Source: Bacteroidales bacterium
Lineage (GTDB): Bacteria; Bacteroidota; Bacteroidia; Bacteroidales; UBA932
Reading direction: 5' to 3'
NCBI GenBank assembly: GCA_017398335.1
Contig: JAFQGK010000016.1
Span: 1 to 41,750, forward strand
DNA: 41,750 nucleotides
The translations under genes and the position numbers were made by a program. Below the pieces are notes generated by a model that was not told the DNA's origin, searched no databases, and was given only the letters and a program-made list of their open reading frames with translations. This document shows, in pieces, positions 1-41,750 of this stretch. Positions within the stretch are counted from its first letter, which is position 1; every line of letters starts with the position of its first letter.

Positions 1-1222
1 CAGGATAGATCATCATAGGCTCCTTATATGGATCCGTATCGGTGATCTTCTCGTACATCTGGAAGAGGTTACCGTATCTTGCAGCGATTACATCCTTTCC
101 GAGACGCTCGATGGCTGTCTTGAAATCAAGGAATACTGCGAGACCTGTATTGTTCACGCCATAACCTGCGTCGCAACGCTCCTTAGCTGCACGTGAAGCC
201 ACGTCACGAGGCACGAGGTTACCGAATGCAGGGTAACGGCGCTCGAGATAGTAGTCACGATCCTCTTCAGGGATATCTACTCCCCTCTTTGTACCTGCCT
301 GAAGTGCCTTTGCATCCTCGAGCTTCTTAGGTACCCAGATACGTCCGTCGTTACGGAGTGACTCAGACATGAGTGTCAGCTTTGACTGCTGGTCTCCGTG
401 TACAGGAATACAAGTAGGATGGATCTGTGCGAAGCAAGGGTTAGCGAAGAAAGCACCCTTCTTGTAGCACTGCCATGCTGCAGAACCGTTTGAGTTCATT
501 GCATTGGTAGAGAGGAAGTAAGTGTTTCCGTAACCACCTGTAGCGATAACTACGGCATGAGCTCCGAATCTCTCGATCTTGCCTGTAACGAGATTTCTTG
601 CGATGATACCCTTTGCCTCACCGTTGATGAGGACTACATCGAGCATCTCGTAGCGTGGGTAGCTCTTTACTGTACCGGCTGCGATCTGACGGTTAAGGGC
701 AGCATATGCACCGAGAAGGAGCTGCTGACCGGTTTGTCCGCGGGCATAGAAGGTACGGCTAACCTGCGCACCTCCGAAAGAGCGGTTGGCGAGAAGTCCG
801 CCATATTCCCTTGCAAAAGGAACACCCTGTGCAACGCACTGGTCGATGATAAGGTTGCTGACCTCGGCAAGACGATATACGTTTGCCTCGCGTGCACGGT
901 AGTCACCACCCTTGATGGTATCGTAGAAAAGACGATAGATGGAGTCATTGTCGTTCTGGTAGTTCTTAGCGGCATTGATACCACCCTGTGCTGCAATAGA
1001 GTGAGCACGACGTGGAGAGTCGCTGATGCAGAATACCTTTACGTTGTAACCAAGCTCACCGAGTGAAGCAGCTGCAGACGCTCCACCGAGACCGGTTCCG
1101 ATTACAATGACTTCAAGTTTTCTTTTGTTGCCAGGGCTGACAACACGAATCTGAGATTTATGCTTTGTCCATTTCTCTGACAAAGGACCCTCAGGAATCT
1201 TAGAAATAAGTTTTTCGGCCAT
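1..1222 (-). CDS. sdhA: Succinate dehydrogenase/fumarate reductase flavoprotein subunit (5' part, cut by window edge)
   Basis: FAD-bearing catalytic subunit of the membrane complex that interconverts succinate and fumarate; in anaerobic Bacteroidales it mainly reduces fumarate. About 407 N-terminal codons are present of a usual ~640. The start is the ATG at 1222 ([18 protein letters not shown]). Visible are the dinucleotide-binding GTGLGG (residues 42-47), the flavin-attachment region with H74 ([10 protein letters not shown]), a conserved [15 protein letters not shown] stretch, and the substrate-site HPTCIPVHG. The sequence closely follows the Bacteroides type as I recall it. The upstream neighbour is ruvB, 67 bp away, and not the cytochrome b subunit usually placed first in Bacteroides. 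Product identity is secure; whether to write sdhA or frdA is a naming choice. Confidence 0.95.
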
Positions 1223-1251
1223 TTTTATATAGAGTTATTGAAATTTCGGCA

Positions 1252-1283
1252 CAATTTTACGGATTTTTACGCGATTTAGCAAT
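1252..1283 (-). promoter_or_regulatory. Weak candidate promoter for sdhA
   Basis: Read on the minus strand, the ruvB-sdhA gap holds ATTG, 20 bp, then TAAAATTG, each one base off the Bacteroidota -33 (TTTG) and -7 (TAnnTTTG) elements. The predicted transcript would start about 20 bp before the sdhA ATG. Read-through from ruvB is the alternative. Confidence 0.25.
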
Positions 1284-1289
1284 TAAATC

Positions 1290-2318
1290 TCAGAATAAAG
1301 AAGGATTATCAATATCCTGACCACCCTTTTCAAGTCCAAGATGCCTGTAAGCAAGCTCAGTAACTTCTCTTCCGCGTGGAGTACGCATAATGAATCCTTC
1401 TTTTATAAGGAATGGTTCATATACCTCTTCAAGAGTTCCCTGATCCTCACCTACGGCAGTCGCTATCGTATTCGCACCTACAGGACCTCCCTTGAATTTA
1501 GTTATAATAGTACGGAGAATCTTATTGTCTATAGCATCAAGTCCTCTCTTATCTATATTAAGGGCATCCAGAGAATATCTCGCAATCTTAAGATCTACGG
1601 TACCATTACCCATAACCTGAGCGAAATCACGCACCCTCCTGAGAAGAGAATTTGCTATTCGTGGAGTTCCACGGCTTCTGAGCGCGATTTCGTATGCGGC
1701 ATCATTATCTATACTGATTTTCAATATTGCAGCACTTCTCTTTACAATCTTTACAAGAGTATCAGTGTCATAATACTCCATAGCACATGTTATTCCAAAT
1801 CTCGCACGGAGGGGAGAGGTGAGAAGTCCGCTTCTGGTCGTAGCCCCCACAAGGGTAAACGGATTAAGAGATATACGTACGGAACGTGCTCCCGGTCCCT
1901 TATCTATCATTATATCTATGACATAATCCTCCATAGCCGAATACAGATATTCTTCCACTACAGGAGAAAGACGATGTATCTCATCTATAAAGAGAACATC
2001 ACCCTCTTCCAGAGAAGTAAGAAGTCCGGCAAGATCGCCAGGCTTGTCAAGTATTGGACCTGAGGTTACTTTCATATTAACCCCAAGTTCATTGGCTATG
2101 ATGTGGGCCAGAGTAGTCTTGCCTAATCCCGGAGGACCATGAAAAAGCACATGGTCAAGAGATTCTCCTCTCATTTTTGCCGCAGCTGTGAAGATCCTGA
2201 GATTAGAGACAATCTTTTCCTGTCCGGAAAACTCTTCAAGTTCCTGAGGACGGATTATTCCATCCAATTCCTTATCTTTGCCCTCATTGATGTGATGGGG
2301 ATCGAATTTGTCATCCAT
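1290..2318 (-). CDS. ruvB: Holliday junction branch migration helicase RuvB
   Basis: AAA+ motor that, as a hexameric ring with RuvA, drives branch migration of Holliday junctions in recombinational repair. The 342-residue length is typical. Walker [10 protein letters not shown] lies at residues 61-69, followed by Walker [12 protein letters not shown], the sensor segment [18 protein letters not shown], and a C-terminal winged-helix region ending in the conserved [18 protein letters not shown]. The reading frame starts at the ATG at 2318. It is divergent from mfd, and sdhA follows on the same strand. Codon use is AT-rich (many ATA, AGA), like mfd and unlike the sugar-metabolism genes further along. 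Confidence 0.97.
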
Positions 2319-2607
2319 ACTTCAACAACAAAATAATTATATACAAAGATATTTATAATTTATTATTTGATGATGATATTTTTGCTGTTGATATGTTGAT
2401 AACTCATTAATTGTATTGAATATCAATATTTTATAATGTTTAAATATGTTGATTTACCTGCTGTAAAATTCTTTGAAATTTTTTTATTGTTTATTTGGAT
2501 TTGAATTTTCGTCGTAGGAATATACGGATTTTCAAATAAACACGAATAAAGTTTTCATGGTTTTTCAACAGGGTTACTGACAGCTTATCAACCGAAAAAA
2601 CGTTGGA
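2319..2607. other. AT-rich divergent intergenic region between ruvB and mfd
   Basis: This 289-bp non-coding stretch separates two divergent DNA-repair genes and must contain their promoters. It is very AT-rich and carries TGTTGAT/ATCAACA-like heptamers at 2386-2392, 2394-2400 and 2447-2453 (plus-strand TGTTGAT), with a partial match TCAACA at 2565-2570 and TTATCAACC at 2585-2593. A plus-strand TATTTTTG at 2377-2384 matches the -7 consensus but lacks a -33 partner and lies far from mfd. I see no ORF or RNA gene here. Confidence 0.6.
2344..2351 (-). promoter_or_regulatory. Candidate -7 element for ruvB
   Basis: The minus strand reads TATCTTTG, an exact match to the Bacteroidota TAnnTTTG element, about 26 bp upstream of the ruvB ATG. 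No clear TTTG lies at the expected -33 distance, so this is only a candidate. Confidence 0.35.
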
Positions 2608-5600
2608 ATGTTAATAAGTACACAATCTGTCAATAAACTTGCGGAATATATTGAAAACCGCAAAGAAACCTTCTGCAGCGGACTTTTTCTGTCTGCCAGG
2701 TGGATGGTGGTATCTCAGTTGGATCATCTGGGAATACAGATGATAATTCTTCCTGACAGAGATTCAGCTGAATATTGTGCTGCCGATCTGTATAATTTTA
2801 TAGAAGGTGACAGAGTGTATTTTCTTCCGGATTCAGGAAAGAATCTAGAAAGAAGTAATTATAAATCCTCTCTTGGAGTTCAGAGAACGTCTGCATTAGG
2901 AAAGATTCTGGAATTTGAGAAAGGTGAACAGTTGATAATTGTGACATATCCTGCAGCTCTAGAGGAGCCTGTACCTGATAAAGGAAAGATAAGCGGATCG
3001 CTTCTGAGATTATCTGTAGGTGATGAAAAGGATTATGATGAAATAATAAGAATACTTTTCAATAACGGTTTCGAGAGGGTAGATTTTGTAGCTGAGCCAG
3101 GTCAGTTTGCAGTAAGAGGTGCATTGATCGATATATTTTCATATTCTTTCAATAATCCTTTCAGAATTTCTTTCTTCGGAGATGAAATAGAGTCTATAAA
3201 TGTATTTGATACCAACACGCAGCTATCCAGGGAAAAGATAGATCATGTGGATATTTATCCGGATCTTTCTTTATCCGATGAGTCTAGTGAAACATATATA
3301 TATGATATACTCCCTGATGATACGCTTGTATGGCTGGATTCATCCGACATGTACAGGAACAGTGGATTTTTTTCTGATTTAAAGAAATTCAGAACTGTTT
3401 ATATAGAACTTCCCCTTTCCCGTCAGGATGAGGAAGTTGTGATATTCAATATTTCTCCCCAGCCTGTGTTCAATAAGAATTTCGAACTCCTTACAGAAGA
3501 TATAAGAAAAAGGATTGAAAACGGCTATAGGGTAAGGATATATGGTGAGAAACAATCCCAGCTTGAAAGACTTAAATCCATTCTTTCACAGAATGGAGGT
3601 ATTATTCCAGAGTTTGTCAGCGGTTCAAATATCCATAACGGTTTCATAGATAATGAAAATAAGGTATGCTGTTACAGTGACCATGAAATATTCGACAGAT
3701 TCCATAGAGTAAACATAAGAAGGACTGTTGAAAAAAGCGAGCAGCTCACTATCAATGACCTGACATCATTTGCGATAGGAGATTATATAGTCCATATAGA
3801 TTACGGTGTGGGTATATTCGGAGGCCTTGTAAGGATGAAGGATGACAAGGGAAGGATGCACGAGGTCGTTAAACTTACTTATAAGGATAATGATGTTGTA
3901 TTTGTCTCCGTACATGCTCTTCATAAGATATCACGCTATAAATCAAAGGATTCAGAGCCTCCAAAAATACATAAACTCGGGTCTAAGGCATGGCAGAATC
4001 TTAAAGCCAGCACAAAATCCAAGGTTAAGGATATAGCAAAGGATCTTATTAAGCTTTATGCTAAAAGAAAAAGCGTGAAAGGATTCGCATTCTCAGCTGA
4101 TACATATATGCAGCAGGAACTTGAGTCTTCATTCATGTATGAAGATACTCCTGATCAGGAAAAGGCTGTATATGCTGTAAAGAGGGATATGGAAGATGAT
4201 TGTCCGATGGACAGACTTGTCTGTGGTGATGTAGGTTTCGGAAAGACAGAGGTAGCTGTACGTGCTGCTTTCAAGGCCGTGGCTGACAGCAAGCAGGTGG
4301 CGGTTCTTGTACCTACCACAATTCTTGCCCTTCAGCATTTCAACACTTTTAAAAGCAGATTAAAGGATCTTCCTTGCAATATTGACTATGTCAGCAGATT
4401 AAGGACTGCAAAGGAAATATCTGACATTCAGAAAAGACTGAAGGCAGGAACTCTTGATATTGTTATAGGAACTCATAAACTTATAGGTAAAGGATTTGAA
4501 TTCAAGGATTTAGGGCTTCTTGTAATAGATGAGGAACAGAAATTCGGTGTTAGCGCCAAGGAAAAACTTCGTCAGTTAAAAGCTTCAGTGGATACTTTGA
4601 CACTTACGGCAACTCCTATACCTCGTACTCTTCAGTTTTCTCTCCTGGGAGCCAGAGACCTTTCTATCATAAGTACACCTCCACCTAACCGTATTCCTAT
4701 TCAGACTGAAATTATGCTTTTTGACCATGATGAAGTCAGAAAGATAATCAATTATGAACTGAACAGGGGAGGACAGGTGTTCTTCGTACACAATAGGGTA
4801 GAGGAACTCCAGTCGATTGAGGATATTCTTCACAGACTGGTGCCTGATATGAAAATATGTGTAGCTCATGGTCAGATGGAGGCTAAAGTGCTTGAAAACA
4901 AGATACTTGACTTTATGGCCGGAGATTATGATATGCTTTTATGCACGACTATAATAGAAAATGGTCTCGATATTCCTAATGCCAATACTATAATAATCAA
5001 TCAGGCTCAGAATATAGGTCTTAGCGATCTTCACCAGCTCAGGGGCAGGGTAGGGCGCTCAAACAGAAGAGCATTCTGTTATCTGATAGTTCCTCCACTC
5101 GTTTCTATGACGGAAGATGCACGTCGCAGACTTAAAGCCATAGAATCCTTTTCAGATCTTGGCAGCGGCTTCAATATAGCTATGCAGGACCTTGATATCC
5201 GAGGTGCAGGAAATCTTCTCGGAGCGGAACAGAGCGGTTTCATTACCGATATGGGATTTGAAACATATCAGAAGATTCTTTCCGAAGCAATGGAAGAACT
5301 TGGAATGGAGACAGGAATATCTACTCAATCCAAGGATGATAATTATGTATCAGATTGTACTATAGAGACCGATCAGCTTGCCTTGATTCCTGACACTTAT
5401 ATAGATGTCACCGCAGAAAAGATCAGAATATACAAGGAGCTTGATTCATTGACTTCCGATAAGGAAATCAAACAAATGAAAGTACGTCTTGCCGATCGCT
5501 TCGGAGAACTTCCTGAGGAACTTGTAAGGCTCTTCGATATAGTAAGGATAAGGCAGTTAGGTCAGAAACTCGGATTTGAGAAAATAATAATAAAGAACGG

Positions 5601-5793
5601 GGTTATGATAGCTTTCTTTATATCAAATCCTCTTTCTCAATATTATAGAAGCGACAGATTCTCGAAGATTCTGGAAAATATATCCGTGAATCCGAAAATA
5701 TTCGAACTTAAGCAGAATGATAATAAACTGAGAATATTTGTCAGAAATGTAGATGGTATTTCAAAGGCTTATGAAATTCTTTCAAAACTTTAA
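2608..5793 (+). CDS. mfd: Transcription-repair coupling factor Mfd
   Basis: ATP-dependent DNA translocase that removes RNA polymerase stalled at lesions and recruits nucleotide excision repair. Its 1061 residues are somewhat shorter than the ~1130-1150 usual for the family. In order: an N-terminal UvrB-like region; a CarD-like RNA polymerase interaction module from about residue 390 (GDYIVHIDYGVGIFGG); helicase motif I GDVGFGKTEVA near 540; motif II DEEQKFG near 640; TATPIPRTL; the LRGRVGRS motif; and a C-terminal TRCF domain that includes LRIFVRNVDG. The start is the ATG at 2608, with no Shine-Dalgarno. It leads the plus-strand run into coaX, which begins 3 bp after its stop. Arg codons are nearly all AGA/AGG. 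Confidence 0.96.
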   Translation: MLISTQSVNKLAEYIENRKETFCSGLFLSARWMVVSQLDHLGIQMIILPDRDSAEYCAADLYNFIEGDRVYFLPDSGKNLERSNYKSSLGVQRTSALGKILEFEKGEQLIIVTYPAALEEPVPDKGKISGSLLRLSVGDEKDYDEIIRILFNNGFERVDFVAEPGQFAVRGALIDIFSYSFNNPFRISFFGDEIESINVFDTNTQLSREKIDHVDIYPDLSLSDESSETYIYDILPDDTLVWLDSSDMYRNSGFFSDLKKFRTVYIELPLSRQDEEVVIFNISPQPVFNKNFELLTEDIRKRIENGYRVRIYGEKQSQLERLKSILSQNGGIIPEFVSGSNIHNGFIDNENKVCCYSDHEIFDRFHRVNIRRTVEKSEQLTINDLTSFAIGDYIVHIDYGVGIFGGLVRMKDDKGRMHEVVKLTYKDNDVVFVSVHALHKISRYKSKDSEPPKIHKLGSKAWQNLKASTKSKVKDIAKDLIKLYAKRKSVKGFAFSADTYMQQELESSFMYEDTPDQEKAVYAVKRDMEDDCPMDRLVCGDVGFGKTEVAVRAAFKAVADSKQVAVLVPTTILALQHFNTFKSRLKDLPCNIDYVSRLRTAKEISDIQKRLKAGTLDIVIGTHKLIGKGFEFKDLGLLVIDEEQKFGVSAKEKLRQLKASVDTLTLTATPIPRTLQFSLLGARDLSIISTPPPNRIPIQTEIMLFDHDEVRKIINYELNRGGQVFFVHNRVEELQSIEDILHRLVPDMKICVAHGQMEAKVLENKILDFMAGDYDMLLCTTIIENGLDIPNANTIIINQAQNIGLSDLHQLRGRVGRSNRRAFCYLIVPPLVSMTEDARRRLKAIESFSDLGSGFNIAMQDLDIRGAGNLLGAEQSGFITDMGFETYQKILSEAMEELGMETGISTQSKDDNYVSDCTIETDQLALIPDTYIDVTAEKIRIYKELDSLTSDKEIKQMKVRLADRFGELPEELVRLFDIVRIRQLGQKLGFEKIIIKNGVMIAFFISNPLSQYYRSDRFSKILENISVNPKIFELKQNDNKLRIFVRNVDGISKAYEILSKL

Positions 5794-5796
5794 GAT

Positions 5797-6510
5797 ATGG
5801 CAAATCTTGTAATTGATATAGGAAATACGGCACTTAAGGCAGCATGGACTGAAGGAATGACATTAGGAAAAACGTCTCGTTATCAAGGCGAGCGTATGAT
5901 GGATTTCATTCTTTCCCTGCTTTCCGATCAGAAGCCGGAAGTCATGGTTCTCAGCAGTGTGAGAAAATTCAGTGACAGCGAGATATCAATATTGAAGGAT
6001 AATTGTGTAAAATTTGTTCATATCGATGATGAACTTGCGGAAAGATATAGGATTCCTTCTTATTTGAGTCCGGACCGTATAGCTTCTCTTGTGGCTGCAA
6101 GATATCTTTTTAAAGGAAAAGGTTGTACGGTTTTTGATTTTGGAGCAGTGCTTACCATTGATTTTCTTGATAAGGACGGAAATTATGAGGGAGGAAATAT
6201 TTCTCTTGGGTGCAGGACAAGATTCAAGGCTCTGAACAGATATTCACGTAATCTTCCGCTCTTGGAATGTACCGGTGAATTTCCTGATAAAGGAATAGAC
6301 ATCAAATCCTCAATCTATTCAGGTATAATATCGGGCATAGTTTTTGAAATTAATGGTTATCTGACACAAAACCACGAAAATATTGCTGTTTTTACTGGTG
6401 GAGATGCAATTTATTTTGCAAAACGGATGAAAAACTCCATCTTTGTAGTTTGTAATCTCGTACTTATGGGATTGGCTTTAATAGCTTTAGAATATGATAA
6501 GAAGGATTGA
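5797..6510 (+). CDS. coaX: Type III pantothenate kinase
   Basis: Phosphorylates pantothenate in the first step of coenzyme A synthesis. The 237-residue protein shows the ASKHA phosphate-binding motif DIGNT near the N-terminus (residues 6-10), a second nucleotide-site motif FDFGAVLTIDF, a GGNISLG segment where relatives usually have GG-I-PG, and a late FTGGDA motif. The DxGTA motif reads DFGAV here, a mild departure. It sits 3 bp after mfd, and its 3' end overlaps the next gene by 17 bp, indicating co-transcription. The coaX / outer-membrane protein / TPR / LptC order is, to my knowledge, usual in Bacteroidales. Confidence 0.9.
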   Translation: MANLVIDIGNTALKAAWTEGMTLGKTSRYQGERMMDFILSLLSDQKPEVMVLSSVRKFSDSEISILKDNCVKFVHIDDELAERYRIPSYLSPDRIASLVAARYLFKGKGCTVFDFGAVLTIDFLDKDGNYEGGNISLGCRTRFKALNRYSRNLPLLECTGEFPDKGIDIKSSIYSGIISGIVFEINGYLTQNHENIAVFTGGDAIYFAKRMKNSIFVVCNLVLMGLALIALEYDKKD

Positions 6511-7807
6511 AAGAGTATTTCTGCTATCAGTATTTCTCATCATAAGTGTCTGCGCGTCAGCTCAGAGTGGCACTTATGGTGCGTATTCTCCTTATTCTAT
6601 TTATGGTATAGGAGAAATATCGAAGCAGGGTACTGCATATAATAAGAGTATGGGAGGTGTGGGTATCGCTGCCCGTAACAAGAGATATATAAATTATCTG
6701 AATCCTGCTGCCGTGACGGCCAGGGATTCATTGTCATTTATGGCTGATTTCGGTCTTTCCCAGAAAAATACCGTATATTCTCAGAATGATTTCAGATCTG
6801 CAAAGAACACTTTCAATATTTATGATTTTGTAATGAGTTTTCCTATATACAGGTCTTCGGCTTTTATGGTAGGAATAACTCCGTTCAGTGATGTCGGATA
6901 TGATTTTTCATCAGTGGAAACCGATCCCGGCATTATTGGTAATACCGGAAACATCACTTATGATTCATATGGTACAGGAAGTGTATATCAGATTTTTGCC
7001 GGAGCTGGCGCAACCTTCTGGAAAAGACTCTCAGTAGGTGCTGAAGTCCTTTTCCTTTTCGGAAATATCGACAAGGTGACCAATATGAATTTCTCTGATA
7101 ATTCATACAGATCGTTGAATAGTGGTAATGATTTGACTATCAGAGGAGTGACAGGTAAATTCGGTATTCAGTACGAACAGAAGCTTGCATCAAATGTTTC
7201 AATGGTATTAGGTGCTACCTATCGTATGAAGAGCAGAATGAGAGGATATTCCACTGATTATAAATATGCTGTTCAGTCAAGCGTTACCGATACATTGAGA
7301 CATAATTTAGGTGTACTTAAGGATGAGGGACTGAATTTCGGAGATGAACTCGGATTAGGTCTTTCAATCAAGGGAGGAGAAAAGTGGAGTGCTGAATTTG
7401 ATTATGTGAGGTCAGACTGGAGAAAGTCAGGAATGGATAATGCAGCCGGTTTTGCTTCAGTAGGAAAAGCCGTATTCAGTTCATCTGTTTCTCAATCATT
7501 CAGAGCAGGATTTGAAATTGTTCCAAATAGAAACGATATCAGATATTATCTCAGAAGGTGTGCTTATAGAGCCGGAGTTTATTATGATGAATCATATTAC
7601 AGGCTTGATGGCAGGGATGTAAATACGATAGGACTGACGTTAGGAATCACACTGCCGGTATTCAAGTGGTATAATGGAATATCATTAGGTGTCGATCTCG
7701 GACAAAGAGCAAGCAAGAAGAATGATATGATACGTGAAAGATATGCTATGTTTGTCATAGGATTCAATATTCACGACATATGGTTCAGAAAAGTTCAATA
7801 TAACTAG
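6494..7807 (+). CDS. Outer-membrane beta-barrel protein (FadL/OMPP1-like)
   Basis: A predicted outer-membrane barrel protein of 437 residues. A signal peptide is clear (MIRRIERVFLLSVFLIISVCASAQ, written as two parts: basic MIRRIER, then a hydrophobic stretch ending in ASAQ at about residue 24). The mature part starts YSPYSIYGIGEI and includes NPAAVTARDSLSF, reminiscent of the 'all unconnected' FadL-type N-terminus. It continues as alternating beta-strand segments to a short C-terminal strand (MFVIGFNIHDIWF). It overlaps coaX by 17 bp and precedes the TPR/LptC genes. Transport of hydrophobic compounds would be the family expectation for FadL, but the specific substrate is unknown. Confidence 0.75.
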   Translation: MIRRIERVFLLSVFLIISVCASAQSGTYGAYSPYSIYGIGEISKQGTAYNKSMGGVGIAARNKRYINYLNPAAVTARDSLSFMADFGLSQKNTVYSQNDFRSAKNTFNIYDFVMSFPIYRSSAFMVGITPFSDVGYDFSSVETDPGIIGNTGNITYDSYGTGSVYQIFAGAGATFWKRLSVGAEVLFLFGNIDKVTNMNFSDNSYRSLNSGNDLTIRGVTGKFGIQYEQKLASNVSMVLGATYRMKSRMRGYSTDYKYAVQSSVTDTLRHNLGVLKDEGLNFGDELGLGLSIKGGEKWSAEFDYVRSDWRKSGMDNAAGFASVGKAVFSSSVSQSFRAGFEIVPNRNDIRYYLRRCAYRAGVYYDESYYRLDGRDVNTIGLTLGITLPVFKWYNGISLGVDLGQRASKKNDMIRERYAMFVIGFNIHDIWFRKVQYN

Positions 7808-7836
7808 TAAATAATTAAAATACACATAATTACATC

Positions 7837-9165
7837 ATGAAAAGAATCGTACTGTTAATTTGCGTAGCTGCTATGGCTCTTCTTGGCGGCAGCAAGGTGT
7901 CTGCTCAGGGTAAATATGGTCCTGACAGTACAAACTGTATCAAGTATCTCTCTTATTACACTGAGTATTATAAGCAGAAGAACTATGATTCAGCCATTCC
8001 TAACTGGAGACAGGCATATAAAGCTTGTCCTCCGACCTCAAGATACTCTCTTCTTTCTGATGGTACAACTCTTCTTAGAAGACTTATCACACAGAATGCA
8101 AAGAATCCTGTTTATAAGCAGCAGCTTGTAGACTCTCTCATGACTCTTTACAAGCAGAGAGTAGAATTCTGGCCAAAGTATGCTACAGCATCTTTGAATA
8201 ACCAGGCTCTTGATATGTATAACTACATGAAGGATGATCCTAAGAAACTGTATGATGGTCTTACAGAGGTTGTTTCCATAAATAAAGATAAGACTAAGCC
8301 TAATATCTTCCTTTTCCAGTTGAATACTGCATGTGACCTTTATAAGGATGGACTTCTTGATCCTGAACAGGTTATCAATACATATGAAAATGCAGTACAG
8401 ACTCTTTCTTCAGTAACTCCGAAGAATGAGGTGGAGATGAGAATGATCAATAAGACCATCGAGGATATCGAAAGTCTCTTCATTGCAAGCCAGGTGGCAA
8501 GCTGTGACAACCTCATCGCTCTTTTCGAGCCAAGATTGGCTGCAGCTCCAGAAGACCTTACTCTTGCTAAGAATGTAGTAAGAATGATGACGGTAACTGA
8601 AGGATGTACAGACAATCAGCTTTTCCTCAATGCTGTTACAACTATGTACAATCTCGAGCCTTCTTACACATCAGCTTACTATCTCTATAAACTCTACGCC
8701 GGTAGAAATGATGTAGAGAATGCCATGAAGTATATGATGGAGGCTATTACATTCGAGGAGTCAGATAATGAGGTTGATGCAGGATATTTCTATGAACTTG
8801 CAGCATTCCTTGTAAAGAACGGAAAGAATTCCGACGCATTCAAGGCTGCAACTGCTGCTGTTGAGAAGTCAGATACATTTGATGCAAAGGGTTATTATCT
8901 TATGGGTACAATCTGGGGTTCAAGTGTATGCGGTGGAGACGAAATCGCAAAGAGAGCTCCTTATTGGGTAGCTGTAGACTATATGCAGAAGGCAAAGAAT
9001 GCTGATCCTTCATTGGCAGAGGATGCAGACAGAATGATCGGCCAGTATCGTGCATACTTCCCACAGACTGCTGAAGCATTCATGTATAATCTTACTGATG
9101 GTCAGTCATACACTGTTTCATGTAACGGTATGAGGGCTACTACCATAGTCAGAACTCAGAAATAA
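7837..9165 (+). CDS. Secreted tetratricopeptide-repeat protein, function unknown
   Basis: A 442-residue protein with a clear signal peptide (basic MKR, hydrophobic core, cleavage after KVSAQ near residue 24). The body is alpha-helical and TPR-like, with recognisable helices such as YYTEYYKQKNYDSAIPNWRQA near the N-terminus and ALAA/AFKAATAAVEK pairs in the second half. The C-terminal part (WVAVDYMQKAKNADPSLAEDA) is of a type that recurs in Bacteroidales proteins beside lptC. It lies 30 bp after the barrel gene and 5 bp before lptC, so a periplasmic scaffold role in envelope assembly is a reasonable inference. I do not recognise a named function. Confidence 0.75.
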   Translation: MKRIVLLICVAAMALLGGSKVSAQGKYGPDSTNCIKYLSYYTEYYKQKNYDSAIPNWRQAYKACPPTSRYSLLSDGTTLLRRLITQNAKNPVYKQQLVDSLMTLYKQRVEFWPKYATASLNNQALDMYNYMKDDPKKLYDGLTEVVSINKDKTKPNIFLFQLNTACDLYKDGLLDPEQVINTYENAVQTLSSVTPKNEVEMRMINKTIEDIESLFIASQVASCDNLIALFEPRLAAAPEDLTLAKNVVRMMTVTEGCTDNQLFLNAVTTMYNLEPSYTSAYYLYKLYAGRNDVENAMKYMMEAITFEESDNEVDAGYFYELAAFLVKNGKNSDAFKAATAAVEKSDTFDAKGYYLMGTIWGSSVCGGDEIAKRAPYWVAVDYMQKAKNADPSLAEDADRMIGQYRAYFPQTAEAFMYNLTDGQSYTVSCNGMRATTIVRTQK

Positions 9166-9170
9166 TAAGA

Positions 9171-9800
9171 TTGAATAAGTTCAAACATATTCTTAAGATG
9201 ATTGCAACCGCAGCTGCGGTTGCTTTCGTCGTTTATTCTTGCAAAGGAAAACTTGCCGAAGCAGATGCACTGTCCGAAGGCGAAGTACCTATGCAGACGG
9301 TAAGGGATATGTTTGTAGTCCATACAGAAAACGGCGGTCTTCAGATGAGAATGGAGGCTGATCTGATGGAAAGATATGAGAGGGATACTCTTTCGTTCGA
9401 ATATTTTCCTGAAGGTTTTGCTGTTTATGCATATACAGCAGAAGGACTTTTGGAAACTCAGATAGTTTCTGATAATGCCAGACATCTGAAATATAAGGAT
9501 GGAAGGGAAAGCTGGGAGGCTTTCGGAAATGTAGTGGTGAGGAATCTGATCAAGCAGGAGGTAATGGAAACCGACACCTTGTATTGGGATCAGAAAAATG
9601 AAAAGATCTTCACTCACTGCTATGTAAAACTCTATTCACCGGATGGTCTTATGCAGGGATATGGTATGGAATCAGATCAGCGTGCGAGAAATTCTATAAT
9701 ATTCAATCCTTTCAACAGCTATGGTTTTGTTGTACAGGACAGTACGGAGGTTGTAATAGATTCTGTCAACTTTATAGGTCCTATGCAAAAAAATAAGTGA
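9171..9800 (+). CDS. lptC: LPS export periplasmic protein LptC (lipoprotein, TTG start)
   Basis: LptC is the inner-membrane-anchored bridge that hands lipopolysaccharide from the LptBFG transporter to LptA. The 209 residues contain an N-terminal hydrophobic segment ending in VVYSC (lipobox-like), then the beta-jellyroll repeats of the family (LLETQIVSDNARH, EAFGNVVVRN, LYWDQKNEKIFT, DGLMQGYGMESDQ). A TTG start at 9171 is preferred to the internal ATG at 9198 because it supplies the basic n-region NKFKHILK needed by the signal sequence and begins 5 bp after the TPR gene. In Bacteroidetes relatives LptC is commonly a lipoprotein, as here. Confidence 0.85.
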   Translation: MNKFKHILKMIATAAAVAFVVYSCKGKLAEADALSEGEVPMQTVRDMFVVHTENGGLQMRMEADLMERYERDTLSFEYFPEGFAVYAYTAEGLLETQIVSDNARHLKYKDGRESWEAFGNVVVRNLIKQEVMETDTLYWDQKNEKIFTHCYVKLYSPDGLMQGYGMESDQRARNSIIFNPFNSYGFVVQDSTEVVIDSVNFIGPMQKNK

Positions 9801-9868
9801 AGATTGGAGGAAAATTGCTATATTCGCACCCCAATAATGTATTGATAATAATCTAAAACAAAAATAAA

Positions 9869-11851
9869 ATGGCAGTACTTGAAACAATCCGTGTTAAGCT
9901 TGGAATTCTGATTACAGTGCTCATCGCTGTAGCACTGTTGTCATTTATTATCGATCCAAGCACACTTCAGTCTGTATCTTCTTCAATGTCATCAAAATAC
10001 GATGTAGGAGAAATTAATGGAAAGTCTATTTCATACACAGACTTCCAGGCTGATGTGGACAAATTTACTACAATCAATGAAGTAATCACCGGTTCATCTG
10101 TTCAGAACGAGCAGCAGCAGGTTTCTATCAGAAACGCGGCATGGCAGTCACTCATTGACAAGCATCTCTTTGTAAAGAATGCAAAGGCAGCCGGTCTTGC
10201 AGTAGGTGAGGAAGAGATGGTTGACATAATTTCTGGAGATATAGCTTCAAATGTAATCTCTATGAATCCTGCTTTCTGTGACGAGAACGGTAATTTCTCA
10301 AAGGAGGCTCTTCTTCAGTTCATCAGCTATGTTGATTCTGATGAGTCAGGAAGACTCAAACTTTACTGGAATTATCTTCAGAATGCAGCTCAGACCCAGC
10401 AGTACTATGCAAAGTATATGTCTCTCTTCGCACAGAGTAACTTTGTAAATTCACTTATGCTTACTGAGCAGGTGGCAGAAAACAACAATACATTCGATGT
10501 AGAGTTCGTTATGGTACCTTTCGGATTTGAGAACGATTCTACTATTGTAGTTTCTGACAGCGAAATCAGAAAGTATTATGATTCACACAAGAAGTTCTAC
10601 AAGCAGCAGGCAAGCAGGGATATCGAATATGTAGTGTTCGAGGTGACTCCTTCAGCTGAAGATATTGCGGCAGCAAATCAGGCTCTCGTAGCTGTTTACG
10701 ATGATTTTGCTTCTACTGAAAATATGAAGAGCTTCCTTCTTGCAAATTCTGACAGACAGTTAGACAATACCTGGTACAAGGAAGGTCAGCTTAACAGAGT
10801 TTCAAAGGCAGTGAACGATTTCGCTTTCGGTAAAAACGCAACAGTTTCGGAAGTTATCGAGAACGGAGATTCATTCTTGGCGGTTCGCGTTATGGAAGAG
10901 GCAATGGTTCCGGATTCCGTATATGTGAAGTATGTTCCTGCAAACTCAGAGAATGTAGACAGCCTTCTTACTGTAGCTGAGGCTATGTGGATTCCTCAGA
11001 CTCCAGGTTATGAGGATGTAATGACTGCTAAGGTTAATTCAAATGTTACAGTAAACGGTCTTGTATTCAAGGTTCTTGATACAACTGCACCTGTTGCAAA
11101 GAAGAGAGTGGCTATTCTCGAGAAGTCTGTTGTAGCAAGCAAGGAAACAGTCAACTCTTGCTATGCAAAGGCTAATACATTTGCAACAAAGGCTGCCGGT
11201 AAGTACGAGAACTTCCAGAAGGCTCTTACAGAGGAAGGAGTTTACGCACATCCGGTAAACAAGATGCTTGAGAGTGCAGACAGACTTGGCGCTGTAGAAG
11301 GAACCAAGGAGGTTACAAGATGGGCATTCGATGCTAAGAAAGGTGACGTTTCAAGCATTATGACCATCAACAACAACTACTTCATCATTGCAACTCTTAC
11401 AGGTATTCACAAGGAAGGTTATACAGACATCAATGAGGTTGCTTCTTCAATCAGAACTGAGCTTTATTCAGAGAAACTTGGTGAGAAGAAGGCAGCTGAG
11501 GTTGCTGAGAAGATAGCAGGCCTTTCTGATATGCAGGCTATTGCAGAGGCACTCAAGACAACAGTAAGCACTAAGGATGGCGTAGCATTCTCATCAATGT
11601 CTAACCAGGGTCTTGATCCTATGTTCATCGGTGCAGCATCTGTTGCTGAGGATGGAAAGATTTATGGACCTCTCGCAGGAAATATCGGAGTGTATGTTTA
11701 CAAGGTTACAGGCCGTGACACAGGTGCATTCTATACAGAGGATGATGCTAAGGCCCGTGATGCTCAGATGTCACAGTATGCAAGCCAGATGGTTGTTCCT
11801 GTAATGATGGAAGATGCTGATGTAAAGGATAACAGAGCGCGTTTCTTCTAA
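9869..11851 (+). CDS. PpiD-like periplasmic chaperone (SurA N-terminal domain) with apparently reduced PPIase domain
   Basis: Membrane-anchored periplasmic folding factor of the SurA/PpiD type, 660 residues. One transmembrane segment lies near the N-terminus (LGILITVLIAVALLSFII, about residues 11-28), followed by the SurA-like chaperone region (VGEINGKSISYTDFQADVD; WQSLIDKHLFVKNAKAAGL). Around residues 349-405, where a parvulin domain would be expected, the sequence passes from YVKYVPANSENVDSLLTVAE almost directly to NVTVNGLVFKV; the usual F--LA--YS and GGDLGWF segments are not visible. Relatives I recall are ~700 residues. The hemolysin-like gene often found between lptC and this gene in Bacteroides is absent. 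Catalytic activity is therefore doubtful, while a chaperone role is likely. Confidence 0.85.
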   Translation: MAVLETIRVKLGILITVLIAVALLSFIIDPSTLQSVSSSMSSKYDVGEINGKSISYTDFQADVDKFTTINEVITGSSVQNEQQQVSIRNAAWQSLIDKHLFVKNAKAAGLAVGEEEMVDIISGDIASNVISMNPAFCDENGNFSKEALLQFISYVDSDESGRLKLYWNYLQNAAQTQQYYAKYMSLFAQSNFVNSLMLTEQVAENNNTFDVEFVMVPFGFENDSTIVVSDSEIRKYYDSHKKFYKQQASRDIEYVVFEVTPSAEDIAAANQALVAVYDDFASTENMKSFLLANSDRQLDNTWYKEGQLNRVSKAVNDFAFGKNATVSEVIENGDSFLAVRVMEEAMVPDSVYVKYVPANSENVDSLLTVAEAMWIPQTPGYEDVMTAKVNSNVTVNGLVFKVLDTTAPVAKKRVAILEKSVVASKETVNSCYAKANTFATKAAGKYENFQKALTEEGVYAHPVNKMLESADRLGAVEGTKEVTRWAFDAKKGDVSSIMTINNNYFIIATLTGIHKEGYTDINEVASSIRTELYSEKLGEKKAAEVAEKIAGLSDMQAIAEALKTTVSTKDGVAFSSMSNQGLDPMFIGAASVAEDGKIYGPLAGNIGVYVYKVTGRDTGAFYTEDDAKARDAQMSQYASQMVVPVMMEDADVKDNRARFF

Positions 11852-11870
11852 AATAAAGCATAATAGACGA

Positions 11871-11910
11871 AAAAGAAGTTGACCTTTCTGAGGTCAGCTT
11901 CTTTTCGTTA
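11871..11910. terminator. Bidirectional terminator between the PpiD-like gene and ychF
   Basis: A 14-bp stem, AAAAGAAGTTGACC (11871-11884) against GGTCAGCTTCTTTT (11892-11905) with a single G-T wobble, closes a 7-base loop. The arms end in A-rich and T-rich tracts, so the hairpin can act as an intrinsic terminator for both converging genes. Confidence 0.85.
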
Positions 11911-11923
11911 TTTATGTGAAAGT

Positions 11924-13027
11924 TTAAACGTTGAAGAGGAAGTGCATGATGTCGCCGTCCTGAACTACATATTCCTTGCCTTCGATTCCGAGCTTTCCTG
12001 CGGCCCTGCAGGCAGCTTCTGACTTAAGCTCGACAAAGTCATCGTATTTGATTACTTCGGCGCGGATAAAGCCTTTTTCGAAGTCTGTGTGAATGACTCC
12101 GGCTGCTTTCGGAGCCTTGTCACCTTTGTTTATTGTCCATGCACGGCACTCATCGGCACCTGCTGTGAAATATGTACGGAGATTAAGGAGAGAGTACGCA
12201 CTCTGGATGAGTCTTACAACTCCCGATTCCTCAAGTCCCATTTCCTCAAGAAACATCTGTCTCTCCTCATAGCTTTCGAGTTCAGCTATGTCAGACTCGA
12301 TCTTTGCGGCAATCACAAGGATCTCTGCATCCTCATCCTTCACAGCTTCACGTACCTTCTCCACATATTCGTTACCTGTCTTTGCCGAAGCCTCGTCAAC
12401 ATTGCAGACATACATCACAGGCTTGTTGGTCAGAAGGAAGAGTTCCTTTGCAAGCTGCTCTTCATCAGCATTTTCCGGCTTGACAGTGCGGCATGACTTA
12501 CCCTGCTCGAGAGCTGCCTTATATCTTACAAGAAGATCATAAAGCTTCTTCGCGTTCTTGTCACCTCCGGTCTGAGCCTGCTTCTGCACCTTTGCAATAC
12601 GGTTTTCCACAGTTTCAAGGTCCTTAAGCTGCAGCTCGCAGTCAATAACTTCCTTATCTCTTACAGGATCCACGCTACCGTCGACATGAACGATGTTTGC
12701 ATCGTCAAAACAGCGGAGAACGTGAAGAATAGCGTCTGTCTCTCGGATGTTGGCCAGGAACTGGTTTCCAAGTCCTTCACCCTTGCTGGCTCCCTTTACA
12801 AGTCCTGCGATATCAACGATCTCCACGGTTGCCGGAATTACTCTCTTAGGATTACAGAGGCTCTCAAGGACTTCAAGTCTCTTGTCCGGAACGATAGTCG
12901 ATCCTATATTCGGCTCGATGGTACAGAATGGAAAGTTAGCGCTCTGGGCCTTACCTGAGCTTACGCAATTGAACAATGTCGATTTTCCTACGTTAGGAAG
13001 GCCTACTATGCCGCATTTAAGTGCCAT
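11924..13027 (-). CDS. ychF: Redox-regulated ATPase YchF (Obg-family P-loop protein)
   Basis: A universally conserved ribosome-associated P-loop NTPase that prefers ATP and is linked to translation and oxidative-stress responses. The full-length 367 residues begin MALKCGIVGLPNVGKST; Walker A GLPNVGKST is at 8-16, the switch region IPATVEIVDIAGLVKGASKGEGLGNQFL follows (quoted only to identify it: DIAGLVKGASKGEG is the key part), and the C-terminal TGS domain (RAWTINKGDKAPKAAGVIHTDFEKGF, core IHTDFEKGFIRAEV) is complete. It is monocistronic: convergent with the PpiD-like gene across a terminator and preceded by its own promoter-like sequence. Confidence 0.96.
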   Translation of the reverse strand: MALKCGIVGLPNVGKSTLFNCVSSGKAQSANFPFCTIEPNIGSTIVPDKRLEVLESLCNPKRVIPATVEIVDIAGLVKGASKGEGLGNQFLANIRETDAILHVLRCFDDANIVHVDGSVDPVRDKEVIDCELQLKDLETVENRIAKVQKQAQTGGDKNAKKLYDLLVRYKAALEQGKSCRTVKPENADEEQLAKELFLLTNKPVMYVCNVDEASAKTGNEYVEKVREAVKDEDAEILVIAAKIESDIAELESYEERQMFLEEMGLEESGVVRLIQSAYSLLNLRTYFTAGADECRAWTINKGDKAPKAAGVIHTDFEKGFIRAEVIKYDDFVELKSEAACRAAGKLGIEGKEYVVQDGDIMHFLFNV

Positions 13028-13072
13028 TGGGTCTTATTTTTATGGTAAATACTCTATAATTATTTCAGGCCG

Positions 13073-13105
13073 CAAATTTACTCCAACTTTTTCTTTTTCT
13101 TTAAA
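13073..13105 (-). promoter_or_regulatory. Promoter of ychF
   Basis: On the minus strand TTTA (13102-13105), 21 bp, then TAAATTTG (13073-13080) matches the Bacteroidota -33/-7 pair, with one mismatch in the -33 box. It would give a 5' leader of roughly 40 nt before the ATG at 13027. Confidence 0.55.
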
Positions 13106-13195
13106 GAATTTCTCTTTTTTAGCCTAAGTTTTTCTCTTTTTTATATTATGTCGGGAATTATCCCTGCATCTTTATCATAATAAATTGATAATGTT

Positions 13196-14161
13196 ATGAT
13201 TTGGATGTTGCTTTCAAGTATCCTGATTTTTAATTCAGGACCTGATACCAATGAAGATGACCTTCTTGTGATGTTCTGGAATCTAGAGAATTTCTTTGAT
13301 TGGAAGGACCAGGGAACAGGAGAGTCAGATAAGGATTTTTCTTCATATGGTTCCAGGCATTGGACATCAAGGAAATTTTATGTGAAATGTGATGCTGTCT
13401 CTAAGGTGATTTTCAACATTGCATACAAGCAGGGAAGACTCCCCGATGTCATAGGATTTGCAGAGATAGAGAACAGGGGAGTCCTTTCCAAGTTGATTGC
13501 TTCAACTCTTTTAAGAAAATGCGACTATAGAATCGTGCATTTCGATTCCGGAGACAGAAGAGGAATCGATGTAGCTTTTCTTTATAGGGAATCTGAATTT
13601 GATTTACTTACAATATCGCGTAAAGTTCCGGAAATCAATAATTTAAGGATATCGACCAGAGATATGCTTCATATTGCTCTAAAGCATAAGAACAGAGGTA
13701 TGGAAGTTGATTTCATAGTATGTCATCATCCGTCAAAATTCGGAGGAGAGGAAGAATCGAGAATAAGGAGATCAGCTGCCATGAATGCGCTTAAGGAAAT
13801 GTGTGATTCGCTGAAAGGATGCAGAATTGTAGCTATGGGAGATTTTAATGACAATCCTCGGGCTGCTCAGTTCGATATATTGAAGGATGTTCTGATAAAC
13901 AAAGCTGACAGTCTGCATATGTTAAGAAAAGGCACGATAAGATATGAAGGAAAATGGGAGCTTATAGATATGTTTCTTGTAAGCAGTTCTCTTTCAGATG
14001 CTTCTCGAATGGAAATAATCGAGCTACCCTTCCTTATGGCCAGAGAATCCAGACATTCCGGATTCAAACCTTTCAGAACCTACTCCGGACCACGATACAT
14101 CGGAGGAGTAAGCGATCATCTGCCAATTATATTAAATCTTGATTTGCGGAAAATTCATTGA
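13196..14161 (+). CDS. Endonuclease/exonuclease/phosphatase-family protein
   Basis: A 321-residue metal-dependent phosphodiesterase-fold protein. The family motifs appear in order: WNLENFFDW near residue 28, GFAEIENRG (metal-binding Glu) near 92, CHHPSKFGG in the middle, GDFNDNP near 217, and the terminal SDHLPIIL (Asp-His pair) near 310. The first residues (MIWMLLSSILIFNSG) are hydrophobic and may be a short signal peptide; ATG at 13205 is an alternative start. Substrate cannot be read from sequence: the fold covers nucleases, phospholipid and sugar-phosphate phosphatases. Its 3' end lies only 58 bp before galK, and the galK promoter overlaps its last codons. Codon use is AT-rich. Confidence 0.8.
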   Translation: MIWMLLSSILIFNSGPDTNEDDLLVMFWNLENFFDWKDQGTGESDKDFSSYGSRHWTSRKFYVKCDAVSKVIFNIAYKQGRLPDVIGFAEIENRGVLSKLIASTLLRKCDYRIVHFDSGDRRGIDVAFLYRESEFDLLTISRKVPEINNLRISTRDMLHIALKHKNRGMEVDFIVCHHPSKFGGEEESRIRRSAAMNALKEMCDSLKGCRIVAMGDFNDNPRAAQFDILKDVLINKADSLHMLRKGTIRYEGKWELIDMFLVSSSLSDASRMEIIELPFLMARESRHSGFKPFRTYSGPRYIGGVSDHLPIILNLDLRKIH

Positions 14162-14187
14162 TTTTTCATTTGATATAATTATATTTG
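14157..14187 (+). promoter_or_regulatory. Promoter of galK
   Basis: ATTG (14157-14160), 19 bp, TATATTTG (14180-14187): a near-perfect Bacteroidota promoter. Transcription would begin near 14194, leaving about 26 nt before the ATG at 14220 and excluding the longer in-frame start at 14139. Confidence 0.65.
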
Positions 14188-14219
14188 AAGGATTTAGAAA
14201 ATTAATACACTCAAAACAT

Positions 14220-15356
14220 ATGAAAACAAGAATCGCTCAAAAATTCCAGACCCTTTTCCAGACAGAGGGTGAATTCTTTGCATCTGCAGGACGTATAAAT
14301 CTTATCGGCGAGCATACCGACTACAATGGAGGTTTTGTGTTCCCAGGTGCAATCGACAAAGGAATGATTGCAGAAATAAAGCTTAACGGCACAGCAACTG
14401 TACGTGCATTTGCCCTTGACCTTGACGAGTATTGCGAATTCGGTCTGAATGAAGAAGACCTTCCTGCACAGAGCTGGGCACGCTACATTTTCGGAGTATG
14501 TCGTGAGATTCAGAAAAGGGGAGGAGTGATTGCAGGATTCGATACTGTATTTGCAGGAGACGTTCCTCTCGGAGCCGGCATGTCGTCCTCTGCTGCCCTT
14601 GAGAGCACATTTGCATTCGCTCTCAACGAACTTTTCAGCCTCGGTATCGATAAGTTCGAGCTTGCACGCATCGGTCAGAGCACAGAGCATAACTATTGTG
14701 GGGTGAAGTGCGGAATCATGGACCAGTTCGCTTCTGTATTCGGAAAGGCAGGCAACCTCATGCGTCTCGACTGCCGTTCGATGGAGTTTGAGTACTTCCC
14801 GTTCGATCCTGAGCAGTACGGCTACAAGCTGGTGCTTCTCAACTCTTGCGTAAAACATGAGCTTGTAGGCTCTCCTTATAACGACCGTCGTGCGTCTTGT
14901 GAGCGTGTTGCCAAGGTTCTCGGCCAGGAGTTCCTCCGCGGTGCTACAATGGAACAGCTCGAGGCCGTCAAGGACCAGATTTCAGAGGAGGATTACCTCC
15001 GCGCACGCTATGTGATCGGTGAGGAAAAGAGAGTTCTTGATGTCTGTGAGGCACTCGGAAAGGGCGACTACGAGACAGTAGGAGCACGCATGTACGAAAC
15101 TCACTGGGGAATGTCCAAGGATTATGAAGTCTCTTGCGAAGAACTTGATTTCCTTGCTACAGTTGCACAGGAGTGCGGTGTGACAGGTTCACGCATCATG
15201 GGTGGTGGCTTCGGTGGCTGCACAATCAACCTCGTCAAGGCTGAACTCTACGATGCATTCATAGAAAAGGCGAAAGCAGCCTTTGCGGAAAAATACGGAC
15301 ACGAGCCTGTCGTAATCCCTGTCGTAATCAGCGACGGAGCCCGCAGACTCGCGTAA
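14220..15356 (+). CDS. galK: Galactokinase
   Basis: Phosphorylates alpha-D-galactose at C1 with ATP, the entry step of the Leloir pathway. The 378-residue GHMP kinase has the galactokinase signature GRINLIGEHTDY at residues 24-35, the ATP-binding PLGAGMSSSAALE from about 116, and the C-terminal GGGFGGCTINLV near 328. The ATG at 14220 is chosen over an in-frame start 81 bp upstream because that extension overlaps the promoter and lacks family similarity. The 3' end is convergent with the CpXC gene, with a single base between stop codons. Base composition is clearly richer in GC than in the preceding gene. galM, the mutarotase that supplies the alpha anomer, is about 7 kb downstream. Confidence 0.96.
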   Translation: MKTRIAQKFQTLFQTEGEFFASAGRINLIGEHTDYNGGFVFPGAIDKGMIAEIKLNGTATVRAFALDLDEYCEFGLNEEDLPAQSWARYIFGVCREIQKRGGVIAGFDTVFAGDVPLGAGMSSSAALESTFAFALNELFSLGIDKFELARIGQSTEHNYCGVKCGIMDQFASVFGKAGNLMRLDCRSMEFEYFPFDPEQYGYKLVLLNSCVKHELVGSPYNDRRASCERVAKVLGQEFLRGATMEQLEAVKDQISEEDYLRARYVIGEEKRVLDVCEALGKGDYETVGARMYETHWGMSKDYEVSCEELDFLATVAQECGVTGSRIMGGGFGGCTINLVKAELYDAFIEKAKAAFAEKYGHEPVVIPVVISDGARRLA

Positions 15357-15357
15357 T

Positions 15358-16020
15358 CTAAGCCATTACAGAACTGAGCCAGTCGGCGTCGATTCGTGAG
15401 AATCCGTCGGCTGGTTTTATTTGCGGGTTGCGTGAGAGGATACCGGCACAGTCCTGGTAGACGTTCCAGCCGATGTTCACTCCGAGCATCTGGCCTTCAA
15501 ATCCGTACATGAATGTCAGAAGTCTTTCATTTCCCTCACCCTCAGACCTGTAGAAATGGAATGTTGTGGCAAGGAATTCCTCCCTTTTGTCCTGTCCCAC
15601 ACTTTTCTGCACCATTTCCATCTTTGTGACGAATTTGCACATTTCCAGCACGACGTCATCAAGTCCGGCGTCGGTGATGAGAACCTTTTCCATAAGCGAT
15701 CCCATGTCGTTTACGCGACGGAGGGTATAGCCTCCCATGGCCTTCGTGTGCATTGTGATGGCCTGCATCTGTGTTTCGGAGATTTCGCCGGACGGAATCA
15801 GCCACACCATCAGCTTCTTTTCCGGATCATGGTAGAGAGTCTCATATTTCGCGAGATTCACCTGGCCGCAATGAGGGCATTCCCACAGGAAGAGCGAACC
15901 GTCCTTTACTTTTTCCTTTAGTTCGGGATTTTCAGACACGTTGATGCTTTTGTAGATGGTGATCTGGTTCTGCTGACCGCATTTGCAGCATGGGGCGATG
16001 GCTTGGTTGATTATAGACAT
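15358..16020 (-). CDS. CpXC-domain protein
   Basis: A 220-residue protein of unknown biochemical role. Two zinc-knuckle-like CxxC pairs at C11/C14 and C48/C51 (PCCKCG and ECPHCG) match the CpXC domain family, whose members carry paired N-terminal cysteines before a conserved alpha/beta region (KYETLYHDPEKKLMVWLIP). No signal peptide or membrane segment is evident, so it is probably cytoplasmic. A palindromic repeat lies 12 bp upstream of its ATG. It is convergent with galK (one base apart), so transcripts of the two are likely to overlap. Family assignment is fairly secure; function is not known to me. Confidence 0.8.
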   Translation of the reverse strand: MSIINQAIAPCCKCGQQNQITIYKSINVSENPELKEKVKDGSLFLWECPHCGQVNLAKYETLYHDPEKKLMVWLIPSGEISETQMQAITMHTKAMGGYTLRRVNDMGSLMEKVLITDAGLDDVVLEMCKFVTKMEMVQKSVGQDKREEFLATTFHFYRSEGEGNERLLTFMYGFEGQMLGVNIGWNVYQDCAGILSRNPQIKPADGFSRIDADWLSSVMA

Positions 16021-16032
16021 ATTGGTTCATAT

Positions 16033-16060
16033 TAGATTGCCGGTCAAGCCGGCAATGACA
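16033..16060 (-). repeat. Single palindromic repeat element upstream of the CpXC gene
   Basis: Arms ATTGCCGG and CCGGCAAT around TCAAG, flanked by TAG and GACA. On the minus strand it reads TGTCATT...AATCTA, the same design as the complete palindromes before thyA and dihydrofolate reductase. It ends 12 bp before the ATG of the downstream gene. Confidence 0.8.
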
Positions 16061-16090
16061 TTTACATTATTAAAATGCGACATTTAATAT

Positions 16091-19000
16091 TTAAAATACT
16101 ACATTGAATATTGGCCCGAAGAAATGTCTCTTCATTTCTGTTCCGCTCTCATTCTGGAAGGCATTGAAGGAGCCGTTGAATCCTCCGTTATATGAATATG
16201 TTATTCCTAATGTTATAGGGAATTCGATGGTCAGTATGCTTTCAAGGTCAAATGCAAGATCGGCTCCGGCAGACCACAAGGCCCGCTTTCCGATGATTGT
16301 ACAGTCGAAATTAGGAGTTACGATAAGTCTCTTGACGGCCAGTACGTTGATGCCTAATACAAGATCCCCGATATATACAGGGATTGCATAATCTGCCGAC
16401 ATCTTCACTATCGAAGGTGTTCTGGTAGAAATCCAGCTGAGCAACTGAACGTTCTCCTGAAGTCCCCTCGGAAGCACGTTGACCACAGCCTGTCCGAAGA
16501 AAGACTTTGGAGACAGTATCTGCTGATAGACTGCAGTAAGTTTCAGTCCTTGCTCAGGAACGACTCCAGGCATATAGCAATATCCATAAACATAACCGGT
16601 CGGTGAAATATATTTTTCAAGTCCAAGATTGGTGCTTGCACCTATTTCAAGGCATGCTCCCCATTTAGGATAAACGGCTGAGTTAGGTGTCGCAAGCATT
16701 GTATATCCTCTGACAGAAGCGGTAAGATATTGTCTGAATATGTTTCTGCCTTTATCGGCCCCTAAGAATGTAGGATAACCGGCTGTACCCATGTCTCCAT
16801 ATCCCATCATGACAAGACTTTTGTTGAATCTGTCGTTTGTGAAGGTGTAGGATACCCGGGGAATAAATCCGCTGTACCATCCTTTGCCGGAGAATTTGAA
16901 CGGGATGTATGCTGCGATCTTTCCTTCGAAATAAGGTGCATTTACTTCACGCGACCTCAATTCTACAAATCCTGCCTTTCCGTCTGTGTATGTGCCGATA
17001 TTATATTGTCTCAGGCCTCTGTCATTAAAGTCGAAGGATGTCTCTATCACAGGGTAAAGTCCTGAATATGTGAATTTTACATGTCCGGAATGTCTCCATT
17101 TCGCTTTATTGTACGGATCCTTATGGGCAGAATATCCGAACTCTCCCACCGCTGTGGAGAGGTCGTTCTGGATGATTCCGCTGGCTCCGAGAGACAGTGC
17201 CTGATAGAACCTGTCGAAAGACATGTTCATGATGTTGTCTACGCTTACATATGCGGGCGCCCAGGAGTGTACATTGAATGCGTTCGGAAACTTGCGGTAT
17301 TTTTTTGCTTCAGAGAATTCAGATACGCTGTCTGCCGGGAAAAGATCTTCTCCGGCCTTGGCTGCGAGTTCTCTTTCCTGTTCGGCGAGTTTTTCCGCTA
17401 TCGCGTATTTATGATATATGGCGAAGTCCGCCTTTCTGTCGATAAGCTCCGAAACCGGAGTTCTGAAGACGAGGTTGCCCTTCATCGTCAGCGAAGTGTA
17501 ATAGAGATATTGTCCGTCAGGACTATAGCAGAAATTGCTTCCCCCATGCCTTATGGATGTCTTCTGTGTCAGTTCTGCGTTTTCTGGATTGAAATGGTAA
17601 AGCTCGTTGACTCCGGTCCTGTCAGACACGAATGTCAGTTCACTTCCCATAGTACGGAGATCCTTGATCATTACCGGTTGAGGCGAAAGAACCTTGCTCC
17701 ACTTTCTCTCGTAGATGCCTATGTGGTAGATGCCGTATCCGTTTTCCGAAACGGCGGTTGCGTATATGTCTTCTTCGCTGAGCCAGGCCGTTTCAACGAG
17801 CTGAAGAGAATCTGGAGCAGAGTGGGATGCGATGCTTTTACCCTCTTCGTCCATGATCTCCAGCGAGCTGCCTCCGTTGATCCTGTATCTGATGGCGCTC
17901 AGGAAATAACCGTATGGTGACGGTACGGGGTTGTATCTGACGGCATTGTCTCCTACCTTTTCTATCTTCTTTCCGTCCAGTCTTCGCATCACCGCACCTG
18001 TCTTCAAGGACCATCTTTTGTCCACGGTGTTTTCGCTCCACCATATCCTGCCTCTGCTGTCTGTCTTGAGGCTGCTGGTCTCCGATGCGTGTCGTGAAAC
18101 GGTCTTTTCCCGTCCCGAACTGTCTATTGCTACCAGTACAGGACTGGTCAGATGGCCTCTCTTGACGGCATATATCCTGTCTTCTGCAAATGTAAGTGAA
18201 GAATAATCTGTGTATAGTCTTGGCTCTTCCTGCACCTGCTCGGAAGGAATGTATGGCGCTCTGGCGTCTGCTTCCGCCTTCCAGAGCCTTCCGAGCGTGT
18301 CACATACTTCCATGAACGATTCCTGGAACTTCTTTCCGGACGCCTCCTTCATCTTTGCATATATTGCCCCTATCCTCAAAGGGTTCCTTGCAGCAAGCTT
18401 CATGGCATCCCCGAATATCTCGGGAGAGTCATAGAGGTATCTCATGCCGCCAAGACACATATACCCAAGGGCATAGTGGTTCGGCGAATAGTTCTTCTGC
18501 GAAGGGAATTTCCAGTTTCCCCATTTTCTGTATTCATCGTTGTCGAAGGCGACTCTGTAATAGTTAAGGAAATCCGAGATACGTCCACGTCCGGAATGCG
18601 TAAGTGCCGTTTCTGCAATCACAGCATCTCCTTCCATGTTTGCCGTTCCCGGATACAGGATTGCTGCCAGTCCGTTCCACATCTGTCCGAAAATGTAGTT
18701 TCCCGGCTTCAGGGTTCCTGTAAGGCCGAACTGCATCTGGGAGACATGCCTGAGTTCATGTACTGCAAGCTGAGTGTGCCATGGAGTCGGGTCGGGAGCG
18801 TAGGCTCCGGGGATGGCGTAGAGGTCCATTCTTTTGGGAGCCCATGCTACTGAACCATTGTTTCCATAGTGTGTGTGCAGTACAACCTGCATTTTTTTAT
18901 TAAAAGTGTTTTCCGGGCCGCATGGAAGGTAGCCCATTGACCTGGAGACCGGTATGCGGAATCTTTCCAGATCCTGACCGTAGATGAGAGCAAGCGAATC

Positions 19001-19144
19001 GCCGCCCCTCGGATAGATGATCTTGAAGTTATCGGATTCTATATATGACCATTTCAACCTTCCTGGGTCATCGCCGGTCACGAAGAATTGTGCCGATGCT
19101 ACGGACGGAAGGAGAAGGCATATCAGAAGTATTGTTCTTTTCAT
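16091..19144 (-). CDS. Large secreted protein: gluzincin-like peptidase region, TolB-like propeller, C-terminal barrel
   Basis: About 1017 residues (1021 if the ATG at 19156 is used). The start at 19144 gives a standard signal peptide (MKRTILLICLLLPSVASAQ) and fits a -7-like element at 19158-19165 that would start transcription downstream of 19156. Near residue 130 is HELRH with a later EGDA (about 40 residues on), the layout of a zinc gluzincin active site. The middle third resembles TolB/WD40-like beta-propeller repeats (LTFVSDRTGVNELYHFNPE; FCYSPDGQYLYYTS). The last third looks like outer-membrane beta strands (e.g. SFDFNDRGLRQYNIGTYTDG) and ends in FFGPIFNVVF, with a terminal aromatic residue. 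Outer-membrane-anchored peptidase or assembly factor is an inference; no named function recognised. Confidence 0.75.
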   Translation of the reverse strand: MKRTILLICLLLPSVASAQFFVTGDDPGRLKWSYIESDNFKIIYPRGGDSLALIYGQDLERFRIPVSRSMGYLPCGPENTFNKKMQVVLHTHYGNNGSVAWAPKRMDLYAIPGAYAPDPTPWHTQLAVHELRHVSQMQFGLTGTLKPGNYIFGQMWNGLAAILYPGTANMEGDAVIAETALTHSGRGRISDFLNYYRVAFDNDEYRKWGNWKFPSQKNYSPNHYALGYMCLGGMRYLYDSPEIFGDAMKLAARNPLRIGAIYAKMKEASGKKFQESFMEVCDTLGRLWKAEADARAPYIPSEQVQEEPRLYTDYSSLTFAEDRIYAVKRGHLTSPVLVAIDSSGREKTVSRHASETSSLKTDSRGRIWWSENTVDKRWSLKTGAVMRRLDGKKIEKVGDNAVRYNPVPSPYGYFLSAIRYRINGGSSLEIMDEEGKSIASHSAPDSLQLVETAWLSEEDIYATAVSENGYGIYHIGIYERKWSKVLSPQPVMIKDLRTMGSELTFVSDRTGVNELYHFNPENAELTQKTSIRHGGSNFCYSPDGQYLYYTSLTMKGNLVFRTPVSELIDRKADFAIYHKYAIAEKLAEQERELAAKAGEDLFPADSVSEFSEAKKYRKFPNAFNVHSWAPAYVSVDNIMNMSFDRFYQALSLGASGIIQNDLSTAVGEFGYSAHKDPYNKAKWRHSGHVKFTYSGLYPVIETSFDFNDRGLRQYNIGTYTDGKAGFVELRSREVNAPYFEGKIAAYIPFKFSGKGWYSGFIPRVSYTFTNDRFNKSLVMMGYGDMGTAGYPTFLGADKGRNIFRQYLTASVRGYTMLATPNSAVYPKWGACLEIGASTNLGLEKYISPTGYVYGYCYMPGVVPEQGLKLTAVYQQILSPKSFFGQAVVNVLPRGLQENVQLLSWISTRTPSIVKMSADYAIPVYIGDLVLGINVLAVKRLIVTPNFDCTIIGKRALWSAGADLAFDLESILTIEFPITLGITYSYNGGFNGSFNAFQNESGTEMKRHFFGPIFNVVF

Positions 19145-19157
19145 TAAATTCATCACG

Positions 19158-19165
19158 CAAATCTA
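19158..19165 (-). promoter_or_regulatory. Candidate -7 element for the large peptidase-like gene
   Basis: The minus strand reads TAGATTTG, an exact TAnnTTTG match. A start of transcription ~7 bp on would lie near 19151, between the two possible ATGs, and therefore favours the ATG at 19144. No good -33 box is seen. Confidence 0.3.
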
Positions 19166-19176
19166 ATTATTTTTTA

Positions 19177-19184
19177 TATTTTTG
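19177..19184 (+). promoter_or_regulatory. Candidate -7 element for the Na/Pi cotransporter operon
   Basis: TATTTTTG matches TAnnTTTG, about 48 bp before the ATG at 19233 in the short divergent gap. The -33 position has no TTTG, so support is partial. Confidence 0.3.
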
Positions 19185-19232
19185 TGCCTTATTCGCCTTA
19201 TTAAGTTAAGCAAATAAACAACTAAACTTTAT

Positions 19233-20996
19233 ATGACAACAGTTCTGAATGTGCTATCCGTACTCGGAGGACTTGCAATGTTCCTCTACGGAATGGCTCT
19301 TATGAGTGAAGGTCTCCAGAAATCTGCAGGAGACCGTCTCAGGGCTTTTATGGCCAAAATGACTTCGAATTCATTCAAACGTGTACTTACCGGAACCGTA
19401 GTAACCTGTCTCGTACAGTCTTCTTCTGCAACAACCATCATGGTTGTCAGCTTTGTGAATGCAGGACTTCTCACCCTAGGCAATGCCATCGGAGTGATCA
19501 TGGGTGCTAACATCGGTACGACTCTCACGGCATGGATCACTTCTCTCGGATTCTCAGTGAACATCGCTCTCTTCGCCGTTCCGATGATGGGCTTCGGTTA
19601 TCTGATGCATTGTTCAAAGAAGGCCACCCTCAAGAATGTCGGTCAGTTCCTGATGGGATTTGCTGTGATGTATGTGGGTCTTACATTCATGAAGGATTGC
19701 TCGAATGCTGTTCTCGGTCAGTATAACACCGGAATGATGAGCTTCTTCGGAAGCATCAACGGCTTCGGTTTCGGATCTGTTCTTCTTTTCCTCATCGCTG
19801 GAGCGGTACTTACCATCGTTCTTCAGGCTTCAAGCGCAACTATGGCCATCACTATGCTTCTTGCGGCTTCCGGTCTTATTGACTTCAAGCTTGCAGTGGC
19901 AATGGTGCTCGGAGAGAACATCGGAACAACAATCACAGCAAACATAGCTGCAGCCGTAGCCAATACATCTGCCAAGAGAGCGGCACGTGCTCATACGATA
20001 TTCAATATTATCGGAGTCATCTGGGTGCTTTGTCTGTTCGGACCGGTAGTGAAGCTTATCTGCACAGTCATGGAAGGCCTGAATTTCTATAATCCGGTTG
20101 AGGCCAGCTCACAGCTTGCACGTATTGCTAACGGTGAAGTTGCGGCAACGGCAGGTGATGTTGAAGTTTACAAGAACTCCCTTCTTTATGGTATCTCAAT
20201 GCTGCATACTCTCTTCAATGTAACCAACACTCTAGTCCTGATATGGTTCACACCTCTTATTGAAAAGGCTGTATGCTGGCTTGTCAAGGAGCCGAAGGGT
20301 GAGACAGAGGTATTCAGACTCAAGTATATCTCCGGTGGTCCTCTCAGCACTGCAGAACTTTCTCTTCAGGAGGCTCAGCAGGAACTCATTCATTTTGCGG
20401 AGATCTGCCGCAATGGTTTCGGCTATGTCCGTGATGCGGTAAACGAGCAGGATCCTGATAAATTTGATAAGCTTAACGATAAACTTATCAAATATGAAGA
20501 GATTACCGACAGGATCGAATATGAAATAGCCACTTATCTCAATGAGATTTCAAAGAATGAAATAAGTCAGGAGGCGACCGAGCAGATAAAGGCAATGTAT
20601 AAGATCATCGGCGAGATGGAATCTCTCGGTGACTCAGGAGAAGCTATCGGACGTATCCTCAAGAGAAAGAATGTTCATGGAAAAGTATTCGACAAGACCA
20701 TACTCGACCGTCTGAACAAGATGATGGACCTCGTGCAGAAGGGATATGACGTGATGATTGAAAATCTCAAGAATAACAATCTCAAGGAGATTGCCAATGC
20801 AGAGAATTGCGAATACAATATCAATGAATGCAGAAATCATCTTAGAGAAGAGCATATTGTCAATATTGAGAGCAACAGCTACAATTATCTGACAGGCGTA
20901 TACTTTATGGATGTACTTTCAGAACTTGAGAAGATAGGAGACTTCCTTATCAATATTTCTCAGGCTGTAGTCGGTAAGTATGAATATGAGAATTAA
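19233..20996 (+). CDS. Na+/phosphate cotransporter family protein with PhoU-like C-terminal domain
   Basis: A 587-residue inner-membrane transporter of the NptA/PNaS type. Two inverted-repeat halves each carry the QSSSATT-type signature (CLVQSSSATTIMVVSF near residue 65 and IVLQASSATMAITMLL near 195), with GANIGTT and GENIGTTITANIAA after them. The hydrophobic core runs to about residue 350. The last ~220 residues are hydrophilic helices of PhoU type (e.g. MYKIIGEMESLGDSGEAIGR), common in bacterial members and thought to be regulatory. It opens a tightly packed plus-strand run: the next gene overlaps it by 17 bp. Phosphate is the family substrate; it was not tested here. Confidence 0.9.
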   Translation: MTTVLNVLSVLGGLAMFLYGMALMSEGLQKSAGDRLRAFMAKMTSNSFKRVLTGTVVTCLVQSSSATTIMVVSFVNAGLLTLGNAIGVIMGANIGTTLTAWITSLGFSVNIALFAVPMMGFGYLMHCSKKATLKNVGQFLMGFAVMYVGLTFMKDCSNAVLGQYNTGMMSFFGSINGFGFGSVLLFLIAGAVLTIVLQASSATMAITMLLAASGLIDFKLAVAMVLGENIGTTITANIAAAVANTSAKRAARAHTIFNIIGVIWVLCLFGPVVKLICTVMEGLNFYNPVEASSQLARIANGEVAATAGDVEVYKNSLLYGISMLHTLFNVTNTLVLIWFTPLIEKAVCWLVKEPKGETEVFRLKYISGGPLSTAELSLQEAQQELIHFAEICRNGFGYVRDAVNEQDPDKFDKLNDKLIKYEEITDRIEYEIATYLNEISKNEISQEATEQIKAMYKIIGEMESLGDSGEAIGRILKRKNVHGKVFDKTILDRLNKMMDLVQKGYDVMIENLKNNNLKEIANAENCEYNINECRNHLREEHIVNIESNSYNYLTGVYFMDVLSELEKIGDFLINISQAVVGKYEYEN

Positions 20997-21942
20997 CAAT
21001 ATTATTCTCTCGGCCCTTGCGTTCATCGTCCTGGGCTGTGGAACAAGAAAGGCAGAGCAGTTTCAGGCTCTGCCTTTTCCTGATGTACAGCTCCCGGGTA
21101 TGCTTGTGGATACGCAGGATAGGGCGGAATATATGGCAGAGCACTGGTGGGACAGGTTTACAGATACAGAAACCATTTATCCCAGCGACTCCATGCTTGT
21201 CAATGGGGTCTCAAAGGACGACGTAGAGCAGAAATTCGCCAATTGGACAAGCGTGCTGTCGGTTTCCAGTCAGAGTGTCGCTACCAAGGCAGTAAGACGC
21301 TTGTATGACAGGGCTGTCGGTGTCGAGCGTCATGATACATCGTCCAATGTTTTCGAGACATTTACCGGACTTATGGAGAAGTATCTGTATGATCCTAATT
21401 CTCCATTGAGAAACGAGGATTTATATGGTCCTTATGCGGAGTGTCTTTCAAAATGTGAATTTGTTTCAGAAGGAATGAGGGCGGCATATGCCCGTGATGC
21501 AGAGATGTGCTCTCTCAACAGAGTAGGTACCAAGGCTGCGGATTTTCGTTTCGAAGACAGGAACGGGCGTGTCAGGAGGTTGTATGATATTGATGCAGAC
21601 CATATTGTGCTGTTTTTCAGCAATCCTGGATGCGAGGCTTGTATGGAGATTATTACGGCTTTGAAAAACATGCCTCAGATTTCAGATATGATAACCTCAG
21701 GAAGATTGGCAGTTCTGAATATATATATAGATGAAGATATTGCTGCATGGAGGTCTTATATGCCCATATATCCCGAGGAGTGGTATAATGGGTTTGATCC
21801 TGATTCTGTCATACGTACCGACGTTCTGTATAATGTAAGGGCGATACCGTCCCTGTATATTCTTGATAAGGATAAGACTGTTGTAATGAAGGATGCTGTG
21901 ACAGAAAAGGTGATGTCATTCATAAATCAGAATGCCAGGTGA
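20980..21942 (+). CDS. DUF5106-type lipoprotein with C-terminal thioredoxin-like domain
   Basis: A 320-residue periplasmic protein. An N-terminal lipoprotein signal ends in VLGC near residue 20. The first half (HWWDRFTDTETIYPSDSMLVNG) resembles the DUF5106 domain of Bacteroidetes. The second half is a thioredoxin fold: AADFRFEDRNGR, then FFSNPGCEACMEI with a CEAC redox pair, then RAIPSLYILDKDKTVV with the cis-proline. It overlaps the Na/Pi gene by 17 bp, and its TGA overlaps the ATG of the next thioredoxin-like gene. Two adjacent thioredoxin-fold lipoproteins suggest a shared role in disulfide handling or reductant transfer in the periplasm, but this is inference. Confidence 0.8.
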   Translation: MNMRINNIILSALAFIVLGCGTRKAEQFQALPFPDVQLPGMLVDTQDRAEYMAEHWWDRFTDTETIYPSDSMLVNGVSKDDVEQKFANWTSVLSVSSQSVATKAVRRLYDRAVGVERHDTSSNVFETFTGLMEKYLYDPNSPLRNEDLYGPYAECLSKCEFVSEGMRAAYARDAEMCSLNRVGTKAADFRFEDRNGRVRRLYDIDADHIVLFFSNPGCEACMEIITALKNMPQISDMITSGRLAVLNIYIDEDIAAWRSYMPIYPEEWYNGFDPDSVIRTDVLYNVRAIPSLYILDKDKTVVMKDAVTEKVMSFINQNAR

Positions 21943-22457
21943 TGGATATCCGTAAGGTAATATCATTAGTCTTGTCTGCCGTTGTTCTCTTTGCATGCAT
22001 AAACGACGGTCCGGAAACCGGAGCCGATCTTAAGGTTGGTGACAGAATTCCTGATTTCTCCATTACAATGAATGACGGAAGTGTTGTCACAGGGGCCGCT
22101 CTCAGACAGTCTGTATCGGTGATAGTCTTCTTTCATACGTCATGCCCGGATTGCAGGAAGACATTGCCGGTTCTTCAGAAAATATATGACGAATATGCTT
22201 CCAGAGGTGTCAGGTTTGCACTTATAAGCCGTGCGGAAGCGCAGGACAGCGTTTCGTCGTTCTGGCAGGAGCAAGGCCTTACCATGCCTTTCTCTGCTCA
22301 GAATGACAGGAAAATATATGAGATGTTTGCCGCATCACTTGTTCCGAGAGTCTATATATGTAGAAATGGAATCATTGAATATATCTTTACCGATGACCCT
22401 GTCCCCAGCTATGATGATTTGAATCTCGCTCTTGTTAAATCCGAGAAAAAACAATAA
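21942..22457 (+). CDS. TlpA/AhpC-TSA-like thioredoxin-fold lipoprotein
   Basis: A 171-residue periplasmic thioredoxin-like protein. The signal MDIRKVISLVLSAVVLFAC ends in a lipobox-type FAC. The mature part has GDRIPDFSITMNDGSVV and the redox motif FFHTSCPDCRKTLPVL (CPDC), then SLVPRVYICRNG with the cis-proline position. The ATG at 21942 shares bases with the TGA of the previous gene, so the two are translationally coupled; a GTG three bases earlier is possible but unnecessary. galM follows 11 bp after the stop. Confidence 0.85.
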   Translation: MDIRKVISLVLSAVVLFACINDGPETGADLKVGDRIPDFSITMNDGSVVTGAALRQSVSVIVFFHTSCPDCRKTLPVLQKIYDEYASRGVRFALISRAEAQDSVSSFWQEQGLTMPFSAQNDRKIYEMFAASLVPRVYICRNGIIEYIFTDDPVPSYDDLNLALVKSEKKQ

Positions 22458-22468
22458 ATTTGAAGATT

Positions 22469-23518
22469 ATGGAACTTACCAAAGAATTATGGGGCAAATC
22501 TGCCTGTGGAAAAGAGATATATCTTTATACTCTAAAGAATTCCGGCGGTGCTTATGTGCAGCTTTCAAGCATCGGAGCCGGTCTTGTGTCGGCTGTCGTT
22601 CCTGACAAGGAGGGAAAGCTGGCTGATGTTGTGCTCGGATACCCCGACCCGATGAGCTATTTCGGAGATGGCCCATGTGCCGGAAAGATACCAGGAAGAT
22701 ATGCCAACCGTATTGCGCTCGGTAAATTTACTCTTGACGGCAAGGAGTATGAACTTCCGGTAAACAATGGCCCGAATCATCTTCATGGTGGTCCTGACGG
22801 TTTCCAGAACAAGGTGTGGGAGAGCCGTGAGAATGAAGGTGGAGTAGAGTTCCTCTATTATTCGGAGGATGGAGAAATGGGCTATCCAGGTGCCTTGAAG
22901 GCAGTTGCCCGCTATGAGTGGACTGAGGAGAACGAGCTTCGCCTGACCCTCACAGCAGAGTCTGACGCTCCTACAGTGGTGAATCTGACCAATCACACAT
23001 ATTTCAATCTTAACGGAGAAGGCAACGGCAACATTCTCGGACACACTCTTCGTCTGAATGCATCGGAATATCTACCGACAAGCGATTCGCTCATTCCTCT
23101 TGGTGAAAGCGCTCCTGTTGCCGGAACCCCGATGGACTTTGTAACAGAAAAGATGATCGGAGCAGAAATCAAGGCGGACTTCCCGGCTTTGAACTATGGT
23201 AAGGGATATGATAACTGCTGGGTTATCGATGGTGCCGAACCTGGTCAGATTCAGGAGGCTGCGGAACTTTATGCTCCTGAATGCGGACGAGTCCTGAATA
23301 TATATACAACCCAGCCTGGAGTGCAGGTATACACAGGAAACTGGCTTTCAGGATGCCCTGCAGGCAAGAACGGACATGTATATGAGGATTATGAAGGTGT
23401 GGCCATAGAATGCCAGAATTTCCCGGATGCTCCAAACAAGGAAGAATATCCGTCAGCGGTGCTTCGTCCAGGGGAAGTCTACGAACAGGCAATCATCTTC
23501 GCCTTCGGAATCCGTTGA
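22469..23518 (+). CDS. galM: Aldose 1-epimerase (galactose mutarotase)
   Basis: Interconverts alpha and beta anomers of galactose and related hexoses, providing the alpha-galactose that GalK uses. The 349 residues include GRYANRI, NHLHGGPDGF, the catalytic-His region NLTNHTYFNLNGEG, and the late catalytic-Glu segment VAIECQNFPDAPN. The ATG at 22469 is preferred to an in-frame TTG at 22460. No secretion signal is visible, so it acts in the cytoplasm. It closes the four-gene Na/Pi / thioredoxin-fold run. The 235 bp after it are filled by a tandem repeat array. Confidence 0.94.
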   Translation: MELTKELWGKSACGKEIYLYTLKNSGGAYVQLSSIGAGLVSAVVPDKEGKLADVVLGYPDPMSYFGDGPCAGKIPGRYANRIALGKFTLDGKEYELPVNNGPNHLHGGPDGFQNKVWESRENEGGVEFLYYSEDGEMGYPGALKAVARYEWTEENELRLTLTAESDAPTVVNLTNHTYFNLNGEGNGNILGHTLRLNASEYLPTSDSLIPLGESAPVAGTPMDFVTEKMIGAEIKADFPALNYGKGYDNCWVIDGAEPGQIQEAAELYAPECGRVLNIYTTQPGVQVYTGNWLSGCPAGKNGHVYEDYEGVAIECQNFPDAPNKEEYPSAVLRPGEVYEQAIIFAFGIR

Positions 23519-23530
23519 TCAGTAACACAA

Positions 23531-23740
23531 CCATCCCGGAATTGATAACCTTATCATCCCAGATTTGACTATAATGTCATTCCTGACCAGATAATCTTAT
23601 CGTTCCCGACCTGATTAAATTGACATTCCCAACTTGATTAAATAGTCATTTTTGACCAGATTAAATAGTCATTCCCTACCAGATAAAATAGTCATTCCCG
23701 ACCTGATTAAATTGTCATTCCCGACCTGATCGGGAATCTA
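23531..23740 (+). repeat. Degenerate 23-bp tandem repeat array ending in a complete palindrome, upstream of thyA
   Basis: Eight consecutive units of exactly 23 bp start at 23531, 23554, 23577, 23600, 23623, 23646, 23669 and 23692. The best conserved begins TCATTCCCGACCTGATTAAA. A ninth copy (23715-23740) changes after CCTGA into the right arm TCGGGAAT followed by CTA, forming a palindrome with arms ATTCCCGA/TCGGGAAT around CCTGA. Units diverge most at the galM side and least beside the palindrome. The array fills almost the whole galM-thyA gap and ends 13 bp before the thyA ATG. Confidence 0.92.
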
Positions 23741-23753
23741 AAAACCAAAGACC

Positions 23754-24548
23754 ATGAAACAATATCTAGACCTCCTCCGTCATATCCGCCAGAGCGGAAC
23801 AATGAAAAGCGACCGTACAGGAACCGGCACCCAGAGTGTGTTCGGACACCAGATGCGCTTTGATCTGAGCGAAGGATTCCCACTCCTTACAACAAAGAAA
23901 CTGCATCTGAAGTCCATCATTTATGAACTGCTGTGGTTCATCGCAGGAGACACAAACGTAAAGTATCTTCAGGAGCACGGAGTCAGGATATGGAATGAAT
24001 GGGCTGATGAAAATGGTGATCTGGGACCTGTTTACGGACACCAGTGGCGTAGTTGGCCGACTCCTGACGGAGGCACCATCGACCAGCTTTCCAATGTGAT
24101 AGATCAGATAAAGAATACACCGGATTCTCGTAGAATGATTGTTTCGGCATGGAATGTGGCCGAGGTTCATAAGATGGCCCTGCCTCCTTGCCACTCTCTT
24201 TTCCAGTTCTATGTGGCAGACGGAAAGCTTTCGTGCCAGCTTTATCAACGAAGCGCTGACGTGTTCCTCGGAGTGCCGTTCAATATCGCATCTTATGCCC
24301 TTCTGACAATGATGGTGGCCCAGGTCTGCGGCCTGAAGCCGGGTGAATTCGTTCATACGACAGGCGACACTCATATTTATACTAATCATTTTGAGCAGGT
24401 GGAGCTTCAGCTTTCACGCGAGCCTCGCAAGCTGCCTAAGATGAAGATAAATCCGGAAGTGAAGAGCATATTCGATTTCAAGTACGAGGACTTCGAACTC
24501 GTGGACTATGATCCGCATCCTCACATTGCCGGTGTCGTTGCCGTCTGA
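23754..24548 (+). CDS. thyA: Thymidylate synthase
   Basis: Converts dUMP and methylenetetrahydrofolate to dTMP and dihydrofolate. The 264-residue length is that of the classic ThyA family. Catalytic cysteine C146 lies in [26 protein letters not shown] (phosphate-binding Arg), the [23 protein letters not shown] segment (key part [13 protein letters not shown]) and [12 protein letters not shown] are all present, and the C-terminus HIAGVVAV is complete. Dihydrofolate reductase, which recycles its by-product, follows after a second repeat array, so the pair forms the usual thyA-folA unit. Confidence 0.98.
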
Positions 24549-24552
24549 TCCT

Positions 24553-24680
24553 TCATCCCTGACCAGACGAACATCCCTGACCAGACGAACATCCCCGACC
24601 AGACAAACCGTCATCTCTGACCTGATAATCCGTCATCCTTGACCTGACAAATCGTCATCCCCGACCTGATCGGGGATCTA
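24553..24680 (+). repeat. Second degenerate tandem repeat array ending in a palindrome, upstream of dihydrofolate reductase
   Basis: Units beginning CATCCCTGACCAGACGAA at 24554 and 24572 (18 bp each), then three 22-bp units at 24590, 24612 and 24634 (forms such as CATCTCTGACCTGATAATC). The final copy at 24656-24680 is complete: arms ATCCCCGA and TCGGGGAT around CCTGA, then CTA. Same family and orientation as the array before thyA, but with different unit lengths. It fills the thyA-folA gap and ends 11 bp before the ATG. Confidence 0.9.
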
Positions 24681-24691
24681 ATGATGAATTT

Positions 24692-25225
24692 ATGGAAAAA
24701 TGTATAATAGTAGCAATAGCGGACAATAATGCCATAGGCAGGGACAACGCCCTCCTGTGGCATATTTCCGAAGACATGAAGTTCTTCAGGAAGACCACGA
24801 CCGGCTCTCCTGTAATAATGGGAAGAAAGACATACGAGTCCATCGGACGACCTCTTCCCAAAAGAGTGAATATCGTCATTTCACGTGGATCATCCTCTCC
24901 GGAAGGCACTTTGCTCGCACATTCTCTTGAAGAAGCCTTTTCTCTTGCTGCTTCGAGCACCCATTCTGTAACTTCGGACGAGGCCGGCAAGTCCCCTGTC
25001 CGCTGTTTCATAATGGGCGGAGGTCAGATCTATGCTCAGGCTCTACCTTTAGTGGACCGCCTGATAATTACTCATGTGCATACGGTCATCGAGGATGCTG
25101 ACACATTCTTTCCGCAGATCGACCCTCAGATATGGGAAGCAGACACCCGCTCGGAACTGATGACGGACCCGGAAACAGGTTATACATTTGAATTTGTTGA
25201 ATATAAACGGACTGACAGAAATTAA
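24692..25225 (+). CDS. folA: Dihydrofolate reductase
   Basis: NADPH-dependent reduction of dihydrofolate to tetrahydrofolate, coupled to thyA. The 177 residues show IVAIADNNAIGRDNALLWHISEDMKFF at the N-terminus (key part LLWHISEDMKFF, containing the substrate-site acidic residue), IMGRKTYESIGRPLP, and the NADPH-site IMGGGQIYAQALP. The common LPWH appears as LLWH, a minor departure in the active-site loop. The insertion between residues ~75 and 105 is a little long. It starts 11 bp after a palindromic repeat and ends 3 bp before the transporter gene. Confidence 0.96.
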   Translation: MEKCIIVAIADNNAIGRDNALLWHISEDMKFFRKTTTGSPVIMGRKTYESIGRPLPKRVNIVISRGSSSPEGTLLAHSLEEAFSLAASSTHSVTSDEAGKSPVRCFIMGGGQIYAQALPLVDRLIITHVHTVIEDADTFFPQIDPQIWEADTRSELMTDPETGYTFEFVEYKRTDRN

Positions 25226-25228
25226 AAT

Positions 25229-26572
25229 ATGAAAAGAGAAAACTTCGGCAGCAGGTTCGGTGTCCTTATGGCAATGGTAGGGTCTGCAGTGGGATTGGGA
25301 AATATGTGGCGCTTTCCTTATATGGTGAGCGAGCATGGAGGCGCAGCCTTTATATTAGTATATATATTATGCGTATTCTGCCTGTGTATGCCTATTTTCT
25401 TTGCGGAATTCATTGTCGGACGACGTAGTCAGAGCAATGCGTTCGGAGCCTTTCAGAAGCTTGCTCCGGGTACAGGATGGAAATGGGTCGGACTCTTTGC
25501 GGTTGTTGCTCCGCTCACGATACTTTCATATTACAGCGTCATCGGAGGCTGGTCGATCCAGTATCTTTTCAAGGCATGTACATTCGGATTTACTGAAAGA
25601 ATCACTCAGGAATATCTGGACACCATGTTTGCCGGATTCATTTCCTCTACGTGGGCTCCACTTCTGGGACATACTCTATTCCTTTTAACAACAGCACTGA
25701 TTCTTGTGGGCGGCGTAAAAGGAGGAATAGAACGCTTCGGAAAGGTGATGATGCCTTTGCTTTATCTGTTGGTTCTTTCGATAGCAGTCTGGACTGCAAC
25801 TCTTCCGGGAGCATCTGAAGGATTTACATTCCTGTTCAAACCGGATTTGTCTAAGATCGATGCATCAGTATGCGCTGCCGCTCTGGGACAATCTTTCTTC
25901 TCCCTTTCTCTCGGTTACGGAACAATGCTTACTTATGCCTCATATGTAAGCAAGAAGGAGAATATCGCCACTTCCTCGACCACAATAGCCGTTTCGGACC
26001 TGATATTTTCCCTTATCGCAAGCTGTGCCATAATGCCGGCAGTGTTCGCATTCGGACTTAATACTCAGGGGGGTCCGGGACTTGTGTTCGAAACCCTTCC
26101 TTATATATTCTCAAAAATGCCGCTGGGAGGCCTTGTGGCTATATTGTTCTTTCTTGCCCTCCTTGTCGCTGCCCTTACTTCCGCCATATCTCTCTACGAA
26201 GTAGGCGTAGCCTATCTGGTTGAGGAAAAGAATATGTCACGCAAGAAGGCTGTTGCAATAATATTTTCCGTCGCATGGCCGATCGGTGTAATCTGTTCGC
26301 TTTCCTTCGGTCCGCTCTCGGATATGAAGATACTCGGAAATATCTTCTTTGACTTCCTGGACAAGCTGTCGGCAAACTATCTGATGACCCTCGGAAGCTT
26401 GCTGATAGTGATATTTGTAGGCTGGAAGATGAAGCGCCAGGACGTGTTCGATGAGTTTACCAATGGAGGAACATTGACCGGCAATGCACGCCTATTCCGT
26501 CTTGTCTGGCCAGTCTTACGCTTTGTGGCGCCATTGGCAATACTGATTATATTTATATCCAATCTGTTGTGA
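25229..26572 (+). CDS. Sodium-dependent transporter of the SNF/NSS family
   Basis: A 447-residue inner-membrane symporter. The N-terminal family signature is clear (FGSRFGVLMAMVGSAVGLGN then MWRFPYMVSEHGG), which is the unwound TM1 region binding Na+ and substrate in LeuT-type proteins. About 11 further hydrophobic segments follow. Family substrates are amino acids and related amines; the specific one cannot be read. It begins 3 bp after folA, and its TGA overlaps the GTG start of the next gene. Confidence 0.9.
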   Translation: MKRENFGSRFGVLMAMVGSAVGLGNMWRFPYMVSEHGGAAFILVYILCVFCLCMPIFFAEFIVGRRSQSNAFGAFQKLAPGTGWKWVGLFAVVAPLTILSYYSVIGGWSIQYLFKACTFGFTERITQEYLDTMFAGFISSTWAPLLGHTLFLLTTALILVGGVKGGIERFGKVMMPLLYLLVLSIAVWTATLPGASEGFTFLFKPDLSKIDASVCAAALGQSFFSLSLGYGTMLTYASYVSKKENIATSSTTIAVSDLIFSLIASCAIMPAVFAFGLNTQGGPGLVFETLPYIFSKMPLGGLVAILFFLALLVAALTSAISLYEVGVAYLVEEKNMSRKKAVAIIFSVAWPIGVICSLSFGPLSDMKILGNIFFDFLDKLSANYLMTLGSLLIVIFVGWKMKRQDVFDEFTNGGTLTGNARLFRLVWPVLRFVAPLAILIIFISNLL

Positions 26573-27894
26573 AAAGGGTACTCATCATATCTTATTATTG
26601 GCCACCTACCGGTGGGTCCGGAGTTCAGCGTTGGGTGAAGTTTGCAAAATATCTTCCTCAGGAGGGGTGGCAGCCGGTGATATATACGCCGGAAAATCCT
26701 GAGCAGCTTGCCGTAGATGCGTCTCTTGAGGCAGAGGTACCGGCTGAAGCAGAGATTGTGAAGACTCGAATAATCGAGCCTTACGAGCTTTACAGGAAGT
26801 TTCTGAGAAAGTCAGGACATGGAGAGGCGGCGGTTGAGGTAAATCCTGTGAATGCTCAGAACAAATCCTTGCTTCAGAAGTCTGCTATGTGGGTCAGAGG
26901 CAACCTTTTCCGACCGGATCCGCGCTGCCTGTGGATAGGTCCTTCCGTAAGATTTCTGAAGAATTATCTGAAAGACCATCCTGTGGACCTGATAGTCAGT
27001 ACGGGCCCCCCTCAGTCAATGCATATGATAGGTCGCAGGCTTTCGCTTGAGACCGGGCTTCCTTGGATAGCGGATTTCCGTGATCCATGGACCAAAATAT
27101 TTTATTTCAAGCATTTGTCCATGATGCCTTCGACTCAGAAATGGCATCAGAGAATGGAAAAGAAGGTCTTGGATGACGCGTCTGCAGTAGTGGCGGTGTC
27201 TCCTCTTGTACAGCAGGAGTTTCAGGCAATGACCCAGACTTCTGTAGAACTTATAACCAATGGCTTTGACGAGTGTGATTTCCCTGAGGGAAGAGCCGAG
27301 GAAGCGGCCGGAGGCCCGGATAAGGATTTCGTGATAACCCATACAGGACTTTTTGCCGCCGATGGCAATCCGACAGTTCTCTGGAAGGTGCTTGCAGATA
27401 AATGCAAGGCAGATGACAGCTTTAGGAATCATTTGAAAATCAAGCTTGTAGGCAAGACGGACAGTCAGATTACAGGCTCTTTGGAGGCAGCCGGCCTCAG
27501 TGACAACGTAATAAATCTCGGCTATCAGCCTCATGCTGTCGCCGTGGAGGAGCAGAGAGCTGCATCTTTGCTGATTCTTCCTTTGAGGAAGGAACCGGAG
27601 TACAAAGCGGTCCTTCCGGGAAAGCTTTTTGAATATCTGGCATCTTGGAGGCCGGTTCTCGGTATAGGTCAGACAGATGGGGCAATGTCCATAATCCTCA
27701 ACACAACCAAGACCGGGCTCGTGCTGGATTGGAATGATGAGATGTCAATCGCCCGTTTCATCGAGTTGTGTTGGCAGAGACATCTCAAAGGTGAGCTGAC
27801 AGTTGAGGATGCCGATCTTACCCAGTTTACAAGGAAGGAATTGACCCGCAGGATGGCGGCACTTTTTGATCGGGTGACCACCCAAAAAGACTGA
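26569..27894 (+). CDS. GT4-type glycosyltransferase (GTG start)
   Basis: A 441-residue GT-B fold glycosyltransferase. The N-terminal acceptor domain opens MKRVLIISYYWPPTGGSGVQRW, with the usual glycine-rich loop, and includes DLIVSTGPPQSMHMIG and WIADFRDPWT. The C-terminal donor half has AVVAVSPLVQQEF, VITHTGLFAADGNP, and the sugar-nucleotide motif PGKLFEYLASWRPVLGIG. The GTG at 26569 is the only start giving a full first beta-strand, and it overlaps the TGA of the transporter (GTGA). With the following YfhO-family gene it suggests cell-surface glycan synthesis; the sugar is unknown. Confidence 0.88.
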   Translation: MKRVLIISYYWPPTGGSGVQRWVKFAKYLPQEGWQPVIYTPENPEQLAVDASLEAEVPAEAEIVKTRIIEPYELYRKFLRKSGHGEAAVEVNPVNAQNKSLLQKSAMWVRGNLFRPDPRCLWIGPSVRFLKNYLKDHPVDLIVSTGPPQSMHMIGRRLSLETGLPWIADFRDPWTKIFYFKHLSMMPSTQKWHQRMEKKVLDDASAVVAVSPLVQQEFQAMTQTSVELITNGFDECDFPEGRAEEAAGGPDKDFVITHTGLFAADGNPTVLWKVLADKCKADDSFRNHLKIKLVGKTDSQITGSLEAAGLSDNVINLGYQPHAVAVEEQRAASLLILPLRKEPEYKAVLPGKLFEYLASWRPVLGIGQTDGAMSIILNTTKTGLVLDWNDEMSIARFIELCWQRHLKGELTVEDADLTQFTRKELTRRMAALFDRVTTQKD

Positions 27895-27904
27895 TCGTCT
27901 GCAG

Positions 27905-30697
27905 ATGGATTTAACAAGTGAATGCAAAATGAAATATATGAATAAGACTCTTTTGAAGAATATCGGAATATATGCAGGAATCATCCTGTTCTTTGCCGTG
28001 CTGGCCTACGGCTTTGTGCCCCAGGTGCTTGACGGAAAGATTGTGAATCAGAGTGATATATCCGCGTGGAAGGGGATGGCAAATGAGGCGATAAGCCATA
28101 ACAAGGCAAATCCTGACGACCCTACGGCATGGACGAATTCTATGTTCGGAGGAATGCCTACCACGGCTTTCATCGATGATTTTGACGGAGACTGGACCAA
28201 GCAGATCTATAGCTTCCTGATGTCTGGCAAAAGGCCGGCAAGCTACCTTCTGGTGACCTTGGTCGGTGCTTTTCTGCTGATGCTGTCCCTTGGAACCAGC
28301 AAGCTTATCGCAGTCGCTGGAGCCATTGCAATGGCGTTCTGTTCATATAATATGCAGATAATCCAGGTCGGTCACAACACCAAGATGCAGGCTATCGCAT
28401 TCTTCCCGTGGGTTTTGGCAGGTGTGATATTCACTTACAGGGCGGCAATGGGATCCCTCGGCTCCGCTCGGGATGACAAAATGAGCGCTCGGGATGACAA
28501 AAAGGGCACTCAGGATGATAAGGATGTCATTTCGACCGAAGTGGAGAAATCCCCATTGAAAAAATGGTTGCCTAAGACTGTTCTGGGTGCGACCTTGTTT
28601 GCCCTGGCCTTGAGTATGCAGATCAAGGCAAACCATGTCCAGATCACATATTACCTTGCCATAGTCATATTTACCTATGCCATCGGCCTGTTCATAAGCC
28701 TTTGCGTCGATAAGGCGCGCCGTGCCGGAATCGGGAGATTCATGGCTGCTTCGGCCTTGCTGCTTGTAATAGGCTGCGTAGGTATAGCCACGAATGCCAA
28801 TAAGCTTATTCCTACATACGAATATACTCCTTACACCATGCGTGGCGGTTCCGAACTGTCAGCCGACAGCGAGAGTCATAATGCCAAAGGACTTGACCTT
28901 GACTATGCTACGGCATGGTCGTATGGAATAGAGGAAATGCCTAATCTTCTGATTCCGAACTTCAACGGAGGTTCGTCATCTGGTCCACTCGACATGGATT
29001 CAGAGACCGGAAAGCTTCTGAAAAGAGCTGGTCAGCCGAACCTGCGCCAGACCCTCAAGCACATGCCTCTCTACTGGGGTCCGCAGCCATTCACTGCCGG
29101 TCCAATGTATATGGGAGCCATTTCCATCTTCCTTTTCGTCCTTGGACTGATTCTGTGCAGGGGACGTGAGAAATGGTGGATTCTTGCAGCTACGGTCATC
29201 GCAGTTCTGCTTTCGTGGGGAAATCATTTCATGTGGTTCACAAAGCTGTGGTTTGATTATGCTCCGCTTTACAATAAGTTCCGAACGGTATCGATGGCGC
29301 TGATCGTGCTGCAGGTGACTGTTCCGATGCTCGGCTTCTATGTTCTGGACAGAGTGATGAAGGAGAAATATTCGCGTAAGGATTTTCTCAAGGCTGGCGG
29401 TATCGCATGGGCGGTGACGGCAGGATTCTGTCTTATTTCGGCCATAATGCCAGGAGTTGCAGGAACGTTTACGGGAAGCGTGGACGCCGGTCAGCCGGAT
29501 GTACTTGTTGACGCCCTTGTCGCTGACAGGCAGGATATCATGATAAAGGATGCATGGAGGTCATGCGCGTTCATAACCATAATCTTCGCCCTTCTTTTCT
29601 GGGCTTTCCAGACACCTAAGATCGACGCAGTAGGACCTCAGGGCTCCTTTGTGCGCAAGGGGAGAATGATGATTACAGGCGCTGCCGTTGTTCTTCTTGT
29701 CTTCCTGGACCTTGTACCGGTAGGCAAAAGATATCTCAACAAGGAACATTTCGTGACCCCAAAGGACTTCTCGGCCGCTTATGACCCACGTCCTGTGGAC
29801 GAAATCCTTTTCGAAGACGATGACCCTGATTTCCGCGTCCTCGACATCAGCGTCAACACATTCAACGATGCCATCACCAGCTATCATCACAAGACCATCG
29901 GAGGTTACAGCCCTGTCAAGATGCAGAGATATCAGGACCTCATAGATAGATATATCACTAAGGAAATCAGACAGTTATACGATGTTGTCGGCAATGCGGC
30001 GACCGTGCAGGAGGTGGAGGACAATATGCCGTATATGAAGGTTGTATCCGCTCTGAACGGTAAATATGTGATTCTTGGAGGCGAGTATCCGCCTGTTTCC
30101 AATCCGTACGCTATGGGTAACTGCTGGTTCGTGGATTCGGTCAGGATTGCTGCTACTCCTGATGATGAGATCGGTCTGCTTGCCGACACTGATCTCCGCA
30201 CTACGGCTGTCATCGGCGAGGACTTCGCCTGGGCATATGAATCAGGTGTCTTTGAAGCACAAAGGCCGGAGGAGTCTGAAAATTATCCGGAGAGAGGTCC
30301 CGGCTTCCGTCAGGACGCCATATTCCTTAACAGTTATGCTCCGAACGAACTTCGTTATACTTTCAGCACGGCTCGCGAAAGGGCTGCAGTCTTCAGCGAA
30401 ATCTATTATCCGAAAGGCTGGAAGGCGTGGATAGAGCCGGTGGGAACATATGGTGAGGTAAAGAACGGACATTATGTACCGACACCGGATGCCCGGCCGC
30501 TTGAGCTCTTCCGTGCGGACTGGATGCTCAGAGGAGCTATCGTTCCGGAGGGCGAAGGCGAACTCATCATGCGTTTCGAGCCGGATTCATATCAGGTCGG
30601 CGAGAACATCTCCCGCGCCAGCTCGATATTCCTTATTCTCCTGCTGCTTCTGTCTGTAGCAGGTGCATGTTTCGGTCGCTGTTCCCGACCAGCTTAA
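27905..30697 (+). CDS. YfhO-family multi-spanning membrane protein with in-frame repeat insertion
   Basis: A 930-residue polytopic membrane protein of the YfhO family, which resembles GT-C membrane glycosyltransferases. Transmembrane segments fill the first ~550 residues and a last one ends the protein; a large soluble region lies between (PRPVDEILFEDDDPDFRVLD onward). ATGs at 27929 and 27938 are alternative starts, the latter giving MNKTLLKNIGIYAG. Residues ~184-216, in a loop between two transmembrane segments, are encoded by palindromic-repeat DNA and contain three heptads (SARDDKM, SARDDKK, GTQDDKD) followed by VISTEVEKS. The final codons (TCC CGA CCA GCT TAA) resemble a half-unit of the same repeat family. 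Partner of the glycosyltransferase upstream, by context. Confidence 0.85.
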   Translation: MDLTSECKMKYMNKTLLKNIGIYAGIILFFAVLAYGFVPQVLDGKIVNQSDISAWKGMANEAISHNKANPDDPTAWTNSMFGGMPTTAFIDDFDGDWTKQIYSFLMSGKRPASYLLVTLVGAFLLMLSLGTSKLIAVAGAIAMAFCSYNMQIIQVGHNTKMQAIAFFPWVLAGVIFTYRAAMGSLGSARDDKMSARDDKKGTQDDKDVISTEVEKSPLKKWLPKTVLGATLFALALSMQIKANHVQITYYLAIVIFTYAIGLFISLCVDKARRAGIGRFMAASALLLVIGCVGIATNANKLIPTYEYTPYTMRGGSELSADSESHNAKGLDLDYATAWSYGIEEMPNLLIPNFNGGSSSGPLDMDSETGKLLKRAGQPNLRQTLKHMPLYWGPQPFTAGPMYMGAISIFLFVLGLILCRGREKWWILAATVIAVLLSWGNHFMWFTKLWFDYAPLYNKFRTVSMALIVLQVTVPMLGFYVLDRVMKEKYSRKDFLKAGGIAWAVTAGFCLISAIMPGVAGTFTGSVDAGQPDVLVDALVADRQDIMIKDAWRSCAFITIIFALLFWAFQTPKIDAVGPQGSFVRKGRMMITGAAVVLLVFLDLVPVGKRYLNKEHFVTPKDFSAAYDPRPVDEILFEDDDPDFRVLDISVNTFNDAITSYHHKTIGGYSPVKMQRYQDLIDRYITKEIRQLYDVVGNAATVQEVEDNMPYMKVVSALNGKYVILGGEYPPVSNPYAMGNCWFVDSVRIAATPDDEIGLLADTDLRTTAVIGEDFAWAYESGVFEAQRPEESENYPERGPGFRQDAIFLNSYAPNELRYTFSTARERAAVFSEIYYPKGWKAWIEPVGTYGEVKNGHYVPTPDARPLELFRADWMLRGAIVPEGEGELIMRFEPDSYQVGENISRASSIFLILLLLLSVAGACFGRCSRPA
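28451..28552 (+). repeat. Palindromic-repeat cluster inserted in frame within the YfhO-family gene
   Basis: Starts with an imperfect palindrome (ATCCC ... GGGAT, then GACA), continues with GCTCGGGATGACA at 28466, the same at 28487 and a degenerate ACTCAGGATGATA at 28508 (period exactly 21 bp), and ends with a second palindrome beginning TGTCATTTCGACC (28525) and ending GGAGAAATCC. Total length keeps the reading frame, with no stop codon. Confidence 0.85.
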
Positions 30698-30760
30698 AGA
30701 TTGGTGACACTCCTGGTCTGCAGAATTTCTGTCAGGTCGAGAACGTTTCAGTTTCAAAAT

Positions 30761-30791
30761 TTTCGGAAATCGGCGGAATTTGATAAATTTG
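30761..30791 (+). promoter_or_regulatory. Promoter of mutS
   Basis: TTTC (30761-30764), 19 bp, TAAATTTG (30784-30791): -7 exact, -33 one mismatch. Transcription would begin near 30798, which supports the ATG at 30837 as the mutS start rather than a TTG at 30780 that overlaps this promoter. Confidence 0.55.
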
Positions 30792-30836
30792 CAGATTGCG
30801 TGTGCAGGTAAGCCAACGCAGGAAAACAGAATTTAT

Positions 30837-33485
30837 ATGGCAGAGAAGAAACCGACCGAAACCCCGATGATGAAGCAGTTCTTCGCCGTGAAGGCGGAGC
30901 ATCCGGAGGCTGTGCTTCTGTTCAGGTGCGGCGACTTTTACGAAACTTACGGAGATGACGCCCTGACGGCAAGCAAGGTGCTGGGAATCGTGCTTACAAA
31001 GCGCTCCAGTGCCACTCCGGGGGCGATACCGATGGCCGGATTCCCTTATCATTCACTTGAAACTTATCTCCCGAGGCTTGTCCGCGCCGGTTATAAGGTT
31101 GCGGTCTGCGACCAGCTGGAAGACCCTAAGCTTACAAAGAAGATAGTCAAGCGTGGCATCACCGAACTTGTGACCCCGGGTGTGGCTTTCAACGAGCAGC
31201 TGCTCGAGCAGAAGGAGCATAATTACATCGCCGGCCTTACCTTCCATAAAGACAGATGCGGTGCAGCATTCCTTGATGTTTCCACCGGAACCTTTCAGGT
31301 GGCGGAGGGAAGCCTCGACTATATAGGAACCCTTCTCAGCTCTTTTGCGCCGAAGGAACTTCTTGTGCCGCGCGGGTATGAGAAAGGCGTCAGAGAGCGT
31401 TACGGGGACGGATTCTATATCTCTACACTTGAAGAGTGGGCATTTGTATATGAAAGCTCAGTCGAAAGGCTCAAAAGGCAGCTCAGGGTGGATTCCCTCA
31501 AGGGTTTTGCAATCGACAGTTTCCCTCTAGGAGTTACTTCTGCCGGTGCCCTCCTTGTCTATCTGGAGCAGACCCAGCACAAGGAACTGACGAATATCTG
31601 TTCTATTTCCAGAATCGATGAAGGCGACTTCGTCTGGATGGACCGTTTCACTTTCCGCAATCTCGAGATATTTGCTTCTACTGCAGGAAAGGAGGGAACA
31701 TCTCTTGTCGAGGTGATGGATAAATGTTCTTCTCCAATGGGCGCCCGTCTTCTCCGCACATGGCTCGCGATGCCAGTGATGGACCTGAGGGAGCTGGAGG
31801 ACAGATATGCCGTAGTCCAGCATTTTGTTGACTCTCAGGATGACCTGATGCGTCTGCAGACCATGATAGGGGACATCGGTGACCTTGAAAGAATAATATC
31901 CAGGGCTGCGGCGGGAAAGATAATGCCGCGCGAGGTGATGCAGCTCCGTCGCGGACTCAGCCAGACAGAACCTATAATCAGACTATGTAGAGGAAGGGGA
32001 GTCGAGGCTCTTGATGAACTTATCGCAAAGATGGGAGACTGTGCAGAACTCCTTGAATATCTGGGACGTACGATGCACCCTGAGACGGCTGCTGCTCTCG
32101 GAAAGGGAGATGTGATCGCTTCAGGAGTCAATGAAGAGCTTGATGAATTGAGAAAGATCGCGCGCCATGGAAAGGAATATCTCCTCGAAGTGCAGCAGCG
32201 TGAGATCGAGCGTACCGGAATATCCTCTCTCAAGATAGGCTTCAACAATGTCTTCGGATATTACCTCGAGGTGCGCAACACATACAAGGACAGTGTTCCT
32301 GAGGAATGGATAAGGAAGCAGACCCTTGTCAACGCGGAACGTTATATCACAGAGGAACTGAAGGAGTACGAGCAGAAGATTCTGGGAGCGGAAGAAAGGA
32401 TATATGCCCTTGAGGCTCAGATATATTCAGAGCTTGTGGCAAGGATTCAGGCGAATATTTCGATGATTCAGAAGAACTGCCGCATCCTTGCGCGTCTGGA
32501 CGTGCTTTCCGGCTTTGCCGACCTGGCGGTAAGCAACAATTATTGCCGTCCGAAGATGAATGACAGCAAGGTCATTGACATCATGCAGGGACGTCATCCG
32601 GTCATCGAGACCATGATGCAGGCTGGCGAGGAATTCGTTCCAAATGACATATATCTTGACAATGAAAAACAGCAGGTGATAATCCTTACCGGTCCAAATA
32701 TGGCCGGAAAATCGGCTCTGCTGAGGCAGACGGCGCTTATAGTGCTTATGGCTCAGGTGGGCTCTTTCGTGCCTGCAGCAGCCGCAGAAATAGGCTTCTG
32801 CGACAAGATATTCACCCGCGTGGGAGCATCTGACAATATATCGCGCGGCGAATCTACCTTTATGGTCGAGATGCTGGAGACTTCGATGATCCTTCATAAT
32901 CTGTCCTCTCGTTCGCTGGTGCTTCTCGATGAGATAGGACGAGGAACATCGACTTATGACGGTATGTCCATAGCACGTGCGATTGTCGAATATATTCACG
33001 AATGGGGCGATGGAGCCAAGACTCTTTTCGCCACCCACTACCACGAGCTGAATGACCTCGAAGACATTTATGCGAGGGTAAAGAATTTCCATATAGCAGT
33101 CAAGGAAGTCGGCAAGAACGTGATCTTCCTGCGCAAACTGATGGAAGGCGGAGTTGCGCACAGCTTCGGTCTTCATGTCGCGAGGATGGCCGGCATGCCT
33201 AAGCAGGTGCTCGAATCGGCGGAAAAGACTCTTGAATCATTGGAGAAAGGAAATCCTCAGGTTGTGGTAAAATCAGCCTCCAAGAAGCCTCACACCGTGA
33301 AACCGCACAATGTGCGTGAGGGAAGGATCGAGAGTGACGGCTCTCTTCAGCTTTCTTTCTTCCAGCTTGAAGACCCTCTTCTGTCTTCGCTCAAGGAAGA
33401 ACTCGACAAGGCTGACCTCAACAATATGACACCTCTTCAGGCATTCGACCTGCTGAGGAATATGAAGGAACAGTTGGGAATCTGA
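30837..33485 (+). CDS. mutS: DNA mismatch repair ATPase MutS
   Basis: Recognises mispaired bases and starts methyl-independent or -directed mismatch repair with MutL. The 882 residues contain the mismatch-intercalating F34-Y35-E36 (GDFYETYG), connector and lever domains, Walker A GPNMAGKSALLRQ, the signature SRGESTFMVEM, Walker B LVLLDEIGRGTSTYDG, and ATHYHEL. The C-terminal tail DKADLNNMTPLQAFDLLRNM matches the short helical oligomerisation motif at the end of many MutS proteins. Start at 30837 (MAEKKPTETPMMKQFF) is supported by the promoter position and the usual N-terminus. The last 96 bp recur at 35518-35613. Confidence 0.97.
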   Translation: MAEKKPTETPMMKQFFAVKAEHPEAVLLFRCGDFYETYGDDALTASKVLGIVLTKRSSATPGAIPMAGFPYHSLETYLPRLVRAGYKVAVCDQLEDPKLTKKIVKRGITELVTPGVAFNEQLLEQKEHNYIAGLTFHKDRCGAAFLDVSTGTFQVAEGSLDYIGTLLSSFAPKELLVPRGYEKGVRERYGDGFYISTLEEWAFVYESSVERLKRQLRVDSLKGFAIDSFPLGVTSAGALLVYLEQTQHKELTNICSISRIDEGDFVWMDRFTFRNLEIFASTAGKEGTSLVEVMDKCSSPMGARLLRTWLAMPVMDLRELEDRYAVVQHFVDSQDDLMRLQTMIGDIGDLERIISRAAAGKIMPREVMQLRRGLSQTEPIIRLCRGRGVEALDELIAKMGDCAELLEYLGRTMHPETAAALGKGDVIASGVNEELDELRKIARHGKEYLLEVQQREIERTGISSLKIGFNNVFGYYLEVRNTYKDSVPEEWIRKQTLVNAERYITEELKEYEQKILGAEERIYALEAQIYSELVARIQANISMIQKNCRILARLDVLSGFADLAVSNNYCRPKMNDSKVIDIMQGRHPVIETMMQAGEEFVPNDIYLDNEKQQVIILTGPNMAGKSALLRQTALIVLMAQVGSFVPAAAAEIGFCDKIFTRVGASDNISRGESTFMVEMLETSMILHNLSSRSLVLLDEIGRGTSTYDGMSIARAIVEYIHEWGDGAKTLFATHYHELNDLEDIYARVKNFHIAVKEVGKNVIFLRKLMEGGVAHSFGLHVARMAGMPKQVLESAEKTLESLEKGNPQVVVKSASKKPHTVKPHNVREGRIESDGSLQLSFFQLEDPLLSSLKEELDKADLNNMTPLQAFDLLRNMKEQLGI
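33390..33485 (+). repeat. Direct repeat copy 1: 3' end of mutS
   Basis: The final 32 codons of mutS including TGA. It matches 35518-35613 at 90 of 96 positions, with a 59-bp identical core. Confidence 0.95.
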
Positions 33486-33502
33486 TTAATAACACAATCG
33501 AT

Positions 33503-35497
33503 ATGAAGAAACTTATTACCATTTGCGCGTTGGCGGTGATGACTGTCTTTGCCATGGCTGCGCCTAAGACTTACGGACTTTTTTCGCCGAACGGCAAGAT
33601 CACAGTTTCTGTAGAAACGGGAGAGAATCTGACTTATACTCTTTATCATGGTGAGGATCTTATCGTCGATAAGTCCGAGATCCAGATGGTCCTGGCTGAT
33701 GGAACAGTCTATGGCGGCGCTCAGAAGAAGAATCCGAAAGTTTCAATGAAGTCGGTAGACCAGAAACATGTTCCGGTGCTGTACAAGAAGTCGGAGATCG
33801 TAGACCGCTACAATGAAATGACTCTCAAATATAAGGACTATTCGGTCGTGTTCCGTGCGTATGATGAAGGTGTGGCTTACCGTTTCATCTCGCATGCGAC
33901 TGAGCCGTTCAAGGTCATGGACGAGCTTGCGGAGTTCAACTTCGCTCAGGAGTGGAATTGCTGGGTACCTTATGTGGACTCACGCACAAAGACCGATGTA
34001 GGTCGTTTCTGGAGTTCTTTCGAGAACACATATAACTATCTTCCGGTATCTAGGTGGGACAGCAAGGAACTCGTATTCCTTCCTTTTATGGCTGACGGTC
34101 CCAACGGCAAGAAAATCGTCATTACTGAGGCTGATCTGATGAACTATCCGGGAATGCTTCTCTGCAACACAGACGGAGACAGCAAGATTGAGAATATCTT
34201 TGCTCCTGTACCGAAGACTGTAAAGCAGGGTGGTCATAATGAACTTCAGATGGTGGTTCAGGAATATGAAGATTACATAGCGGAGTTCGACAGCGGCTGT
34301 TCTTTCCCTTGGAGGGTGATCACCATATCCGAGAACGATGCCCAGATGACTGACAACGACATGGTCTGGAAACTCGCTACTCCTGCTGATCCTGCAAAGG
34401 ACTGGAGCTGGGTGAAGCCGGGAAAGGTAGCTTGGGACTGGTGGAATGCCTGGAATCTATATGGTGTGGACTTCCGCGCAGGTATCAATAACGACACTTA
34501 CAAGTACTACATCGATTTTGCGTCAAAGAACGGAATCGAGTATGTGATTCTTGATGAGGGGTGGGCGGTGAACAAGAAGGCAGACCTTTTCCAGGTGATT
34601 CCTGAAATCGACCTTCAGATGCTTGCCGACTATGCGGCAGAACGTAACGTAGGTCTCATCCTGTGGGCTGGTTACTGGGCTTTCGACCGCGACATGGAGA
34701 AGGTCTGCGAGCACTACAGCAAGATGGGTATAAAGGGCTTCAAGGTGGACTTCATGGATAGAGATGACCAGTATATGGTTGATTTCCACCGCAGAGCTGC
34801 TGAAATGTGCGCGAAGTACAATATGATGGTGGACTTCCATGGTACATATAAACCTACAGGTCTCCACAGGACTTATCCAAATGTGGTGAATTACGAGGGT
34901 GTGCACGGTCTTGAGCAGATGAAGTGGGATACTCCTGAAACAGATCAGGTCACCTATGACGTCACTATTCCTTTCATCCGCATGGTGGCAGGTCCTTTCG
35001 ACTACACTCAGGGAGCAATGCGCAATGCAACAAAGAGGAACTATCGTCCGGTGAACACAGAGGCTATGAGCCAGGGAACACGCTGCCGTCAGCTTGCTGA
35101 GTTCGTAATCTTTGATTCTCCGTTCAGCATGTTGTGTGACTCACCTTCCAACTATATGTCGGAGCCGGAGTGCACCAGGTTTATTGCTGAGATTCCGGAG
35201 GTATGGGATGAAACAAAGGCTCTTGACGGTAAGGTCAGTGACTATGTCGTGATGGCTCGCCGCAGCGGAGAGACCTGGTATGTAGGAGCAATGACTGACT
35301 GGACAGCACGCGATATGGAAGTGGATCTTTCATTCCTTCCTGCGGGCAACTATCAGATCGAGATATTCCAGGACGGAATCAATGCCGATCGTGCTGCACG
35401 CGACTACAAACGTACTGTCAGCGACTTCACTCCAGGCAAGGTAAATATTCACATGGCTCCTGGCGGAGGATGGGTGGCCATCATTACAAAGAAATAA
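33503..35497 (+). CDS. Glycoside hydrolase family 97 (probable retaining alpha-galactosidase type)
   Basis: A 664-residue secreted glycosidase. Signal peptide at the N-terminus (MKKLITICALAVMTVFAMA), an N-terminal beta-sandwich beginning LFSPNGKITVSVETGENLTY, a central TIM barrel with IEYVILDEGWA and GFKVDFMDRDDQ, and a C-terminal sandwich ending GGGWVAIITKK. In GH97, SusB-type inverting alpha-glucosidases lack the Asp that retaining alpha-galactosidases (such as BT1871 of B. thetaiotaomicron) use as nucleophile. Here D416 occupies that place in KVDFMDRDDQ, and E465 in NYEGVHG could be the acid/base. It lies 17 bp after mutS and is flanked by 96-bp direct repeats. Family is secure, anomeric mechanism probable. 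Confidence 0.92.
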   Translation: MKKLITICALAVMTVFAMAAPKTYGLFSPNGKITVSVETGENLTYTLYHGEDLIVDKSEIQMVLADGTVYGGAQKKNPKVSMKSVDQKHVPVLYKKSEIVDRYNEMTLKYKDYSVVFRAYDEGVAYRFISHATEPFKVMDELAEFNFAQEWNCWVPYVDSRTKTDVGRFWSSFENTYNYLPVSRWDSKELVFLPFMADGPNGKKIVITEADLMNYPGMLLCNTDGDSKIENIFAPVPKTVKQGGHNELQMVVQEYEDYIAEFDSGCSFPWRVITISENDAQMTDNDMVWKLATPADPAKDWSWVKPGKVAWDWWNAWNLYGVDFRAGINNDTYKYYIDFASKNGIEYVILDEGWAVNKKADLFQVIPEIDLQMLADYAAERNVGLILWAGYWAFDRDMEKVCEHYSKMGIKGFKVDFMDRDDQYMVDFHRRAAEMCAKYNMMVDFHGTYKPTGLHRTYPNVVNYEGVHGLEQMKWDTPETDQVTYDVTIPFIRMVAGPFDYTQGAMRNATKRNYRPVNTEAMSQGTRCRQLAEFVIFDSPFSMLCDSPSNYMSEPECTRFIAEIPEVWDETKALDGKVSDYVVMARRSGETWYVGAMTDWTARDMEVDLSFLPAGNYQIEIFQDGINADRAARDYKRTVSDFTPGKVNIHMAPGGGWVAIITKK

Positions 35498-35499
35498 TC

Positions 35500-35613
35500 A
35501 TGGAATTACCTTTTGCGCTCAAGGAGGAGCTCGACAAGGCAGACCTCAACAATATGACACCTCTTCAGGCATTCGACCTGCTGAGGAATATGAAGGAACA
35601 ATTTGGAATATGA
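35500..35613 (+). CDS. Chimeric 37-codon mini-ORF: tnaA start fused to mutS tail
   Basis: ATG at 35500 opens six codons identical at 17 of 18 bases to the tnaA start (MELPFA), joined in frame to the last 31 codons of mutS (LKEELDKADLNNM..., ending MKEQFGI). Against mutS only six bases differ in 96: five silent and one Leu-to-Phe. Its TGA shares bases with the ATG of the next gene (ATGA), which could couple translation. It may be a relic of duplication, a leader for the next gene, or a peptide carrying the MutS oligomerisation helix; expression is unproven. Confidence 0.5.
   Translation: MELPFALKEELDKADLNNMTPLQAFDLLRNMKEQFGI
35518..35613 (+). repeat. Direct repeat copy 2: duplicated 3' end of mutS
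   Basis: Second copy of the mutS tail, 2128 bp downstream of the original, on the far side of the GH97 gene. Differences lie near both ends and the centre is identical for 59 bp. Confidence 0.95.
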
Positions 35614-36296
35614 GGCAGAAATTATTTATATTTGTTCTGATGCTCCTGCTGCCGCTTGTGAAAGTTCGCGCGCAGGAAGATGTTCTTGCTTTCTGGAGTA
35701 CGATGACCATAAACAAGTCTTTCGGACAGGATAAGAAATGGAGCGTTGGTCTCATGCATGAGTACCGTCACAATATCCACGAAGGGGTGTCGCAGACTGC
35801 TCAGTATTTTGTACGTCCGTCAGTATCCTGCAAGGTGAAGCCGTGGCTGAAGCTGCAGTACCAGATGGACCTGGCAGCTTACCCGTCGTCAGGATTTCAG
35901 TGGAGGTTCATTCCGGAGGTGACCTTCTCTCATCAGGTCGGAGACTTTACATTTGCCTACAGGCAGAGGGTCATGACTTCGTGGAAGGTGAAGGCAGGTA
36001 CGAATTCGACGGTACTGCGTTCGAGGGCAAAGGTAGACTACAGGATTCCGAAGACTCCGCTGTCTATGCATTTCGCTTTCGAACCTTACTGGTGTGATTT
36101 CGGAAGTGCGGTGAAGAATGGATTTGCATGGTTTCAGAAGGCACGTTGGTATGGGGGATTCAACATCAAGGTCACCGACCACCTGACCGTCTCTCCTCAA
36201 TACATCTGTCAGGCCTACCATAACCGGAAAGGAAGATATGCGAGGAGGACATATGATGACCATGTGATATATATGACCTTCAGCATCAGATTATAA
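35610..36296 (+). CDS. DUF2490 outer-membrane barrel protein
   Basis: A 228-residue protein with a signal peptide (MRQKLFIFVLMLLLPLVKVRAQ) and a body of amphipathic beta strands typical of DUF2490 proteins: WSTMTINKSFGQDKKWSVGL at the start, EYRHN, FIPEVTFSHQVGDFTFAYRQR in the middle, and a final strand DHVIYMTFSIRL with a hydrophobic end. Its ATG overlaps the TGA of the mini-ORF. The position directly after a mutS tail suggests that it once followed mutS itself. Function of the family is unknown. Confidence 0.8.
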   Translation: MRQKLFIFVLMLLLPLVKVRAQEDVLAFWSTMTINKSFGQDKKWSVGLMHEYRHNIHEGVSQTAQYFVRPSVSCKVKPWLKLQYQMDLAAYPSSGFQWRFIPEVTFSHQVGDFTFAYRQRVMTSWKVKAGTNSTVLRSRAKVDYRIPKTPLSMHFAFEPYWCDFGSAVKNGFAWFQKARWYGGFNIKVTDHLTVSPQYICQAYHNRKGRYARRTYDDHVIYMTFSIRL

Positions 36297-36327
36297 CGTG
36301 TAAAATTAACCACAAAATAAAGACACA

Positions 36328-37509
36328 ATGAAAAAGATTCTTATGGTTGCCCTTTCATTTGCGGCAGCATTCAGTGCATCGGCACAGATTACATATCCTG
36401 ACAATGCAAATAAGGATATGATCCGTCATTCAATGCGTTCAACCAGAGCAGGTCGTACTGAGATCATTCTCCCTCAGGTGAACGGATACAACATCTACAA
36501 GGTAGATCTTCATACTCATTCTGTTTTCTCTGATGGAAGTGTCCTTCCTGAATACAGAGTCAAGGAAGCTTGGGCAGATGGTCTTGATGCCATGGCTGTT
36601 ACCGAGCACATAGAGTACAGAAGACAGGAAACAAAGATGCTTGAGTACCTTGAGGACTATGCAAAGAAAGGTGAAGAGATTGCAAATCATAACATCATAA
36701 CTGAACCGGCTGACAAGAGAGGCATCAGGGTAGATCTCAATTATGCTGTGGAACTTTCTCAGAAAGCGGCGGAGCCCTATGGACTTCTTATAATCCCTGG
36801 TACTGAGATCACACGTCAGCCTCAGCAGATCGGACACTACAATGCTCTCTTCACAACAGACAACAATACGATTTATGATCCGGATCCTCTCCAGGCTCTC
36901 CGCAATGCGAAGGCTCAGGGCGCTCTCGTTCAGCACAATCATCCGGGTTGGACAAGAAAGAGCCTTGACATGCCTGAGTTTGAGGTTCAGGCTTATGGTG
37001 AAGGTCTCATCGACGGAATCGAGACCATGAACGGTAGCGAGTTCTATCCAAAGGCAATCGAGCGTGCAAAGGAACTCGGACTTTTCGTGTCGGCAAACAC
37101 CGATATCCACGGAACAACCGCAATGGATTATGAAGGCGTTGAAGGCGGCCGAAACATGACTTTCATCTTTGCTAAGGAAAAGACTCTTCCTGCAATGCGT
37201 GAGGCTCTTGAAGCTTGCCGTACTCTTTCATATGCTTTCGGAAATCTTGCTGGTGACGAGCAGCTTCTTAAGGACTTCTTCCTTGCATCAGTGAAGTTCG
37301 AACCTATAATGAAGGATTACAAGGACCGTCAGATCTTCTCAATAACCAACACGACGTCGATTCCGTTTGCGTTCCGTATCGGTGGTGGAAATGTGGTCTG
37401 GCTTGACCCGTTCACAACCATCACAGCCAAGACAAACACGGTCAGGATCACTGTAGAGAACATGTGGTACGGTGTTGACAAGCATCCGGTAGTAGAAATT
37501 AAATTTTAA
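36328..37509 (+). CDS. Secreted PHP-domain phosphodiesterase (Sb-PDE-like)
   Basis: A 393-residue metal-dependent phosphoesterase. Signal peptide MKKILMVALSFAAAFSASAQ (1-20). PHP metal motifs follow: DLHTHSVFSDG at residues 60-70, AVTEHIEY, PGTEITR, VQHNHPGW, and NTDIHG. The C-terminal ~70 residues form a beta-rich extension (NTTSIPFAFRIGGGNVVWLD). Bacteroidales homologues are labelled Sb-PDE family phosphodiesterase after a Sphingobium organophosphate enzyme; a natural substrate is unknown. It lies 31 bp after DUF2490 and 5 bp before tnaA, so it is probably co-transcribed with both. Confidence 0.85.
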   Translation: MKKILMVALSFAAAFSASAQITYPDNANKDMIRHSMRSTRAGRTEIILPQVNGYNIYKVDLHTHSVFSDGSVLPEYRVKEAWADGLDAMAVTEHIEYRRQETKMLEYLEDYAKKGEEIANHNIITEPADKRGIRVDLNYAVELSQKAAEPYGLLIIPGTEITRQPQQIGHYNALFTTDNNTIYDPDPLQALRNAKAQGALVQHNHPGWTRKSLDMPEFEVQAYGEGLIDGIETMNGSEFYPKAIERAKELGLFVSANTDIHGTTAMDYEGVEGGRNMTFIFAKEKTLPAMREALEACRTLSYAFGNLAGDEQLLKDFFLASVKFEPIMKDYKDRQIFSITNTTSIPFAFRIGGGNVVWLDPFTTITAKTNTVRITVENMWYGVDKHPVVEIKF

Positions 37510-37514
37510 CATAT

Positions 37515-38888
37515 ATGGAATTACCTTTTGCAGAATCCTGGAAAATCAAGATGGTGGAGCCTCTGCGCAAGAGTACACGCGAGGAGCGTGAGCAGTGGAT
37601 CCGCGAGGCAGACTACAATCTCTTTCAGCTGAAATCCGATCAGGTCTACATCGACTGTCTGACGGATTCCGGTACCGGTGCAATGAGTGACCGCCAGTGG
37701 GCTGCGATGATGATGGGAGACGAGAGTTATGCGGGCTCATCCTCTTTCTTCATGCTCAAGGACACGATCAACCGTATCACCGGATTTGAATATGTTATTC
37801 CTACACATCAGGGTCGCGCAGCAGAAAACGTGCTTTTCAGCCATCTGGTCTCAGCCGGCTCGATTGTGCCTGGAAATTCTCACTTCGACACCACGAAAGG
37901 ACATATTGAAAGCCGCAAGGCTTTTGCCGTGGACTGTACTGTCGACGAGGCCAAGGACACCCAGCTTGAGGTGCCGTTCAAGGGAAATGTAGATCCGGTC
38001 AAGTTGGAAAAGGTGCTTGCAGAAAATGCAGACAAGGTGCCGTTCATCATAGTGACCATCACCAACAACACAGCCGGAGGACAGCCGGTTTCTATGGAGA
38101 ATCTCCGTCAGGTCCGTGCGATCGCAGACAAATATGGCAAGAGGGTCATCTATGACTCTGCGCGTTTTGTCGAGAATGCGTATTTCATCAGGACCCGCGA
38201 AGAAGGCTATGCAGACAAGACCATCAAGGAGATATGCAAGGAGATGTTCTCTTATGCTGACGGCATGACCATGTCTTCCAAGAAGGACGGTCTCGTCAAT
38301 ATGGGAGGTTTCATCGCCACCAGGCACGAAGACTGGTATGAGGGTGCCAAGAGGTTCTGCATACCTTTCGAGGGCTATCTTACATATGGCGGTATGAACG
38401 GACGTGACATGGCGGCTCTCGCTGTGGGACTTGATGAAAACACCGAGCTGGACAATATAGAGACGCGCATACGTCAGGTTCAGTATCTTGCAGCCCGTCT
38501 CGACGAGTTCGGAATACCTTACCAGCGTCCGGTAGGAGGACATGCGATTTTCGTTGATGCCGACAAGGTGCTTGACCAGATTCCTAAAGAGGAGTTCCCG
38601 GCTCAGACTCTTGCCATCGAACTTTATCTGGAGGCTGGTATACGTGGTTGCGAGATCGGATATATTCTTGCCGACCGCGACCCTGTCACCAGAGAAAACC
38701 GCTTCGGCGGTCTTGACCTTCTGCGTCTGTGCATCGCCCGCCGTGTGTACACCAATAACCATATGGATGTGATAGCTGTTGCTCTCAAGAACGTCTTTGA
38801 CCGTCGTCATGAGATCACGCGCGGTGTCAGGATCGTATGGGAGACTGAGCTGATGAGGCACTTCACGGTCAAGCTTGAAAGACTCTGA
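37515..38888 (+). CDS. tnaA: Tryptophanase
   Basis: PLP-dependent beta-eliminating lyase that splits tryptophan into indole, pyruvate and ammonia. The 457 residues include DSGTGAMSDRQWAAMM, PTHQGRAAENVLF, TNNTAGGQPVSMENL, and the PLP-lysine segment MSSKKDGLVNMGGF with K257 as the Schiff-base lysine by comparison with E. coli K270. The N-terminus MELPFAESWKIKMVEP is as in Bacteroides TnaA. Tyrosine phenol-lyase is the near relative; the sequence follows Bacteroides tryptophanase more closely as I recall it. No tnaC leader peptide or tnaB permease is seen. A terminator follows at once. Confidence 0.92.
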   Translation: MELPFAESWKIKMVEPLRKSTREEREQWIREADYNLFQLKSDQVYIDCLTDSGTGAMSDRQWAAMMMGDESYAGSSSFFMLKDTINRITGFEYVIPTHQGRAAENVLFSHLVSAGSIVPGNSHFDTTKGHIESRKAFAVDCTVDEAKDTQLEVPFKGNVDPVKLEKVLAENADKVPFIIVTITNNTAGGQPVSMENLRQVRAIADKYGKRVIYDSARFVENAYFIRTREEGYADKTIKEICKEMFSYADGMTMSSKKDGLVNMGGFIATRHEDWYEGAKRFCIPFEGYLTYGGMNGRDMAALAVGLDENTELDNIETRIRQVQYLAARLDEFGIPYQRPVGGHAIFVDADKVLDQIPKEEFPAQTLAIELYLEAGIRGCEIGYILADRDPVTRENRFGGLDLLRLCIARRVYTNNHMDVIAVALKNVFDRRHEITRGVRIVWETELMRHFTVKLERL

Positions 38889-38911
38889 TAAGTTTAAATG
38901 TATATTTCAGG

Positions 38912-38953
38912 AAGGCAGCGACTTTGAACAGTTTGCTGCCTTTTTGCTTTTTT
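38912..38953 (+). terminator. Intrinsic terminator after tnaA
   Basis: Stem AAGGCAGC (38912-38919) with GCTGCCTT (38935-38942), 15-base loop, followed by a T-rich tract (TTTGCTTTTTT). It ends the mutS-to-tnaA plus-strand run. Confidence 0.85.
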
Positions 38954-39030
38954 GGAATAAAATGATTTCCTTTGTATTGCTTTAATAGGCTATTAAATAA
39001 TCAATTTGATACTAACTAAATCTAAACCTT

Positions 39031-40521
39031 ATGTCAAATAACAGCAGATTTTCCAACCTCATCCGCAAGGAAGACTGGCTTTCGGTGTGGATCGGTGCAA
39101 TTGTGATAATCGTATGTTCGGTTGCAGTGCTTACAGGCTGGTTTGATGTGTCAGCATTAAGTTTCAAGACCTGGACAGTCGGAGAGGCGCTTTCTGACAA
39201 AGATGCCGCAAAGGTTGTTCCTTTAATGGAACAGTTGGGATCATGGGGATTCTGGGTAAGATGTTTCAAGACAATAATCGCTCTGGGACTGCTCTTTGGA
39301 ATCGGCGTCAAACTTCAGGGCGAAAAGCTCAGGAACTTCATCCCGGCTTTTCTTATGCTTTTTGTCATAGCTGTCGTTGTCCGCATGGTCAGTGCGGAGT
39401 TCACGCTCAAGCGTTATCTGGAGTGGGCTTTCTGGGCTCTGTTGATAGGTCTTGTTATTGCTAACACTGTCGGTGTTCCGAAATGGCTTAAGCCGGCTAT
39501 CAGGACAGAATTCTACATCAAGACCGGTCTTGTGATTTTCGGTTTCTCCGTGCTTTTCTCCAATATTGCCAAGTTTGGCCTTTATGGTCTTGGAATCGCA
39601 TGGGGCGTCACCCCGATCGTAATCATCTTCATGTGGTGGTTCGGTAATAAAGTGCTCAAGATCACCAACAAGCCTTTGCTGATAACACTATCAGCTGCCA
39701 CTTCTGTCTGCGGAACCTCTGCTGCAATTGCAACTGGTGCCGCTTCCGGAGCAAAGAAGGAAGACCTGTCAGTAGCAATCTCCATCTCCATCATCTTTAC
39801 CATTTTGATGATGGTTTTCGAGCCTATGATAATCGAGTGGACCGGCATGGGTCAGATCATGGGTGGCGCTTTGATCGGTGGTACGGTAGATTCTACTGGA
39901 GCCGTTGTGCTTGCGGGTAGTGCACTAGGTCCTGAAGCAGAGCAGGTAGCATCTCTTGTAAAGATGATTCAGAATATTCTGATCGGATTCATCGCTTTCT
40001 TTGTAGCAATATTCTTCGCAAGAAAAGTGGACAAGAGCGGTAAATCAGAGGTAGGAGCATCGGAGATCTGGCACCGTTTCCCTAAATTCATCCTTGGCTT
40101 CATGATCGCTTCTATTATTGCATCCATTGTCTTTGTTCCAGTGTTTGGAGCAGAAAAGACAAGTGCAGTAAACAAGGCCTTGGGCCAGTATAAGGATTGG
40201 GCATTTGTTCTTGCGTTTACTTCCATCGGTCTTGACACCAATTTCAAGAAGATCGCGAAGAGCATGCAGGGAGGAAAAGTCCTTTGGCTGTACATCATCG
40301 GTCAGACATTCAACATTATTCTTACGTTTGCCGTAGTATGGCTTCTTCTTTCAGGAAAGATATTCCCTCAGCCTGACATCAAGACCTTTACCGATAAGGA
40401 AGAGAAGATAAAGGCAAAGAAAGAGATGGCAGCTCCAGTGCAGCAGCCTGCAGAACCGGCAGTAGATTTTGTGGAAGCCGGGAAAGCAGTCGAGAATGCT
40501 CAGGCATCTTCAGGTAACTGA
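39031..40521 (+). CDS. YeiH-family membrane protein (putative sulfate exporter family)
   Basis: A 496-residue inner-membrane protein with about ten transmembrane segments between residues 20 and 455. Family features include ATSVCGTSAAIATGAA (a conserved SVCGxSA-type loop), GGTVDSTGAVVLAGSALGPEA, and the last pair FTSIGLDTNFKKI / LYIIGQTFNIILTFAVVWLL. The C-terminal tail after 460 is hydrophilic (KEKIKAKKEMAAPVQQPAEP). The family name comes from weak evidence and the true substrate is uncertain. The next small gene begins 2 bp after the stop. Confidence 0.85.
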   Translation: MSNNSRFSNLIRKEDWLSVWIGAIVIIVCSVAVLTGWFDVSALSFKTWTVGEALSDKDAAKVVPLMEQLGSWGFWVRCFKTIIALGLLFGIGVKLQGEKLRNFIPAFLMLFVIAVVVRMVSAEFTLKRYLEWAFWALLIGLVIANTVGVPKWLKPAIRTEFYIKTGLVIFGFSVLFSNIAKFGLYGLGIAWGVTPIVIIFMWWFGNKVLKITNKPLLITLSAATSVCGTSAAIATGAASGAKKEDLSVAISISIIFTILMMVFEPMIIEWTGMGQIMGGALIGGTVDSTGAVVLAGSALGPEAEQVASLVKMIQNILIGFIAFFVAIFFARKVDKSGKSEVGASEIWHRFPKFILGFMIASIIASIVFVPVFGAEKTSAVNKALGQYKDWAFVLAFTSIGLDTNFKKIAKSMQGGKVLWLYIIGQTFNIILTFAVVWLLLSGKIFPQPDIKTFTDKEEKIKAKKEMAAPVQQPAEPAVDFVEAGKAVENAQASSGN

Positions 40522-40523
40522 TA

Positions 40524-40799
40524 ATGAAATTCAATAAAAAGATATTATACAAGACAGTCACTGTCATCATGATGGTGACTGTCATCATTATAGCCGCATA
40601 TATCATGATCAATCGCCTTGGATTGATTGAAGGTTATGACTTCGGTGGTGGAGCATATTATTATGTGGATATTCCGGAGTTCGAGAAGATCGTTGATGAG
40701 GACGCCTTTCGGACCACAGTCCCTGTGTGGGTGCATGTCGTCCTTTTTATCGCCTGGGGCTGGCTTATGTGGCGTCTATGGCTTTGGTTAGATAATTAA
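40524..40799 (+). CDS. Small two-pass membrane protein, function unknown
   Basis: A 91-residue protein starting 2 bp after the YeiH-family gene. Two hydrophobic segments (VTVIMMVTVIIIAAYIMI, about residues 12-29, and VPVWVHVVLFIAWGWLMWRLWLWL near the C-terminus) flank an acidic loop with GGGAYYYVDIPEFEKIVDED. I do not recognise it. Tight spacing suggests that it is a partner of the transporter. DNA for its first segment contains a 9-bp inverted repeat. Confidence 0.65.
   Translation: MKFNKKILYKTVTVIMMVTVIIIAAYIMINRLGLIEGYDFGGGAYYYVDIPEFEKIVDEDAFRTTVPVWVHVVLFIAWGWLMWRLWLWLDN
40553..40582. repeat. Inverted repeat inside the small membrane protein gene
   Basis: GACAGTCAC and GTGACTGTC arms flank TGT plus a self-complementary CATCATGATG core, within the codons for the first membrane segment. 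Possibly chance from repeated TVT/MVT codons. Confidence 0.55.
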
Positions 40800-40813
40800 T
40801 TTATCTATATTTG
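40783..40813 (+). promoter_or_regulatory. Promoter of the TetR gene
   Basis: TTTG (40783-40786), 19 bp, TATATTTG (40806-40813): both boxes are exact for the Bacteroidota consensus. Transcription would start near 40820, inside a palindrome. Confidence 0.8.
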
Positions 40814-40831
40814 TGCAGATTAGCTCTGCAC
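40813..40831. promoter_or_regulatory. Palindromic candidate operator at the TetR gene start
   Basis: Perfect inverted repeat GTGCAGA-ttagc-TCTGCAC. It shares its first base with the -7 box, covers the expected transcription start and stops 1 bp before the ATG, an ideal place for autorepression by the encoded TetR protein. Confidence 0.6.
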
Positions 40832-40832
40832 G

Positions 40833-41453
40833 ATGGAACGAAACAACAATATCGAAAAACGTATATTATGGGTCGCTGAACGCCTTTTTCTGGAAAAGGG
40901 GTTCAGCGGCACTTCTACTACGGAGATCGCAAAGGCTGTGGGATGCAACCAGGCCTTGATTCATTATTACTTCAGAACCAAGGAAAAACTTTTCTGGGAC
41001 ATCTTTGCTCCGAAGATGGAGCAGGTCGTGGAGTATCTGGATGCCCCTCTTGACAATGGCGCCGATTTTTTCGAGAGAATCACCAACATCATAGATTTCT
41101 ATTTCGGAATGCTGGAGCTTGACGAGCGTCTTGCACCTTTCATTGTCAACGAACTCATCATGTCGCCTTCCCGTTGGGAATTCTTTCGCGAACGGTTCCT
41201 GCGCAGCGAAAGCCGCAGCCGGGCGTTCGTCAAATTCGAGAAGATGGTCGAGGAAGAAGTCGAGGCCGGCAGAATACGTAATGTTCAGGCGATCGATCTG
41301 CTTCTCGACATCATGTCTTTGTGTCTTTCGACATTTATTGTCGCCCCTATGGGCTATGCAAGAGGCGAGTGCGATTCAAACGCAAGAAAAGAATACCTCC
41401 AGCACAGAAAGGAGGCAGTCACCATTCTTGTGCTGAAGGGTATATCTGTGTAA
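40833..41453 (+). CDS. TetR/AcrR-family transcriptional regulator
   Basis: A 206-residue dimeric repressor-type regulator. The N-terminal helix-turn-helix is canonical: ILWVAERLFLEKGFSGTSTT, EIAKAVGCNQALIHYYF, RTKEKLFWDIF (residues ~10-55). The C-terminal ligand-binding domain is all-helical and not assignable to a ligand. It has its own promoter and a 19-bp palindrome at its start, so autoregulation is likely. The upstream transporter/small-protein pair are possible targets but lack an obvious copy of the palindrome. It is convergent with the Mrp gene, with 9 bp between the stops. Confidence 0.93.
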   Translation: MERNNNIEKRILWVAERLFLEKGFSGTSTTEIAKAVGCNQALIHYYFRTKEKLFWDIFAPKMEQVVEYLDAPLDNGADFFERITNIIDFYFGMLELDERLAPFIVNELIMSPSRWEFFRERFLRSESRSRAFVKFEKMVEEEVEAGRIRNVQAIDLLLDIMSLCLSTFIVAPMGYARGECDSNARKEYLQHRKEAVTILVLKGISV

Positions 41454-41462
41454 AAACAAGTC

Positions 41463-41750
41463 TTAAGCAGTAATTCCTGCCAGCTTTTCTGCCAGGGAAA
41501 TGAATGCCAGTCCGTCCGGACGGCTGGAAAGGGCAGCCGGTTCGCCGCTGTCTCCTCCTTCGCGTATGCTCTGTACGATAGGGATCTGTCCCAGAAGAGG
41601 AATCTGATACTTCTCTGCCATTCTGCTGCCGCCATCCTTTCCGAAAAGATAGTATTTTTCGTCAGGATGCTCTGCCGGAGTGAACCATGCCATGTTTTCC
41701 ACGAGTCCGAGAATAGGCTTGTTCACGCTTTCGTTGCGGAACATGTTGAC
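41463..41750 (-). CDS. Mrp/NBP35-family ATPase, iron-sulfur carrier (3' part, cut by window edge)
   Basis: The C-terminal ~95 residues of an Mrp/ApbC-type P-loop protein that carries and delivers Fe-S clusters. Visible are PILGLVENMAWFTP, with the usual cysteine-bearing segment apparently lacking Cys here (family form ENMSxFxCP), FGKDGGSRMAEKYQIPLLGQIPI, and VQSIREGGDSGEPA. The frame is open to the window end, so the Walker A region lies beyond. TAA stop at 41463. Confidence 0.9.
   Translation of the reverse strand, partial: VNMFRNESVNKPILGLVENMAWFTPAEHPDEKYYLFGKDGGSRMAEKYQIPLLGQIPIVQSIREGGDSGEPAALSSRPDGLAFISLAEKLAGITA

What the first reader, a model, noticed from the sequence alone, without database searches (positions are those of the whole stretch)
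28451..28552. Palindromic repeats inserted in frame inside a YfhO-family gene, giving a heptapeptide repeat
Residues ~184-216 of a membrane protein are encoded by two palindromes flanking half-unit copies spaced exactly 21 bp, producing SARDDKM / SARDDKK / GTQDDKD. The same DNA style (GGGATGACA and TGTCATTTCGACC) is intergenic elsewhere. The insertion lies in a loop between transmembrane segments and keeps the frame open. This resembles the in-gene palindromic elements described in Rickettsia, but with tandem growth whose period is a multiple of three, in contrast to 18, 22 and 23 bp in the intergenic arrays.
Basis: partly seen in the sequence, partly recalled or inferred. Interest (0 to 1): 0.74.

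Follow-up and report, generated by a model that had tools for sequence, protein, structure and literature searches.

The report
Repeat DNA refilling the same loops
A short selfish-looking DNA repeat sits in frame inside a membrane-protein gene of an uncultured gut bacterium, and in related species the same loop, and loops of two tRNA-modification enzymes, hold different versions of such repeats, as if these loops were parking places that are refilled again and again.

Summary
Confirmed. Window 28450-28553 holds an inward-facing pair of REP-type palindromes bracketing 21-bp half-unit copies, in frame at residues 184-216 of a 930-aa YfhO-like protein. The repeats resemble CGTC/TGTC-tagged REPs: 101 intact REPs in 1.02 Mb of this genome, none in the reversed control. 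In-gene REPs are known from Rickettsia (RPE) and others, so the kind is known.

New here is the turnover. In 44 orthologous genes scanned whole, all 29 coding-part REP matches scoring 18 or more lie in this loop or in one second loop. Both loops hold different REP types and orientations, or none, in different species (at least 10 and 16 changes on a tree); sister species about 93% identical in DNA carry different types in loop 2. TsaB (9 of 23 relatives) and TilS (10 of 29) behave alike. In-gene tandem periods are multiples of three in 19 of 19 arrays, against 7 of 30 outside.

Best reading: largely neutral REP colonisation of permissive loops, repeatedly replaced from each genome's REP pool, growing by in-frame slippage. 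Re-insertion versus replacement of an older insert stays open. No transposase was linked; no structure was obtained.

The parts
27905..30697 (+). host gene: 930-aa YfhO-like polytopic membrane protein (P0001)
   Evidence: 17 of 48 aligned sequences match PF09586 YfhO at E<=1, P0001 itself does not
28450..28478 (+). forward REP (class A, tag ATGACA), translated G-SLGSARDD
   Evidence: score 23 of at most 28 against a class A consensus
28465..28521 (+). tandem half-units, period 21 bp, about 2.6 copies (SARDDKM SARDDKK GTQDDKD)
28525..28553 (-). reverse REP (class A), tag facing the first one (tail-to-tail pair), translated DVISTEVEKS
30221..30331 (+). second hot-spot loop of the same protein; no REP here, but REP hits with score>=18 in 16 of the 44 genes scanned
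23575..23738 (.). intergenic REP plus half-unit array (period 23/46), for comparison
24554..24678 (.). intergenic REP plus half-unit arrays (periods 18 and 22), for comparison
16035..16060 (+). intergenic class I REP

Best explanation
The segment is a REP element (two CGTC/TGTC-like REPs, tags inward, bracketing slippage copies of the tag-side half) that occupies a permissive hydrophilic loop of a membrane protein in frame. Shown: it belongs to this genome's own dispersed REP population; the same loop, a second loop of this protein, and loops of TsaB and TilS carry different REP types, orientations and sometimes reading frames, or none, in related species; the in-gene tandem arrays examined all have periods divisible by three. 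Inferred: REPs arrive all over the genome, only copies that keep the frame and fall in dispensable loops survive, the loop content is overwritten by whichever REP type the genome carries, and short arrays grow by replication slippage or template switching filtered for frame. The peptide is most likely near-neutral ballast.
For: Genome-wide REP family: 101 in 1,017,035 bases, 0 in the reversed control. Whole-gene REP scan of 44 orthologous genes: 31 hits with score>=18, of which 13 in loop 1, 16 in loop 2 and 2 at the extreme 5' end of the stop-to-stop frame (L047, L063; probably before the true start); the reversed control gave 3 hits even at score>=13. At least 10 and 16 state changes on a 46-row tree built without the loops (10 and 11 for presence alone). 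Sisters L045/L046, 92.4 and 94.1% identical in DNA, carry a class A array and a class B REP in loop 2; L044/L047, 88-91%, are filled and empty. TsaB 9 of 23 and TilS 10 of 29 relatives with REP hits (score>=16) confined to two and four sites, reversed control 0 and 0. Class B in genes in 7 genomes, 6 of which hold the exact class B head, against 6 of 24 others (Fisher p=0.007). Periods: 19 of 19 in-gene arrays are multiples of 3, 7 of 30 others (p=3.5e-8).
Against: In the unbiased part of the own-genome sample only 1 of 85 REPs lies in a plausible gene (L140, no Pfam match), after 10 hits in ORFs that I judged not to be genes were set aside (L150 3, L290 1, L314 6); the TsaB, TilS and FAD genes came from stretches chosen because they had hits. 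Below score 18 the YfhO scan is less clean: of 23 hits scoring 13-17, 7 lie elsewhere in the coding part, 1 at the 5' end and 2 just past loop 2. In the first relative set only one TsaB (L200) plainly carries REP peptides. Class A forward REPs share one start in loop 1 (+3, or +4 with a changed first base), and 5 of 14 reverse REPs in loop 2 end exactly 21 nt before YAPN, which one old insert later overwritten would also give. Being open is partly a condition of the period test: three non-3n units would still be open in 24 of 78 frames tried. No mobilising enzyme is linked. In YfhO the reading frame is not random (11 of 11 forward, 14 of 16 reverse in one frame), so some selection on the peptide is possible.
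Confidence: 0.78

Rival explanations
1. One ancient insertion per loop, inherited by the whole clade and later diverged or gene-converted into other REP types (the 'extended RPE-4' model proposed for Rickettsia).
For: Shared junctions: class A forward starts at +3 or +4 in loop 1; 5 of 14 reverse REPs in loop 2 end exactly 21 nt before YAPN. Remnants such as AGATCC in species without a strong REP hit, e.g. L047 and L050.
Against: Class B starts at +6, +9, +9 and +10; reverse ends vary from 21 to 30 nt. Class A (27-28 nt) and class B (34 nt) consensuses differ in length by a number not divisible by three in most pairings, so a plain swap would break the frame. TsaB and TilS sites hold REPs in different frames and orientations. 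Most farther relatives have short linkers.
Confidence: 0.35
2. The peptide is useful: charged, flexible extensions tune the protein or lengthen a linker, and REPs are co-opted as raw material.
For: The loop-1 peptide is hydrophilic (mean hydropathy -1.2) and one hydrophilic frame is preferred in YfhO.
Against: Presence, length and type vary between sister species; TsaB and TilS use other frames; most relatives scanned have no REP hit.
Confidence: 0.1
3. An old low-complexity protein loop whose codons resemble the repeats by chance.
For: The loop is variable in general, and some distant relatives have long loops without a REP hit.
Against: Several loop REPs match consensuses taken from other sites almost exactly (L044 and L056 score 28 of 28, L054 32 and L046 31 of 34), against 3 low-scoring reversed-control hits.
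Confidence: 0.02
4. Assembly artefact of metagenome bins.
For: The window's genome is incomplete and in 73 contigs, and the named relatives are nearly all MAGs.
Against: Seen in MAGs of several separate projects (record titles); the frame is kept, and in-gene class B tracks each genome's resident repeats.
Confidence: 0.03

Closest known systems
Intragenic CGTC/TGTC-tagged REPs (Di Nocera, De Gregorio and Rocco 2013, PMC3733652; abstract, passages, sections 6, 15, 16 and part 1 of 2 of section 17 read)
   Same: Tag ATGAC[A/G] (= [C/T]GTCAT), short palindromes with AT first in the stem, found inside genes in frame; the paper names Bacteroidetes among the phyla with CGTC REPs, and different REPs at about the same site of recB in two Xanthomonas species.
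   Different: Here tail-to-tail pairs outnumber head-to-head ones and clusters are common (both rare in the paper's CGTC families); orthologous loops are refilled across many species; in-gene tandem arrays have 3n periods.
Rickettsia palindromic elements RPE-4/6/7 and 'extended RPE-4' (PMC3767692; abstract, passages and section 12 read; background on RPEs in PMC2229807, passages read)
   Same: In frame in conserved genes; ATGAC motif; different element groups near one site in orthologues.
   Different: There the orthologues aligned by the authors all carry an insert, and hot spots could not be excluded against their preferred single origin; here many orthologues have no REP hit and close sisters differ.
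REPINs / RAYT-mobilised GTAG REPs (PMC3116915, PMC2817692; search listings with abstract starts only, rest recalled)
   Same: Inverted pairs of REPs as the unit.
   Different: No GTAG tag; of the three Y1_Tnp genes found in this genome, two lie in 20-kb stretches without a grammar REP, and the third only lies near the REP-bearing tsaB.

Membership tests
CGTC-tagged REP superfamily (PMC3733652) | terminal CGTC (or TGTC/CCTC) tag | tested here: met
   ATGAC[A/G] ends, (the detectors ask for ATGAC; the full palindromes around it and the empty reversed control are the test)
CGTC-tagged REP superfamily (PMC3733652) | 8-9 bp stem starting with AT, loop of 4-5 nt | tested here: inconclusive
   class I: 8 bp and 5-nt loop; the class A REPs in the window pair 5 bp before mismatches
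CGTC-tagged REP superfamily (PMC3733652) | mostly head-to-head dimers; tail-to-tail dimers and clusters rare | tested here: not met
   neighbours within 600 bp: 18 tail-to-tail, 9 head-to-head, 17 head-to-tail; many arrays
CGTC-tagged REP superfamily (PMC3733652) | not associated with transposase genes | tested here: met
   no grammar REP in the stretches holding two of the three Y1_Tnp genes; the third has REPs only in the nearby tsaB; other transposase families not tested
Rickettsia RPE-4/6/7 | in-frame copies inside conserved protein genes, ATGAC motif | tested here: met
Rickettsia RPE-4/6/7 | insert present in all orthologues of the group | tested here: not met
   no in-loop hit with score>=18 in 25 of 44 YfhO-like genes, no hit with score>=16 in 14 of 23 TsaB and 19 of 29 TilS; old eroded inserts could be missed
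Rickettsia RPE-4/6/7 | solvent-exposed position | not tested
   structure job never finished; hydropathy only
REPIN / RAYT system | GTAG tag and flanking RAYT gene | tested here: not met
REPIN / RAYT system | inverted REP pair as the unit | tested here: met

The most novel reading that the evidence does not exclude
Across a genus-level group of gut Bacteroidales, a small set of loops in housekeeping proteins (YfhO-like, TsaB, TilS, perhaps DHFR and others) act as standing docking sites that are serially overwritten in frame by whichever REP type the genome carries, with 3n tandem growth: a mobile-repeat population that uses protein loops as a long-term habitat.
Probability: 0.45. Interest if true: 0.75.

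Novelty: new variant of a known kind. Interest (0 to 1): 0.62.

Why it matters
For Rickettsia it was not settled whether different palindromic elements at one in-gene site mean hot spots or one old insert that diverged (PMC3767692). This group offers dozens of species, orthologues without a REP, sister pairs with different occupants and three separate proteins, so the question can be tested directly. It also maps loops that tolerate large foreign peptides (about 150 extra residues in TsaB) in enzymes generally regarded as essential (recalled), and shows selection for reading frame acting on what look like slippage products.

Tried and rejected
Chance or low-complexity loop: rejected (reversed controls). 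Single event confined to this species: rejected. RAYT-linked REPs: Y1_Tnp genes exist, but REPs do not flank them. In-ORF REP hits in L150, L290, L314, L146 and L135 were judged spurious or upstream of a real start and dropped, as was the array before the thyA-like start in L060. The 5 arrays in unassigned ORFs (3 with 3n periods) were set aside in the period test, which used loci of 31 genomes plus the own stretches, not every locus held. Counting four class A remnants below score 18 as filled gives 12 instead of 10 changes for loop 1, or 9 for presence alone. In one search I labelled the loop-2 REPs of L048 and L112 as class B by eye although their best library hit was class A; with library labels the count is still 16. 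For YfhO alone the class B match to genome content is weaker (Fisher p=0.06). Class B head counts partly include in-gene copies; taking these off by coordinates (by eye) leaves 6 of 7 genomes positive. The B test looked at three proteins only, and TsaB was found in 23 of 30 genomes.

Full report
What is there. The window is a 41,750-base contig of a 2.21-Mb, 73-contig genome given as 86% complete. ORF 27905-30697 encodes a 930-aa membrane protein. Its loop DNA 28450-28553 is two REP-like palindromes facing each other with their ATGACA tags, with 21-bp head-to-tail copies of the tag-side half between them. The segment folds as RNA better than most shuffles (-44.1 kcal/mol, z -2.5; 4 of 200 shuffles as good). 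The protein itself matches no Pfam or NCBIfam family at E<=0.001 and no solved structure at E<=1, but 17 of 48 aligned sequences match YfhO PF09586 at E<=1. The nearest named relatives come from ruminant and other animal guts (record titles).

The repeat family. A hairpin-plus-tag grammar finds 101 REPs (78 class I such as GATTCCCGGTCAAGCCGGGAATGACG, 23 class A such as GATCCCTCGACTTTGCTCGGGATGACA) in 1,017,035 bases of this genome and none in the reversed sequence. Of these bases, 915,285 are 69 stretches not chosen for hits (85 REPs); the rest are the window and three stretches picked because they had hits (16 REPs). A looser detector on the first 590,823 bases gave 73 hits against 7 in the reversed and 19 in codon-shuffled controls. 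Neighbours within 600 bp are tail-to-tail 18, head-to-head 9, head-to-tail 17. The in-gene element has the same build as several intergenic ones. The class A head is present in 30 of 31 genomes checked, with 0 or 1 control hits each; a third class, B (AGATTGCCACGTCGCTTCGCTCCTCGCAATGACG), is present in 12 of 31 with no control hits.

Same loop, many fillings. Orthologues were taken from two searches and aligned. In most farther relatives the loop is short (2-20 residues), in some it is long but shows no obvious REP (for example L022 55, L077 44 residues); in many of the ~70%-identical ones it is REP DNA: class A forward (L043, L044, L063, L071), class B forward (L048, L054, L057, L112), or class A reverse (L045, L046). 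A scan of 44 whole genes with consensuses taken from other loci gave 31 hits with score>=18: 13 in loop 1, 16 in a second loop near residues 783-803, and two at the extreme 5' end of the frame (L047, L063), none elsewhere. 19 of 44 genes carry at least one in a loop. Of 23 weaker hits (13-17), 13 lie in the loops, 2 just past loop 2, 1 at the 5' end and 7 elsewhere, so the weak range is not clean; the reversed control gave 3 hits in all. On a 46-row tree built without the loops, loop 1 needs at least 10 changes and loop 2 at least 16; for presence alone 10 and 11. Thirteen of the 43 inner branches of that quick tree are weak (under 80), so the exact counts are soft. Sisters L045 and L046 (92.4 and 94.1% DNA identity in two blocks) have a class A array versus a class B REP in loop 2; L044 and L047 (88-91%) are filled and empty. 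Junctions are partly shared (class A at +3 or +4 in loop 1; 5 of 14 reverse REPs in loop 2 end exactly 21 nt before YAPN) and partly different (class B +6 to +10; other ends 22-30 nt). In YfhO one frame dominates: 11 of 11 forward and 14 of 16 reverse hits with a readable tag (27 of 29 hits).

Not only this gene. In the same genome TsaB (PF00814) has a large REP array plus a second REP, TilS (PF01171) has REPs at three places (four hits), and an FAD protein (PF21688) has one array. In the 30 genomes of close relatives, TsaB was found in 23 and has REP hits (score>=16) in 9 of 23, only in the same two loops; TilS was found in 29 and has hits in 10, at four sites; types, orientations and frames differ (VIPSEAEGS, CHPERSEGS, VIARSEATWQS, EIPGQAGND); reversed controls 0 and 0. 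In a broader relative set only one TsaB (L200, the same genome as one of the 30) plainly has REP peptides. In TsaB the insert seems also to replace about ten native residues (by eye). DHFR (L060) and an MFS transporter (L262) of relatives are decorated too. Against generality: in the unbiased part of the own sample only one of 85 REPs is in a plausible gene (L140, no Pfam match), after 10 hits in ORFs judged not to be genes were set aside.

Frame-filtered growth. REP-unit arrays inside genes of these six families have periods 18, 21, 24, 27 or 36: 19 of 19 multiples of three; outside genes 7 of 30; 5 in unassigned ORFs set aside (3 of 5) (Fisher p=3.5e-8). Six of the 19 lie in the reference proteins themselves, whose gene status rests on Pfam or, for the window protein, on its orthologues. 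The arrays come from related genomes, and genes must be open to be counted, so the p-value overstates; three non-3n units would still be open in 24 of 78 frames.

Where the filling comes from. Seven genomes have a class B REP in one of the three proteins; six of them hold the exact class B head, also after taking off in-gene copies by eye, against six of the other 24 (Fisher p=0.007; for YfhO alone p=0.06). So loops tend to carry the resident type.

Mechanism. Shown: membership in the dispersed repeat family, shared sites, changing content, 3n periods. Inferred: arrival by insertion or by replacement of an older REP, survival only in dispensable loops, slippage growth. The enzyme is unknown: three Y1_Tnp genes exist in this genome, but these REPs do not flank them, apart from tsaB near one.

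Known or new. In-frame palindromic elements are known in Rickettsia and others (PMC2229807, passages; PMC3733652, abstract, passages, sections 6, 15, 16 and part of 17). The closest precedent is Rickettsia RPE-4/6/7, where orthologues carry different groups near one site; the authors favour one diverged origin but write that hot spots are not excluded (PMC3767692, section 12). Searches of the held open library showed, among the rows listed, no report of in-gene REPs in Bacteroidales; their lists were capped and subscription papers are mostly not held. I therefore call it a new variant of a known kind.

Noticed in passing
L007 1070-1190 (own genome C40): Another palindrome type (GTCACGACGCGC...GCGTCGTGAC) lies beside a Y1_Tnp (RAYT-like) gene; GTCGTGAC also occurs in the mixed arrays of L003/L004.
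   Followed up: no
L007 1193-2374 (-): TsaB with about 150 extra residues built from degenerate REP half-units, 393 aa against open frames of about 230-300 in most relatives.
   Followed up: yes
L168 8650-10374 (-): TilS with REP inserts at three places, one shortly before the PP-loop motif SGGIDS.
   Followed up: yes
L060 6984-7592 (-): Dihydrofolate reductase of a relative with an in-frame REP (SVIPDQPVIPDSIGNP) before GGGQIY.
   Followed up: partly
L290 4290-4325 (own genome C42): A REP overlaps what looks like the stop codon of one gene and ends just before the start of the next.
   Followed up: no
window 30221-30331: Second hot-spot loop of the same protein; free of REP in this genome although filled in many relatives.
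   Followed up: yes
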